NCBI GenBank assembly: GCA_934045075.1
Contig: OW203736.1
Span: forward strand, 7,044,609 to 7,108,608
Origin: Yponomeuta sedellus
Taxonomy: Eukaryota; Arthropoda; Insecta; Lepidoptera; Yponomeutidae
Direction: 5' to 3'
Length of the DNA: 64,000 nt
The notes beneath the pieces are model-generated. The model was not told the DNA's origin and ran no database searches. It saw only the letters and a program-made list of their open reading frames with translations. This document shows, piece after piece, positions 1 to 64,000 of this stretch. A program made the translations under genes and the position numbers. Numbering within the stretch: position 1 is the first letter of the stretch; each line of letters opens with the position of its first letter.

Positions 1-170
1 ACATGACCATTTGAGTCAAATATTAAAGGCAACATGAATGAACATGACGTCAATGACATTCATTCGTTTAACACATGCTACGTAACACGTGCTAGTTTCG
101 TACAGTCAGCCAATCAATCGTCGCATTTTTTTTAACATAAAAAAAACAGACGAAGATATTTTCTTTTTTA

Positions 171-706
171 GGTAGCCTATAAACGTCCCACTGCAGGGCA
201 CATGCCATCTTTCAGAAAGAGATTATGGGCTTAATTACCACGCGTGGCCTCCGTGGACTAGCAATGTTTTCCTTCACCCTTAGCGAGTGGTATTGCAACT
301 ATAACTTCACAAACGTACATAACTTAGAAAACAATTCTAAAAACCTATTTAGAGGCTAAAAATTCCACCCATGCCGGGATTCGAACCTGCGACCTTTGGC
401 TATCCGTGCCAGCGCTCTTTCCAACTGAGCTAATGGGCGACTCATTTTTGTCAGTCATGGCGAGTCGCCCATTAGCTCAGTTGGAAAGAGCGCTGGCACG
501 GATAGCCAGAGGTCGTGGGTTCGAATCCCGGTATGGGTGGATTTTTTACCCTCTAAATAGGTTTTTAAATTTGTCCTGAGCACGGGTTAGTGCATTAAAA
601 ATAATATAATTAGAAAACAATGTCATTGGTATATGTCCGCACTGGGAATCAAACCTGGGTGTCCCGCTTCGAAGTCCATTGTTCTACCCACTAGGCTACC
701 ACCGAT
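171..706 (-). mobile_element. SINE-B copy, split by a PalSINE
   Basis: Minus-strand tRNA-derived SINE. On the plus strand it runs from the 3' end (CGTCCCACTGCAGGGCAC) through the body motif GTTTTCCTTCACC to a tRNA-like head with a reversed B box near 645-660. The body is interrupted at 336-609 by a PalSINE: TTAGAAAACAAT occurs on both sides (324-335, 610-621), and removing the insert restores the order seen in uninterrupted copies such as 6873-7180. Retroposed by LINE machinery, non-coding. Confidence 0.8.
336..609 (+). mobile_element. PalSINE, head-to-head inverted dimer
   Basis: A 274-bp insertion flanked by the 12-bp TSD TTAGAAAACAAT. The left arm is the reverse complement of the tRNA-like body, starting at CTAAAAACCTATTTAG. 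The right arm is the sense body: A box TTAGCTCAGTTGG, B box GGTTCGAATCC, then GCCTCTAAATAGGTTTTTAA and the tail GCACGGGTTAGTGCATTAAA. The arms meet near 440-465 at the 5' end of the tRNA-like part. The TSD length indicates retroposition rather than a cut-and-paste foldback element. Confidence 0.85.
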
Positions 707-725
707 ATGTAGTCATAATAATAAT

Positions 726-918
726 CAACAAGTGATGCGAATAACTTCAGCCATATGTTGCTGCCTGTATGTAATATAGAGAGTATTGTAAATAGGTTCG
801 AAATGTCACTGATACCAGTACTTGCCCATTAGCTCAGTTGGGACAGCGCTGGCACGGTTAGCCAGAGGTCGCGGGATCGATGGATCCGGCATGGATGGAA
901 TTTTCAGCCTCTAATTTT
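726..918 (+). mobile_element. PalSINE fragment, sense only
   Basis: Upstream domain (AAGTGATGC ... TGCTGCCTGTATGTAATA) plus tRNA-like body (GCCCATTAGCTCAGTTGG ... GCCAGAGGTCGCGGG), ending at CAGCCTCTAATTTT without the oligo-T and tail. CATAATAATAAT on both sides (714-725, 919-930) is the TSD. The short open frame starting at 880 is inside this repeat and not a gene. Confidence 0.75.
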
Positions 919-1017
919 CATAATAATAATTATTCACATATGATAATTAAAGTTACTTTAATTCTACAAAATTTGAAAATTAGCGGATTGAATTTTTTCA
1001 TAAAAAATATATTTTCA

Positions 1018-1213
1018 GGGCTGGTAAGGGACGTCCCAGGCGGACATACATCGACCAAATAGGGGATGTAGCAAATATTAGCCGGCGTGCGTGCATGCAA
1101 CGACTTATGAACGTTGATGAAGCGAAGGTGATCTGTCAGGATCGTGGCAAGTGGCAGTCCCTGGTCTCTGCGTACCTCTCTGGGATACAGGCGTGAGGTT
1201 ATGTATGTATGTA
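1018..1213 (+). mobile_element. LINE-K 3' end fragment
   Basis: C-terminal coding remnant of a non-LTR retrotransposon. One frame reads AGKGRPRRTYIDQIGDV. A deletion follows, and then RACMQRLMNVDEAKVICQDR and an SAYLSGIQA-like end. It ends in a short TATG tail, the microsatellite-like 3' terminus of this family. Degenerate, no complete domain. Confidence 0.7.
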
Positions 1214-1403
1214 AATTTTCTTACAGCTTTTACTGCTTTTTTAGTAGCACGGTTTGATATCGTTTTAATAATAGAATGGACAAAAAAATTCTTCATTCAT
1301 CAAGGAAAATTATTTATTGGTCCATGATATTGTAAAGCGTGTAAACCGCGATTGCAATAACATTATTTAAGCCCTTTTATTTCGAAAAATAAAGATCTAA
1401 GAA

Positions 1404-1478
1404 AAACTCCTAGAACCAAAGTCGTAGAACCATAGTCAAGACGAACTCCTAGAACCATAGTCAAGACGTAGTCGTAAA
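1404..1478. repeat. short tandem repeat
   Basis: About three imperfect copies of a 20-25 bp unit containing CTAGAACCATAGTCAAGACG. No coding value seen. Confidence 0.6.
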
Positions 1479-1496
1479 AAAAATTCTATTAAACAG

Positions 1497-1695
1497 ATAG
1501 GTAATCGCGATTATTTACTAGGATAAACCTTATCGACGTTTCGGCAACGATGCCGTTGCCGAGGTCACGGGTGGACTGAAGTAGCGAGTACAGACAATTA
1601 TTTTGGTGAGGATAGCTGGTCAAGCGTAATTAGACCAGTTTAATAAATAACTATGTATGAACATCGCGAGTTATTAAGAAATACTTTCGTAAAAA
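1497..1695. repeat. FB2-related dispersed repeat
   Basis: Contains CGACGTTTCGGCAACG followed by a short hairpin (CGGCAACG / CGTTGCCG), then GAGGTCACGGG. The outer segments CGCGATTATTTA and TTAAGAAATAC recur at 54540-54605. Related in its core to the FB2 family. Class unknown. Confidence 0.45.
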
Positions 1696-1699
1696 ATAA

Positions 1700-3940
1700 A
1701 CCCAAGTTGATGTTCAAACCCTTCCTAAATATTCTTTTAGTTAATACCTGTAATGAAGCCTTCACCAATCCGTGAACCGTCCAGTAGATACGCTTTTGGG
1801 CGCAAGCTCAGAGCATATTTGCTGGAGCTTCAGAAACCGCTGCTCCACTCCCTTCCAACCTCTCGCCGCAAAAACAGACACGAGTCTGTAATCGCATACT
1901 AGGGTTGTGCAACATTGTATATGTCTATATATCTTGCATTCTGTTTATTTTTAAATATATACATGAGTGCGAATTTATTATATCTAATTTCATTTATCTC
2001 AATATAAATTAGACCTAGTTATTTATTTGTGTATAATTTTATTTGTATATTATTGTAGCTTATTCTATTACGTAGTTAAAGTATTTAAGTATCTTTTTTC
2101 ATTCTGTATTTATAATACATTTTATATTCATATGGGTATTATTCTATATAACATAATTATTATAAGTATTCTACTCTATACGGTATTATTAATTCTTTAG
2201 TATTGTTATTGCCCATGATTATATCGCACCGCAGTCTGTGACGCTCGTGGGGTAGCACCTGGCACTGACTGAAAATCAGCGCTGAAGCATCCTTCAGCAT
2301 ATTGCTGAGTTAGTTGCCATTTAAAGCAGCAGTGACACGCCGTGACCTTTCGTTTTTCTTCGTTCTTTTTGTTTTTTGGTGAATGTTATGTTTAGTAATA
2401 TGTTTTAAGTTTCTTACTGTGGCGTGTGCACGGTTTCTATAATAAATATTTTTTTTCTTCTTCTTCTTAATGTCACTGGAGATTTGTTTAGTATATTTTT
2501 TTATAATAACCCAAGAGCTACTGTGAATTGCCAACTTTACCATAAAACAGCTGGCAAAGACCTTTTAAATTATCTTAAGAGCTTGATACCACCCAGTGAC
2601 GCTGAAGTGCGACGTTAAAAGTGGTTTAAGAGTAACACGGTGACCTTAAGTAAGTCCGGGCTGTTAAGCAAAGACAGATCACCAGTCGCGTTACTCGTAA
2701 AATAATCCTTAGTACTTCATAACGTCTTTACAAAAACGCTTCTCTGCCGTTTTTTTTTAAAAAGGTTTCTCGCACGCGGCATTTTTTCAATCCACAACCG
2801 GCCAGGATCAAGATAGGAGCGGCTGAGGGCCATTCGGAAACTGTCTTAATTAGTCTGCGCTACGATATCGCGTAGCTCCGATGCCAAAAGGCATACGAGG
2901 CAAGATTTCTGCGCGATATTGTAAGGAGAGTGATGTCGAGAATAGGTGTCCAAAGTTTAATCTTTTGAACTAAATACACTATAGAGGTTATTTTTTTTCT
3001 AGTGCTTCATCTTTCTTTCAACGGACATAGTGGGTCTGTGCTCTTATTAGGTATGGTTATTTCAATTTAGTTTTACAATTACATTCCGTTGATATTGGAT
3101 ATTGGGGGAAAGATAATGTTACGGGCTAGGGTTCTGGATTTGGATGTAAAACGCCAATGACAACTTCTTAGGATTTATTCACGCAGGGTCTGGTCTGCAG
3201 GTCTTCACGACACGAAGTCCACACGTAGATTCCAATCGCAGGTCTAATCGAAGTCCAATAGTATCGCTGAGGTCGTAGGTTATCGGTCATATCGCAGGTA
3301 TGTTCGCTCGAAGTTTGCTCGCTTTTACATCTCACTTTTACATCTACCGTAATGTTACTTCTGTTGATAATATTTTTTTTTGCTTGAGTTATTTTATCAT
3401 TTCATTTTCTACTTTTTTGTCTTCATATTGTTTCGTTATTTCTCTTTTTTTATTTCCTTGTTTTTTTTTCTCTTATCTTACTATGTAGGTAAATTTACAG
3501 TTACTTCGGCTTCCCAGAGTCGGGGTCCGTGCCTTTCGTAACATGTTGCAATTTTTGTTTTCCCATTTTCTGTTCCCGCTTCTACTCCACCTACAGTTTT
3601 ACAGTTACACAAGTTGGTACTAATTGTGTGGTACCTTACACGTATGCTTACTTATCTTACTCTAAGTGTCTAACTAAGTCTTAACTAAGTGTCTTAACCA
3701 TTTTTTTTTGTGCCGTACAATGCTGGTTTTGTTTATTGTTTGGTTTTCTTTTGTGGCACTGTACTGCACAAGTTTTTTTGTGTATTGTTTGTATTACACT
3801 GTCTGATTTTTTTATATTTTTTTCCCCATTGCACAATTGATTGCCGTCATACAGTATTTTTTACTAGTACGGAGGGTAGTAGTATCTTTTTGGCTGTTGC
3901 TAGTTGCATATTTTAATAATTTTTGTACTATGCTATGATT
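1700..3940. other. no gene seen; AT-rich
   Basis: AT-rich DNA with long T runs (2990-3000, 3370-3475, 3810-3830). 2270-2310 (CAGCGCTGAAGCATCCTTCAGC) resembles 31990-32030 and may be an old repeat. The short open frames in the T-rich part have hydrophobic, low-complexity products. Confidence 0.5.
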
Positions 3941-3997
3941 ATACTATTTTTATTTTTAATGCACTAACCCGTGCTAAGGACAATTTTAACCTATTTA

Positions 3998-4705
3998 GGT
4001 CCACTTGCGCCAGGCTGGGTTAACACGGTTAACTCAGAGTTTAAAACTACTTCGGAGTTAAATTCTAATTATGTCTTGTACCACCAAGAGTTAGGAGATA
4101 ACCACGAGTTAAATTTGTAAATTTTTAACCCGCCGATGTGGGCGGGTTAAGTCAACTAACTCTGGGTTATTAATGTCAAAAATGGCTCCGTCAGTTCTTT
4201 TGTTCTCTATTATCTGCTTGAATTTCGCTACTACGTCGCACAGTAGCAGATTATCTTCATTTGTGAAATTTGGGCCGCGTACCCGAGGTTTCTTTTCCAT
4301 TTTTCCGTCCATTGTAAAATTAAAATAATACCACACGCAACAACAATGAAAACCTAACCAATGACAACTATGACAAGACAAGACAGACAGGACGACTGAC
4401 AGTAAACAACAGTCATTGCGACTAAGAACCATATGTCATTTCAAATCTGACAGAAAGGAATAGACATATTCAAAGTACTGCAGAGCGAGAGAGAGAAGTA
4501 CACTTAAATCATTCAGCATTCGTCCTACTATATTTGGCCGGATGTAAAAAGAATGAATGAACATGACAATAACCTCGGGTTACTTGACTCTGGGTTATTT
4601 TGTACTGGTGCAATATAAACTGTGAGTCTAAAATTTGAAAAATTAACACTGAGTTAATAAACCTCGGGTTATTTATTTAACTCCAAGTCTTGGCACAAGT
4701 GGACC
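3998..4705. mobile_element. PIF/Harbinger-like DNA transposon, non-autonomous
   Basis: 708 bp with terminal inverted repeats starting GGTCCACTTGCGCCA (left) and GGTCCACTTGTGCCA (right, reversed), flanked by the 3-bp duplication TTA (3995-3997, 4706-4708). The TTA duplication and the encoded Myb/SANT-like remnant both fit PIF/Harbinger elements, which use 3-bp TWA-type targets and carry a separate Myb-like protein. No nuclease-type transposase frame was seen, so this copy cannot move alone. Confidence 0.75.
4109..4312 (-). pseudogene. Myb/SANT-like DNA-binding protein remnant of Harbinger element
   Basis: A 67-residue frame starting at the internal Met (MDGKMEKK). An upstream Met would add 40 residues of hydrophobic, cysteine-rich sequence unlike the family, so I prefer the internal start. 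The segment KPRVRGPNFTNEDNLLL followed by VVAKFKQIIENKRTDG matches the first helices of the Myb/SANT-like domain found in Harbinger accessory proteins and related insect genes: an NFT..E start, an L.LV..YK..IENK.TD core. The expected W...I...F helix is missing; the frame diverges after about 45 residues. In active Harbingers this protein binds the termini and helps bring in the transposase. Here it is truncated and lies between the TIRs. No regulatory signal was assigned. Confidence 0.6.
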
Positions 4706-4826
4706 TTAGAGGCTAAAAATTCCACGTAATACAGAGAATGGTGTAATGAGGTTCGAAATATCACTGATGCCGGTGAGTCGCCCACTAGTTCAGTTGGAAA
4801 GAGCGCTGGCCCGGAATCCCGGCATG

Positions 4827-6140
4827 TAACAATAACGATCTAGTTTGTGGGAAGTCAATTCCACTGCCAAACTTCTACATATTTTGACCGGTTTACAGCA
4901 GGAATTCCTGACCGGAGTCCGGTCAGGATATTATACCTACTATAGAAATGTAAGTGTTTATATTAATTTTGTATTTTATATTGTATTTTAACATCTCGCT
5001 GTATGTAATTTGTTTCTAGCAATAAATAATATTTGATTGATTGATTAAAACTTATTTACAGTGTTATCGCTGCTGCCCGGCACATATTCGTTGCTTCATA
5101 GTTATTTCGGGATATACAGTAAATAAATAGTTTTAGGTAAATTAGAAAGTGTGTCTTGTGCGATATTCACACTTATGTTTTAGTGAATAAGGACTACCGT
5201 AGGTACAGTTTGTGTACTTGGGAAGGTAATAGGGCCTAGCTATTTGAGGTTGATCTGAATCTTTTAGTAATGCTTGAGTTGGTATCGTGAGGAAGTAGAC
5301 AATTTGCAAATAATTGGATCTGCAAGATGTTATGAACGATGATGCGTGTTCGCATATACTGTCGATGGCATCATAAAGTACTAGTTTTTGCCCGCGACTT
5401 TACTCGCGTAAAAGTTTTGACTAGACTAAAATCTATTAACATTTAATAACATAACGTAACTTTCATATTATTTATGTATGTATTGTATTTTTATTTTAGT
5501 TTTAGCGCTATGTAATTATTGAAATCTTAAAGCCCCAAATATTTATAGCAAGTGTGATTTATTGTGTTAGATTAATATAACAATTATTATTGTTACAGTT
5601 GGTCACATAAGCGCTTTACGTAACATTCCTTACACAATTGTAATTCAGTAATTCTTACATTTAAGAAATATTATACCAGTTACCGCAGAAGATGTATAAA
5701 CTTATATTGTAAATTTAATAATTAGCACAATTAAGGAACGCGGCCCCTCAGGCTCGCTTTTAATTTGTAACTCTCATAGGTAGTTTCATTGTACCGTTTT
5801 TGAGATTTTTTTTGTTTTATTTTCAAATTTTTTTTTACCTACCCTCTATTTTTATACGAGGTACAATCGTCAACCTTAGTCTCCTTTTGTGTCGAAGTAA
5901 AATAATTGAAAAGAATCAATTTCGCCTCGTAACGTGAATACGACGATGTGCTCTAAGAAGCCGATTTCTCCTACATTTGAAATATTTATTGGCATTCGTA
6001 GTCAACAGAAAAAAAACCTTGTTCGATCTCACAATGGAGCAAACTATAGTCGCTCAGAAATACCATCGCGTATCATACAAGTACAAGGTATTTCGAAGTG
6101 TAAACACAATATAAATAATATTATTCAGGTTATATTCTTT
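4827..6140. other. no gene seen; minor repeat remnants
   Basis: 5010-5047 is a retroelement-like end (CAATAAATAATATTTGATTGATTGATT). 5385-5440 holds TGCCCGCGACTTTACTCGCG, similar to 44335-44380 and to Helitron-like lepidopteran repeats. The rest shows nothing recognisable. Confidence 0.5.
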
Positions 6141-6143
6141 TTT

Positions 6144-6440
6144 TAATGCACTAACCCGAGCTAAAGACAATTTTAAAAACCTATTTAGAGGCTAAAAATT
6201 CCACCCATGCCGGGACTCAAACCCGCGACCTCTGGCTAACCGTGCAAAGGGCAAGTGATGCAAATTGCTTCAGCCGGATGTTGCTGCCTGTACATATTTC
6301 GGAGAGTGTTGTAAAGAGGTTTGAGGTTTTACTGATGCCGGTGAGTTGCCCATTGGCTCAGCAGCACGGTTAGCCAGAGGTTGTGGGTTCGAATCCCGGC
6401 ATGGGTAGAATTTTTAGCCTCTAAATAGGTTTTAAAATAA
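6144..6440 (-). mobile_element. PalSINE, inverted dimer
   Basis: Reverse tail and tRNA-like body (GCACTAACCCG ... CCTCTGGCTAACCGTGC), then a switch near 6247 into the sense upstream domain (GGGCAAGTGATGCAAATTGC) and a sense body ending GCCTCTAAATAGGTTTTAAAA. Read on the minus strand this is the usual order: inverted arm from the oligo-T edge, junction, sense arm, tail. The TSD is not clear. Confidence 0.75.
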
Positions 6441-6656
6441 TGATGAGGGCTATACAGAGCTATTTTTAAATGGAAATTTCTTGAAACACCCCAATAAGAA
6501 TCTTTTTTATGCAAAGACTTCCGATTTTATAAATTTTGTTTTTCAGATTTTTGTTTTGATAAATATCAGTATTCAGATATTGTATAAACTTTGCGCTTTA
6601 CGGGTAGTGTATGTACGAACATATATATTTTTATGCAGCCTATATAATTATAAACG

Positions 6657-6865
6657 ACCTCTGTGGCGCTGCAGTAGCGCGTCTGCCTACCATGCGAGAG
6701 GTCCCGGGTTCAAACCCTGGCTGAGGACTAAAAAAAATAGCCCCAGGTCTTGGATGTTTACATGTTTGTGATGTCGTTTTTTCTGGTTCCCACGACACAG
6801 GGTATCCTCGTGTGGGGACAGAAGCAATGTATCTGCCTGTATGTAAATGTTACGGTATGTTATGT
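6657..6865 (+). mobile_element. SINE-C copy
   Basis: The head folds like a tRNA: GACCTCTGTGGCGCTGCAGT (A-box region), anticodon-like loop CTACCAT, and B box GGTTCAAACCC. The body is CCAGGTCTTGGATGTTTACA and GGTTCCCACGACACAGGGTA, and the tail is GT/TA-rich. The anticodon arm resembles glycine tRNA, but the body shows it is a SINE. Homologous to 16785-16960 and 42950-43145. Confidence 0.75.
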
Positions 6866-6872
6866 TACATTA

Positions 6873-7180
6873 TAAACGTCCACCTGCAGGGCACATGCCT
6901 TCTCGCTGAGAGAGAATTGTGGGTTTAATTACTAACGACTGGATGGGCGTAATAACCACGCTTGCCCACCGCGGATTGGTAATTTCAAACGCTTAAGTAT
7001 TTTAACACCTCATACACTCAGGTTTCCTCACGATGTTTTCCTTCACTTTTGCAAGTGGTATTACTATTATAACTTCACAGTTGAAAACAAAGTCATTGGT
7101 ACATGCCCGCACTGAAAATCGAACCTGGGGCTCTCGCTTCCGAGTCCATTGTTATACCTTTTGGGCTACCGCCGCTCTTT
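6873..7180 (-). mobile_element. SINE-B copy, near full length
   Basis: Minus-strand order: tRNA-like head (GGTAGCCCAAAAGG ... B box GGTTCGATTTTC), body ACCAATGACTTTGTTTTC, GTGAAGGAAAACATCGTGAG, GAGAGAAGGCATGTGCCCTG. Best uninterrupted reference in this window for the split copy at 171-706. Confidence 0.8.
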
Positions 7181-7464
7181 TTTTAAAAGTGTCTTTAAAT
7201 AATTCAACTTTGACTTACACATGACTGGACCTTCTGTTACTTGTTACTCTATATCAGAACCCATTGAAATGACCCTTATTCCCTTAACGACAACATTTCG
7301 CAGTTAGGAATGTGCTCGCCCTTTTTAACGGAGCTTTCTACGAGAAAAAAAACACCTAATTTTATTTTTTGGTCCCTTTTCTGTTGCGGACGGTTACCCG
7401 CCATTTGGTATCTATTACGTTGACATTTCGGTACATTGCGGGTTTAAAATTAAGGACACAGGTG

Positions 7465-7714
7465 GGGCCGAAAAGTTCTCGAATGGAGACCACATATCAA
7501 CAAGCGCAGCGTAGGACGACCAGCCACAAGATGGACAGAAAACCTCATCCAAGTGGTAGGAAGACGCTGCATGGAATCCAGTAAGGCCCGCCACTGGCTT
7601 AAAATCCTCCACCAACCCGGACTTGGCCCCCGTGGTGGAGTATCGCCTACCCTTCCTGCGATGGAGGAAGAGATCTGTGCCCCAGCAGTGGGGACATACA
7701 AGGGTTGATAACGA
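7465..7714 (+). mobile_element. LINE-R 3' terminus with intact C-terminal frame
   Basis: C-terminal coding end of a non-LTR retrotransposon (RTE-like by motif, clade uncertain). The frame reads LEWRPHINK, then RSVGRPATRWTENLIQVVG, and stays open through the block that elsewhere forms the 3' half of 5S-SINE (AAGGCCCGCCACTG ... ACATACAAGGGTTGATA), ending APAVGTYKG-stop. So the shared block is coding sequence of this LINE. About 75 codons without a stop in a decayed landscape suggests a young copy. No RT or endonuclease domain is present. Confidence 0.7.
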
Positions 7715-7834
7715 ACTCTGTCTTAACCCGGTCTACTGCTCATTTAGCGGCATTCAAGTTTGAAGTATTAGTAGCAATATCACTCGCTAACAGTCAAGGA
7801 AAAAATCGTTAGACTATTGTTGTGTTCATATTTA

Positions 7835-7930
7835 TCAGCGCTTGAAATTGCCACTCCACGGTGGGCACAAATTCAATCTCTCCCTCTCTCTCTCTTAGAG
7901 AAGGCCTGTATACAGTGAGAGGTATTAGGT
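7835..7930 (+). mobile_element. SINE-B 3' fragment
   Basis: Sense 3' portion (CAGCGCTTGAAATTGCC ... GTGGGCAC ... GAGAAGGCCTG), 5'-truncated and diverged. Confidence 0.6.
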
Positions 7931-7934
7931 ATAA

Positions 7935-8810
7935 ATAAATAATTAAATATTCATGGACATATTACACAGATCTCGTTAGCCCTATACTAAGTACAATTAA
8001 ATGACTTGCGTTAACGGTGCTAACTCGACGATAGATTTAATACAATAAATACATAGATAACATCCAAGACCCGAGGCAAACTAGGAAAGTTCGTTTCCTA
8101 GTTTGACCCGGCCGGGAATGGAACCCGAGACCCGAGAGATTATAGGCTATCTACATAAAAGAAAGATATGGAATTGCAAATAAAACCAAACTAAATACGG
8201 ATTTACTTACTCAACGATTTGATAACATCTGCTATGCTTCTCTAGCTACCTTAACTTGAACGAGACAACACTAATCGTGAACATAACCATAACAATAAAA
8301 TTCTAAGCGAAAGACCTTTCACTTCGATTAAAGCGTCTTTAAAGTCGAGTTTAAATATGAACCTGAACTGACGCAAGTAAGACCTAACCGTATCTAAAAC
8401 AAGACATTAGAATCAGAGTATTTTCCTCCTGCAATATTTATTAGACTCTTTGATCTTACTTCGCCGTTTTAACTGAATGCGTTTTAGACGCATGCGTTGG
8501 TTTAAGCTGGTATCGTGGGCATAATAGCACTAAAATTCGAGTAACTTTTTATCTTAAGAACTTGTCGCTAAAATGCCCAAATGTTTTCTTTTGACCTTTT
8601 GCATAAAGTGCCTGTGTATTCTTTTAACGGAATAACACAGTGATTTCTGTTATTAAAGATATTATATTTTTGAACTAAAACTTTCGTAAGCACAACACAT
8701 TGTAGACTTATAGTCCGGATTTACTTAAGGGTGTTGTTATATCGGAAAAGTCCGACCAGGTTTCGCTCCGATTCGCAGAGCTTAATCATGGTGAGCAGAG
8801 ACGGAGCTCG
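7935..8810. other. no gene seen
   Basis: 7955-8000 (AGATCTCGTTAGCCCTATAC) matches an insert in LINE-K at 24805-24835. 8100-8140 has a reversed B-box-like stretch (GGGAATGGAACCC). Otherwise unremarkable. Confidence 0.45.
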
Positions 8811-8865
8811 CGTCGTCGGTTGCTTGTCTCACACTAACAACCTGTGAGACAAGCAACCGACGACG
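8811..8865. repeat. perfect 22-bp palindrome
   Basis: Arms 8811-8832 and 8844-8865 are perfectly complementary (start CGTCGTCGGTTGC), loop 11 nt. The right edge runs directly into a 43-bp segment (8863-8905) identical to 10057-10099. Confidence 0.9.
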
Positions 8866-8905
8866 TGTAAACGTACAAACTATCTTTACACGGATTTTAC
8901 TCGTT
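8863..8905. repeat. 43-bp exact copy of 10057-10099
   Basis: ACGTGTAAACGTACAAAC ... ATTTTACTCGTT is identical at both sites. At 10057 it spans the junction between host flank and FB2 element, so this site carries a patch of that junction: a templated insertion or local duplication. Confidence 0.85.
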
Positions 8906-10056
8906 CTCTGTTGGTGGTTTTCTGTTGGTACAGCCTACTTAGTAGGTAAAGGTAACCAGTCAATTTGCTGGTTCTTTTATGTACCAGTTCTTTTCATTTT
9001 ACCCTTTGAGATCCTTTTGTTATAAATATTTTTTTATTTTACCGCCTCAGATCCTTTTAATCAAAATCTGACCATTCGTTAAGAAGTTATGAGGAGACAT
9101 ACCTACATACATACATACGAACACTTTACTCTTCGTTTAGGCTCCGCCACAGTCGGTGTAGTAATACAATTTCACACAATCTAATTTCAAGTCAACTAGT
9201 GTATTGGCCTAACCTTCCTGCGATGCAGGAAGAGTTCCGTGCCCGTGCCCGTGCCCGAGCAGTGGGGACATACAAAGGGCCGTTATCATAGTGTATTGGA
9301 TGAGAATACCTGGTGTCGCAGCACCGCCGACTCCATCAAGTAGAAAGTATCATATTTCAAATGTCAAAGGACCGTAAAGATGGCTGACGACCGTCACTTT
9401 TTCCAACTATCGGGCGACACAATTTCTAAATGTAGGTTTGGAAATGGATCGTGTCGTGCGTAATAGAGTTATGTCTTTCATCGAGAGTGTTGTAATATTG
9501 ATGTCAGTGAACTTGATTTAACGGAGTTTGATGATAACGAAGGACTTAAAGTGGACGACATAGTAAAGTTTTAAAGGGAAAAATTACTGTGTTTAAAAAT
9601 AAATAATTAGATAAGATAGATAAAGATATTTTATTTGGTAAAAAGATGTTCCATGTTTACAATACTTGCGGTACCTGCACTAGACTTTAAGTCTGTACCT
9701 CGAACAGCTCGAACAATTGTTTTGTAAGGCCCGCCACTGTCTTACAATCCTCCACTAACCCGGACTTGGACCCCGTGGTCGAGTATGGCCTAACCTTCCT
9801 GCGATGCAGGAAGAGATCCGTGCCCCAGCAGTGGGAACATATGAGAGCTGATATCGTATCGTATCGTAATTGTTCAGTTGAAATGGCAGCGGACGGGGCA
9901 CATAACTAGAAGAACTGATGGATGGATGGTCAGACACCAGGTGGTCTGACCGAGAAGCTTGGAAAACGACGAGGCAGACCTAAGTCTTGCAGTGGGTGTA
10001 AAATGACATATGTTGATAATGACGACAAAGGCTAGTAACAAACAAACATACGTCTT
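8906..10056. mobile_element. fragments of 5S-SINE/LINE-R 3' ends in otherwise plain DNA
   Basis: 9207-9290 and 9726-9860 carry the shared 3' block (AACCTTCCTGCGATGCAGGA, CCCCAGCAGTGGG) in plus orientation. At 9240-9258 the motif GTGCCC is repeated three times. 9895-9985 has a LINE-like coding remnant (GACCGAGAAGCTTGGAAAAC). 9101-9120 is a short CATAC run. Confidence 0.55.
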
Positions 10057-10078
10057 ACGTGTAAACGTACAAACTATC

Positions 10079-10237
10079 TTTACACGGATTTTACTCGTTC
10101 ATTTTACACTTTTACAATTTTCCGACGTTTCGGCACTTTTTCAAGTGCCGTGGTCTCGGAAGACTGAGGTGACAGGCGTCAAACTACGCGTCAGTTTTTA
10201 TTATGTCTAAGTGCTCGTGTTAACCTTAGAAAATACT
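10079..10237 (+). mobile_element. FB2 inverted element with TSD
   Basis: GTACAAACTATC flanks the insert (10067-10078, 10238-10249). The insert starts with reversed FB2 sequence (TTTACACGGATTTTACTCG ... CCGACGTTTCGGCAC ... TGCCGTGGTCTCGG), then switches to the sense 3' tail CAGTTTTTATTATGTCTAAG ... TTAACCTTAGAAAAT. Same order as PalSINE: inverted arm, junction, sense tail, TSD. Confidence 0.75.
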
Positions 10238-10249
10238 GTACAAACTATC

Positions 10250-11090
10250 ACTTGTTATAAGAGGTATGTGCAAAACGGAATTTTCAAATTTGAACTTTTA
10301 TATCAGCTTGTGCGGTCGCGTAACTCAAAGAAGCAATGTGTTGAACACCTGTGACCACCAACGATGTTTGTAAAAAGTAGAATGTTTTTGCTTAGAGCAC
10401 CGAATTATGACGTTGCAATATTATTATGAAAACATGACAGGAACCTTTGGATGATAAATTTTACTTTTATCAACACCAGTGACAAACATAATAAAAATTA
10501 AGATTTATCACCCAAAGAATGGTAACTCCTAAAAGACAAAGTTATGACTCCTAAATTACTCTTGAAAGAAAACCGTGACGAACCCTTAATAATAAAAACA
10601 AAAAAACCTGTCTGCCAGTAATCCGGTAAAAACTCTACAAACACCACATGTCTATATAGGTTCAAGCATTTAAAAGTTATAGTGGAACACAGAAATAGGT
10701 AAACATAGAAACAATACCCCAAAAAACATTACACACCTGCTTTTCTGAGGCGTGTAAAAAACTCAAACAAACTCGTGAAATCCATGGCACAGAAACAGAA
10801 TGTCAACTTGGTAATTGAATGACTTAACTCTACAGAACATCAAACTCCGCTTATCTCCGAAGTTTATACTAGCTATGCATCAGAAGGCAAACAAGATAAG
10901 TTACGTTAGCCAAATAACTAAACACAGACGTAAGACAAACAAACTGGATGACTCGACTACCAAATTACATGTGGTCTGAGTCAAGAGATAAGGCGGATGC
11001 AACGCATCGCGGTTTCAGTACGTGGGTAGCGTTTTAAAAGCCGACAAAGATGCTAAAACTACGTGAAATTGGTAAAACTAGGAAAATAGC
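10250..11090. other. no gene or repeat recognised
   Basis: Mixed-composition DNA without recognised repeats. A 74-codon minus-strand frame ending at 10498 has no recognisable motif. Confidence 0.4.
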
Positions 11091-11099
11091 TATGTCACT

Positions 11100-11620
11100 T
11101 TTTAGGGTTCCGTACCTCAAAAGGAAAAAACGGAACCCTTATAGGATCACTTTGTTGTCCGTCTGTCCGTCCGTCCGTCCGTCTGTCAAGACCCTTTTTC
11201 TCAGGAACGCGTGGAGGTATGAAACTGAAATTTATATCAATTACTCAGGTCTACTGTCCCTTGAAGCTGTGAAAAAATCAAACTTCTAAGCCAACGCAAT
11301 CAAAAGATACAGCCGTTTATGCCGCAAATTTTCGACACTTGCAAGGGAATCAAAACCTACAGGGTGCTTCCCGTGAACTCAGAAATTTGGTACGAAGCAA
11401 CGTCTTATAGCATAGATAAAGGAAAAATTACGAAAACCATAAATTTTTAGTTACATCTCATAATATATTTTTTTTTAATAATTTTAAACTTACTACCCAT
11501 TTCCTCATAAACGCGTAGAGGTATTAAATTGAAATTCATACCAAATACTCAGGTCTATAATACAGGTTTGTACGGAACCCTCGGTGCGCGAGTCTGACTC
11601 GCACTTGGCCGGTTTTTTTT
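11100..11620 (+). repeat. Rep-H ('GGTTCCGTACCTCAAAAGG') dispersed repeat
   Basis: Starts TAGGGTTCCGTACCTCAAAA, has a (GTCC/GTCT)n run at 11158-11187, and ends GGAACCCTCGGTGCGCGAGT then CTTGGCCGGTTTTTTTT. Other copies: 20398-20850 (plus) and about 27530-28020 (minus). Common type in moth genomes; transposon class not established from this sequence. Confidence 0.7.
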
Positions 11621-11639
11621 TATTAAAAAGATTAGCATT

Positions 11640-12110
11640 GAGCGCCTCGTGCAGGCACTAGGTAATCCTGTATCGCAGGCGCTCGACTACGTTTAACTAG
11701 CATAATAGTTTCAGAGAGTCTCTATTGCTACTGACAAAACAGATAAAATGAAAAAAGAAAAAATGTGTTACCGGGAAATTTAATGACAATAAATTTGTGT
11801 TACTAAGCATGCAAATTAGCTCGATGGTAATGTAAGCATACAACATAGTTATCATAAGTTTTCCTCGCAACGTAACGCCTTCGCGACAACGCCTGAAGCT
11901 TGTAACTTGCACCAACATTTCTCCGTAACATTAATCAAGACGAACACGTTTCTAAGACTAATTACAGGGAATGATTTAGTTGAAACAGAAATAGTCACCC
12001 GTAAAGGACCGACGGACTTGTTGAGATTATTTTTACGAAGTTTCTTTCTTAATTTGACAGTGAAATAGAAATCTCGTTAAGAAAGCAATTAGTTTTCTTA
12101 AAAAAGTTCT
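11640..12110. other. no gene seen
   Basis: No repeat or coding signal recognised. Confidence 0.4.
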
Positions 12111-12119
12111 TTTATATTC

Positions 12120-12325
12120 TTTTTTTTATGCACTAACCCGTGCTAAGGACGATTCAAAAACCTATTTAGAGGCTAAAAATTCCACCCATGCCGGAATTCG
12201 AACCCGCGACCTAGTCCACGGTAGTCACCCATTAGCTCAGTTGGGAGAGCGCTGGCACGGTTAGCTAGAGGTTGCGGGTTCGAATCCCGGCATGGGTGGA
12301 ATTTTGAGCCTCTAAATAGGTTTTT
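12120..12325 (-). mobile_element. PalSINE, inverted dimer
   Basis: TSD AAAAAGTTC (12111-12119, 12326-12334). On the minus strand: inverted arm from TAAAAACCTATTTAGAGG, junction near 12213-12230 (the arms meet at different bases of the tRNA-like body), sense body and tail to GCATAAAAAAAA. About 206 bp. Confidence 0.8.
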
Positions 12326-12409
12326 AAAAAGTTCGCTTGTTAAAAGATATATTTTACTTAATTAAATTTATATTCGGTATGAAATTGAGAGGATATCAAG
12401 TGAATATCG

Positions 12410-12455
12410 GTGGGGAACGTCTCTGGCGGACATACGTCGACTAAATGGACTAAAA
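12410..12455 (+). mobile_element. LINE-K scrap
   Basis: GGGAACGTCTCTGGCGGACA then TACGTCGACTAAAT matches the GRPRRTYVDQ coding stretch of LINE-K. Confidence 0.5.
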
Positions 12456-12489
12456 CTGTGCCAAACTGCGTAGTAGTTTTTGGCGGATA

Positions 12490-12797
12490 AACTATTTTCT
12501 ATTTTTGATGCACTAACCCGTGCTAAGGACAATTTTAAAAACCTATTTAGATGCTAAAAAATCCACCCATGCCGGGATTCGAACCCGCGACCTCTGGCTA
12601 TCCGTGCCAGCGCTCTTTCCAACTGATCTAATGTGCGACTCACTCATCAGTGAAATTTCGAACCTCTTTACACTATTCTCTGTATTACGTACAGGCAGCG
12701 ACATCTGGCTGAAGTAAATTGCATCACTTACAGCCCCGAGTACCAACTTTGCAGTAAGGTTTTTACATCGGAATTTTAGCCTCTAAATAGGTTTTTA
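12490..12797 (-). mobile_element. PalSINE with long sense arm and short inverted arm
   Basis: TSD GCGGATA (12483-12489, 12798-12804). On the minus strand: short inverted piece TAAAAACCTATTTAGAGGCT, then the full upstream domain (CCGATGTAAAAACC ... ACGTAATACAGAGAATAG), tRNA-like body and tail. Inverted arm only about 25 bp. Confidence 0.8.
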
Positions 12798-12804
12798 GCG
12801 GATA

Positions 12805-13415
12805 GTTAAGCTCTTAGTTACGTATTTTATATATACTTTGGACAGTTTCTGAATTAGGAATTTCGCTAAGTCAATACTTCATTAACCGTAGTGCACAGAA
12901 CTTTACATAAGTATATACTTTGTGAAATTCTCTATTCAAAAACTGACCCATAGTCTTCTATTTACCAAATGCCCCTCAGAAGTCACCAAACTGCATTTTT
13001 CCAGCGAATTTGACACGACCGAGTTCTCGGTAAAACACTAACGCTCACCGTTTCGGGTCGCGTTACTTTGACTTTATGGCTTCCATTCCACTTGTCCGAC
13101 TACCCTGGGTTATTGGATGCGTTTCGGGGAACTCCGGAGAGGTTGGTCCACACATGGCGAGGGCGGGCCCGTTATTGCAACTTTAGGAGACGCCTCACGA
13201 GGAGATTCCCATACAAACGTAGTTTAATTCTCAAGCGACGTGACGGATTGCAATTTAACACGATCTATATGCTCTACCCCTATGTTACGCGTGCCAAAGC
13301 CTCAGCGTTTCCAATCGTCTAACTATTAAATTAGTATTACAATTGGATGCTTTTTAAAAAGATTTTTTTTATTTATTTTATTTATTCAACAAAAATCTAC
13401 AGCAATAAATATATA
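12805..13415. other. unique-looking stretch, no gene assigned
   Basis: 13040-13320 is more GC-rich than its surroundings and keeps an 84-codon plus-strand frame (13068-13322) with an Arg-rich stretch. I recognise no motif, splice pattern or start context, so I do not call a gene; it could be an old coding or regulatory remnant. Confidence 0.35.
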
Positions 13416-13419
13416 TATT

Positions 13420-13600
13420 AGCCTTTTTGCATCTACTTAATGAGACGATTTATACGGCGTCAAGTGGCATCTTCACTCATACTAGATGGGTGAAGGGACC
13501 AACCCGACGCTGTAGTGCCTGGGACATGGTTTTATAGATGGTGTAGGCTTGCCCAGCACCTATACCATCTATAGGTGCTGGGCAAACATCTACCATCCAC
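13420..13600 (+). repeat. Rep-D copy with terminal hairpin
   Basis: GAGACGATTTATACGGCGTC ... GCTTGCCCAGCACCTATACC is homologous to 41325-41470. Here, after CACCTATACCATC, the sequence folds back: 13549-13564 and 13570-13585 are perfect 16-bp complements with a 5-nt loop. Confidence 0.75.
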
Positions 13601-13734
13601 AGCAATACAATTAAAATAAACAATAGTTATTTAATAATTTGTACATGCAGCCAATGATGGATTTTACTATGTAGTTCAGAAAAATATACTGTAGTCTAAT
13701 TCTAAATTAAATAATAAGAAGGAGAAATTAGTGT

Positions 13735-14168
13735 AGACTTTCAAAGTAAACAAGTGGAAGCGCTCATGATTTTTAAAAAATTAGGTGTATTTATGAGAAT
13801 GGAAAATTAGTATAGAATTTGACAGACAATTGGAATCGGTCATGATTTTTGAAGAAGGAATTGAAACTATGAGAATGAAAAAATTGTATAGAATTTCACG
13901 TTAGACGGTTGGAATCGCTTTTAATTGTTGAAAAAGAAATTAAAATTATGAGGATGAGAAATTGCTAAAAAATTTGACTGTTAAACGATTGGAATCGCAC
14001 GTGATTTTTGAAATAGTAATTGAAATGATGGAATAAAAAATTTGTTTAGAATTTGACAATTAGACGATTGAGATCGCTCATGGTTTTGAAAAAGAAATTG
14101 AAATTATGTGAATGTGAAATTTGTATAGAATTTGACAGTTAGACGGTTGGAATCGCTCATGATTTCAT
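13735..14168. repeat. diverged minisatellite, unit about 80 bp
   Basis: About five and a half units containing GAATTTGACAGTTAGACGGT, TTGGAATCGCTCATGATTTT, GAAATTGAAATTATGAGAAT. Units differ by substitutions and small indels, so this is an old array. No open frame spans it. Confidence 0.8.
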
Positions 14169-14359
14169 GCGCGCAGTTACGCCACAGAGGACACAAATAG
14201 GGGTAACGTGAAACATGATATAAACAAATAAATTGACCGTGTTTAGAATTGCAAATAAATACATTAAAAAGCTCAGGTTAATTATCCACCTTGAGAAAAG
14301 ATAATTCAAATTTTTTGTCGTCCCTTAACAAACTTTAGATCAACAGACCGCATGACAGT

Positions 14360-14530
14360 GTTTGTATGATTCCACTACTGGGGCACGGGTCTCTTCCTGC
14401 ATCGCAGGAATGATAGGCCATACTCCACCACGGGGGCTAAGTCCTTGTTGGTGGAGGATTGTAAGACAGTAGCAAGCCTTACCGTTAGAAGCTATCAAGC
14501 CGCCCATACGACCTCTGACATGGCTTAGCG
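14360..14530 (-). mobile_element. 5S-SINE 3' half
   Basis: Reversed block GGGGCACGGGTCTCTTCCTG ... GGTGGAGGATTGTAAGACAG ... CATGGCTTAGCGAC. The 5S-like head is absent (5'-truncated). Confidence 0.7.
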
Positions 14531-14544
14531 ACTAATTACTACTA

Positions 14545-14830
14545 ATTGTGATTTTTAGGTCACCTCTTAGTTAGTTAGAGCTGAGATTTCCGCACTTAGC
14601 CTCATAGTTGGGCCATTGCACGTAGCAAGCGCTGAGGTACGCTAACACCTCAGACACTAGGGTTTCCTTACGATGTTTTCCTTCACCATCAGCGAGTAGT
14701 ATTGCTACTATAATTTCACAAATGTACATAACTTAGAAAACAAAGTCCTTGGTACATGCCGGGGTTCGAACCCACGACCTCCCGATTGAGAAGCAGGCGT
14801 TCTACACCGCTCCGCTACCACCGCTCTTAA
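14545..14830 (-). mobile_element. SINE-B copy
   Basis: Reversed copy: CTGAGATTTCCGCACTTAGC, GGTTTCCTTACGATGTTTTC, ACATAACTTAGAAAACAAAG, and a reversed B box (GGGGTTCGAACCCACGACC) in the tRNA-like head ending CCGCTACCACCGCTC. The head allows good stems, but the body marks it as a SINE, not a tRNA gene. Confidence 0.8.
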
Positions 14831-15114
14831 GAAACTTAAGATCAACAAACCTCGCGACAATGTCACTAAGTATAGAGTGACATCACACATGCGACTCTGC
14901 AGTGTGTAACTCTGGGGTTATCGCGAACGTGTGAAATGTTATCTTGGAAAGGATAAAATTATAAATGTTCTTTTGAAGCCGGTGGAGTTGTTTTTGCACT
15001 CGTACAGCGTTACGGTTTTTGCTCAAGAGTTTTTTGAACTCCTCACCGACCTAAGAATTTTAAAAGTAGGCACGCCATGGTTACATATTTTTGATGTGTT
15101 AAAAACTGCAGGAA

Positions 15115-15330
15115 GATGTCGTTGCCGGCTGTCATATAATGGCAGTCGTTAAGCCATGTCAGAGGCCTTATGAGCGGCTTGACAACTTCTGACAGTAAGG
15201 CCCGCCACTGTCTTACAATCCTCCACCAACCCGGACTTGGCCCCCGTGGTGGAGTATGGCCTAACCTTCCTGCGATGCAGGAAGAGACCCGTGCCCCAGC
15301 AGTGGGGACATACAAGGGTTGATATGGAAG
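15115..15330 (+). mobile_element. 5S-SINE, 5'-truncated
   Basis: Starts GTTGCCGGCTGTCATATAAT and runs through TAAGGCCCGCCACTGTCTTA and the shared LINE-R 3' block to CAAGGGTTGATA. The 5S-like head is missing. Confidence 0.75.
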
Positions 15331-15344
15331 ATGCTGAATGCGGC

Positions 15345-15425
15345 AAGCTGAAGACAGGGCGCTATGGCGCTCATTAGTGGAGGGCTATGTCCAGCAGTGG
15401 ACTAATGTAGCCTGATGATGATGAA
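15345..15425 (+). mobile_element. LINE-R-type 3' end with GAT tail
   Basis: GGAGGGCTATGTCCAGCAGT (EGYVQQW in one frame) then GGACTAATGTAGCCTGATGATGATGAAG. Only the terminus remains. Confidence 0.6.
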
Positions 15426-15569
15426 GATTATAGATACAACACCCTCGACCAACATAGCTGCAATGTTGCTGAATTAAACGTTACTCACATAAATTAATAG
15501 GCTTGTTGAGAATCACGTTTCTTTTACAAATATAATTGAAATATTTAAACATTTTCTTATTAGATATTA

Positions 15570-15905
15570 CTAGCGGACCCCGCAAACGTTGTTTTGTCAT
15601 ATTAATACGCCTATTGTTCGTTCACATTAACTTGACGCGTGAGAGAATTGGTAGCACTGAGATGTTTACTGTTACCATGTTAAATAAGAACTCATTCCCA
15701 TTACTTGGGGAAAATAAAAGGATTGAGGGCTTGTTTTACCATCTTCCGATTAGGTCCAAAAGCTAATTCACATGTTATGTCCTTGTTACCAATTCTCTCA
15801 CGCGTCAAGTTAATGTGAACGCACCGTACGACCTATTGTCAGACCTACAAAATAAGAAAAAAAATCATAAAAATCGGTCGAGCCGTTTCGGAGGATTCAA
15901 ATTCT
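15570..15905 (+). mobile_element. Lep1-type Helitron-like repeat with internal inverted repeat
   Basis: Starts AGCGGACCCCGCAAACGTTG and ends AAAATCGGTCGAGCCGTTTC GGAGGA, the signature of the lepidopteran Lep1 repeats, treated in the literature as non-autonomous Helitrons. Inside, 15619-15653 and 15787-15821 are a 35-bp inverted repeat 133 bp apart. The diverged copies at 17690 and 19440 do not show it. Confidence 0.7.
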
Positions 15906-16170
15906 AATAATTTTATTTCAACGTAAAGAATTTACATTCTGTTTGCTGAATGTCAATGTACAATGTAAAATGTAAGCCGCCGCCTTCGGGCCGTATTGTA
16001 GTGGAGAAAAAGGCAGCGGAAAAAAAAAACTCCACTCTGACCATCTTTTCTCGAATCATCTTAAAACCAAATACATCAGTTGCCATTATGTAAACCTAAT
16101 AAGGTTTCATGATTGCCATTAACAACCCTAAATGCCAAAGCATTAGTCAAATGTCTCACAATAGATTTCG
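15905..16170. repeat. Rep-E copy
   Basis: TTTTATTTCAACGTAAAGAA TTTACATTCTG, GCCGCCGCCTTCGGGCCGTA, TTTCATGATTGCCATTAACA. Homologous to 50505-50910 and in part to 23240-23340. The class is unknown. Confidence 0.65.
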
Positions 16171-16202
16171 ATAAGAAACATTGTGACATGTTTCTTATCG
16201 AT
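16168..16202. repeat. small palindrome
   Basis: CGATAAGAAACA and TGTTTCTTATCG, 12-bp arms with an 8-nt loop. Confidence 0.75.
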
Positions 16203-16374
16203 GTCATATCGTCTTAAGATTCTCAAATTTTTTATATTGTATTTCTTTTGACTTAACTGCATTGGAAGGTTTATGATAATGATACATTTAAAAAGATTTT
16301 GTAAGTCCTGCTGAAGAAAACATTTTTATTTTATTATAACAGCTTTTTAAATTATGTTTGACAAATAAATTGTA

Positions 16375-16539
16375 ATTAAAACTGTTTTTATACGGATTTA
16401 TGCTCGTTTATATGGTCCCGGATGACCACGGCACCTGAAAAAGTGCCGAAACGTTGGAAAATTGTAAAAATGTAATAAACGAGCATAAATCCGTATAAAA
16501 ACAGTTTTAATTATGTCTACTGCTCGTGTTAACCTTAGA
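16375..16539 (+). mobile_element. FB2 inverted dimer with TSD
   Basis: AAATAAATTGTA flanks the insert (16363-16374, 16540-16551). Left arm ATTAAAACTGTTTTTATACG ... GCTCGTTTAT is the perfect complement of 16477-16512. Between them lies the sense core (GACCACGGCACC, AAAGTGCCGAAACGTTGG); after the right arm comes the sense tail TATGTCTACTGCTCGTG TTAACC. The tail lies outside the palindrome, so this is not a simple TIR MITE. Confidence 0.8.
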
Positions 16540-16784
16540 AAATAAATTGTATTAATTAGATTTGTAACTTTCATCTTACACTCAACTTTAGATATGAATA
16601 TTATAAAAATACTCATTAAGTAGTAATCCCAACTAAAGTATCATCTTAAGTATAAGCAATGCGCTATAATTTTTAAGCCGTCTTGATAATTTTATGTATG
16701 GCTTATAAAATAAATAAACTTATGAAAAAAATCTTTATAACAAAGGTAACATAACATTAACATACAGACACATATCATAAGTAC

Positions 16785-16960
16785 ATCTGCCTACCATGCA
16801 AGAGGTTCCAGATTCGAACCTTGGCTAGGGACAAAAAAATCCCAGGTCTTTGATATTTACATGTTTGTGATGTCGCTGTTTCTGGTTCCCACGACACAAG
16901 GTATCCTAGTGTTGGGGCCAGAAGTAATGTATGTACCTGTATGTGAATATTATGTTTTGT
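16785..16960 (+). mobile_element. SINE-C copy, 5'-truncated
   Basis: Begins inside the tRNA-like part (TCTGCCTACCATGCAAGAGG, B-box-like GATTCGAACCTTGG) and continues CCAGGTCTTTGATATTTACA to GGGGCCAGAAGTAATGTATG. Confidence 0.7.
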
Positions 16961-17010
16961 TTATGTTACGTAAAAACAACCTTGACAAATAATAAAGTCA
17001 ACAAACTTAC

Positions 17011-17058
17011 CAGGAATAGCAATCGCCGATTGGTTTCTCATTCAGAGGTCGTCGACAT
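17011..17058 (-). other. putative 48-nt exon, copy 1
   Basis: On the minus strand: pyrimidine-rich acceptor CGTCTTTTGTTTTCAG, 48 nt, then donor GTAAGTTTG. One frame is open (CRRPLNEKPIGDCYS, entering with a split codon); the frame from the first ATG stops after six codons. A second 48-nt segment at 57452-57499 has the same strand, length, first bases (ATG..GACG), and near-identical acceptor and donor surroundings. Either a microexon or 5'-UTR exon of a minus-strand gene whose intron fills this window, or a repeat carrying splice-like ends. No product recognised. Confidence 0.4.
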
Positions 17059-17237
17059 CTGAAAACAAAAGACGGTAAACAATTAGACTTAAGTCCCAGC
17101 AGACCCACATTTATTTAGGTATGTGTACTGTTCATTCAGCGGTTCAGTGGGGTGTATTAACGAGTGGACACTTAGGTAATCGAAGGCGAAAACGAATAAG
17201 CTATTTTAATGATGTTACTTTTACAGGGTTGGTCGTG

Positions 17238-17615
17238 GAATTCGATATCAACCCTCATAATATGACTCAACGGCTGGGGCACGGGTCTCTTCCTGCATAG
17301 CAGAAAGGTTAGGGCATATTCCACCGCGGAGGCCAAGTCCGAGTTGGTGGATGATTGAAAAAGAGTGGCTCGCCTTACTATCAGAAGTTATAAAGCCACC
17401 TGTAAGGCCTGTGACATAGCTTAACGACTGCCATTAATCACAACTGCACTTAATGACAACCGGCAACAACAACTTAACGTTCCTTGCACGGAAAATATGC
17501 CAGTAGCGGTAGTTACGGGATAGTCACCTTTCCAGCATCTGACCACGCCCGTTGTTGCTTAACCCAAGTGATTAATTTCAATGACTCGGTTCGACTAGGC
17601 CACGAAGCTCTTCAC
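17238..17615 (-). mobile_element. 5S-SINE, full-length type
   Basis: Minus-strand reading: head GAAGAGCTTCGTGGCCTAGT, 5S-like part TTGGGTTAAGCAACAACGGG, then the linker GCAGTCGTTAAGC and the LINE-derived 3' block ending GAGGGTTGATA. Diverged copy. Confidence 0.75.
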
Positions 17616-17689
17616 TACTTCTGCATGGGAATACGAAAACTAATCTCTAATCTATGAGAAAAAGTATCAGTTGAATTTTACAAATCACT

Positions 17690-17830
17690 GGTTGGCCCCG
17701 CTAACTTTTTTTTTGCCATAAAAGACTTATTTTAAGACTAACCAAATATACACAAAAAAATCATGAAAAATGGGGAGAGCCTTTTTGAAGGAGTTTGATA
17801 ATAAACGCTGTGTCACGACATTTTTATACA
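17690..17830 (+). mobile_element. Lep1-type Helitron-like fragment
   Basis: GGTTGGCCCCGCTAAC ... TTTGCCATA ... AAAAATCATGAAAAATGGGG AGAGCC ... a degenerate Lep1 copy. Confidence 0.55.
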
Positions 17831-17890
17831 TAAGATAGTAATACAATTTTTAAAATTTTCTACTTGCGAATCTAAGAAACGGCTGATATT

Positions 17891-18251
17891 TAAAAACCTA
17901 TTTAGAGGCTAAAAATTCCACCCACGCCATCATCATTCAACAATTTCATCATGTGGATACAGCGATATCATTCCGATGTAAAAACCTAACTGCAAAGTAG
18001 GTACTCGGGGCTGCAAGTGATGCAAATTACTTCAGCCAGATGTCGCTGCCTGTACGTAATACAGAGAATAATGTAAATAGGTTCGAAATTTCACTGATGC
18101 TGGTGAGTCGCCCATTTGCTCAGTTGGAAAGAGCGCTGGCACGGATAGCCAGAGGTCACGGGTTCGAATCCCGACACGGGTGGAATTTTCAGTCTCTAAA
18201 TAGGTTTTTAAAATTGTCCTTAGCACGGGTTAGTGCATTAAAAAGAATATA
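17891..18251 (+). mobile_element. PalSINE, short inverted arm and full sense unit
   Basis: TSD GGCTGATATT (17881-17890, 18252-18261). Inverted arm TAAAAACCTATTTAGAGGCT to CACCCACGCC, then spacer ATCATCATTCAACAATTTC, then the complete sense unit: upstream domain from ATCATGTGGATACAGCGATA, tRNA-like body, oligo-T and tail. Good reference for the full unit. Confidence 0.85.
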
Positions 18252-18261
18252 GGCTGATATT

Positions 18262-19130
18262 AATTTTGTGATTTCAAACTTCTTATAATTAAAGTAGTTG
18301 GTTTGATAAATAGATTAGCCATTCATATCACACTTTCCTGGATCACGTTGCATATCAAAGAAATCCATAGTAATAAATCTCATTCCAAACTTTAATTTAA
18401 TGTAGCTTTTTGCCACAATATCTAACGCCTGTGACTTCGTTCACGTTAAAATTTTGATACAAGGTGTATTATTCTGCGATCAAAAGAAACCTATCTGCTA
18501 TTTTAGGCTATAAATTTATCTTTGTGCACAATTCCCTGCAGTACTTTTACAATAATGATAGTAGAAGATAAAGTTAATTTGTATGTACTGGACAATTTTC
18601 GGCCACAAATATTGAGTTAAGCCCTTTAATATCATATCCACGGAGCACACTCGTAGCGGCTATGGACGCACTCAATTGGCATTAATTACTCTAAACGCTA
18701 TGACCTGCAAACCTACACCTCAACATTGCAAGCAATAACGGCTTTTACAGTGATATAAATAAGGGTTACAACAGGTGTAAGCGTGAACTTGTAGGTCTTA
18801 GAATATGCGTCAGTGGAATGTTGCATCTGTTCTAGATGAAGGGAATACAGACAGAAACAAAGTTAGCAACTTAAGCTTTACCTTCTAAGATGGAAGGCTT
18901 ATTTTCGAATCAAAATCTTAATTCAATTTGATATAGGAGCTAAGCTGATCAGTGGGGCGGTGAGTGGCGTTCTCTGGTTCCAAGCAATTTATTGGACCAC
19001 ACGTAACAAATAGTATTACTAGAGAACCCAGTGGCTCTAAGATAGATTTCGGTTTTCGTATTGTGCAGTTTATAAATACAGATTTTAAGAGACTAGACAG
19101 ACTTCTTCAAGTTATCATGGGTGGGTGAAA
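18262..19130. other. no gene seen
   Basis: No repeat recognised; not coding by inspection. Confidence 0.4.
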
Positions 19131-19320
19131 TCGAGGGTAAGAGACGCGCTGGTAAGTATAGAACATCACGACTCCGTAACATCAAAGAATGGAGTGGATT
19201 TGCCAGCGTCGAAGATCTATTTTGCTTGGCAAAGAGAAGAGAGAAATATGCAGAGCTGATGGCCAACCTCCAGTAGCGGAGAGGCACTCAAGAAAGAGTT
19301 TGTTTGTTGTTGTTGTTGTT
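19130..19320 (+). mobile_element. LINE-I 3' end
   Basis: One plus-strand frame reads IEGKRRAGKYRTSRLRNIKE, then a W and SGFASVEDLFCLAKRREKYA, ending ELMANLQ-stop. This is the C-terminal tail common to insect non-LTR elements (GKR..R..TSWL..I..W). It ends in a TTG-rich tail (19299-19322). The opposite-strand frame here is a shadow. Confidence 0.7.
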
Positions 19321-19439
19321 TGAAGTTTGTTGTTTTCAACAAATTACTCCGACAAAATCTGCTACTTAAGATTCCTATTAGGCAAGGACGTCGGTTTATC
19401 TTACAAGTATAAAAACATCAGCTTACTAACGATTACTAT

Positions 19440-19680
19440 AATTTTACTAGCTGACTCCGCAAACTTTATTTTGCTATATCAGTTAGGGCCGTTAGCGCAG
19501 TTCCCTTAAATCTAGTTTTAGTAAAATTTTAATACAATTTTTGTACTGAGAATCAGGTTTAAATTGTTCTAAATCAGGATTTACGGGCTTCTGCAAGTAG
19601 TTCTTAGCCTACGACCTACCAAACACACAAAAAAACGGTTAAACCGTTTCAGAGAAGTTTATTTATATTTAAACATAGCC
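19440..19680 (+). mobile_element. Lep1-type Helitron-like fragment
   Basis: ACTAGCTGACTCCGCAAACTTTA ... CGACCTACCAAACACACAA ... AAACCGTTTCAGAGAAGTTT: a diverged copy. Confidence 0.55.
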
Positions 19681-19919
19681 TCTCCCATTATATTAAGACA
19701 TTTTTGTGCAAATTCTCCATTCGATCCAAAGATATCACCCTCCTCACTAAACGGAAGGAATTTCTACTCGTACGCATGCAGGGCACGTAGTCAATCGTTA
19801 ATAAGCCACATAATACTTGAGCATTAGAGGCCAATATCAAAAAGGGGCCGGACTACTGCGTGACGACAAGTCGATCAAAAGTCGTGATACCGCAAAGAAA
19901 ATGTAAGGGTTTAATTCAT

Positions 19920-20222
19920 CATTATCATCATCAGACATATGACGCCCACATCAGCACATAGGTCTCCCTCATGGCTTCCAAGAATACCGGTCTACCGGTC
20001 TTGTATCGCCCACATCTAGCGACGCCCTGCCACCGTGACCATGCCGTCAGACCATCTGATGGAAGGAACGCCCACGCTGCGTCGTCCGGTTTCGTGGTCG
20101 CCAGGTCAGAACTTTTTCGTCCCAACGGCCGTCAGTTCTTTGACGTATGTGCCCAGCGTTTTTCGAGCTATGTGCCCAGCCCACTGCCACTTCGACGGCT
20201 CAATTGTTGCAGACTATTTTGA
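19920..20222 (-). mobile_element. LINE-R C-terminal coding remnant
   Basis: Minus-strand frames, interrupted by shifts, give KWQWAGHIARKTLG, then GRRSVGVPSIRWSDGMVTVA and QDRSTG, ending at a GAT repeat. The WAGHIAR and SVG.P..RWSD motifs and terminal (GAT)n mark the C-terminal end of an RTE-like LINE. At least two frameshifts; no catalytic domain. Confidence 0.7.
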
Positions 20223-20380
20223 TGGGCAAGGTGGACGGAAAGAGAAGGCCGGGCTAGAGAAATATTTCATTGTTGTGCAACCACGGAGGAGCTATTCAGA
20301 ATCGCGCTGAACAGAGACCGCTGTAACGAGTTGATTGCCAACCGCCAGTGATAGAGAGGCACTATAAGAAGAAGTACCAT
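20223..20380 (+). mobile_element. LINE-I-like 3' end
   Basis: Frames give KVDGKRRPG, then TTEELFRIALNRDRCNELIA, NRQ-stop, followed by GAGAGGCACTATAAGAAGAAG. Similar end (YAEL/NELIAN.Q, then GAGAGGCACT) to 19130-19320, with deletion. It abuts the opposite-strand LINE-R remnant. Confidence 0.6.
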
Positions 20381-20397
20381 TAAAACCTCTGTACATA

Positions 20398-20850
20398 ATT
20401 TTTGGGGTTCGTAACTCAAAAGGAACAACGGAACCGGTTGTCTGTCCTGCCGTGTGTCCTTTAAGACCTTTTATATCGGAAACGCGTGGAGATATTGAGT
20501 TTAAATATTTACCGTATAATCAAATCTACGGTCTCTTAAAGCTGTGAAAAATGAAACTTTTATGTCGATGCAAAAAAAAGTTACGATCGTTTATGCCGCA
20601 AAAAACTCCTATTTCGATACTCAAGGGGATCAAAATATATAGGGTAGTTTCCGGTGATCTAGAAATATGAAATTTGAAATTACAAATACAGGAGAATAGC
20701 TGAAAACTATAGGTTTCTTATTAAATCATAAAAAAAACTATTCTTTAAAGTACAGGAAAGCTTGGGAAAAGCTGCGACAGTTGATTTCTAAACTCTTCAT
20801 AATGTAATTCAATATTTTGTAAAGTAAATTTGCACTTGGTCAGTTTTTTA
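20398..20850 (+). repeat. Rep-H copy
   Basis: TTTGGGGTTCGTAACTCAAAAGG, AACGCGTGGAGATATTGAG, ATAGGGTAGTTTCCGGTGAT, ending GTAAATTTGCACTTGGTCAG. More diverged than the 11100 copy. Confidence 0.6.
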
Positions 20851-20984
20851 TACTACTTCTATTTTGTTCTTAATGAAAATGTAATTCGCCCATTTTAGAT
20901 TGATTTTCAATTATAACTTCATTTTCACAATCGCGACTCCACGTGATTCTTTTCAAGATAATATTTTTTTTACAATAACTTCCA

Positions 20985-21110
20985 CACAGCACTATCACTT
21001 ATGCTTACCTGGAAGAAATAGCTTTTAGTAATAAGGCCGCCATTTGCACTAGACTTTTAAATAATTTCTGTAATTTCTGTGTACAATAAAGAACATTCTA
21101 TCTATGTCCT
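20985..21110 (+). repeat. Rep-T retroelement 3' end
   Basis: CCTGGAAGAAATAGCTTTTA GTAATAAGGCCGCC ... CTGTGTACAATAAAGAACATTC TATC. The terminus GTACAATAAAG plus TATC/TTATC tail recurs at 24395-24500, 35560-35690 (minus), 36355-36500 (minus), 48450-48560 (minus), 49830-49930 (minus) and before the 51.2 kb TATC array. Confidence 0.65.
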
Positions 21111-21179
21111 GGTCCCAAACTAGGATACGTTGTACTATAGTATCCAGGCAAGGACATTACAATTTTGGAAATACACGCA

Positions 21180-21295
21180 CTGAGGCCATTTGCACTAATT
21201 TAGTACGGCGGTGGAATCGGACCCACGACCTCTGTTTTAGAAGTCAAGCGTGTCAACTATTAGACCATCGAGGCAGTCAATACATTAGAGTCTAT
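21180..21295 (-). mobile_element. tRNA-like SINE fragment
   Basis: Reversed B box (GGAATCGGACCCACGACC) followed by an A-box-like end (ATTAGACCATCGAGGCAG). tRNA-like in shape, but with mismatched stems. Confidence 0.5.
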
Positions 21296-21713
21296 CTGCC
21301 ATCAACAACAATAGTAATAAAAGTAGAAACACTGAACACGAGTCTACATAGCCCGTGTCCCGGGCTAAACTGGAAATAATGTCCTCGGAAAGTTATTTCA
21401 CGGCAGTTGTGAGTTAGCCCAATAGTTCCCGGGGTCTGTAGTAGTAATGTCCACTGAACTAACGAAGGCGGTGTACTAATTAGTTAGACGAAACTTGGTG
21501 AAGTTGGCCCTAAGCCCGACAGTTGCTTGGGCGTGAAAACGGAGAAGGTCCGTTTTGGACTTCAAACTCTGTGTCAGAAAGTCTATTTTGTTTCGTCGTG
21601 GTTCGGGAACTATGAAGGAAGAAAGAAAGGTATCTAGCGACTGTGATCAAGGTTATGTCAACCTTACAGTGCAGATAAAAACCTATTTACAATTCTATAG
21701 ACCAAGGTGGTTT

Positions 21714-22206
21714 TAGACGTGCGCGCCGCCGCGGCGCGCCGCCGCCATAAGGAGGCAGCGCGCCGCCGCCATAAGGAGGCAGCGCGCCGCCGCCGCCGCC
21801 GGTAGTTTAAAATTCGCGCCGGACAAAACCCGCAAGAGCGTTTATCATCGTTAGCACAGACTCTGTTATGCATTCCAGCAACCAGCACTCCGAGCGAAAG
21901 AGTGTTTTCGGTTGCTGGATTGGTTTTAACAGCCAAAAGGTCCCGGCTGAGTCCATTTAGGGTAAACAAAATAATTTTTGTGCACGACAACTATAAAAGT
22001 TGCAAACAATTTCTGTCAAGCAATTTCTGTCAAGAAAAGTGACTATCATCTTTTTAATAAAGTTCTTTTGTTTAAGCGTGGTTTTTCATTATACGTTTAG
22101 GTTTAATGGAAAGTCGAAAAATCCCACGCCGCCGGCGTTACGCCGCCGCCGTGGATTTTTTCGCGGCGCGCCGCCGCCCGATTTTTTTCGACCGGCGCGC
22201 ACGTCT
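21714..22206 (-). mobile_element. GC-rich hAT-like element
   Basis: Ends AGACGTGCGCGCC (left) and GGCGCGCACGTCT (right) are inverted; flanks GGTGGTTT (21706-21713) and GGTGGTTA (22207-22214) form an 8-bp TSD with one mismatch, the size used by hAT transposons. Both ends carry extremely GC-rich subterminal DNA; on the left a 24-bp unit with GCCGCCATAAGGAGGCAGCG is repeated in tandem. About 493 bp, non-autonomous. Confidence 0.65.
21800..21965 (-). pseudogene. hAT transposase C-terminal dimerisation remnant
   Basis: Minus-strand frames with shifts give LSRDLLAV, a short insertion, PAT, then FARSAG in another frame, and NDD followed by GFVRREF-like residues. In hAT transposases the C-terminal dimerisation region has the order AR.LL..PAT...ER.FS..G......R..L..DN...L.F...NF; the order and spacing fit. 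The terminal residues run into the GC-rich subterminal repeat, as expected for a transposase ending near the 3' TIR. Frameshifts make it non-functional. This is the only part of the transposase present. Confidence 0.5.
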
Positions 22207-22214
22207 GGTGGTTA

Positions 22215-22595
22215 TTATTTAAGTATTATATATTACATTTTAAATTCTTGTTTAAATATCTAAGTATCTACGTAATTATAAGTACGTACTCCTTAACGCA
22301 AGTATATACCTACTTTAATACCTCAGACACCATTCAACTGAATAGTCCTTTTATTTGCATCCTCTATATCGACTTTAGTCTATCACATTGTGAAACATTG
22401 CCCAACCATTATTGGATAGGAAATACGAAATTAATCACATTATAGTCTGCAATCCCAAATAGGCCATAGCCAATCCAATCGAATAATAACATCAAATGTA
22501 ATTAAAACATATTACTGGTAGGATTACACTTTGCTAGAGCCGACACTAAGAAATTTAACTACTTTAAAATCTCATAATATGGATGCTAAGTCGAC
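22215..22595. other. no gene seen
   Basis: AT-rich flank of the hAT-like element. Confidence 0.4.
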
Positions 22596-22599
22596 CACA

Positions 22600-22680
22600 T
22601 TAATGTATCTATCTCGCAGGGCTAGGCAGAGACCAGGGCCTGTTACTTGCCACGAGACACGGAGATCTTTACGTTTTTAT
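22600..22680 (-). mobile_element. LINE-K 3' scrap
   Basis: GGCTAGGCAGAGACCAGGG CCTGTTACTTGCCACGA is a diverged reverse copy of the LINE-K end (CAAGTGGCAGTCCCTGGTCT). Confidence 0.5.
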
Positions 22681-22684
22681 TTAC

Positions 22685-23235
22685 TTATGAGCATTAACTG
22701 TGAATAATTAATCATTGCTACGCTATGCTATTTGACAAGGAAAACTTCCACGTTCTGATTTCAATTATCGTTTTTTATAAAAATCAAAGGATAAGGATAC
22801 AGATGGCCACAATTATACAAATAGCTAAACGGAGTGTGATATATTTTTTAAACGTGTGGGTATTAATATAAATACTATTTAAAACTGACTGCATGTGATA
22901 GCTTTACACTCTCTGCGCTAACAAATTGTCTGGCCAACCTGGTCCTACTAACATAGTAACAGCAGAACTCTCGTTGGGTAACCCGATGGAGCCTGGGCTT
23001 AGCCATGAGGGATCTGGACTACTTTATCAATACTGGGGTTGGATACAATTAGGAACTTGAGTCCTTGATCGATCGGAAGACTTCCGGGTCCGGTGTCCAT
23101 TTGTAAGGGCCTACCGGGATGCGCCTTTGTCTCTTTGTTTGCTATCTGTGTTCAATTAAACAAAACTAGTAAATACTCTCACACTATGTACCCTAAAGTT
23201 TGAAACAATCACCTGGCATATGCCTTGTCTTTTTA
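22685..23235. other. no gene seen
   Basis: Plain DNA; 22960-23120 is less AT-rich but has no long open frame. Confidence 0.4.
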
Positions 23236-23239
23236 ATGG

Positions 23240-23345
23240 CTAACATTTTACATTGTACATTGACATTCAGCAAACAGAATTTAAATTCTTTACGTTGAAA
23301 TAAATTGATTTGAATTTGAAATTGAATTTGAATGATTTCCCGAGT
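23240..23345. repeat. Rep-E 3' end with TTGAA tail
   Basis: TACATTGACATTCAGCAAAC, TTCTTTACGTTGAAATAAA, then repeated TTTGAA/ATTGAA units, consistent with a retroelement 3' end in minus sense relative to 15905-16170. Confidence 0.55.
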
Positions 23346-23404
23346 AATAGCCTCCGATTATTATACTTTCAAAAGACTTTTCATCGTAGTTTTTTTTAGG
23401 TAAA

Positions 23405-23560
23405 CATCGAGAGAAAACCTGAGCGTCTGAGGGTTAAAATACCTCAGCGCTTGAAATTAACAATACACGGTGGGCACGCAAGGTAATTAAGCACATTCTC
23501 TCTCTGAGAGAGCCCTGTGGCATGCAGTGGGACTTTTATAGACTGCTTATTGTCTGTACT
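23405..23560 (+). mobile_element. SINE-B 3' half
   Basis: Sense: CGAGAGAAAACCTGAGCGTC, CAGCGCTTGAAATTAAC, GGTGGGCACGCAAGG, GAGAGAGCCCTGTGGCATGC AGTGGG. The tRNA-like head is missing. Confidence 0.65.
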
Positions 23561-23564
23561 TTAA

Positions 23565-24390
23565 GTACATACTTACATTATTACTTTCCGTCGTAAGGTT
23601 GTATGGATTTTTTATGGAAATTGCTTTTATTTTAGCAATAAGGCTGCCAATTGTACTTTGTATCTTTACATAAAAAAAATATTTATTTAAAAAACCACTT
23701 TACACAAAGTTACAAAGGGTATGAGAAGGTTAAAAATTAATTGGTTTATGTTAAGGATAAAACAACAATGTTTACCGGCGACCCCCACACTAGACGATAG
23801 TCTGTATAGTGTCAAGTAGATTGGACATTTTAACATTAGGGCGACGGTTAGGAAACAGATTAATATTACAATATTAAGGTTGCAAAAAATTAAGGTTAGA
23901 ATAAATTAAGTTATAAAAAAAAAACTTAAGTGTGTGTGTGTTTGGGTGTGTGTGTTTGTGTGTGAGGGTGTGTGTGTGTGTGTGTGTATGTCGTGTCATA
24001 TGAGCAAGCAGAATATGTGTGAGCAATGAGATCTATTTAATAATTCTTAGAATGTCCTCGGTGGGCTCGTAGCCTAGGCCGATGAGGTATTTCAAAATAT
24101 TTTGCCTAGCTTGATAAAGGGAGGATCCTTTTAGCTGGCATTTCTGGAACAACCTATTAAACAAGAAAGGGCCAAGAAAAGGTGGGAAACGTTGGGCAAA
24201 TGTCGTTTTACAACGGGGAATGGGAATTCGTATGTACCGTTTAGTCGATACTGTATAATAAGTGATTTAAATGCGAATAAGTGTTATAAAAATGAAAATC
24301 TGACGGACTGAGAGAACTTGAGCCAGTGAATAGAGATCTGTGGTGGGGAATCTGTAGGGTTTGTTGTACGAGACTTTCAGTATTGACCTT
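23565..24390. other. no gene; repeat-like AT-rich DNA
   Basis: Includes the GT microsatellite. 24040-24240 is a less AT-rich stretch (CTCGGTGGGCTCGTAGCCTA) possibly from the body of the Rep-T element that ends at 24500. Confidence 0.4.
23931..23990. repeat. GT microsatellite
   Basis: Interrupted (TG)n with TTTG and AGGG breaks. Confidence 0.85.
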
Positions 24391-24394
24391 TGGT

Positions 24395-24510
24395 TTCTTT
24401 CTAAGATGATTAAGTGGGATTTGGCAGCTCCTGCCCTGCCCCAGCGGCAACATGTTTTATAATATGTGATCTGGTGTACAATAAAGAATATTCTTATCTT
24501 ATCTTACTTT
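24395..24510 (+). repeat. Rep-T retroelement 3' end
   Basis: CTGGTGTACAATAAAGAATA TTCTTATCTTATC: poly(A)-signal-like terminus followed by a TTATC tail. Confidence 0.65.
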
Positions 24511-24717
24511 ATTTCTGTTTGTTTCTTGCTTGTAGAATGTTTATGTCGAGTACTGTGCCGCTAAATAAATATTTTTATCTATGTATCTATCTACTTAAGA
24601 AAAGATTTTTCATACAAATTATTCTCGAGATTATAATTTACTCTTGATAAGTTTATTTCCACCGAGGGTGAAGGAAGAAATATTGACGAAACAATTTAAA
24701 TATTGGGAATGTGAGTA

Positions 24718-25012
24718 GAAGGGCTGGTAAGGGACGCCCCAAGCGGACATACATCGACCAAATAGGGGATGTCATACAAAGTGTGTCATACAAACTCCCA
24801 TGTCCACAGATCTCGTTAGCCCTATACTAAGTACAACTAAATGAATGTATTAGCAAAGGGGAAAATAAAAAGTACACGGAACCGGCGTGCGTGCATGCAA
24901 CGACTGATGAAGCGAAGGTCAGGACCGTAGCAAGTGGCAGTCCCTGGTCTCTGCCTACCCCTCTGGGATACAGGCGCGAGGTTATGTATGTATGTATGTA
25001 TGTTTGTTTGTT
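24718..25012 (+). mobile_element. LINE-K 3' end with an internal insertion
   Basis: GGTAAGGGACGCCCCAAGCG (GKGRPKRTYIDQIGD), then a foreign segment of about 65 bp (24776-24841), then ATTAGCAAAGGGGAAAATAA, the RACMQ stretch, GGCAGTCCCTGGTCTCTGCC and a TATG tail (24984-25000). The insert shares AGATCTCGTTAGCCCTATAC with 7955-8000, so it is itself a small repeat. Confidence 0.7.
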
Positions 25013-25475
25013 TAATCAGCATTTTCCCCGTTTTATCAATGTTTATCCACTGCTACTCAACAAATGTTTACCATGAATGCTCAACAAATGTTTACCAACA
25101 AATGTTAAGCATGCGATGGGGACCTATTGTCTGCCTCAACTGCCCTGCCCTGTACTGAACTGTGCTGCGCTGTGCTGCGTCGCCTGCGTCTGCATGCGCC
25201 CAGCCTAAGGGTGACTTTGCGACAAAAATGTAAAGGCCCTTTTGTCGACGGTACAATAAAAGGTTTCTCTACTTTATTTCACTCTAAAAGCTTCATCTAC
25301 TACAAAAGAATATTTTTCTTTGCGCATTTTACTTACTTACTTAATTTAATTACTTAAGAATATTCCTTTGCGCGACAAGATCACAAATTGTGTCATCTTA
25401 AATTTAGATAACTCAATGAAAAATAAAAGTGGTTCCAATGTTATCTATTACCAAATCTATTACCATAGTTGGAAA
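25013..25475. other. no gene; CTG/TGC-rich patch
   Basis: 25060-25110 repeats CAACAAATGTTTACCA; 25130-25200 is rich in CTGTGCTGCGC. No coding evidence. Confidence 0.4.
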
Positions 25476-25479
25476 AATC

Positions 25480-25570
25480 GATGGTAGCGCAGCGGTAGAG
25501 ACTCACATTTGCAAGGTTGTAGGTTCTAATCCACCGGGATTAGAACCCACAACCTCGCAAATGTAAGTAT
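25480..25570. mobile_element. tRNA-like SINE head with snap-back palindrome
   Basis: A-box region GATGGTAGCGCAGCGGTAGA leads to a B-box-like GGTTCTAATCC, which at once folds back: arms 25502-25532 and 25537-25567 (31 bp, few mismatches), 4-nt loop. After the palindrome the text continues as SINE-B-like body (CAATGACTTAGTTTCCTAAG). Confidence 0.7.
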
Positions 25571-25574
25571 CCGA

Positions 25575-25840
25575 TGTATCAATGACTTAGTTTCCTAAGT
25601 AACGTACATTTAGTTAGACTTAAGATTTCCGCTTAGCCTCACAGTTGGTCATTGTGCTTAGCAACCGCTGAGGAATATTAACACTTTAAACATTAAGATT
25701 TCCTCGCGATGGTTTCCTTCACGGTTAGCGAGTGATAATGCTACTACAACTTCACACATGTACATAACTTAGAAAACAAGGTCATTGGTATATACCAGGA
25801 CTTGAACTCAGGACCTCTTGACTGAGAAGCTAGCAGAGAT
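25575..25840 (-). mobile_element. SINE-B copy, composite
   Basis: A short sense piece (TGACTTAGTTTCCTAAGT) is followed by a reversed SINE-B: AAGATTTCCGCTTAGCCTCA, GATTTCCTCGCGATGGTTTC, ACATAACTTAGAAAACAAGG and a degraded reversed B box. Opposite orientations joined in one locus. Confidence 0.65.
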
Positions 25841-25903
25841 TAACCACAGGCGTTTAAATGTGCCTTTGTATCTGGCATCTATTATCTAGCTTTCACGTAC
25901 TTA

Positions 25904-26068
25904 TTAAAAAACCTATTTAGAGGCTAAAAATTTCACCCATGCCGGGATTCGAACCCGCAACCTCTGGCTATCCGTGCCAGCGCTCTACCAATTGAGCCAA
26001 TGGGCGACTCACGGCATCAGTGAAATTTCGAACCTCTTTACACCATTCTCTGTATTACGTACAGAGAA
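25904..26068 (-). mobile_element. PalSINE copy ending at the internal oligo-T
   Basis: TSD TTTCACGTACTTA (25891-25903, 26069-26081). Read on the minus strand it starts inside the upstream domain, carries the whole tRNA-like body and ends AATAGGTTTTTTAA, with no tail. So a retroposed copy exists whose 3' end is the oligo-T run that forms the outer edge of the inverted arms elsewhere. Confidence 0.8.
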
Positions 26069-26129
26069 TTTCACGTACTTAGTTTCTAAGTGATATTATT
26101 ATATATTTACACAATATCACACTTCAGTT

Positions 26130-26290
26130 GTGTTTTTCTAAGTTAAGTACATTTGTGAAGGTATAGTAGCTACACCACTCGCTGTCTGCAAAGGAAAACA
26201 TCCTGAGGAAACCCTTTTATCTGTACCTCAGGGTTTGCCACGTATAATGTCTCAACTAAGAGGCTAAGTTCGCGAATCTCAGGTCTAACT
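26130..26290 (+). mobile_element. SINE-B 3' half
   Basis: Sense: AAGTACATTTGTGAAGGTAT, GGAAAACATCCTGAGGAAAC, CCACGTATAATGTCTCAACT, GAATCTCAGGTCTAACT. No head. Confidence 0.65.
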
Positions 26291-26357
26291 CGATTAGACT
26301 AGACCATAGTTGGAATCGAGTCGACTTACATAACATAATATAATAATATTCTAAGAA

Positions 26358-26548
26358 CATACATACATACATACATACATACATACATACATACATACAT
26401 ACATACATACATACATACATACATACATACATACATACATACATACATACATACATACATACATACATACATACATACATACATACATACATACATACAT
26501 ACATACATACATACATACATACATACATACATACATACATACATACAT
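26358..26548. repeat. CATA microsatellite, about 190 bp
   Basis: Pure (ACAT)n of about 47 units. It produces the MYVC-type open frames on the minus strand, which are artefacts. Confidence 0.95.
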
Positions 26549-26574
26549 AGTTCTTATTCATCAGCTGCTGCTGG

Positions 26575-26725
26575 AGACAAAAAAAACTCAGGTCTTGGAT
26601 GTTCATATGTTTCTGGTACCCATTATGTTATTTTTATTCTGGTACCCGTTATGTTATTATCAGCCCACCGCTGCCCGCTGCTGGGTATAGGTCTTTCCCC
26701 CCTTTCCCCCTTCTCACGATCTCTT
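26575..26725. mobile_element. SINE-C scrap and reversed LINE-R end
   Basis: CTCAGGTCTTGGATGTTCAT then TTTCTGGTACCC is a SINE-C body scrap with a small duplication. 26660-26700 (CAGCCCACCGCTGCCCGCTG, CTGGGTATAGG) is a reversed VQQW-type LINE terminus. Confidence 0.5.
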
Positions 26726-27270
26726 ACCACATCCCGATGCTGACTCCACTACATCGTCCGACCGTCGAGTCTGAGCTAGTTATTCAAGCGAGGACAATCA
26801 ACGTCCAGCGCATACGTCTTGACGGCCATTCCTCGTTTACAGTCTAATGAATAGTAACTATTCAATCCGCCTTAATTAATGTGCATACGCACACCGACCC
26901 CCTAATCTTACGCATCAAACTGCTGATGCAGAGACAGCTTTCGATATTTCTGTACTGCTCTAGGCTTTATTGTACGACAGAGAAGAAGACAGAGTTTCGC
27001 AGATTTTGATCCGATAAATGGGAATTGAATCGGGAGGGTCAAAATGTCGGATGGACTGTGATGTGACTGCATTGATTAAATCCTTAATTGTCTGGTAGTT
27101 TTCCGTAGCACTTTAGATAGCTTATCTTTTAGTGGATTTTCGTAGATAGGTACTGTGATTATTAATGTCTACGTTATTGGAATAGCGCAAAACTGAAAAT
27201 CGTTTCTTTGGTATCGATATTCAAAACTAGTATCAATAAGCAAGATTCAAGACAGTTCAAGATTCTGAAT
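26725..27270. other. no gene seen
   Basis: Nothing recognised. Confidence 0.4.
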
Positions 27271-27284
27271 TTAGTTTAGTTATT

Positions 27285-27409
27285 ACACTATTTTTATTTT
27301 TAATGCACTAACCCGTGCTAAGGAACAAATTTAAAAACCTATTTAGAGGCTAAAAATTTCACCCATGCCGGCATGGGTGAAATTTTTAGCCTCTAAATAG
27401 GTTTTTAAA
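27285..27409 (-). mobile_element. minimal PalSINE hairpin, tRNA part lost
   Basis: TSD TTAGTTTAGTTATT (27271-27284, 27410-27423). The element is the reversed tail followed by a perfect palindrome of about 40-bp arms with no loop, centred at 27369/27370 (CCCATGCCGGCATGGG). Both promoter boxes are gone. 125 bp. Confidence 0.9.
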
Positions 27410-27529
27410 TTAGTTTAGTTATTTTAATTCAAAATCATCGCCAATATTGACGTTTCATTATTTTATCGAGTTAGCATCTTGATTGAGCCGAATGGAACTG
27501 AATTAAAAGAAAAACGACAAGTGCAAGTC

Positions 27530-28020
27530 ATACTCACCCACCGAAGGTTCCGTATAAATTGTTAAGTACAATATTTACATATTATAAATATTTCAGGAAT
27601 ACAGTGTCGCAGTTTTTTCCGAGCTTTCCCCAAACTTCCAAGACAATTTTTTTCATGATTTCATTATAAATGTATAGTTTTCAGATTTTTTCTTTTACTT
27701 TTAGTCTAAGATGACATTGCGTGCCTAATTTCACATTTCTAGGGCAACGGAAGTACCCTATAAATTTTGATTCTCTTCCTTAATTCGCTCAAAATACAAG
27801 TTTTTTTGCGGTGTAAATGTCCGTAGTTTTTTTACGTTAATTTAGAAAATCCATTTTTTTAGATTTTCAAAGGACTATAAATTTGAGTTTATGGTTTTAA
27901 CGTCCTCTTGATACTTCCACGCGTTTCCGATATACAGGGTCTTGACAGATAGACGGACGGACGGAAAGAAAACTAAGTTATCCTATAAGGGTTCCGTGTG
28001 GTCTTTCCTTGAGGTACAGA
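27530..28020 (-). repeat. Rep-H copy
   Basis: Reversed: AACGGAAGTACCCTATA, CTTCCACGCGTTTCCGATAT, AGACGGACGGACGG, AAGGGTTCCGTGTGGTC. Diverged. Confidence 0.6.
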
Positions 28021-28029
28021 TCCCTATTC

Positions 28030-29260
28030 AATTAAATGCACATTCAAGTTCATATTAAACTTTGATCCGACCACGGCTTCGAAAGTCACAAACTGTGTCA
28101 TCGTAGATATGCTTTTCGGCTCCGGTACATTACCGTTACCGAAAAGTTCTCATCACCTTTCCGCCCGGAAGACTTTTTAGACGTGCATGAAATTAACGAT
28201 CAATCAGCGATCACCGCTTCGAACATGTGTTGTGCTCAGTGTACTGTTAACTGGACCACCTCAGGCAATTATGGCCTTTATCGTGAAGGCATTGAGGCGA
28301 CTTTTCCCTAAACAGAAAGGATTGGTCCGCTCGCCCCATTGGAATCGAATATAGCTGAGTATTCATCCGGAGTTTGGCTGGCTTCTAACTCAAATGTGCT
28401 ATTTTGTGTTTAGGCACATTCTCGGAATGATAGTCGTTTAAAGGCCCTGTTTAGGAGAGATAAATCACGCGGAAATAGACAGTGTTGTGTGTGAAATTAT
28501 TAGGCAGATGCTGCCACAGCCTCGTTATGGTAATAAATTATGCCAAAAGACCCATCAGCTTAGCTGTTCGATAGCATTTATTGTGCGATTTAGTTGTGGC
28601 AACTAACGAAGTGAAATAAGTCTATCTACAAGTATTGGAACTATTTTCAAGGCCTTCAACACAAGTTTGTTTCTAACGATGATAAAGTAGAAAGTTACCT
28701 ATTTCGCATGCCGCTAAAGCTCTAAGGGACGCCTTATGGACCCGCTAAGGCGTATAACGTCCAAGAGATTGCGTTTTAAAGCTTTGCCATCTGCAAAAGG
28801 GCTGAATAGCACATATAGGCTCTCATCTGGAGTGCAGGTACGTAAGGTTGAAATGTTGGATGATATTTTGATCCCAAACTGGTTTCCTAAAACTCCAATA
28901 ATGACCAATCTAGAAACAAATGGAGACGTAATAGATCAATAGCAAAAGTTTCTGAGAGCGACACACTGAATTATAGCTAATGTCCCTGAAACGAGCCTTA
29001 TGTCATGTGATATGACTGACAAGCGTGTTGGCAAAATAGGATCCAGATGTTTTGTCAGGCTTAGGACATTAGTTATGTTAGAGTATTAAGAAACAGAAAG
29101 TACAACCTAAATTCTCACCTCCAAAAACTAGACAATTTAATGTGTTTTGATGTTAGAACATTTCTGAGGTAGTAGATAGATAGATAGAGAACATTTTACT
29201 GTAGTACTTACTCATACCGTTATATTAGTTCGGCCCTTGAAGATACAATAAAACATGGTA
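28030..29260. other. low-repeat stretch, no gene assigned
   Basis: One of the least repetitive parts of the window; 28030-28520 is relatively GC-rich. Short opposing frames at 28714-28942 have no recognised motif and each is a shadow of the other. It could hold a conserved element or an unrecognised exon. Confidence 0.35.
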
Positions 29261-29264
29261 CAAA

Positions 29265-29450
29265 ACAACCCTGTGCCCCAGCAGTTGGGACATACAAAGG
29301 GTTGATGTCATCATTATTATCACAGTACACAATTGTTTAACATGTTGAAGGAAGCATAAAATTCTCCATGATAAATCGCATCTTGGACCAAAGACCTATG
29401 CCAGCAGAAGGCAGAAATGGATGATGAAGATAATAATAAGTCTTTTGCAG
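29265..29450 (+). mobile_element. LINE 3' scraps
   Basis: 29268-29310 is the LINE-R/5S-SINE end (CTGTGCCCCAGCAGTTGGGA CATACAAAGGGTTGAT). 29385-29450 (ACCAAAGACCTATGCCAGCA ... GATGATGAAGATAATAAT) is another LINE terminus with GAT tail. Confidence 0.55.
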
Positions 29451-29599
29451 TCGCCAAAGACACGAATATGATGACTAAAGCCAGCGGACGCGAGGCTCAA
29501 GCGCCAAAAGTATTGCCCTTATGAGTTATTATGCTTTTGTTTCACTTGCGGAGGAGTTTTGGGTCTGGCGTGCACAGCCAAAGGTTTTTTTTTAGGGAA

Positions 29600-29865
29600 C
29601 TGGGGTGAGGGGTTTGAGGGACCGTGGACTTGATTGCCGGTCCGGTACGTATCTAAACCAAAAGATCTCTTTGACGGTGCAACATGGCAATGTTGCCAGA
29701 CTTTGGTTCAGATGTTTTCCGGGGTGCTTTGTTTGGTTCGGATTTTTTGGTATGCTAAAATTATTAATTATCATTTTTTGTTTTAGTGGTGCATTTTGTC
29801 CGAATTTTCTAATGTTTTATGTGTGTCTTTGCGTGACCTTATGTGATGTTGCCATTCTAAAGTAA
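29600..29865 (+). mobile_element. LINE-J C-terminal remnant
   Basis: An 86-codon plus-strand frame contains KISLTVQHGNVARLW, homologous to ISLAVQRGNAASVMG at 60890 and VDRSLAIHRANAASIL at 58160. This motif lies near the C-terminus of an insect non-LTR element. The frame is open, but downstream residues are hydrophobic and probably 3' UTR read-through. Clade uncertain. Confidence 0.6.
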
Positions 29866-29964
29866 AAAAATATTCTTAGAAGATACAAAAAGTAATCGGC
29901 AAGTTTCAAACTGATAGTCTTTATATGAGTAGCAATCTACGAACCGTGGATGTGAATGAGTAAG

Positions 29965-30045
29965 AAATCCCGGAAGATGGCGTGGTAGGGGAAAGGCCCA
30001 GCCCAGCAGTGGGCAGAGGTAAGCTGATGATGATGATGATCTACA
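29965..30045 (+). mobile_element. LINE 3' end with GAT tail
   Basis: GGGGAAAGGCCCAGCCCAGC AGTGGGCAGAGGTAAGCTGATGATGATGATGA: terminus type of RTE-like elements. Confidence 0.6.
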
Positions 30046-30164
30046 AATCCAGTATAAAGTTATAAAAATCATCTGATGGCGTAGTACAACTATCACTGGT
30101 AAAACGTAACATGGAAAAATTCAGTTAGTTCGCTTTGAAACACTATAAGGTCAGTCTAGCGGTA

Positions 30165-30335
30165 CGAAAGCACGTTGGTGTAGCGGTATCACGTCTGATT
30201 AGCATTCTGGAGGTCCTGGGTTTGATTGCCACTGGGCCGTCCCCCAGTAGGAATCGAACATACAGTAGTACATTCGTAGAAATGGCCTTAGTCTGGGTGT
30301 ATTTTCATGATTGTGATGTAGTTACGGTTATCATA
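30165..30335 (+). mobile_element. tRNA-derived SINE, fourth family
   Basis: A-box region GTTGGTGTAGCGGTATCACG, anticodon-like loop TTAGCAT, B box GGGTTTGATTGCC, then body GGAATCGAACATACAGTAGT and TTTTCATGATTGTGATG. Resembles an alanine-type tRNA head but has mismatched stems. The 76-codon frame over it is incidental. Confidence 0.55.
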
Positions 30336-31615
30336 GGAGTACCAGTATTGGAGCAGGACGAATGATTATGTTGTGTTCGAATTCGCATTGTTTTTGGTTA
30401 AACTTACTTTAAGCGATACTTTCGTACATTTTCGACAACGGCCCCAAATAAGTAGTCCTAGAAAACTTGGCCGAATTGGAACATTGATTCAAGCGTGAAC
30501 GGAATCGTGTTATGGTAAGTACTTAGTTGTTGTTGTTTTTATTTGGTTTTGCTAGACTAGAAAACTAGGTTGATATAATAATTATTTAGTTCGAAACGTT
30601 TACTTCGTTATAAATCACTAGCTTGATAAACTTTACGCGCCTAAAGTAGTCGGAAAACAAAAAACACAAACTTACATTCAGCATTTGGTGCCTAAACCCA
30701 CAAAAAAAGTATTAAACTTGAGTCATGTGGATTCTGGCAGATGGGATATTACCCATGAAAGATAATAAAAGATAAAGTAGGCATTTAGATATATAAATTT
30801 AATGGTACCCAATATAACGAGCGGTGATGATGACAATAATTTAAACATCGATAAATTCGCGCCTGCCACTTACTAGGCTCAGTTTGACACTGTTTAAATG
30901 TGGTTAATCAGGACATTCTTAAAGTATACCTAGGTTCGGTTACAATAGCCTTGGGTGAAGGCAGGGAAATGGAAATGAACTTAGGACATGCATCGTGCTT
31001 TAAAAATTCGTTACACTGTAAATCACTTTTTTTAGACTGACTTCAAATAAAAAAAAAAAGCTCAAAGCAACAGATTTGAAGAAAACCGAGGTTGTTTTCA
31101 ACAGAGAAGGAGGAAAGGAGAGAGGTGTTTAAGTTAACCTTGAAAATGATAATATTTTTCGATTGTTATTTTCAAAGTCAGGACTTAAAAGATTAAAATT
31201 TACGCGCTAGATAGATGGAAATTACAAAATAAATTTGAATTTCAATCCATTAGCTCATATTCATCCACTGCCTCTTCAAAGGCGCGTCACATCTCTTTAT
31301 CCCACCATCCTCATCCAACCACTATTAGCGATTGAGCCGAAAGCAAACCAACATCAATTTATTTATTTTTTCGGAACTAGGTTTTCCGACCATATCTAGG
31401 GTGAATGAAGGCAAAATAACGAATCCAATTAAGCTTGCCAAGTTCACTGAGTAACTATTAATATTCAATTAAAATAGCGCGCCCCAGTGCCGCTTAAATA
31501 TGCACCCTACATTACGAAGTCTCAAAGTAATCACGTTCGAAAGTCGTAACTCCGATCCTTGATGAATTTAGTGTCCATTACGGCGATACGTACAGTCGAC
31601 AGCGTATCAACCTTT
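30336..31615. other. no gene seen
   Basis: 31040-31120 (GACTTCAAATAAAAAAAAAA ... AAAACCGAGGTTG) resembles a repeat piece also near 37855-37885. Otherwise plain. Confidence 0.4.
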
Positions 31616-31629
31616 AACTTTATTATTAA

Positions 31630-31855
31630 CAGGCTGTGCCCCGCGGTTTATCGATTTGGCATGGAGTTAGCTGACAGCCTGGATTATATGTTAATCCAAT
31701 CTGTCAGCTAACTCCATACCAAATTTTATTAAAATCGCTCCAGCCGTTTAGACGTGAAGAAGGAATCAACAAACATGCTCATAATCGTGTTTATTACTGA
31801 TCCGCGATACTCATAAATGCTATATAATTACACGCTCACAAACTTTCGCCTTTGT
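31630..31855 (-). repeat. Rep-F copy with snap-back palindrome
   Basis: Minus-strand signature CACTAATATTACAAAGGCGA, AAACGGCTGGAGCGATTTTA, then the TTAGCTGACA ... GGATTAACA block. Here the block is followed by its own complement: 31656-31677 pairs with 31701-31722 (21 of 22), and the centre folds again (TGGATTA / TAATCCA) with a loop of about 5. Other Rep-F copies (40490, 54800, 55910) continue straight. Confidence 0.7.
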
Positions 31856-31867
31856 AATATTAGTGTG

Positions 31868-31935
31868 TAATTTGTATTATTAGTCTTTGTAAATTTGTTC
31901 CTTAGCACGGGTTAGTGCATTAAAAATAAAAATAG
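31868..31935 (+). mobile_element. PalSINE tail-only copy
   Basis: TSD AATATTAGTGTG (31856-31867, 31936-31947). 22 bp of unrelated sequence, then the tail TTTGTTCCTTAGCACGGGTT AGTGCATTAAAAATAAAAATAG. Severely 5'-truncated, as expected for target-primed insertion. Confidence 0.75.
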
Positions 31936-31949
31936 AATATTAGTGTGAT

Positions 31950-33735
31950 TTAGTGTAGTTTTTCCGTACTCTGCACATCGGCACACTTCAGCGCTGGAGT
32001 GGTCTGCCTCTCCAGCATAATTATGCTGAGTCAGAGCCCCTTTCATTTGCCCTATCTACAATTTGTTACATTGTATTTTATGTTGATTTGCCTTGGCTTT
32101 CTTTGGTTGTTGTTTTCGTCTCATTGCTGTAAAAATGTTTGCTTGGTTTTACTTGTGCTATTTCAATTAATATATATGTGTGTATGCAGATGCAATTCAT
32201 ATCTACATGTTTTTTTGGGGCGCACCTCAGCAGCGCTGGACTGGCGCAGCGAGTCCCTAACGCTGATCGGCAAATCCTTTCACCACGATGGCTCACCATG
32301 GATACGTTAAGAAGAAAAATAAATGTTTTTCTATATATCTATCTTTACACGCGAGCGCTCCACTTCATTTATATTTAGGGTTGACTTTGCAACTAAAATG
32401 TAAAATCAGACGCATCCATAAGCGGCAAATGAGTTCCAATACAGAATGGCAGGTAAAATACTTCGGTGACAGCGTCACTTTTCTCATACTAAACTTGACG
32501 TTTCCATACAACATTTGACAACTCCACCGGGTCAGATAACTTTGTAGCACTATTAACATTGATTTCCATAAAAATCGCTGAACGAAGTTGGTGCAGAGAG
32601 AGTTCGGGAGAGGTTTGTGCTAAAAGCCTGCATGACTTGACTGAACAGTAGAATCCTTAAATTTTAGGTCTGGAATACACTAACCGTTGCTTAGTCTACG
32701 CAACGACTTGTCAGAGGCTCCTTGGGGTTCAGTACCGAAAGGGTAAAACAGTGACGTATTACTAAAACTCCACTGCCCGTCAGTATCACTTTGTACAACT
32801 TGATTTTTTCAGATAATACTTTGGTCATAATTATGCACAGTTACAAATACAATCAGCTGGAAATTATTCTACAAGACAAATTCAGGGACGAAAGAGACCT
32901 GGCTACAGAAAAACATAATGCTCCAAAATCTTGCAGAGTGGTTCAACACGAGAAACATAAACTCTTCCGAGCCGCAACATCCCGGGACAAAATAGCTTCA
33001 ATGATAGCCGGCTTCCCATAGGAGATGGCAACAAAAGAAGAAATCCGCCTGTCTGTATGTCCGTCTGCCACCAACCAAACTTGGTTGAGCTCTGTTACTC
33101 GCGTAATTACTACAATGTATGGGTCAGAATCTCTAGTTGCATCCGATGATGATTCCTACTCTGCCGCAACAGTCTTTTGACTAGAGCTGAGGGTAGTTGT
33201 TGTTTTAGGCTGTTACGGTTTGCTGCATTTATTCTTTGCCTTAACAACAAAACACAGCAATGTTTATTATGTTCAGAATCTAAATAGAATTATTGGTAAT
33301 TAGGATGTAAGCAATACAATGTAACCAACAGAACGAACATATTGACCTGGCAATAAACGATTTGATTGATTGATTCATTTGATTAAATGAATAAACCATG
33401 AATGGCAATCCGACTAAACAAAAATCTGAAGAATTTTCCAGCCTAGTCTAAGAGAGGTACGTCCAATATGTGAAAACAAAGTCCGTCATGCAAGTTCTTT
33501 ATCGGTCATTCATTATACATGAAACGATACATCGACTTTTATAAGTGTGCCCTCTACCTAATTACTGTTACAATAAAAATTTAAAGGTCAAGGTAATGTT
33601 GAGTGCACGCGCGATGTGAAAGCGCCCTTAGTGCAAGAGCAACGACCACAACGCCGTGATATTTAAGCGACTTTGTTATGAAGGTACTATGCTCTAGAAA
33701 TATTATGCTTTGATATTTTTTAATGTAAAAATAAA
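31950..33735. other. no gene assigned; probable old retroelement 3' regions
   Basis: 31985-32340 has repeat-like text (CAGCGCTGGAGTGGTCTGCC, CAGCAGCGCTGGACTGGCGC) ending AAGAAAAATAAATG, likely a LINE 3' UTR. A 76-codon frame at 32791-33021 (TSRDKIASMIAGFP end) is unrecognised. 33350-33380 has CAATAAACGATTTGATTGAT, a retroelement tail. Confidence 0.4.
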
Positions 33736-33737
33736 GA

Positions 33738-34118
33738 TGATATGATATCAAACCCTTGTATGTCCCCACTGTTGGGGCACGGGTCTCTTCCTGCATCACA
33801 TGCATCACAGGAAGGCCATACCTACTCCACCATCACCAAGTCGAGGTTGGTGGAAGATTGTAAGACAGTGGCAGGCCTTGTTGTCAGAATTTATCAAGCT
33901 GGCTTTAAGGCCTCTGACATGGCTTTACGACTGCCATCACACAACAGCCGGCACCAACGGCATAACGTGCTAACGCGGGCGAAGCACGAAAGTGCTCGGG
34001 AGAAATGCCACTAGCAGTAGTCACGAGATAGTCATCCATTTAGCACCTGACCGTGCCTGTTGTTACTTAACCCAAAGATTGATTCCAATCACTCAGTTCT
34101 ACGAGGCCACAAGCTCTG
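33738..34118 (-). mobile_element. 5S-SINE, full-length type
   Basis: Minus-strand reading: GTGGCCTCGTAGAACTGAGT head, 5S-like GGGTTAAGTAACAACAGGCA then CGGTCAGGTGCTAAATGG, linker GTTGTGTGATGGCAGTCG, LINE-derived 3' block to CAAGGGTTTGATATC. Confidence 0.75.
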
Positions 34119-35235
34119 CAAGATAAAGATTCACGGTCTGATTTATACAATTACGAACCCTGAAAAGCACTCCTTAGAGTCAGATTATTTAATCTGTGTC
34201 GAGCGAGGTGGCATAGTTTTTTTAAATTTACAAACGACATGCAGAATCGCAATGATATTTTGTTAATACGTTTAGAAGACATAAATCAATGTTTGATCAT
34301 GATAAAAACAGAGAAAAACTAATTCAAAAAGTTATTATAGCCTCAGAAGACATATCATAGTTGTGGTGTTTGTATCTATTAAATAGATATAGTCCATTGT
34401 GTCACACACACAAGCGGTGGAAAGCTGTCACTCTGTCAGTGCGCTGCTTGAGAGCGTTGTTTATGATTCTAACTTTGGAAATAAAAGAAAAAAGAACCAT
34501 TTACAAGTTTACACAAATGTTATGCGACCTTTTTATTCGAAATCCGAGTCACTGGCCGTCAAGATGAAAACGAGATGAAAGAGAAAACTAACAGTTGTCA
34601 ATAGGCTAGTTGACTGAATTTGGGAAAGGGTTTTATAACGTACTTTTAAGTGTATTATGCAACAAATATGTGTTTTTTTAAATAAAACTTAACATATTCA
34701 ATAAGTATTTTGAATGTAAAAAAAAACAATTTAAATTTCCCACAAAAACGCTCAAGACTGTCATGGCGTCTTGAGTGACGTCACGAGGTAGTGTTCGAAC
34801 ACTGTTTTAGAAGGCGATTGTTAGTTTCTTCGTGTAATACCGAATTGGTGTGATAGTGAGCCAGTGATAACACAAGGAAATACTGAATCCTCCAATAAAA
34901 ACTATTTTTAAGCCTACAATTTCTTTTTGATAATTTTATCCCCATTTCTAAGCACGATCGAGCCTCTATATGTGTTTTCTAAACGTTTTAGCAAAGTTTC
35001 ATTTCGATCCGGGCTGCATGTCGTTTGTAAATACAAACCAAACTGCGTGAGTAGGGGAATTGCTTCTTGAGAGGCCGTCCCTCAAGCTTGATATTTTGCA
35101 AACCGAGCCCTAAATCGAAAAATAGTTTTACGGCACTCTCCATAATTTTTACCAAGAGATCCCGATCCAGAAATACCCCTTTCTATGGTGTAGGCGAGAA
35201 AATCTAGGGGATATACTGTATGGGGGGTACAGTAA
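34119..35235. other. no gene seen
   Basis: Nothing recognised; 34760-34850 is slightly GC-richer. Confidence 0.4.
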
Positions 35236-35244
35236 AAATAATTT

Positions 35245-35530
35245 ATTTTGCATAAGATGGGTACTTGCTGTGGTGTCGGCCCAGAGAATAGCACCAACCC
35301 AAATTCTTCCCGCGGGTGTAGTAAAAGGCGACTAAGGGACTCAAACCGGGGGGAGGGCAGCAGCGCCCCCTGCAGTACAATCCTACGAAACTGCGATCTC
35401 CAACTCGAATGCCCAGCGTGGGGATTATGGGTATTGCCCCCTAATGATGGCACAACCTTGCGCTCATTAGGGGAGGGCTATGTCCAGCAGTGGACTAATA
35501 TTAGCCTGAAGAAGAAGAAGAAGAAGATTG
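35245..35530 (+). mobile_element. Rep-G, LINE-R-tailed repeat with GAA tail
   Basis: GGTGTCGGCCCAGAGAATAG CACC, CCCGCGGGTGTAGTAAAAGG, CTGCAGTACAATCC, CCCAGCGTGGGGATTATGGG, then GGGGAGGGCTATGTCCAGCA GTGG (EGYVQQW) and (GAA)n. Copies at 41876-42155 (minus) and 47080-47360 (plus). The 3' end is shared with LINE-R, so either a LINE terminus or a SINE using that LINE. Overlapping frames on both strands are shadows. Confidence 0.7.
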
Positions 35531-35559
35531 GTACTACCATTTTGTCGGCGTGATCTATC

Positions 35560-35700
35560 AATCTATAGATAGAGAACAATTTATTGTACATAAAAAACGA
35601 ATTTTCACATATTAGTTAACTTAAGAGTACAGAAGGTGCACTTATCACTAAAAGTGATATCTTCCAGACATCCTTTGGATCAAATGGAGCAAATAATACA
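35560..35700 (-). repeat. Rep-T retroelement 3' end
   Basis: Reversed: GATAGAGAACAATTTATTGT ACATAA ... CTTATCACTAAAAGTGATATC TTCCAGA. Confidence 0.6.
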
Positions 35701-36004
35701 TTGGAGATAATATTATATGTAGATGCCAAATTTCAGCTTTCTAGTACTTTTCGTCTGACGCCGGACATGGCAAAATTATAATGGTTCTTTGTTGATAACA
35801 AAAGCCTAGAAAAGAATGGGCATATTTCACCACTATCATTCAGTATTTCCACACTCATTCAACACTTAAGTAAATGTTTACGAGCGGTTAAAGTTAACAC
35901 TTTCCCTATTTTCCGTTAATTATGTCGAAACCGCATAGTGGGAGACAGAGCAATAACGAGTTATGACCTTCAATGACATTAGTTAGGGCTCGTCCTAATA
36001 GAAC

Positions 36005-36215
36005 GCGACGGGAGCGATGCGACTGAGGGAGGATTGCGACTGATGGAGGATTGTGACTAAGGGAGGAATGAGACTGAGGCAGGAATTCTATTTAGGTAGA
36101 AAAGCGACTGCGGGAGGAATGCGACTGAGGGAGTTATAGAACTGAGGGAGCAATGTGAGTGAGGGAGGAATGCGACTGAGGAAGCAATACGACTGAAGAA
36201 GCTTTGCGACTGAAA
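36005..36215. repeat. 18-bp minisatellite
   Basis: About twelve imperfect units of GCGACTGAGGGAGGAAT-type sequence. Period 18 keeps frame, explaining the repetitive 72-codon minus-strand frame. No sign of a gene. Confidence 0.8.
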
Positions 36216-36354
36216 TGGAAATATCAACGTGATCGCGTCCGCTCTAAGCTGAATACGGAAAGTATAGAAAGACACGCAGAAGTTACTTAGTCAGACTGAT
36301 TGGTTTCAGAAATTACATGTAATTTGTAGATGAAAAACAGTGGACTATAATAAA

Positions 36355-36500
36355 TAGATAGAATATTCTTTATTGTACACAGAAATTATTAAAAAAACGA
36401 ATAATTGGTGGCATTAAAAAAACGAAAGAAAAACAAAAAACCTAGACCACTAAAATATTTTAGAAAAAAACAAAACCACTAAAATCCTAAACTACTCGTA
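36355..36500 (-). repeat. Rep-T retroelement 3' end
   Basis: AGATAGAATATTCTTTATTG TACACAG then degenerate A-rich body. Confidence 0.5.
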
Positions 36501-37465
36501 CTGGAACTCTGGAGACGGATAGTTTGAAAATGACTTTGTCATTTTCAAATGTGTTTGACGCTTATTTGTGTAAATTTGTAAAATACACAATTTTAAAGTA
36601 AAATAATATCATGCAAAATTTTATGTAAAGTAAAACGATACTTCAAGAGCTCGCTTCACTCGCTCGCACGCGTCGCGTTCAATTAGAACAGGCCTTTAGC
36701 CGGTTACATCCATGCTTATATTGCTAGTTATTACGCGGAGCCATGACTGTTAATAATGGAGCAATTTACTTACACTGTATGGCATTATGTTATTGAACAG
36801 CGTGACTTGATGTTAGCCTTCTCATTAGTTACACTGATGTGAAAATTACATTACGATATTTATGGTACCGGAGACCGCCGAAAATATTCCGTTCGATATA
36901 CGTTCTTGTTGTATGATCAATAAGGACTCTTTTGTTATATTCGAATTGAATAAATTTTTACCGGGTGACACTGGATTGCTATGTTGCCTGTAGGTGTCAC
37001 GTTCAATCTTCGTTTGTTTTCCTTTAGCCAATATCTTTCCTTGTTTAAGGAATTTCTAAAAGGCAGTTATGTCAAATCCGACTGACATAATTGCTCATCT
37101 GGAATTAAAGCCAGTACAATTTATGAGTTCTATGTTTATAACAATTATGTAAACTATGTTAATTAAGGTCTTTTGAAAAGACTAAGTATGTATAAGTATA
37201 ATTTTTTTTTTTTCCATTTTTTCTCCTGAATGATCTAGATTTTGAAATGGACACCTAGTTTGAATTGTAACGTTCATTAAGCCGCAGTTTCTGTGCTACT
37301 TTGAATAAAACCTTTTCAATTTATTTCATTCATTTCATTTCATCATTGACAGAATTTCCCCTTCAGTTGTGCACTGACAATGAAAACAATCTGTTGAGGC
37401 ACTTGCGTATCGTTTACAGGAAGATGCAGAAAGTTCAGAGTTGGATGAGTTATACAATCGCGGTT
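36501..37465. other. no gene seen
   Basis: 36650-36680 has CTCGCTTCACTCGCTCGCAC, a low-complexity patch. Otherwise plain. Confidence 0.4.
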
Positions 37466-37559
37466 CTTTATCATCATCCTACCTCTGCCCACTGATGATA
37501 TAGGCCGGTTACTATATTCGCCACGGAAAATCGCGATAAGACCCGTTAATAAGTAATGT

Positions 37560-37825
37560 ACGCAGAGCGGTGGTAGCGGAGCGGTGTAGAACGCCGGCTT
37601 CTCAATCGGGAGGTCGTGGGTTCGAACCCCGGCATGTACCAATGACTTTGTTTCCTAAGTTATGTACATTTGTGAAATTATGGTAGCAATACTACTCGCT
37701 GACTGTGAAGGAAAACGTCGTAAGGAAACCCTAGTGTCTGAGGTGTTAGCGTACCTCAGCGCTTGCTACGTACAATGGCCCAACTATGAGGCTAAGTGCG
37801 GAAATCTCAGGTCTAACTAACTACC
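37560..37825 (+). mobile_element. SINE-B, complete and well preserved
   Basis: tRNA-like head GCGGTGGTAGCGGAGCGGTG ... GGTCGTGGGTTCGAACCCCGGC (clear A and B boxes), body ACCAATGACTTTGTTTCCTA, GGAAAACGTCGTAAGGAAAC, GCGCTTGCTACGTACAATGG, end GAAATCTCAGGTCTAACTAA. The best-preserved copy of this form here. Preceded by a reversed LINE terminus (37470-37510). Confidence 0.85.
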
Positions 37826-38145
37826 TAATTAAGTAATGTACGCGTTGATTTGATAACTTCTTCCTTTTTTGAAGTCGGTTAAAAACATAACCCTAGGCAC
37901 GATAATTACCTACTGCTAGTTTTACTTTGCTTCTTAACCCGTGCTCTCTTGCCATTATGACATTAATGTTATCGTAAATATGGAAAAGCTTAGGCTAACT
38001 AAGTGTGAAACTATTAGGCACTGCTTGAACCGTAACATAAACAAAGGCCCATGATGATGATGATGGATGACCCAACTAGCTCAGGAGCAGATAACTTAGG
38101 GATGTAGTGGTAACAGAAAAACTGCATATTAGCAGCGTGCTATCC
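37826..38145. other. no gene seen
   Basis: 37855-37885 (CCTTTTTTGAAGTCGGTTAA) is a repeat-like motif; nothing else. Confidence 0.4.
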
Positions 38146-38148
38146 TTG

Positions 38149-38335
38149 AGTTAGATAAGATAAGATGAGATGAGACGAGACGAGACGAGACGAGACGAGA
38201 CGAGACGAGACGAGACGAGACGAGACGAGACGAGACGAGACGAGACGAGACGAGACGAGACGAGACGAGACGAGACGAGACGAGACGAGACGAGACGAGA
38301 CGAGACGAGACGAGATGAGATAAGATAAGAATATT
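38149..38335. repeat. GAGAC pentanucleotide array, about 185 bp
   Basis: Core of pure (GAGAC)n bounded on both sides by GAGAT then GATAA units. The right edge runs into AGAATATTCTTTATTTATTC, the Rep-T terminus in reverse, so the array appears to have grown from a GATAA retroelement tail. Confidence 0.9.
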
Positions 38336-38339
38336 CTTT

Positions 38340-39140
38340 ATTTATTCTTTATTTGTTAGCTTTCTCTTTTAGGGTCCACAAGACCTCTCATAAGACTTCA
38401 GCGGTAGCAGAAGGGCGGCATGGAAATAGAAGATGTATCCTTGTCATAGCGCGCTATGCAGCTGCAATAGTTAGTTCTACTAGCTAGCTAACACTTAAAC
38501 GGTGTTGATTTATGCATTTTGACTTCCGGAACCCTGACCTGGAAATAACAATCTAAAACCATTGTTTTTTTCAAGGTTAGGATTTAGGAGGTTAGCCTTA
38601 TCGGGGGAATTATATTTTGATCAAAAACTGAACCGAACAATTTTTGTTCTACCAGTCTATTTATTTTGCGGAAAAAAACGTTATACAATGCAACGTTTCA
38701 TAAATCAAAGAGAAGAAGTATTTGTATTTCTTTACGTTTTAAGAAAACTTTTCGAAACTCGCAGCAGAGACACGGCCCCTTAATGTAAAAATAACTCCAC
38801 AAACACAAAAAATATCACAGCAGGTATCGCCCCAACCACATTCTGCCCATTTTACGACCAAAACAAAAACGTAACCTTCAGAAAAGTCCATAAACTGCAC
38901 CGGAAGGAAGCCGCCTCGATGTCCGAAATAAATGTCTGTAACCTTTATCATTACTGGGATCTCGCACACCTCCCTTTCTAGTCCCTGTAAGGTGCCAATA
39001 GACTCGTGGAAATAAACGACGAAATTATTGTTCTTAATAGAAAAAATGTTTTGGTAAAAGACAGCGAACCTAGTGGGTCATTTACTGAACTAAATGTATT
39101 AACCACTTTACCACAATTAGTTCACAAAATTGGTATTAGT
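38340..39140. other. no gene seen
   Basis: 38750-38970 keeps a 76-codon minus frame without recognisable motif. Confidence 0.4.
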
Positions 39141-39150
39141 AGGTTGATAT

Positions 39151-39517
39151 AGAAGCGCTCGTGGCCTAGGCGAACCGTGTGATTGGAATTAAATCACTTG
39201 GTTAAGCAACAACAGGCGCGGTCAGGTACGGGAGGGGTGACCGTCCCGTGACCACCGCTAGTGGCATTTTTCCGAGCGCTTTCGTGCTTCGCAAGGCACG
39301 CTAAGCCGTTGGTACCGGCTGTCATATAATGGCAGTCGTTAAGGCATGTCAGAGGCCTTATGGGAGGATTGATAACTTCTGACAGTAAGGCCCGCCACTG
39401 TCTTACAATCCTCCACCAACCCGGACTTGGCCCCCGTGGTGGAGTATGGCCTAACCTTCCGGCGATGCAGGAAGAGACCCGTGCCCCAGCAGTGGGGACA
39501 TACAAGGGTTGATAAGG
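39151..39517 (+). mobile_element. 5S-SINE, complete, with TSD
   Basis: AGGTTGATAT flanks it (39141-39150, 39518-39527). Head GAAGCGCTCGTGGCCTAGGC, 5S-like stretch TTAAGCAACAACAGGCGCGG then GGGTGACCGTCCCG, linker GCCGTTGGTACCGGCTGTCA, LINE-derived 3' block AAGGCCCGCCACTG to CAAGGGTTGATAAGG. The 5S-like part covers the internal control region, the Pol III promoter of 5S genes. Confidence 0.8.
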
Positions 39518-39529
39518 AGGTTGATATGA

Positions 39530-40124
39530 TTTAAAAACCTATTTAGAGGCTAAAAATTTCACCCATGCCGGGATTCGAACCCGCAACCTCTGGCTATCCG
39601 TACCAGCGCTCTACCAATTGAGCCAATGGGCGACTCACGACATCAGTGAAATGTCGAACCTCTTTACAATATTCTCTGTATTACGTACAGGCAGCGACAT
39701 CTGGTTGACAGAGGTTGCGGGTTCGAATCCCGGCATGGGTGAAATTTTTAGCCTCTAAATAGGTTTTTAAATTTGTTCCTTAGCACGGGTTAGTGCATTA
39801 AAAATAAAAATGGTGTAATCATGTGGGTACAGTGATATCGTTCCGATGTTAAACCTAACTGCAAAGTAGGTAGTCGGGGCTATAAGTAATGCAATTTGCT
39901 TAAGTCAGATGTCGCTGCCTGTACGTAATACAGAGAATATTGTAAAGAGGTTCGAAATTTCACTGATGTCGTGAGTCGCCCATTGGCTCAATTGGTAGAG
40001 CGCTGGTACGGATAGCCAGAGGTTGCGGGTTCGAATGCCGGCATGGGTGAAATTTTTAGCCTCTAAATAGGTTTTTAAATTTGTTCCTTAGCACGGGTTA
40101 GTGCATTAAAAATAAAACTGGTGT
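39530..40124 (+). mobile_element. PalSINE, large inverted dimer
   Basis: TSD AGGTTGATATGA (39518-39529, 40125-40136). Inverted arm from TTTAAAAACCTATTTAGAGG through the reversed tRNA-like body and part of the upstream domain, junction near 39708, then sense body-tail, a tail-to-head junction (AATAAAAATGGTGTAATCATG), and a second full sense unit with tail. So the sense side is a tandem dimer. Confidence 0.85.
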
Positions 40125-40484
40125 AGGTTGATATGAATTAGGATTAGTGTGTCATAATTTAAACGAACAAATGAACGACCTGCTAGGTTTTCTGTTTCGT
40201 TCCCTGTCTGCAATTAGTAAACGTCCATGCTCCAAGTAAACTCCAACTAAGGGTATAGGAAACAATGAGGTTTTACAAATAATCTGACAAGAGAAGGAAG
40301 AAAAGCATGTATACTAAACTTTAACAGCAATATCCCAAAGAAACTGGCAAGTTTTAATATTCGTCGCGCGATCACGGCTTACATATTAGACCAGGTCTAG
40401 CACCATGATGATAATATTGTACTAACCTTAGCCTCTAAGGGCTAAGGATTGTTCCGAACTTCCCACACTAATAATGAAATCTCA

Positions 40485-40640
40485 CTATATCACACTAACA
40501 TAATAAAGTCGAAAGTTTGTGAGTCTGTATGTTTGTTACGTCTTCACGTCTAAACGGGTGTAGCGATTTTAATAAAATTTTGTATGGGGTTAGATGTTAC
40601 CCTGGATTAACACATAGGCTACGGTGTATTGGGAGAAAAA
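40485..40640 (+). repeat. Rep-F copy
   Basis: CACTAACATAATAAAGTCGA AAGTTTGTGAG, ACGTCTAAACGGGTGTAGCG, CCTGGATTAACACATAGGCT. Reference for the uninverted form. Confidence 0.65.
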
Positions 40641-41305
40641 TACCTATATGAAGACATATGGAAAAGACCAAATGAAAAGGAGAATGCACGAATACTAAAC
40701 TTGCAGAGACAGATAAAACTCCTTAACCTCGCTTTTAAAGACAGTTGAGGAAGGAGAGCGCCTTATTGAGACCGGCAGATCATTCCACAGCCAAGTGGTC
40801 GTTACAGTAAACGAGTCGCTCAAGAAACTCGTCGAGTGAGTGAGTATTTCAGATTGAAAGCAAAACATATGCTATAATGCATTATTTTTATTTGCTTCCT
40901 ATCTGAAATATAACACAGAGAGTTCGTTGAATGATTGAAAATACGACCCCAGTGTGGTAGAAGCCTTATCATCCGGTGATCTCACACACCTTCTGACTGT
41001 CGCGCTTATTTGCATGCACCCCTCGTCGTCAAGTCGTAATGATAAATCGTGTCGCGGCACGGGCACCACCCCTCTGTTTCAAGGGTTGATAGTCCCTTGA
41101 AGACTGCGCTCCCCGTCGGTACTTCGAGTTTGACCCACGGCGCATGGCATTCAAGCGAAATTGACCTTACACAAGTTGTCTATTTTCCACTTAAGTCTAG
41201 AGAGAATAGTGGATTTTCATCGCGATAATTTCTTTCAAGAAAAGAAGAAAAAAGATTACAATATTAATCTAATCTAATCCTTCAAAGTTAGTAAAGTAAA
41301 TTTAA
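40641..41305. other. no gene seen
   Basis: 40640-40850 may be an old LINE piece (AAATGAAAAGGAGAATGCAC); 40970-41170 is slightly GC-rich. Neither gives a convincing frame. Confidence 0.4.
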
Positions 41306-41314
41306 TGTACAAAA

Positions 41315-41540
41315 ACTATGGACTTTGCATCTGCATAATGAGACGATTTATACAGCATCCAGTGGCAACTCTACTCACACTAAATGGGTGAAGGGAGCAC
41401 TCGGACTGCAGTGCCTGGGACATTGTTTTAGATGGAGTAGGCTTGCCCAGCACCTATACCATCCTGACAGCTTAGTCGGCCCAGCTCATGTTGGGACATT
41501 GGGTATAAAAGGTAAACTTAGATTATTATAAAGTTAGATT
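41315..41540 (+). repeat. Rep-D copy
   Basis: GCATAATGAGACGATTTATA CAGCATCC ... GGCTTGCCCAGCACCTATAC CATCCTGACAGCTTAGTCGG. Continues beyond the point where the 13420 copy snaps back, giving the normal sequence. The 68-codon frame is incidental. Confidence 0.65.
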
Positions 41541-41875
41541 AGGTCCGTAGAGTATTTTAGTAAATTACATACAAATACAAATACACGCTGAAATTTGGGT
41601 GGTTTGCAAGCCGCGGTTAGATAATTAGTTTTTAGAAATACCCTCAATTTAGACTATTTTTTAAGTAGACCAAGCAAACAATTAGTCGAGAATCTTTTGG
41701 TTCCAGTTAAGAAAAAAAAATAGTCACTACGGGGGAAACTTGGAAATCGTATTGAGGTGCAGAACCCTGAACCCTGGTCTTTGTCTACCTTTTCGGAAAA
41801 CGCACGCCTATGAGTTTATGTAATACGTAATACACCATCTGTTCTCGACTCTGCCCTACTCTAAACATAGAAACT

Positions 41876-42155
41876 TCTTCTTCTTCAGGCTATATTAGTC
41901 CACTGCTGGACATAGCCCTCCCCTAATGAGCGCCATAGCGCATGGTTGTGCCATCATTGGGGGGTAGTGCCCATAATCCCCACGCTGGGCATGCGTGTTG
42001 GGGATCGCAGTTTGGTGGAATTGTACTGCAGGGGGCGCTGCTGCCCACCCCCCGGTTTGTGTCCCTTAGTCGCCTTTTACGACATCCGCGGGAAGAATTT
42101 GGGTTGGTGCTATTCTCTAGGCCGACACCACACAGACACTACCAGACTAGAAACT
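41876..42155 (-). mobile_element. Rep-G copy
   Basis: Reversed: TTCTTCTTCAGGCTATATTA GTCCACTGCTGGACATAGCC ... CCCACGCTGGGCATG ... CGCCTTTTACGACATCCGCGG ... TCTCTAGGCCGACACCAC. Confidence 0.7.
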
Positions 42156-42690
42156 ATCACATTTATATTACTAGTTTAGTAGTTGGGGTGAGGTGAACGA
42201 CCGGATCCTAACTCCGAATCCCAACGAGGAACATCGTCTTCTGGAAAGAGACGTAAGGCAGCAATTATATGACTTCTCATATTGTCAAAGGGTTTTCGAG
42301 GGTTAAACGCTGTAATTATCACTTGAGCCTCTGAAATATCGGTTTCTTAATTGGGGTATATTTTCGGGCTTCAGACTGCATAGTGAGTTTGGTATTTTCC
42401 GTGCCATTGTTTATTTTGTTAAATATTTTGTACGTGTTTTTCATTGTAACTTTTATTTGTCTTTTGTTTTTTGTGTGAAATAAAGAATAATTCATAATAA
42501 TATAATAAATAATAGTTTTATTTTTTACTAATTATTTCTGGAAAAAAAATATATCATCTTTTATAACGAGTCTATGAAAAAAGTGATATTTTTTTGTATT
42601 TATTTATGATACAAATTTCAATAAATATTACTATATTTATTGAGATTAATGATACTCACTTTTTGCTAGGTTCCGGATTTATTTCAGGTT
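42156..42690. other. no gene seen; AT-rich
   Basis: 42430-42510 looks like a retroelement 3' end (GTGAAATAAAGAATAATTCA TAATAAT). Confidence 0.4.
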
Positions 42691-42691
42691 T

Positions 42692-42743
42692 TTTTCAGTA
42701 GATGCTAAAAAGAGCTACTGCTCTTTTTAGAATCTACTGAAAA
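42692..42743. repeat. 24-bp snap-back hairpin, 4-nt loop
   Basis: 42692-42715 pairs with 42720-42743 with one mismatch; loop TACT. Pairing can extend outward (GGTTTT / AAGAACC). Confidence 0.9.
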
Positions 42744-42949
42744 GAACCCAGTTTTGCTCAAACGGCTGACTCAATATATTTTTTTTTTTTCAATTATATT
42801 AAGATCCCAGAGTCTCGACCTGTTAGTGCATTATAATACCATGCCAAATACATGGTCGGGCCACGTGGGGTGTTTTTTCATACTATTGACGCCTAGAAGG
42901 TTTGGTGTATGTGCGCGTGTAGACTTGAAGCAGCAACGAAATTAACATA

Positions 42950-43145
42950 ACATTTACATACAGGCAAATACATTTCTTCTGGCCCACACTAGGATACCCT
43001 GTGTCGTGGGAACCAGAAACAACGACATCACAAACATGTAAACATCAAAGACCTGGGGTTTTTTTGACTTTAGCCGGGGATCGAACCCGGGACCACTTGC
43101 ATGGTAGGCAGATGAGCTACCGCTGCGCCACAGAGGCCGTCATGC
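42950..43145 (-). mobile_element. SINE-C copy
   Basis: Reversed: TACATACAGGCAAATACATT, CCCTGTGTCGTGGGAACCAG, AACATGTAAACATCAAAGAC CTGG, B box CGGGGATCGAACCCGG, then CATGGTAGGCAGATGAGCTA CCGCTGCGCCACAGAGG. Complete head. Confidence 0.8.
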
Positions 43146-43227
43146 ATTAAATCGCCATGTTCATGCAATTGCCTTTGTACCGCAATGCATAAGCAGAATC
43201 TAGGGCCAGATTAGCTGCTGTTTCAAA

Positions 43228-43452
43228 TGGCACATTAAGCCGTTACTGCCACATGTCATGTAATGGCAGCCGTTAAGCCATGTCAGAAGCCTTATGGGCG
43301 GCTTGATAACTTCTGACAGTAAGGCCCCCCACTACCTTGCAATCCTCCACCAACCCGGACTTGGCCCCGTGGTGGAGTAAGGCCTTACCTTCCTGCGATG
43401 CAGTAAGAGACCCGTGCCCCAGTAGTGGGGATATAAAAAGGGTTGATACAGA
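43228..43452 (+). mobile_element. 5S-SINE, 5'-truncated
   Basis: AAGCCGTTACTGCCACATGT CATGTAATGGCAGCCGTTAA ... GGCCCCCCACTACCTTGCAA ... CAAAAAGGGTTGATA-like end. Confidence 0.7.
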
Positions 43453-44010
43453 ACAAAAAAACTAGAAGATGCCAGAAGCAAAAGCAGCCCTAAATACCTC
43501 AATCAAGCGTAAGAGTTAATACAGGTCAACCCAATCAATTAAACGACGTAGCTAATCCTCGATGAAATAGGACGTGATGATTGATAGTAGGTGGGTAGTT
43601 GAGCCTCACGGCCAAATTCTGAATTGAGAATCTCGCGGAGTAAATAGTTAGCTGTAGTGTTGTCTCTTCGAATTTCTCAGAAAAGAGCGTGACAGAAGGT
43701 TACATAAGTATTTACTAGTGAAATTAGCAACTCAGAACGTTGGCCCTTAGTGTGTTCGATTTTCAAATTATTAGAATCATCGTCGCCCATGACGCTTTAG
43801 AAATGCGATTCAAACGCTATCGTGAGTCTGACCGCAGGACTAACGTTTTCCCTATTTTTGTAAGAAAATTGACTATATTTTGACACTCAATAATCGAATC
43901 TTTCGTATGGGTAGCGACTGGGTAATCCAAATTTAGTTGAGCTTTAGGTGGAAACTTCAATTTTAAAGTACATTTCAATATGAAATAAAAAATATCAAAA
44001 TGTTGGTTGG
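43453..44010. other. no gene seen
   Basis: A 95-codon minus frame over 43817-44104 has no motif and runs into the hairpin pair. Confidence 0.4.
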
Positions 44011-44013
44011 TTT

Positions 44014-44121
44014 CCTGCATGTAGAGAATATCAAGCTTCTTTACACGCAGGACACCGGTTTTTTTTTTGGAAAGGTTGATTTCATGCATGTAAAGAAATA
44101 GCAAGTTTCTTTACATGCAGG
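44014..44121. repeat. two tandem imperfect hairpins
   Basis: 44014-44051 and 44083-44121 are related and each self-complementary: CCTGCATGTA ... TTACACGCAGG and CATGCATGTAAAGAAA ... TTTCTTTACATGCAGG. Confidence 0.75.
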
Positions 44122-44199
44122 ATGCCAACCCTTAAAACATAAATTATTGCATGTTTTTCAAGTTACAAAAATCCGATTAAAAAGTACCTAAAACCAGCT

Positions 44200-44325
44200 T
44201 GCTTGCAACGACTAATGAATGTTGATCAAGAGATCTATTTATTAGAGTTGTCGTAAGAGGCTGACCATGCATGGTCTCGGTCTACCCCTCTGGGATACAA
44301 ACGTGAGTTTATGTGACGTTATAAG
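44200..44325 (+). mobile_element. LINE-K 3' end, decayed
   Basis: GCTTGCAACGACTAATGAAT GTTGATCAAG ... GGTCTCGGTCTACCCCTCTG GGATACAAACGTGAGTTTATG. Confidence 0.55.
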
Positions 44326-44329
44326 TTAT

Positions 44330-44395
44330 GACTAGATTTTTCCCGCGACTCCGTCCGCGTGGACTTTAGTTTTTGCATTTCTGTTCACTCCCTAA
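44330..44395 (+). repeat. Helitron-like scrap
   Basis: GACTAGATTTTTCCCGCGAC TCCGTCCGCGTGGAC, a common moth repeat motif, also at 5385-5440. Confidence 0.45.
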
Positions 44396-44469
44396 AAACG
44401 GCGAATTATAAGAGTTATATTTCAAAACATGCGGTCTCATTCCTTGCCTACATTATATATAGTCTAACA

Positions 44470-44695
44470 ATCCTTACTTGTCCAATTTAGTAAGCAAGAT
44501 TCTACTGACAAAGTATGACTTTTTAGTCGAAAACTGCCATATTCCCATAAATGAAGTGACACCATTTTGGATAACACGCTGCTATGTTTATAAACAAAGT
44601 GCACGAACTTGCAAGAAAATAACTAGTTTCGGCATCAAATGTCAATTTTGAGGTTAGAATATTGTTTACTAAATTGGACAAATAAGGACAAATAG
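44470..44695. mobile_element. MITE, copy 1
   Basis: Inverted ends TCCTTACTTGTCCAATTTAG and (reversed) TCCTTATTTGTCCAATTTAG. Internal sequence (TGACTTTTTAGTCGAAAACT, GTCAATTTTGAGGTTAGAAT) matches 48055-48290. Superfamily not assigned: TSD not certain. Confidence 0.7.
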
Positions 44696-44699
44696 ACTG

Positions 44700-45320
44700 T
44701 AGACCCTCTGTTTCAAGTAAGGTGTGAAGCAGTCTAACAAGTTTATATTCAAGCACCGGTTTCTTGTATTTTGAAATTATCACATATTGAACGACCTAAT
44801 GGGCATTTCACTTAGCACGTTTAAATTGTTTTCTTAATGGCCAATTAAAAACGAAGTGTAATTTGTCAGTTTGTTGACAGTACTGCGGCAAAATGGCCGC
44901 ATCGCAAAGCGATTTACGCTGCATCCAATTAGAATGTGTCCAGATAATCTGCCAAATTAATAGGATCGCAATACGCCTGATTACTCAAACGAATCCCGTT
45001 TAGTGGACATGGGCTTAGTAAGATGTTTAAACTGCTATAATTATAATTTATTTACTTATTTATTCATTCAATTTGGAGAATAATCTGCTTTTTGAAAATC
45101 ATCGTTTCACGACTGATCTGTTTGGCTGAAAGAAATTTTTATAAAAATAATTTCGCCCATGTACTCATTTATTTTACGCTTATGTTTTGTAAAAATATTT
45201 CTTTCTTTGTGTACAATAAAGTACAATATGGTGCCATTGGACGCAGTTTAAATCATCTCATTACGTAGATGCAAATGTCAATAGCAAGAAGAATTTTATT
45301 CATAAAAATATAGAATCTGA
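44700..45320. other. no gene seen
   Basis: 45190-45235 has TGTGTACAATAAAGTACAAT, a retroelement 3' end. Confidence 0.4.
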
Positions 45321-45334
45321 ACTCTGTTAATTTT

Positions 45335-45398
45335 AATTAAAACTGTATCTATACGGATTTATGCTCGTTTATTACATTTTTACAATTTTCCAACGTTT
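45335..45398 (-). mobile_element. FB2 copy ending at internal TTTT
   Basis: TSD CTGTTAATTTT (45324-45334, 45399-45409). Minus-strand reading runs from AAACGTTGGAAAATTGTAAA to CAGTTTTAATT and stops there, without the TATGTCTACTGC tail. Exact parallel of the PalSINE copy at 25904-26068. Confidence 0.75.
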
Positions 45399-45409
45399 CT
45401 GTTAATTTT

Positions 45410-45812
45410 GATAGACTGCCAGAAGTAACTTTCTTATGTACCGACAGCTTTACTTCAGTAGGGATTACTTAGTTAATCCTTCACAAATTTTGCCAGCGCC
45501 ATTCAAAATCAACCCCTACCCAGCTCATAATAAGACGCAGCATCATCATAACGCTTCGTCCGGGGATCAAGAAAAACAAATTTCAAGACTCCGGAAAAAA
45601 GATTACAGGGCAGCACCCCATATTTCTTGCTCCCCGTCGGCATGGTAACGTAATCAGTGTATAATCCCCTTTATTTTAGCATTCCTTCCCTCAGGGATGC
45701 CCCTCGTACCTACAGAGTAGGTAATGTGGGTAGATCCCGCTTCTGTTTGGAATGTGTATATCCTAACTATTAACTATTCATATGTAGGTATGAGGAGTAC
45801 TGTAGCTTTGAC
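45410..45812. other. no gene seen
   Basis: Nothing recognised before the microsatellite. Confidence 0.4.
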
Positions 45813-45813
45813 T

Positions 45814-45983
45814 ATATACATACATACATACATACATACGTACGTACGTACGTACGTACATACATACATACATACATACATACATACATACATACATACA
45901 TACATACATACATACATACATACATACATACATACATACATACATACATACATACATACATACATACATACATACATACATAC

Positions 45984-46014
<31 letters not shown>

Positions 46015-46077
46015 CATACATACATACATACATACATACATACATACATACATACATACATACATACATACATACAT
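45814..46077. repeat. CATA microsatellite, about 260 bp, at a LINE-K 3' end
   Basis: (ACAT)n with a GTAC variant block at 45838-45858 and single interruptions at about 45983. It abuts the reversed LINE-K terminus (AAACTCACGCCTG), so it is that element's TATG tail, expanded. All HTYI and MYVC frames here are artefacts. Confidence 0.95.
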
Positions 46078-46462
46078 AAACTCACGCCTGTATAGCAGAG
46101 GGGTAGGGAGACCAGTGACTGCCACTTGCCACGATCCTGACAGATCACCTTCGCTTCATCAACGGTCATAAGTCATTGCATGCACGCACGCCGGTTCCGG
46201 GTACTTTTTATTTTCCCCTTTGCTAATACATCTCCTATTTGGTCGTTGCATGTCCGTCTGGGAGGACCCTTACCAACCCTTCCACTCACATTCGCAATAT
46301 ATATTTGTTTCGTCAATCTTTCTTCCTTCATCCTCACCACATGTCCAAACCAACGCAAGATTCCTTTCTCAATTCTAGTCACTACATCCTCTTTCAGTCC
46401 AAAACGTTCTCTGATCAGACTATTGCGTATCCTGTCATTCAAAGTAACACTACACATACTTT
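46078..46462 (-). mobile_element. LINE-K C-terminal remnant, longest frame
   Basis: A 94-codon minus-strand frame (46173-46457) reads NDRIRNSLIRERFGLKEDVV, RIEKGILRWFGHVVRMKEER, then NVSGRVGKGPPRR, DQIGDVLAKGKIKSTRNRRA and CMQ. This C-terminal tail follows the reverse transcriptase in insect non-LTR elements; the RT itself is absent. After a stop the text continues in another frame (QDRGKWQSL), then the tail. The opposite-strand frames are shadows. Confidence 0.75.
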
Positions 46463-46496
46463 GACTATATAATACCTACATATTAAGAATTTAACT

Positions 46497-46690
46497 TAAA
46501 CTCACGCCTATATACCGAGACCACGGTCTGCCACTTGCCACGATCGTGACATATCTTTTTCGCTTCATCAACATTCATTAGTCAATGTATGCGCGCACGC
46601 ACGTTTTGGGCACTTTTTATCTTGCCCTTTACATTCTCCCATTTGGTCGAAATAATATGTTTGCCAGTCACCCGTGTCGTCCTTTACCGG
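46497..46690 (-). mobile_element. LINE-K 3' end, second copy
   Basis: AACTCACGCCTATATACCGA ... CTTGCCACGATCGTGACATA ... CATTTGGTCGAAATA ... CGTCCTTTACCGGCCCCTC. It lies next to the previous copy in the same orientation. Confidence 0.6.
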
Positions 46691-46716
46691 CCCCTCTACC
46701 CAATGAAATGAAATAT

Positions 46717-46996
46717 TTTAAAAACCTATTTAGAGGCTAAAAATTCCACCCATGCCGGGATTCGAACCAGCGACCTCTGGCTATCCGTGCCAGCGCTCTA
46801 TCCATCTGAGAGATGGGCGACACGCCCATTAGCTCAGTTAGATACAATATTCTTTGTATTACTTATTATTTAGGGGCGGAATTTTTAGCTTCTAAATAGG
46901 TTTTTAAAATTGTCCTTAGCACGGGTTAGTGCATTAAAAATAAAAATAGTATAAAGTGGCAAATTGCATTTCTCAACATATTTCATTTAATATAAA
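46717..46996 (+). mobile_element. PalSINE inverted dimer with inverted copy of its 3' flank
   Basis: TSD GAAATGAAATAT (46705-46716, 46997-47008). Inverted arm from TTTAAAAACCTATTTAGAGG, junction near 46823, sense body with a foreign middle, tail to AAAAATAGTATAAA. Then, before the right TSD, 46957-46990 (GTGGCAAATTGCATTTCTCA) is the reverse complement of the flank at 47000-47035. So the insertion carries an inverted copy of downstream genomic DNA. Confidence 0.7.
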
Positions 46997-47036
46997 GAAA
47001 TGAAATATGTTTATTGAGAAATACAATTTGCCACAG

Positions 47037-47365
47037 CGCATTGTGAAGACCTTGCTCTCGAACTAGGATAACCTGTGCATTAGATGCAAGTGGTGTGTGG
47101 TGTCGGCCTAGAGAATAGCACCAACACAAATTCTTCTCGCGGTTGTCGTAAAAGGCGACTAAGGGACACAAACCGGGGGGTGGGCAGCAGCGCTCCCTGC
47201 AGTACAATTCCACCAAACTGCGATCCCCAACCCGCATGCCCAGCGTGGGGATTATGGACACTACCCCGCCAATGATGGCACAACCTTGCGCTATGGCGCT
47301 CAATAGGGGAGGGCTGTGTCCAGCAGTGGACTAATATAGCCTGAAGAAGAAGAAGATGCAAGTGT
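47037..47365 (+). mobile_element. Rep-G copy with GAA tail
   Basis: GGTGTGTGGTGTCGGCCTAG AGAATAGCACC ... CCCAGCGTGGGGATTATGGA ... GGGGAGGGCTGTGTCCAGCA GTGGACTAATATAGCCTGAA GAAGAAGAAG. Best-preserved copy; continuous frames on both strands are shadows. Confidence 0.7.
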
Positions 47366-47486
47366 CTTCCCTTAACAAAGTGTTATTGTTAAGTTATAAT
47401 TACTTGTAAACATAATACCAAATAAACTGTAAAATAAAGAGTAAGTCTAAAGAATGCTAAAACAAAACAGCTATTATTATGTTGTG

Positions 47487-47531
<45 letters not shown>
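47487..47531. repeat. GT microsatellite
   Basis: Pure (GT)n, about 22 units. Confidence 0.95.
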
Positions 47532-47532
<1 letters not shown>

Positions 47533-47534
47533 TG

Positions 47535-48050
47535 GTGAAGCCCTTTGTATTTTAATTTAGGTTAGTAGTGATATTTGGGAAGTAATCGCTGATATTAGGA
47601 ATAGTATCATTATAATTTACTTTGAATATACATCCACTTACTTGTTCGCGGTCACAATATCTGTGCACCTGTCTTAATGTTGTAACATAAATGCTCTGGT
47701 ACAGTGTGAAAATTAAATTACGTAAGTATAAAAAATATTGATACAACTACAATTCATGATTCATACTTTAATTCGAAGTAAATTATACAGTCAATTTGAA
47801 ATAAACTCTTACTCATTTATCTATCTATCAACAGCGAACTAAACAATAGAGGAAATTCGAAGTAGGCCCCTCAAGCACCCTTGATGTGTAATGTCCGTCC
47901 AAAATCAACCCCAAAAACTTCTAGAGACCCATGGGGTCATTATTCTGAGGACCCCTATCGATTTGGAGGCGCGGACTAAAACGGAAACTTGAATGGAGTT
48001 CGTTAAAGGAAAAGTATTGTGCCATGTATCTAGGGACCCTAGTAACTTAG
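47535..48050. other. no gene seen
   Basis: 47790-47830 (GAAATAAACTCTTACTCATT TATCTATCTATC) is a retroelement tail. The 66-codon frame at 47993-48193 runs into the MITE. Confidence 0.4.
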
Positions 48051-48054
48051 ACGA

Positions 48055-48290
48055 TACAGTCTATTTTTTCTTGTCAAATTTAGTAAATAAGATTATACGG
48101 GTAAAGTACGACTTTTTAGTCGAAAACTGCCATATTCCCACAAATGAGGTAACCCGGGACACTATTTTAGCTAACACGCTGCCAAATTTATAAGCAAAGT
48201 TCATGAACTTGCGGGGAAATATCTATTTTTGCCGTGAAATGTCAATTTTGAGGTTAGAATCTTGTTTACTAAATTGGGCAAGTAAGGATA
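48055..48290. mobile_element. MITE, copy 2
   Basis: Same internal sequence as 44470-44695 (CGACTTTTTAGTCGAAAACT, ATGTCAATTTTGAGGTTAGA), inverted ends more diverged. Confidence 0.7.
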
Positions 48291-48299
48291 AGTAGAATG

Positions 48300-48375
48300 T
48301 ACATTTACGCCTTTAGTCTCGTAGTTAGGGCACTGTACGTAGCAAGCGAGGTATGTTAAAACTCCAAGCACTAGG
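48300..48375 (-). mobile_element. SINE-B scrap
   Basis: CTTTAGTCTCGTAGTTAGGG CACTGTACGTAGCAAGCGAG: reversed 3' part. Confidence 0.5.
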
Positions 48376-48449
48376 GTTTAGCGCTTAAAACCTACCCGCG
48401 GTAGGTGCGCTTGGTAAATAAGCCTACACTCACTCTGAGATAACGTATA

Positions 48450-48560
48450 CAGATAGAGAACACTTTATTGTACATAACAATGGAAATAACACAGATATTT
48501 CTTAACCTAAGAATACAGACGGCGGTCTTATCACTAAAAGGGATCTCTTCCAGACAACCT
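48450..48560 (-). repeat. Rep-T retroelement 3' end
   Basis: Reversed: ACAGATAGAGAACACTTTAT TGTACATAAC ... GGTCTTATCACTAAAAGGGA TCTCTTCCAGACAACC. Confidence 0.6.
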
Positions 48561-49295
48561 TCGTATATAGGCTACATAAAACAAAACGTAAAAAAAAAGT
48601 TGGTTAGCAAATCAACCACAAATTGTGTGAATGAAACACTACTGTTTACACATTCCGTTCTAAATACTACATATTCCAGTTAATCAGCGCTCGCCTATGG
48701 TTGCAACGGAAACAAAAACCAATCAGCTCCTAATGGGCTATTATGAGGCTAATATCTACCGAAAACAAACACTCGAGCAAACTGTACTTAGCCCAGTTTA
48801 ATTTGAAACAAACAGACAAACAGATAGACGGATATTGCAGTCCATAGTGCAATGGAAGACACAGAATACCGTAATTTTTTCTTCCGTTGATTATTCTTGC
48901 CGGTTTCTTAATGCCTAAAGTGTTTTGGTCATTTTCAGTAAATATGTTTTATAATGTTTTTTTTTTGTGATTTGATTTTCACATAATATAATGTTATTCT
49001 GTGTGATTGACCAACTTAAAAACTTTTTTTTTATATGAAAAAGAATACCTATAGTTGAACAATTGAAAACAAACATATAACTAAATAAATAAGGTTAGCT
49101 GGAAGGGAACTTTCTTAGAGGTAGGTTTGCGTTTGCAACAAAATTTAAGTTCTTTTTTAATTTCTTAAAAAAATAAGAAAGAGTAAAACAGGGCTTGATA
49201 AAACGGTTTTTTGTTTACGTCTATAATAAAAACGGTTTAACAGATACAATGAAGTTTTGAAAGTTTGTTCGCAATAACACCATTTCTTTTTCTTC
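48561..49295. other. no gene seen
   Basis: AT-rich, T and A runs. 48780-48840 has GAAACAAACAGACAAACAGA, low complexity. Confidence 0.4.
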
Positions 49296-49372
49296 TTCTT
49301 CAAGCTGTATTAGTCCACTTCTGGACATAGCCCTCCCCTAATAAGCGCCATAGCGCAAGGTTGTGCCATTTG
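49296..49372 (-). mobile_element. Rep-G / LINE-R terminus
   Basis: TTCTTCTTCAAGCTGTATTA GTCCACTTCTGGACATAGCC CTCCCC ... GCGCAAGGTTGTGCCAT. Only about 75 bp. Confidence 0.6.
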
Positions 49373-49659
49373 CCCTAACACCATTTACGTCCTCATATTT
49401 TGAGCTACGACTGAACCTATTAGAATTCTGTTATCTGTTATGACTAATGCGGTGAACGCGTTAAGAAAATACAGAATGAGCACGTGTAGCCTACATTTCG
49501 ACTATCAATGATGTATTTCTGAGAATTCGGAGTTTTATTTGAAGCTTTTATTGCTCCACTTAAACTTTTTATTATCTATATCAGTTACTGATTCAAATAA
49601 TCTTACATCAAGTTTTAAGGCAGGACTGTTACTCGTTGGAATAAAATTAGTTCAAGTTT

Positions 49660-49765
49660 AAGGCAGTTTTTTGTATACAAACGTCCCACTGCAGGGCACA
49701 GGCCTTCTCTCAGGAAGAAAGTATGGGCTTGATTGCCACGTGTGCCCATCGCGGATTCGTGTTTT
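49660..49765 (-). mobile_element. SINE-B 3' fragment
   Basis: Reversed: ACGTCCCACTGCAGGGCACA GGCCTTCTCTCAGGAAG ... GTGTGCCCATCGCGGATTC. Confidence 0.6.
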
Positions 49766-49819
49766 CTTTTATCTTTCTTCAATCTTTTTGCCTTAAACAT
49801 GGTTTAAGGCGAAAACATA

Positions 49820-50020
49820 AAAGATAAGAATATTCTTTATTGTACACCAGAGCACTATTATAAAACAGTAAAGTGTACAATTACAGAGTACAATTGGTGG
49901 CCTTATTGCTAAAAGCCATTTCTTCCAGACAACCTTTCGAGTTTCCAAGTTTATCTTATTTCCTTCAGCAAGTTACTGGCATACCAGTAAGTTGCTGAAG
50001 GAAATAAGATAAACTTGGAA
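49820..50020 (-). repeat. Rep-T 3' end with 5' snap-back palindrome
   Basis: Reversed Rep-T terminus (GATAAGAATATTCTTTATTG TACACCAG ... TTGGTGGCCTTATTGC). At its 5' side, 49942-49979 and 49984-50020 form a hairpin of about 37 bp with one mismatch and a 4-nt loop. Read in the element's direction this is a 5'-truncated copy that begins with a hairpin, as a self-primed cDNA end would. Confidence 0.75.
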
Positions 50021-50254
50021 TGTTGTATAACTTTTATAAATAATAATAAACTGGAACGACTTCAGGTGTGCTTTTATTTGTAGATAAGTAAAACAGAAAA
50101 CTGGATAAAAATGCATAAACGGAGAAGCAGGTTAAAAAGTCAGATCTGGTCAAAGGGTAAAGTAGTAGTGATGAAAAATGAGGGAAATCGAAGAATGTGT
50201 GACGTAATTTAAATATTACGATAGATAGATAGAAAAAGAAATAAAAATGGTGTG

Positions 50255-50355
50255 AAGAGGTTTGCACCGTTACACTACCCGGGGGCAACCGGTAAAAAAT
50301 ATTTTTTTTTTTATATATTTAAAAAAAAAAATTATAAGAGGTTTGCACCGTTACA
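50255..50355. repeat. 20-bp direct repeat around an AT-rich segment
   Basis: AAGAGGTTTGCACCGTTACA occurs exactly at 50255-50274 and 50336-50355. Between them are CTACCCGGGGGCAACC and long T and A runs. Looks like a TSD around a tiny insertion, or a short tandem duplication. Confidence 0.75.
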
Positions 50356-50504
50356 AACTGAATCATTGGAATAAAATTACATCAAGTAAAAGGCAGCAAT
50401 AACAGAAAAATATGCGCACATTGTCATGATGCGGAACTAGAGTACCCTGTGATTTTGTAACTTTAAGTTGAAAACTCTGTCAATTAAGTTAAAAACATTC
50501 AATA

Positions 50505-50910
50505 AAATTCAATTCAATTTTATTTCAACGTAAAGAATTTACATTCTGTTTGCCAAATGTAAATTGCAAAAGGTTAAAGCCGCTGCCTTTGGGCCGTAGT
50601 GTAGTGGAGTAGTGGGGCCGTAGTGTAGTTGTGTAGTGGGCCGCAGTGTAATGGTGTAGTGGGGCCGTGGTGTAGGTTATCTGGTAGATAATGCTAAGTA
50701 GCATTAAGCTCGCCTATGTGCAAAATTTTTATGCAATAAAGAATTTTTAATAATAATAATAGTGGAAAAAGAGGCGGCGGGAAAAAAACGTTGATCATCT
50801 TTTCCCAGGTTATCTTAAGCGTGATAGGTAGGTACATCAGTTGCCACCTATACGTATGATAAGATTCCATGATTGCCATCAATAACCTTAAATGCCAGCG
50901 CATCAATAAA
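50505..50910. repeat. Rep-E copy with internal tandem repeat and insertion
   Basis: TTTTATTTCAACGTAAAGAA TTTACATTCTG; then 50590-50685 repeats GGGGCCGTAGTGTAGTGGTG-type units about four times; then a short retroelement end (TATGCAATAAAGAATTTTTA ATAATAATAAT, to 50760); then Rep-E resumes (GTGGAAAAAGAGGCGGCGGG ... CCATGATTGCCATCAATAAC). Confidence 0.65.
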
Positions 50911-51034
50911 AACTGTATTTACTCGTTTAATTTTCGTGTCAAATAATTGGTTTATACATTTAATTTTAATTTGTATTACTAATAATCAATATTGTTGACT
51001 TTATATAAAATAATTGGTTTGCCTACTTTGGAAC

Positions 51035-51205
51035 GTAACTTCATAATTTTCTTTTGTAATGTTTGCAGAGGGTCGTAAATTAACAGTTAATGCTTTCAAA
51101 AAGACGACTGTCACCTGAGTCTTCCGGGACCACGGTACTTGCAAAAGTGCTGAAACGTCGGAAAATGTAAAATTTAACGAGTAAATATCCGTGCAAGTAC
51201 AGTTT
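51035..51205 (+). mobile_element. FB2 copy, sense, no inverted arm
   Basis: AACAGTTAATGCTTTCAAAA AGACG, GGGACCACGGTACTTGCAAA AGTGCTGAAACGTCGGAAAA, CGAGTAAATATCCGTG, CAGTTTTTGTT. Diverged relative to 56690-56855. Confidence 0.65.
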
Positions 51206-51261
51206 TTGTTAAGTAATACTATGAAAATACTATGCCTTGGTGTACATGCAATAAATAATAT

Positions 51262-52154
<893 letters not shown>

Positions 52155-52648
52155 GCCAAAGCATTAGTTAAGTTGATTGTTTTACAAAAGTAGGGAAAAC
52201 ATAAGTGCTAGAAAACATAAGTGCTAGAGATAATACAAGAGTACAATATTCAGTTTTTGTGTTTTATTTAATAGTACCTACTAGTTACTCCTTTACTGGA
52301 AGATTTTTTTTCTAAAATTTAAGGCGGTATTTTTATACCATTAGCATAAATACTGATACTAAGGTGATAATGACAACAAGCCGGCCAGCGTCCATTAAAA
52401 CTATAAAATACATCGAACGAGTTCGCTAATTGGTATTTTTATCGAGTTAAGTAGCCCATGTTGATAAAGTATTTAAAAATAAACGCGCCATATCCGGTAA
52501 TGAAACTCCACCGGAAGTAATATCAAAACATCGTAATTTCTGCTCGGATAAGAAAACTACCAGAAAGAACGTAATCAACAGTCGTAATTTAGTCGAAACA
52601 AAACACATTAATTCTGTTAATGAAATAAAACAGAATTACAATGGAAAA
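52155..52648. other. no gene seen
   Basis: 52153-52167 (TATGCCAAAGCATTAG) resembles the Rep-E text at 16128-16143, so the array and its FB2 neighbour may sit inside Rep-E. The rest is unrecognised. Confidence 0.4.
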
Positions 52649-52649
52649 T

Positions 52650-52855
52650 TGTGGACTGAAACGTGTAGTGACTAGAATTGAAAAAGGAATGTTGCGTTGT
52701 TTTGGGCATGTGGAGAGAATGAAGGAAGAAAGAAAGATTGACGAAACAAATATATATTGCAAATGTGAGCGGAAGGGCCGGTAAGGGACGTCCCAGGCGG
52801 ACATACGTCGACCAAATAGGATCCCCGATTTGGTCGACGTATATCTGTTTGGGTG
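52650..52855 (+). mobile_element. LINE-K remnant ending in an inverted piece
   Basis: Sense from AACGTGTAGTGACTAGAATT (VVTRIEKGMLR, then WFGHV-like) through GGTAAGGGACGTCCCAGGCG and TACGTCGACCAAATA. After GGATCC the same stretch returns inverted (GATTTGGTCGACGTATATCT GTTTGGG, 52826-52852). A 4-bp GAAA duplication near 52729 breaks the frame. Confidence 0.7.
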
Positions 52856-52978
52856 GTGGCGCTAAGTAGCACCGAATAGCGCCTGAAGTCTAGTTTACTG
52901 CAAAGTAAAGATGGTTCTTTCCGTTCGACTTTCAGTAAATTATTTGTAATTAGTTTATTTTCCATCGTAACATAACAT

Positions 52979-53242
52979 AACCTCACGCCAGTACCCCAGA
53001 GGGGTAGGTAGACACCAGGGGCTGCCACTTGCCACGATCCTGACACATCACCTTCGCTTGATCGACGTTCATAAGTCGTTGCATGCACGCACGCCGGTTC
53101 CGGGTACCTTTTATTTTCCCCTTTGCTAATACATCTCCTATTTGGTCGTTGTATGTCCGCCTGGGACGTCTCTTACCAGCCCTTCCACTCACATTCACAA
53201 TATTTATTTGTTTCGTCAATCTTTCTTTATTCATCCTCTCCA
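52979..53242 (-). mobile_element. LINE-K C-terminal remnant
   Basis: Reversed: CCTCACGCCAGTACCCCAGA GG ... GCATGCACGCACGCCGGTTC ... CATCTCCTATTTGGTCGTTG ... CATTCACAATATTTATTTGT TTCG. An 83-codon minus frame reads RLTKQINIVNVSGRAGKRRP then RRTYNDQIGDVLAKGKIKGT. Tail lost. Confidence 0.7.
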
Positions 53243-53744
53243 GACAATTATACTTAATAATAATAATCGTTCTGTAAACAACGCCTCACCTCTCTTCCTT
53301 ATATTGTATGGAATCAGAGTGCTTAGTGCGAGTTTGACAGATCCAATCGAATAACTTTACTACCGCGTTAAGCGAGCATTGAGTAGTGAGTATGAGTAAG
53401 TTAACCATTCGAACTGGCAAAACGCTGTCACAGTGCAACTCGCACTCACGTTTATTCGTGTTTTGGCTGGTAAACGTGTTCACTTCTCAACGTAAACCAT
53501 TACAAGCACCCTGGAGTTCCTTTGCGGTAACCCATAATAGCATTAAAACGTGAAAATTACTTTGCTAAACTCCGCCAAACATCCCACAAGCACCATGCGG
53601 TTAGTTAATGCACCACCCTCCCTTCCACTTTTTCAAGCAGAAGCAACACTAGAGCATACCACCACCGACACCAATACTTGTGTGAAAAAAAATGCGCGAC
53701 GCGTATCGCCTCTAAAGCCGCGTTTTCACGCTTTTAGTACTCTT
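53243..53744. other. no gene seen; weak inverted repeat
   Basis: 53317-53335 (TGCTTAGTGCGAGTTTGACA) and 53425-53446 (GCTGTCACAGTGCAACTCGC) are partly complementary (GTGCGAGTT / AACTCGCAC), a possible small MITE. 53560-53740 holds a 72-codon frame without motif. Confidence 0.4.
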
Positions 53745-53856
53745 GGACCGAGTGCGCCATCCGAGTAAACTAATGCTTCTGATTAGACGGTTTTTCGTGA
53801 CAACACCAAAATAGCTAATCAGAAGCATTAGTTTACTCGAATGGCGCACTCGGACC
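53745..53856. repeat. 42-bp inverted repeat, 28-nt loop
   Basis: 53745-53786 pairs with 53815-53856 at 40 of 42 positions. GGACCGAG occurs at 53745-53752 and 53852-53859 and may be an 8-bp duplication. Could be a MITE or a snap-back insertion. Confidence 0.85.
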
Positions 53857-53859
53857 GAG

Positions 53860-54295
53860 CGCACTACACCGCACAGACCGTGATAACCTGGCTCAACACG
53901 AGGCATCCTCAGGCTCATAAGTGCAAGTCTCTTCCTCACTTTAACCCGGTGTCCATTATCAAATTACTCGCCCACGTTAACAGCAACTTTGCCCTGTCCC
54001 TGCACAAAAGAGCGAATCTTTCCACAGCGCAAAACACTACTTTGTTAATCTTTTACAGCTCCATTGTGTCCCGGTCCTTTGGCAAGTTCATTATCTCCAC
54101 TCGCTGCTTTCATCTGTAGCCGGAACGGGTTCTCTTATCGGGATCTAGGAATTCCACGGACCGATCGATCTTACAGTTACGTCTCCGGAGGGCAAGCGGC
54201 GATCGGAACGATAGTTCGAATCGAACTATAGTTCCAATTGTCCGAAGTTCAGAGAGTTTTCGCTCTAAGATCGTGAAAAGATGATTATACGGCAT
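53860..54295. other. no gene seen
   Basis: A 92-codon plus frame (53841-54119) overlaps the inverted repeat and has no motif. 54209-54232 has a small palindrome (ATAGTTCGAATCGAACTAT). Confidence 0.4.
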
Positions 54296-54297
54296 AG

Positions 54298-54517
54298 ATG
54301 AACCGAGTGATTGGAATCAATCACTTGAGTTAAGCAACAACAGGCGCGGGCAGGCAAGATGGGTGACCATCCCGTGACTACCACTAGAGGCATTTTTCCG
54401 AGCGCTTCCGTGCTTCGCAAGACACGTTAAGCCGTTGGTGCCGGTCATGACATGTAATGGCAATCGTTAAGCCATGTCACAGACCTCATGGGCGGCTTGG
54501 TAACTTCAGACAGTATA
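54298..54517 (+). mobile_element. 5S-SINE, 3'-truncated
   Basis: GAACCGAGTGATTGGAATCA, TTAAGCAACAACAGGCGCGG, GATGGGTGACCATCCCGTGA, GCATTTTTCCGAGCGCTTCC, then the linker to GGTAACTTCAGACAGTATAG. The LINE-derived 3' block is absent, unusual for a retroposed copy. Confidence 0.7.
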
Positions 54518-54529
54518 GTTAAATATTAA

Positions 54530-54612
54530 ACGGATCTAATCGCGATTATTTATTAGGTAATTTCGTTTTAACATTGTATGAGTATCGCGAACGTTAAGAA
54601 ATACTAAAAGCT
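54530..54612. repeat. dispersed repeat related to 1497-1695
   Basis: TCTAATCGCGATTATTTATT AGG and GAACGTTAAGAAATACTAAA. The CGACGTTTCGGC core is missing here. Confidence 0.45.
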
Positions 54613-54674
54613 AATTAATCGTAGCTTTGTCGTCTATAGGTATTAACCATCTTATTTACAAAAACATGATTTAT

Positions 54675-54755
54675 TAAAACACTCCTCAGAGTTAGAATAG
54701 CCTGTGGGAAAGTCATAACCACAGGTTATTTAAAGTGCGTCTGAGGAGTGTTTTA
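54675..54755. repeat. palindrome with 16-bp outer and 12-bp inner stems
   Basis: TAAAACACTCCTCAGA pairs perfectly with TCTGAGGAGTGTTTTA; inside, AATAGCCTGTGG pairs with CCACAGGTTATT (one mismatch); loop about 11 nt. Confidence 0.85.
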
Positions 54756-54796
54756 GAGGAATACCGTTTTTGAAATAAGACAGTAAGTCTTTTACT

Positions 54797-54960
54797 GTCC
54801 TACTAATATTATAAACGCGAAAGTTTGTAAGTATGGATGGATGAATGTTTGTTACTCATTCACGTAAAAACTACTAAATTAATTTTAATGAAGCTTTACA
54901 TAATAATATAAATAAATTAGCTTATACATCAAGATAACACATAGGCTACAATTTATAAAG
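54797..54960 (+). repeat. Rep-F copy
   Basis: CTACTAATATTATAAACGCG AAAGTTTGTAAG ... TTTTAATGAAGCTTTACATA ... ATCAAGATAACACATAGGCT. A second fragment lies at 55080-55135. Confidence 0.6.
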
Positions 54961-55428
54961 GTATTGTGTGAATTGTCTGGCAACTTTGACAGGCTGGATT
55001 CGGCTGCCCCAGACCGAACAGCTGACTTTAAAAGCAGCTCTGTAGTAATATATAAAATAATTAATAATTTTATATAGCTTAAATATCAGAATAACACATA
55101 AGCTACAATTTATTAAGATATTGCGTGAATTGTGCAAAAAATAAGAAATAAGTGATAAGTAAGTAGGAAAAATCTGCCATCTGCAAGCGATTCTGGCGTG
55201 CGCTGCCAAAACCGAGTTACACATTATGTACGAGTTGCTATTTTACCTTTATATCACCTTTGATCCCTTGCTTTGAGCACCGCTTTCTCATCTGATTATA
55301 TACATATTTTTTATATTTTGTATAACATCACCCATATTTACACGTAATCATCCTGCATCTTATATATACTCGTACATATAACACTAACATATAGTCAGCA
55401 CAGTTTTTGTCCTTTTACGTTACGTTAC
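54961..55428. other. no gene; Rep-F fragments
   Basis: 55080-55135 repeats the ATAACACATAAGCTACAATT end of Rep-F. The rest is AT-rich. Confidence 0.4.
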
Positions 55429-55429
55429 G

Positions 55430-55500
55430 TTATCAACCCTTGTATGTCCCCACTGCTGGGGCACGGGTCTCTTCCTGCATCGCAGGAAGGTTAGGCCAGA
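55430..55500 (-). mobile_element. 5S-SINE / LINE-R 3' end
   Basis: ATCAACCCTTGTATGTCCCC ACTGCTGGGGCACGGGTCTC TTCCTGCATCGCAGGAAGG: the 3'-most 65 bp. Minus-strand reading ends ETRAPAVGTYKG like 7465-7714. Confidence 0.7.
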
Positions 55501-55904
55501 GAAGGTTTGTCCTTTTAATCTCCGCGAATCTAACTAACCGCAACGTGGTCTCGACAGAATACCAGAGTTGTGAGTAGGTAACACTCCCGCAACACATGCT
55601 GAGTCGAGTCCACTTTAGGGACTCAATACTGAAAACCAATATCTGTTATTACTGTTTATTACTGTTTTTTAAATGTTTATAATTGTTGCTTTTATTTTAT
55701 TTTTTTACGTAGGTATAATTGTTTCTATTGTTTTTAATTGTGTTCGTATGTAATTTCATTGTTATTAGTCCGTTTCGGTATGTTCGTTTTTAGTATTGTG
55801 TTCGTAAATAAATATACTTCTACTTGTACTTCTAATGTGTGATAAAAATGTTTATCTAATGTAGTCCTATAATCCCGCCACAGTATATATCTATATGTTA
55901 TGTG

Positions 55905-56085
55905 TTAGCCATTATAGCCAATGTTTGTTACTTATTCCCGTCTAAACGGCTGGAGCAATTTCAATAAAATTTGGAGCTGACACTCTGGATTAACACACAG
56001 GCTACGTTTCACTGCGGGAAAACATCTTATTCCCATGGAAAAATCGATGAACCGCGGGTAACACCAAGCGGCACAGCTAGTGCTC
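55905..56085 (+). repeat. Rep-F copy
   Basis: TTCCCGTCTAAACGGCTGGA GCAATTTC ... GAGCTGACACTCTGGATTAA CACACAGGCTACG ... AACCGCGGGTAACACCAAGC. Confidence 0.6.
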
Positions 56086-56685
56086 AATAAAACTTTTTAT
56101 TTTATTACGACAGGCAAAGGACTTTCATACTGTTATAATTCTATACGCTCAGTCGATCACGGATCGTCGTATCTGCGATCTTGCATTTCTTCGGTAATAG
56201 ATTTATGCCGATTAGCCCGATCGTCTGTAAGCCATTGACCCTGCGGATCTGTTTCGGAGCTCTCCAAATTTAGAGCGCACGTGCGCGCCTGCACAGCGTC
56301 TCGAAGTGTAGGTACAGTTGAACCCACTGGCTAACCTGGGAGCCAATTCTCACTTCAATAGCAAATAATTCGTATGCGACTCTAAGGCGTATGACTTGAA
56401 TTCTACATAATAAAGTCGCACGGTAATTACCGTGCGACATTATGACACTCCAAAGCGAAGAGAATCCTTGCCTCAAAGCGAGCGATGTTTTTGAGCAAAT
56501 TTACGCATACAATATTTTAAACTTTCGCGACTTGTACACATAGAACGATCGCCATTATTATAACCAAATTGTGCGGTTGAAATTAAGAAACACAAAAATT
56601 TTAATCGGGAATGTGGTTTCAAACTGTCGCAAACGTGGGATCCGGTCATCAAGATGTCTTCGAGTAGAAAAAAAGTCATAATAAA
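56086..56685. other. no gene seen
   Basis: Moderately GC-rich 56150-56470; short frames on the minus strand have no motif. 56412-56442 has a small inverted repeat (GTCGCACGGTAATTACCGTGCGAC), perfect 12-bp arms with no loop. Confidence 0.4.
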
Positions 56686-56687
56686 CT

Positions 56688-56855
56688 TTTGTAATTTTTG
56701 CCGAGGATAGTAAACTAACCGTTAATGCTTTCAAAAAGACGCCTACCACCTCAGTCATCCGAGACCACGGCACCTGTAAAAGTGCCGAAACGTTGGAAAA
56801 TTGTAAAAATGTAATAAACGAGCATAAATCCGTATAAAAACAGTTTTAATTAGAA
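56688..56855 (+). mobile_element. FB2 copy, sense reference
   Basis: AAACTAACCGTTAATGCTTT CAAAAAGACG, GAGACCACGGCACCTGTAAA AGTGCCGAAACGTTGG, AATAAACGAGCATAAATCCG, ATAAAAACAGTTTTAATTAG. Ends at the internal TTTT region; the TATGTCTACTGC tail is absent. Defines the uninverted sequence of the family. Confidence 0.7.
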
Positions 56856-56904
56856 AAAAGTCGCATGGCTTATCGACCGACATTGTCAGTGTAGTGTGTC
56901 GCAA

Positions 56905-57060
56905 CCCTAATAGTGCTTTGTGATGGCTGTTTGAGGGTAGTCTGAAACCTCATCAGCCGAAGATGCGAACGGGTGCCAGCCATCAGTCTTCTCGTGACCA
57001 CGATGACTGTAACGTCGTCGAAACGTCGAGGTAAAATAGCAATAAATTACTACGCGATTA
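56905..57060 (+). repeat. FB2-related repeat
   Basis: CTCATCAGCCGAAGATGCGA, GTGACCACGATGACTGTAAC GTCGTCGAAACGTCGAGG, ATTACTACGCGATTAAGCCC CG. Core shape as FB2 (GACCACG ... CGAAACGTCG) but distinct outer sequence. Confidence 0.45.
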
Positions 57061-57445
57061 AGCCCCGAAAATGTCCTAATTACGCATACAACTTTGTGAG
57101 GATATATTAAACTGATTTTTATGCGACAATATAATATGTCTAATTCTTCGAATATTTTGCGTTTACGCTTTCAATTCGCATGAGCGAGAATCTGCTCTCT
57201 GGGCCTCGATTCTATTCCGGCAATATACTGCATCACTTTCAGCGATAAGGAACTCTAATGTTAAGAAATATAATGTTTAATTTCCATTTTTATGTACAAT
57301 AAAGTGTTCTCATATCTCTGTCTAATATATTATACGTGCGGGTGCGGTCACTTCAATATTGGTATAGAAAATATATCTTAATATGCCTTGCTATAGTTTC
57401 TATTAATACTCGTATATTATAGCTACGTGTGTACAGGGCTTTTAA
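57061..57445. other. no gene seen
   Basis: 57290-57315 has a retroelement-like GTACAATAAAGTGTTCTC end. Confidence 0.4.
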
Positions 57446-57451
57446 ACTTAC

Positions 57452-57499
57452 CATGAGAAGAGTTCTAGGTTTCTTAGACAATATAGGAGACGTCAGCAT
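57452..57499 (-). other. putative 48-nt exon, copy 2
   Basis: Minus strand: acceptor ATTATCTTTTGTTTCCAG, 48 nt starting ATGCTGACG and ending CTTCTCATG, donor GTAAGTTTA. The first frame is open (MLTSPILSKKPRTLLM); the frame open in copy 1 has a TGA here. Same length, strand, splice contexts and partly the same bases as 17011-17058; homology continues into the intron (TCTG.AAACAAAAGA on the plus strand). The differing open frames argue against mutually exclusive coding exons and leave non-coding or UTR exons, or a repeat. Confidence 0.4.
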
Positions 57500-57620
57500 C
57501 TGGAAACAAAAGATAATGAACGGTTAGAAATACAGTGGCTTTGCCTTCTATACACAAGACAGTACCAGGTTATGTAAAAACATAACGTATTGTTGTAGTA
57601 TAGGGTAGCCTAAAGAAACC

Positions 57621-57718
57621 TTTGTATGGTTAGAGAGCGGCGCGGCTGCGTTTCAGTCTTGAAATAAACTTTGTATGGTTAGAGAGCGGCGCGGCTGCGT
57701 TTCAGTCTTGAAATAAAC
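57621..57718. repeat. exact 49-bp tandem duplication
   Basis: TTTGTATGGTTAGAGAGCGG ... CAGTCTTGAAATAAAC occurs twice back to back (57621-57669, 57670-57718). Each unit has a GC-rich centre and AATAAA near its end, reminiscent of an LTR R region, but no LTR boundaries were found. Confidence 0.85.
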
Positions 57719-58090
57719 AGTGTTCAATAAGTAAGCGTTATCATATCACTTACTACAATTGTATAATAGTTATTTTATAAGCTTGAAAGGCAATTTGGAT
57801 TTTTCGGTAAATTTGCACAATTTGTACGTTGCTTTAATATTCGGCCGAATTTGAAAGGTGTGTAAGAAAGATATTAAAACAAAAGAATGAAAAATTTAAC
57901 AAAAAAAAATTAGAAGAAATTGTTGAAAGTCTTATTTAAGGGTCTGCACATTGGGTCAAGACATATTTTTTGTAGACATAAAAATAAATTGCATTTTTAT
58001 TATCTTATTTGGATCGACGGAGTGCTGTCACGATACAAGGACATGAGCATACATGTTTTCTTAACCGAAATTAAGAGCTATTTTAGTTAA
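57719..58090. other. no gene seen
   Basis: AT-rich; nothing recognised. Confidence 0.4.
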
Positions 58091-58094
58091 TTAT

Positions 58095-58215
58095 GTGGAG
58101 ATGCGCTGGTCGAGGTAGCTACCAGCTCTTGGTCGTCTGATGAGTTGATGAGGCGCGTCGATCGTAGCCTGGCCATTCATAGAGCGAATGCTGCCAGCAT
58201 CCTATAATAACACAT
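58095..58215 (+). mobile_element. LINE-J C-terminal remnant
   Basis: Plus-strand frame RVDRSLAIHRANAASIL at 58155-58208, related to ISLAVQRGNAASVMG at 60890; upstream SSDELMR. Then a stop. Fragment only. Confidence 0.55.
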
Positions 58216-59265
58216 TTAATTGCATGTTGGATTACTAAATTAATAAAATAAAATAAAAAGGTGGCCAGTGGTCCAACTTTCTTTTTTTAAATTTATTTTG
58301 TAAATATATTAATATAGTTATAGTTGAGCTAATAATCCCCAAAATGTGGTATGAAAAATAGTTTCTTGACAAGTTGAGTTGGGTGCAGAGTGCCTAAAGT
58401 TAGCCGTAATTATCTACAAAAACATTTATCAACCAACTTCTGAATTTTATTTCGTTTATTGAATTCAACATTTTACTATTATCTTTTCCATTCACATTTC
58501 AAATTCGGCCCAATATTAAAGCCACGTAACCGTTGTACTAATTTACCGAAAATCCGGCGAAAGTCTCTCTTGAAACGACAATGGGCGTTAAACCGGAATA
58601 AATCCACACTCGCCCCCGTTTCCGATGAATCAAATTAATAGGAATCCCTTAATAGAATCCGGAATGAGAAGAATTCCCCTTTTTCCCAGAAAATGTAATG
58701 AAAGAATGGGCAAGCTTTACAATGCTCGACTTGGCCCGAAAAACGGTTTAAATAAACATAATTTTGTGAAAAAGTTCGTCGAGCCAAACTGGATTTTTTG
58801 TACCACTGTGTTTCACCCAAGTATTTAACGACATTGCGGTTACATGATGACCGCGAATTCATTGTAAATTTTGCTGGCTATGTTATACCTACGTGTAAAG
58901 CTGACTCTACGTGTCTCAATTCTGAGTAATAATAGAAACAGGGCAATGTAGCAATTAAAAATAATGTGTGATGATGACGTCATTTATGAAAATAATATAA
59001 ACTACACAAATAAATAAAATACAATAAGAAGCGCTCGTGGCCTGGCCTGTATATCTTCTTCCTCTTACTTTTAATAATTAAACAATGGTAGCATTACTGG
59101 AGTACTTAAAGAACTGAAAGATAAAGTTTGCTTAATATAAATAAAAAAACTAACATGTATTGTGTGTGTGTGTGTGTGAATCATAAAACTTGTTTTGTTA
59201 CTTGTTTCAATATTTTTGCTATAAATAGTATAACAAAATTTTGAACGGTCAAAAAAATTAACAAA
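58216..59265. other. no gene; minor scraps
   Basis: 59027-59045 (AAGAAGCGCTCGTGGCCT) is a 5S-SINE head scrap. 59161-59178 is a short GT run. A pair of opposing short frames (58625-58862) has no motif. Confidence 0.4.
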
Positions 59266-59289
59266 AGAAATGGGTGAATAGACCACTCT

Positions 59290-59405
59290 CTCGTTGCAGT
59301 GAGAGTAGGCTTGCCAAGCACCTATACCATCCTGACGGCTTAGTCGGGCTAGCCCACAGGAAAGACTCATCAATACCCTGCGGAGCCAAGCAAGCCGCGG
59401 GTTAG
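59290..59405 (+). repeat. Rep-D 3' part
   Basis: AGTAGGCTTGCCAAGCACCT ATACCATCCTGACGGCTTAG TCGG ... CTGCGGAGCCAAGCAAGCCG CGGG. Continues the 41315 copy's end. Confidence 0.55.
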
Positions 59406-59870
59406 CACAACAAAATAATTTATATAACTGTGTTGTGATGCGAAGACCTTGAAATCACAGTAGTAATACAAACCATACTTAAACCAGTCTTGCTCTGGTA
59501 TCTCCATTATGGTTACGTTATGGTATGTTTTTACCATTATGGTAACGTTTTAGTTCATAGATGGCTGAGGAGCGCTTTTGATCTCATCTCCTTACTTAGT
59601 ACTCGATAGGTAAGACTATAAATTGTTACTGCAGAAAGATCTTATCGTAAAGTCATAGAGTCGAATTCAGCCTGAATTGGTGGGCAATAGTGGAGGTTCG
59701 TGCTGGCATGCAGTACGTACAGATAAGGACAAAACGAGCTAGCATTATAGTTCTTATTACGTGCGGTATTAGTGCGAATATTGAGCACAACTCGAAACTT
59801 CGTGCTATGACAGAAGGTGCAGGTATTATCTTTTTATCTGCCCTTGTTATTTCGATCTTATGCATGACAT
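59406..59870. other. no gene seen
   Basis: A 71-codon plus and 121-codon minus frame overlap here (59653-60018); the minus one runs into the 5S-SINE. No motif. Confidence 0.4.
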
Positions 59871-59874
59871 GTAT

Positions 59875-60072
59875 GAAGCGCTCGTGGCCTAGTGGAACCA
59901 AGTGATTGGTACCAATCACTCGGGTTAAGTAACAGCAGGCGTGGTCAAGTGCTGGATGGGTGACGAATCCGTGACTACCGCGAGTGGCATTTTTTCCGAG
60001 CGCTTCCGTGCTTCGCAAGGCATGTTGGTTGAGCCATTGGTGCCGGCTGTCATGTAATGGCAGTAAGCCATG
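59875..60072 (+). mobile_element. 5S-SINE, 3'-truncated
   Basis: GAAGCGCTCGTGGCCTAGTG, CAATCACTCGGGTTAAGTAA CAGCAGGCGTGG, GCTGGATGGGTGACGAATCC, GGCATTTTTTCCGAGCGCTT CC, then the linker to AATGGCAGTAAGCCATGTTA. Lacks the LINE block. Confidence 0.7.
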
Positions 60073-60100
60073 TTAAACTATGTTGAAATATAATCAATGT

Positions 60101-60828
60101 TTAAAAACCTATTTAGAGGCTAAAAATTTCACCCATGCCGGGATTCGAACCCGCAACCTCTGGCTATCCGTACCAGCGCTCTACCAATTGAGCCAATGGG
60201 CGACTCACGGCATCAGTGAAATTTCGAACCTCTTTACAATATTCTCTGTATTACGTACAGGCAGCGACATCTGACTTAAGAAAATTGCATTACTTACAGC
60301 CCCGACCACCTACTTTGCAGTTAGGTTTAACATCGGAACGATATCACTGTACCCACATGATTACACTATTTTTATTTTTAATGCACTAACCCGTGCTAAG
60401 GAACAAATTTAAAAACCTATTTAGAGGCTAAAAATTTCACCCATGCCGGGATTTTTTAGCCTCTAAATAGGTTTTTAAATTTGTTCCTTAGCACGGGTTA
60501 GTGCATTAAAAATAAAAATAGTGTAATCATGTGGGTACAGTGATATCGTTCCGATGTTAAACCTAACTGCAAAGTAGGTGGTCGGGGCTGTAAGTAATGC
60601 AATTTTCTTAAGTCAGATGTCGCTGCCTGTACGTAATACAGAGAATATTGTAAAGAGGTTCGAAATTTCACTGATGCCGTGAGTCGCCCATTGGCTCAAT
60701 TGGTAGAGCGCTGGTACGGATAGCCAGAGGTTGCGGGTTCGAATCCCGGCATGGGTGAAATTTTTAGCCTCTAAATAGGTTTTTTAAATTTGTTCCTTAG
60801 CACGGGTTAGTGCATTAAAAATAAAAAT
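60101..60828 (+). mobile_element. PalSINE, largest palindrome (728 bp)
   Basis: TSD AATATAATCAATGT (60087-60100, 60829-60842). Left: reversed body from TTAAAAACCTATTTAGAGG, reversed upstream domain to CCCACATGATTA, reversed tail, reversed body end. Turn near 60440-60455 with a loop of about 18 nt. Right: sense body end, tail, AATAGTGTAATCATGTGGG junction, upstream domain, complete tRNA-like body, oligo-T and tail. The inverted arm lacks the outer tail, so the palindrome is offset: it starts at the oligo-T while the sense side ends at the tail. Confidence 0.9.
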
Positions 60829-60842
60829 AATATAATCAATGT

Positions 60843-61020
60843 CTGAGGAACCGTGGCTTGGAATACCGCTCCGGAGCATAGTTGATGCAAAGGATATCCC
60901 TAGCAGTGCAGCGCGGTAATGCTGCCAGCGTTATGGGAATCTTTGGGTCAGATATGTCTCGGGGCGGTTTGATTTTTTGTAATTTTGTGTGTGTGTAATT
61001 TATTTTTTTGTGTGTTTAAA
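60843..61020 (+). mobile_element. LINE-J C-terminal remnant
   Basis: Frame QRISLAVQRGNAASVMGIFG continues SDMSRGGLIF, then T-rich 3' UTR with TGTGTGTG. Best-preserved LINE-J motif here; a PalSINE inserted immediately upstream of it. Confidence 0.65.
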
Positions 61021-61102
61021 TGACCATTTTGATTATTTACTAATATTATTTTATATCATATGACGATACTGTTTTTGATTTATATAGTTTATGTTACCTA
61101 TT

Positions 61103-61600
61103 CTTTTATACTATTTTTATTTTTAATGCACTAACCCGTGCTAAGGACAATTTTAAAAACCTATTTAGAGGCTAAAAATTCCACCCATGCCGGGATTCGA
61201 ACCCGCGACCTCTTCGCGAGCTCAGTTGGATAGAGCGCTGGCACGGATAGCCAGAGGTCGCGGGTTTTTAGCCTCTAAATAGGTTTTTAAAATTGTCCTT
61301 AGCACGGGTTAGTGCATTAAAAATAAAAATAGTATAATCATGTGGGTACAGCGATATCATTCCGATGTAAAAACTTAACTGCAAAGTAGGTAGTCGGGGC
61401 TGTAAGTGATGCAAGCTACTTCAGCCAGATATCGCTGCCTGTACGTAATACAGAGAATATTGTAAAGAGGTTCGAAATTTCACTGATGCCGGTGAGTCGT
61501 CCATTAGCTCAGTTCGATAGAGCGCTGGCACGGATAGCCAGAGGTCGCGGGTTCGAATCCCGGCATGGGTGGAATTTTTAGCCTCTAAATAGGTTTTTAA
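61103..61600 (-). mobile_element. PalSINE, large inverted dimer
   Basis: TSD TACCTATT (61095-61102, 61601-61608). On the minus strand: inverted arm TTAAAAACCTATTTAGAGG, reversed body, upstream domain and tail, a second reversed body piece; turn near 61213 (CTCTTCGCGAGCTC region); then sense body and tail. 498 bp. Confidence 0.85.
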
Positions 61601-61854
61601 TACCTATTGTATTGTTTGCATATGTGACATTTTTCACTAACAGTATAGTCTTACGATAAAGTGTTTTAGTACAAATCCTAGCAGCAATTCCAAATCAATA
61701 AACCACATTTTATTATTTAAATGGGTGACATCAAAAACCAAAGTGGGTTAACCCACAACTGAAAGCGGTTCAGAGGTTTGTCATACTTTAAACATAATTA
61801 TGATTAGACACCAATTACAGTAGAATAATAAGGCTGCCTATATACTGCCTCTTT

Positions 61855-62222
61855 GGAGGCGCTCGTGGCCTGCTCGAACCGAGTGATTGAAGTCAATCAC
61901 TTGCGTTAAGCAACAACAGGCGTGGTCGGGAGTAGGATGGGTGACCGTCCCGTGACTACCGCTAGTGGCATTTTTTCCGAGCGCTTCCGTGCTTCGCCAG
62001 GCACGTTAAGACGTTCTTGGTGCCAGCTGTCATGTAATGGCAGTCGTTTAGCCATGTCAGGCCTTATGGGCGGCTTGATAACTTTTGACAGTATAATGCC
62101 CGCCACTGTCTTACAATTCTCCACCAACCCAGACTTTGTCCCCGTGGTGGAGTATGGCCTAACCTTCCTGCGATGCACGATGAGACCCGTTCTGCAGCAT
62201 GGGGTCATAAAAGGGTTCGATA
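61855..62222 (+). mobile_element. 5S-SINE, complete
   Basis: GGCGCTCGTGGCCTGCTCGA ACC, CTTGCGTTAAGCAACAACAG GCGTGGTCGGGAGTAGGATG GGTGACCGTCCCGTGAC, linker, AATGCCCGCCACTGTCTTAC, GGTGGAGTATGGCCTAACCT TCC, end AAAAGGGTTCGATA. The 100- and 136-codon frames over it are incidental shadows. Confidence 0.75.
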
Positions 62223-62600
62223 TCGGGTATTTCTTAGGTAAACTTTTAACTAAATTCCATTTCAGCCAAACCCCGACCTTCTGTCCATTCTATCCTTCTA
62301 AAGTGCTGGCTCAACTGTCCGGCTTTGCATAATTCAACGTCCTAAACGACACTCCCTTGAACAACTCATCAGACTAGGAACTTATTTATGCTCACGGCTA
62401 GCAGCCAAAGTGCATCCTGCAAGTCATCTTGAACTTTTCGAGGGCTGTGAGGGCGAGGGTTAAGACGGTTCGGAATGCTAACTAACGCTACCAATGGAAT
62501 AAAAATCATAGTTTGTTTTATAACACGTTTTTATCTAAAAGTGAACATGAGAAATCTTAACAACTGTGACTATAATTTTTAGAACCTACCACCGCTCTAC
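62223..62600. other. no gene seen
   Basis: Nothing recognised. Confidence 0.4.
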
Positions 62601-62605
62601 AGTAA

Positions 62606-63054
62606 GGCTGACATTCAGAGACGAATCCCAAGTTCACGCTTAGAGCAGTCTTAGCAAAGTAAACTAAAGTCATAATTAGTAAGGCGCCGAAATTTTCGTA
62701 TATTCACATTCGATCGGGAGCCGGAGTTAAGCACGAGCTAAGAGAAGAACTGTCTCAAGAAAGTCATCTGTATTGTCTATTATTTTTTAATGATGTAGTA
62801 AACACAATGCTAATCACAAACTCCAACCAAAACAATACGACAAAAAGGTAGGTAACCTCAAAGTGAAGAGAACCAAATGACAGATGACAATTCTAGGTTC
62901 AGGTAAAGTCACCAATATTGGCTACTTACACTAAGCTAAGTACCATTCCATACTCAACTTGAGATTCGATTCTGAATACGAAATATTTCTAAGTACGTGA
63001 TTTTGACATTTCTGAGATCGGTCTTACCTTAGTTTTCGTCTCTGAATGTCAGCC
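62606..63054. mobile_element. Harbinger-type MITE
   Basis: 20-bp perfect inverted ends GGCTGACATTCAGAGACGAA with 3-bp duplication TAA (62603-62605, 63055-63057). 449 bp, no long frame. The 3-bp TWA target fits PIF/Harbinger; the TIR differs from the 3998-4705 element, so it is another family. Confidence 0.7.
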
Positions 63055-63485
63055 TAAGTGCTGTCGCCTGTACTAAGTGACGAAAAGGCAATATTTTACT
63101 AGCAAACCTTACGTAACCTCTAACATTATACCCTGTTCTGATAAAGTCTAGTAATCTAGTTTCTCAACAAAACATGAAATGGGCATTATCGCAGTTTTGT
63201 AACCGAACCGGTTTCGGTTAGACGAGAAAGCTGGCCCTAGATTCTGTTAATGCATTGTAGTCCCGTGACAATTGCACGAAAACGTGGCGATTTCATTTCA
63301 TTGCTCCTTTAAGTCTAGGCCCGCACACGTATTAAACCTACTAGGCACCAATGGCATAAAACACGTCAAGTGGCCCGTCCATTTTTCTGTAATTGAAGTA
63401 TAATGCAGTAATTGAATTAAGGCCCTGGTGACAAACAGAATCTATTTTGGGCCTCGAGTCAAAAAGTCAACAGAAGGTATAGTAT
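63055..63485. other. no gene seen
   Basis: 63200-63300 resembles flank text near 43145-43215 (TAGATTCTGTTAATGCATTG, CATGAAATGGGC) only weakly. Nothing else. Confidence 0.35.
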
Positions 63486-63487
63486 TT

Positions 63488-63645
63488 TCTAAGGTTAACA
63501 CGAGTACTAGACCTAATTAAAAATGTTTTAATACGGAATTCACTCGTTTTACAATTTTCCGACGTTTCGGCACTTTTACAGGTGCCGTGGTCTCGGATGT
63601 CATCCGAGTGAAATCCGTATTAAAACAGTTTTTATTATCAACAGT
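63488..63645 (-). mobile_element. FB2 inverted dimer
   Basis: Reversed tail TTTTCTAAGGTTAACACGAG, reversed CAGTTTTAAT region and core (ATACGGAATTCACTCGTTTT, CCGACGTTTCGGCAC, GTGCCGTGGTCTCGGATG), then turn at about 63598 and the sense end (CATCCGAGTGAAATCCGTATTAAAACAG). Same design as 16375-16539. TSD not clear (AGGTAT at best). Confidence 0.65.
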
Positions 63646-63649
63646 AGGT

Positions 63650-64000
63650 ATTTGACACTTATATAATATATTACCGATAGTACAGGGTATCCTAATTTGG
63701 GACTAGGACCTAGAGTTTATACATACAACGATGGAGTCACGTGGTACAAACTCGCTCCATATAAATCGTCCTCAAACTATGACGTCACGACCTGCACGTA
63801 ACGCCTTAGAATGTAATCTTTTAAGTTTTTTTAATTATTATAGTAACTTTATTTTTGCATATTTTTTGATCCCGAAAAATCTTAATTATAAGATTTATTT
63901 TTAAACAAATTTTGATTTTCTATTTATTTTTCCTTAGTTTTTACATGTTTTACATGGTATAAAAGCAAAGTCACTCCAAACTAATTTAGAGGCTAGTGCC
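63650..64000. other. no gene seen
   Basis: AT-rich end of the window. The last bases (AATTTAGAGGCTAG) may be the start of another PalSINE, too short to call. Confidence 0.35.

Follow-up and report, generated by a model that had tools for sequence, protein, structure and literature searches.

The SINE of Yponomeuta sedellus described here, which has a predicted tRNA-like part, inserts as head-to-head palindromes whose two outer edges correspond to two fixed positions of the element, called A and T, one on each side, and the Penelope-like elements (PLEs) of the same genome insert on a matching plan. The palindromes lie between target-site duplications (TSDs), their arms are asymmetric, and for a few insertion sites uninterrupted relatives lack the insertion. 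The SINE shows the features published for PLEs and is most simply read as being mobilised by a PLE enzyme; we consider it very probable that this tRNA-derived SINE is mobilised by PLE reverse transcriptase and endonuclease, with cDNAs started from both target ends at A and T.

SINE Unit and Samples

The window is the whole 64-kb stretch of DNA analysed (C16:7044609-7108608), part of a genome of 657.5 Mb in 57 contigs. Our sample of 254 kb consisted of the window and 19 loci of 10 kb from the same genome, of which four adjoin the window; a further 30 kb, comprising 3 loci with 6 clusters, was processed later with identical settings. The sense unit of the SINE is ~308 nt long and consists of a body, followed by a tRNA-like part and then a tail (CTCTAAATAGGTTTTTAA-ATTTGTTCCTTAGCACGGGTTAGTGCATTAAAAATAAAAATAGTGTAA). 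RF00005 was above the gathering threshold of Rfam in several SINE copies, and the unit is predicted to contain the tRNA-like internal Pol III promoter by which tRNA-derived SINEs are recognised. We found 57 SINE clusters in the 254 kb with a joining gap of 45 nt and 56 with a gap of 60 nt; if the sample is representative, the genome would hold SINE copies of the order of 10^5. Rfam detected no hammerhead ribozyme in the SINE stretch 60001-61700 of the window (E ≤ 5), and the motif CTGANGA is absent from the SINE unit. Families of miRNA hairpins matched the palindrome below threshold, which we put down to its hairpin shape. A search of the genome with the SINE tail as DNA query gave no match, but such a search skips very common words and its result is uninformative.

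Palindromes in the Window

A sequence-only reading of the window had listed ten intervals as head-to-head palindromes of one repeat, and unit mapping recovered all ten as such (Table 1). They share one plan, as that reading held, but the order in which it placed the inverted arm first does not apply throughout: the copies at 6144, 12120, 12490, 27285, and 61103 carry the element on the opposite strand, with the TTAAAAACCTATTTAG edge on the right. The arms of the 60101-60828 copy are 340 nt long, 99% complementary, and 18 nt apart; those of palindrome 10 are identical across their overlap of 108 nt.

Table 1. Mapped SINE features of the window, in window coordinates
Feature	Position	Strand	Evidence and remarks
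Palindrome 1, inverted arm, edge A	330..444	-	unit mapping; TSD TTAGAAAACAAT; empty site
Palindrome 1, sense arm, edge T	462..604	+	unit mapping
One-armed copy, only edge T	3935..3998	-	unit mapping; no TSD by script (score 4)
Palindrome 2, edge-T arm, element on - strand	6133..6243	-	unit mapping; weak TSD, score 7
Palindrome 2, edge-A arm	6253..6438	+	unit mapping
Palindrome 3, edge-T arm	12115..12212	-	unit mapping; TSD score 9
Palindrome 3, edge-A arm	12223..12328	+	unit mapping
Palindrome 4, edge-T arm, 285 nt	12488..12773	-	TSD score 11, around GCGGATA
Palindrome 4, short edge-A arm, 24 nt	12774..12797	+	unit mapping
Palindrome 5, edge-A arm	17888..17928	-	unit mapping; TSD GGCTGATATT
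Palindrome 5, edge-T arm	17948..18247	+	unit mapping
One-armed copy, only edge A	25903..26064	-	unit mapping; TSD score 13
Palindrome 6, edge-T arm	27282..27374	-	unit mapping; TSD score 14
Palindrome 6, edge-A arm	27365..27415	+	unit mapping
One-armed copy, only edge T	31886..31935	+	unit mapping; TSD score 7
Palindrome 7, edge-A arm	39529..39703	-	unit mapping; TSD score 13
Palindrome 7, edge-T arm, 417 nt, >1 unit	39709..40125	+	unit mapping
Palindrome 8, edge-A arm	46717..46821	-	TSD score 5 by script; displaced 12-nt match by eye
Palindrome 8, edge-T arm	46874..46954	+	unit mapping
Palindrome 9 (60101-60828 copy), inverted arm, edge A, >1 unit	60100..60453	-	TSD AATATAATCAATGT
Palindrome 9, sense arm, edge T, >1 unit	60453..60838	+	unit mapping
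tRNA-like part of SINE unit	60684..60759	+	ARAGORN: tRNA-Ser(GGA)-like; Rfam RF00005, 38 bits at 60687-60755
Start site A (...CTAAATAGGTTTTTTA) within sense arm	60771..60786	+	pattern match; mapped edge coordinate
Tail from start site A to T	60787..60835	+	predicted small GCAC/GTGC hairpin; mapped edge coordinate
Palindrome 10, edge-T arm	61106..61213	-	unit mapping; TSD TACCTATT
Palindrome 10, edge-A arm, >1 unit, internal rearrangement	61220..61600	+	unit mapping

Two Fixed Edges and Their Reciprocal Pairing

The SINE arms stop at either of two fixed edges, A (...GGTTTTTAA) and T (...AAAATAGTGTAA), which are separated by ~45 nt. On the 3' side of an arm, taken in sense, we assigned unit positions 24-37 to edge A and 57-82 to edge T; old copies align short, and their edges are less exact because the reference was taken from one copy. 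Simple two-strand clusters make up 18 of the 56 clusters in the 254 kb, and every one of them is head-to-head (-+), the opposite order (+-) being found 0 times. All 18 combine an A edge with a T edge, with A on the left in 9 and T on the left in 9. With independent choice of the two ends, A+A or T+T would be expected in about half of the palindromes; the binomial probability of 18/18 at 0.5 is 3.8e-6. The later 30-kb sample added three further simple palindromes, again all A+T. The sequence-only reading had described a fixed outer edge but overlooked that both edges are fixed and that two different RNA positions are used reciprocally. Beyond the two-armed plan it described, one-armed clusters are common (34 of 56), with 14 ending at edge A, 15 at edge T, and 5 unclassified.

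Complex clusters were excluded from the palindrome counts (C16 sample 88769-89075, L009:4223-4518, L011:1527-1766, and L015:1810-2255 in the 254 kb, and L091:2795-3407 in the 30 kb), and among these L011:1527-1766 resembles T paired with T. Visual inspection suggests that three clusters scored as one-armed, L016:5845 and two pieces in L019, belong to palindromes; these L016 and L019 palindromes are A+T by eye and stay among the 34 one-armed clusters, outside the palindrome count.

The SINE palindrome at L019:8876-9313, whose edges we read by eye as T and A, has its arms separated by ~240 nt of unrelated sequence; it looks as though a third template had been copied at the junction. At L015:1810-2255, SINE pieces are nested and copies of the target sequence are repeated between them, possibly through repeated template or primer switching.

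Target-Site Duplications and Empty Sites

The duplications flanking the insertions, as claimed from the sequence alone, stand out clearly from chance: the TSD score is at least 8 in 29 of the 55 SINE clusters not cut by a locus end, compared with 5.7% of randomly paired flanks. The SINE insertions carry the short TSDs, variable between copies, of PLE-type insertion. The interval 6144-6440 had been reported as having no clear TSD, and its score is indeed weak (7). At 46717-46996 the claimed duplication scores only 5 by script, but a 12-nt match (GAAATGAAATAT) is visible by eye, displaced by ~42 nt of extra sequence. These ~42 nt, which separate the T edge from the displaced duplication (window 46954-46996), seem by eye to contain an inverted repeat.

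For 27 insertions, we joined the flanks and aligned them to uninterrupted relatives. Such relatives span the site in 3 of the 27 cases, namely window 330-604, L011:5569-5829, and L010:814-1204; the first two are palindromes of the set of 18 and sit inside copies of other repeats. The relatives of L011:5569-5829 clearly hold one copy of the duplicated bases. Those of window 330-604 are consistent with a single copy but more diverged, and the relatives spanning L010:814-1204 are also more diverged than those of L011:5569-5829. A single target copy at empty sites, which the sequence-only reading had named as a check of the insertions, is in this way clear at one palindrome and consistent with the alignment at another.

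Penelope-Like Elements of the Same Genome

PLEs have been described as a third class of eukaryotic retroelements. We searched the genome with a PLE reverse transcriptase probe sequence and obtained 139 scored matches among 587 candidates (best E 9e-43). By lineage labels assigned in the present analysis, 115 of these belong to PLE1, 22 to PLE2, and 2 to a third family with in-frame stops. PLE1 has, as a rule, frames of up to 791 aa and a tandem period of ~2705 nt, and PLE2 an 817-aa frame in L027. In the ORFs of both lineages RVT_1 is above the Pfam cut-off, and a GVY...YIG motif is visible by eye in both translations; the Pfam GIY-YIG domain reaches 15.1 bits in PLE2 against a cut-off of 22.6 and is not listed for PLE1. 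The genome search with PF01541 (GIY-YIG) returned a single match, in L020, and a YIG-motif scan of the first 254 kb gave three matches, none of them judged to be GIY-YIG; the PLEs were detected only through the reverse transcriptase probe, not PF01541. In PDB, the two ORFs match other reverse transcriptases, with best E values of 0.065 (PLE1) and 1.1e-8 (PLE2), and these matches therefore do not name the family of either lineage. No hammerhead ribozyme was found by Rfam at L027, L024, L026, L022, or L001 (E ≤ 0.5).

Among the 139 matches, neighbours of the same lineage less than 6 kb apart are in -+ order in 27 cases, on the same strand in 13 (at about the tandem period), and in +- order in 0. 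The PLEs, too, have two edges: PLE1 stops at ...CAGTTTTAATTA, at the start codon, or 35 nt further at ...CTTAGAAAATACTATA, and PLE2 at ...ACTTTTTAATGC or ~43 nt further at ...GATTCTATACAACA. Outer ends were fetched for 20 of 21 PLE1 pairs and are readable in 17, pairs 7, 10, and 20 having one unreadable edge; A+T is found in 16 of the 17. The exception, pair 17, combines A with an edge between A and T (one script labelled it A,A). Pair 9 is A,T, the A,A given by a first script being owed to a substitution in the tail. For PLE2, six pairs and the C2 array were examined (7), and the 6 readable ones are all A+T; the C16 pair, labelled T,T by script with a TSD score of 5, was left out because its left side continues into the next tandem unit, leaving the outer edge unseen. 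The TSD score is at least 8 in 22 of 23 PLE pairs (control, 4.9%), the sole miss being this C16 pair. Across the three families, 43 of 44 readable palindromes are A+T (SINE 21/21, PLE1 16/17, PLE2 6/6). The edge plan is the same in all three, and thus the SINE and the PLEs insert by one plan.

The SINE tail and the PLE1 edge region show a weak likeness, in register (AAATAGGTTTTTAA.../AAACAGTTTTAA...), with an alignment score that was reached by 11 of 3000 shuffles for a young tail and 76 of 3000 for an old one. The shuffle-tested alignment of the SINE tail with PLE2 gave no similarity, and a comparison of the SINE with six PLE loci gave no match better than E 0.5 outside SINE copies. PLE insertions are found in or beside the A-T region of SINE copies at L048/L049, L088+L027, L061, and L067; PLE1 pair 1 and the C2 PLE2 array are clearly nested in this region, and PLE1 pairs 7 and 10 abut it. 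The SINE tail is perhaps a preferred target of PLEs.

Arms, Junctions, and the RNA Template

The claim that the junction differs in every copy holds for the whole set, as the 18 SINE palindromes have 18 different pairs of arm lengths. The inner arm ends differ by more than 40 nt (46-340 nt) in 14 of the 18 and lie within 20 nt of each other in 4, and the A arm reaches further than the T arm in 12. The arms overlap by 1-10 nt at 8 of the 18 junctions, are flush at 2, and are separated by 5-52 extra nt at 8, where the extra length may partly be lost alignment.

To compare the arms, we used the 16 of 18 palindromes with an overlap of at least 25 nt. Arm mismatch is 4.6% within a palindrome and 7.6% between palindromes of like divergence, and rare bases are common to both arms at 7 of 62 sites within palindromes versus 40 of 1752 between them, the control pairs not being independent. 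The arms of one palindrome are thus more alike than those of different palindromes and therefore share a source, which may be RNAs transcribed from one locus or perhaps a single RNA. These observations bear on the double priming proposed in the sequence-only reading. The independent junctions support its idea that two cDNAs were primed separately and then joined 5' to 5' within the TSDs, and the proposal largely stands; its clause that each cDNA was made on its own SINE RNA stays unproven, given arms from one source.

Eleven arms are longer than 308 nt (e.g., 39709-40125 and 60453-60838 in the window). C16 sample 16705-17391 (in L001), a further example, comprises 2.2 SINE units with a TSD, and L010:814-1204 comprises 1.25 units with a TSD; the SINE occurs in tandem and partial tandem units, as PLEs do. 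Because arms exceed one unit, the template was probably a tandem (multimer) or circular RNA and not a simple monomer. Of the 11 over-length arms, 6 have their start within the upstream tRNA part, at unit positions 237-290, and the other five at 1, 2, 12, 39, and 54, the last one being cut by the locus end. Starts at 237-290 would fit a Pol III transcript of the form tRNA-tail-body-tRNA-tail. The inner ends of several arms cluster at SINE unit positions 136-140, 172-176, and 1-13, which may perhaps be structural stops for the reverse transcriptase.

Proposed Mechanism and Alternatives

PLE machinery, rather than LINE machinery, is most likely behind SINE insertion. The PLE enzyme would make a staggered cut in the target, giving duplications of roughly 8-14 nt, and each of the two target 3' ends could prime one cDNA. 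Copying would begin at fixed internal sites of the SINE RNA, on one strand at A (after GGTTTTTAA) and on the other at T, which lies ~45 nt nearer the 3' end of the RNA. The cDNAs would stop upstream at varying points and then be joined 5' to 5', and the product would be a head-to-head palindrome, flanked by target duplications, that carries the tail at one outer edge and lacks it at the other; extension on one side only would yield a one-armed copy with edge A or T. We infer that the SINE is mobilised by a PLE enzyme, that cDNAs are primed at both target ends and united by end joining, and that one RNA, a multimer or a circle, serves both of them. Reciprocity of A and T is what we would expect if one two-site RNA, or a dimeric enzyme with one RNA, served both ends. 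The reciprocal use of start sites across the families suggests that the two cDNAs are coupled, which would also account for the tail being optional. A bolder proposal, which we hold about as readily as its opposite, is that PLE insertion is an obligatory reciprocal double priming on one RNA or RNA dimer and has been captured by a tRNA SINE that reached ~10^5 copies; if so, the tail and the inverted pLTR would be two faces of one coupled reaction.

Self-priming, in which fold-back of the first cDNA or of an antisense transcript lets the molecule prime its own copying and the palindrome pre-exists or forms during insertion, has been proposed for PLEs (PMC3846280) and would suit the 4 of 18 palindromes whose arm ends are less than 20 nt apart. 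The arms of the other 14, however, are not what a fold-back with a short loop would produce, and the pairing of A on one side with T on the other is left unexplained; because the arms are unequal, self-priming is not favoured as a general route, and we regard it as very unlikely. In L1 twin priming, the second target strand primes a second cDNA and an inversion results, the inverted and direct segments being by definition non-overlapping. The SINE arms, in contrast, overlap by 24-308 nt in 18/18 palindromes, and their second start is fixed and reciprocal with the first. Twin priming, with which the sequence-only reading had compared the insertions, is for these reasons a poor parallel, and the PLE plan fits instead. 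LINE machinery acting in an L1-like manner is less likely again than self-priming: SINEs usually depend on LINEs (PMC8969392), and L007 has a frame that by eye resembles a LINE endonuclease/reverse transcriptase, but the PLEs of the same genome show the identical plan.

The sequence-only reading had also offered a palindromic master RNA whose hairpin is skipped by the reverse transcriptase during copying. Rare bases common to the arms of one palindrome more often than in the control would agree with such a master. Against it stand the 18 different arm-length pairs, with 14 of 18 differing by more than 40 nt, the one-armed copies of both edge types, and the PLEs that insert by the same plan; independent junctions argue against both a palindromic master and a simple hairpin, and we find this explanation hardly credible. 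The least credible of all is an assembly or fold-back library artefact, or a fold-back DNA transposon. Long inverted repeats are prone to artefacts, but the assembly consists of contigs of chromosome size, the insertions have independent target duplications and empty sites, and the arms are unequal with ends that are not symmetric.

Comparison with Published Systems

The models offered for PLE insertion in the consulted texts are self-priming (PMC3846280, 2013) and internal initiation on both strands (PMC11167929, 2024), and our preferred reading, a SINE moved by a PLE enzyme that starts at A and T, can be set beside both. According to the more recent work, a purified PLE cuts and extends both target strands, copying begins at two adjacent internal RNA sites with the genomic tail between them, and the hammerhead ribozyme is dispensable for insertion in vitro (PMC11167929); in the sections of that paper drawn on here, no difference in start site between the two strands is noted in vitro. 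PMC3846280 describes pLTRs in inverted, head-to-head order, one of which bears a 31-bp tail, together with a TSD, and PMC8969392 counts second copies in tandem, inverted pLTRs, and 3' extensions among the features of PLEs. The SINE resembles PLEs (Penelope, Poseidon PAc, bdelloid Pen2a) in its tandem or partial tandem units, head-to-head inverted repeat, one-sided tail (30-40 nt in published PLEs), short TSD, and 5' truncation; it differs from them in having no ORF, a tRNA-like sequence, and a 45-nt tail. With metazoan retrozymes, which according to the portion of PMC7761336 used here have no motif telling which autonomous element moves them, it shares a short non-coding, tandem-capable unit and a suspected dependence on PLEs, but those non-autonomous elements bear a hammerhead, whereas the SINE is tRNA-derived and has no detected hammerhead (type I). 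It has a tRNA-like part and high copy number in common with LINE-mobilised tRNA SINEs such as those of heliconiine butterflies (PMC6685494); it is unlike them in its two start sites, head-to-head double insertion, and over-length arms.

A literature search by titles and abstract openings returned no paper on a tRNA SINE with PLE edges, and the reciprocal A/T rule is not stated in the consulted sections of PMC11167929, PMC3846280, and PMC8969392. As far as this literature extends, both a tRNA SINE that bears the PLE signature without a detectable hammerhead and the reciprocal start-site rule are new. An abundant SINE with small, countable insertions brings large numbers to the question of PLE insertion, and the A/T edge plan provides a sequence signature for finding further PLE-moved SINEs.

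Other Observations in the Window

The flank at 59900-60080 contains a stretch (GGCGTGGTCAAGTGCTGGATGGGTGAC) that we take, by eye, to resemble a 5S rRNA-derived repeat; Rfam gave no match there. At 51185-52193, a long microsatellite of the ATCTATCT type keeps three frames open, with YLSI repeats.
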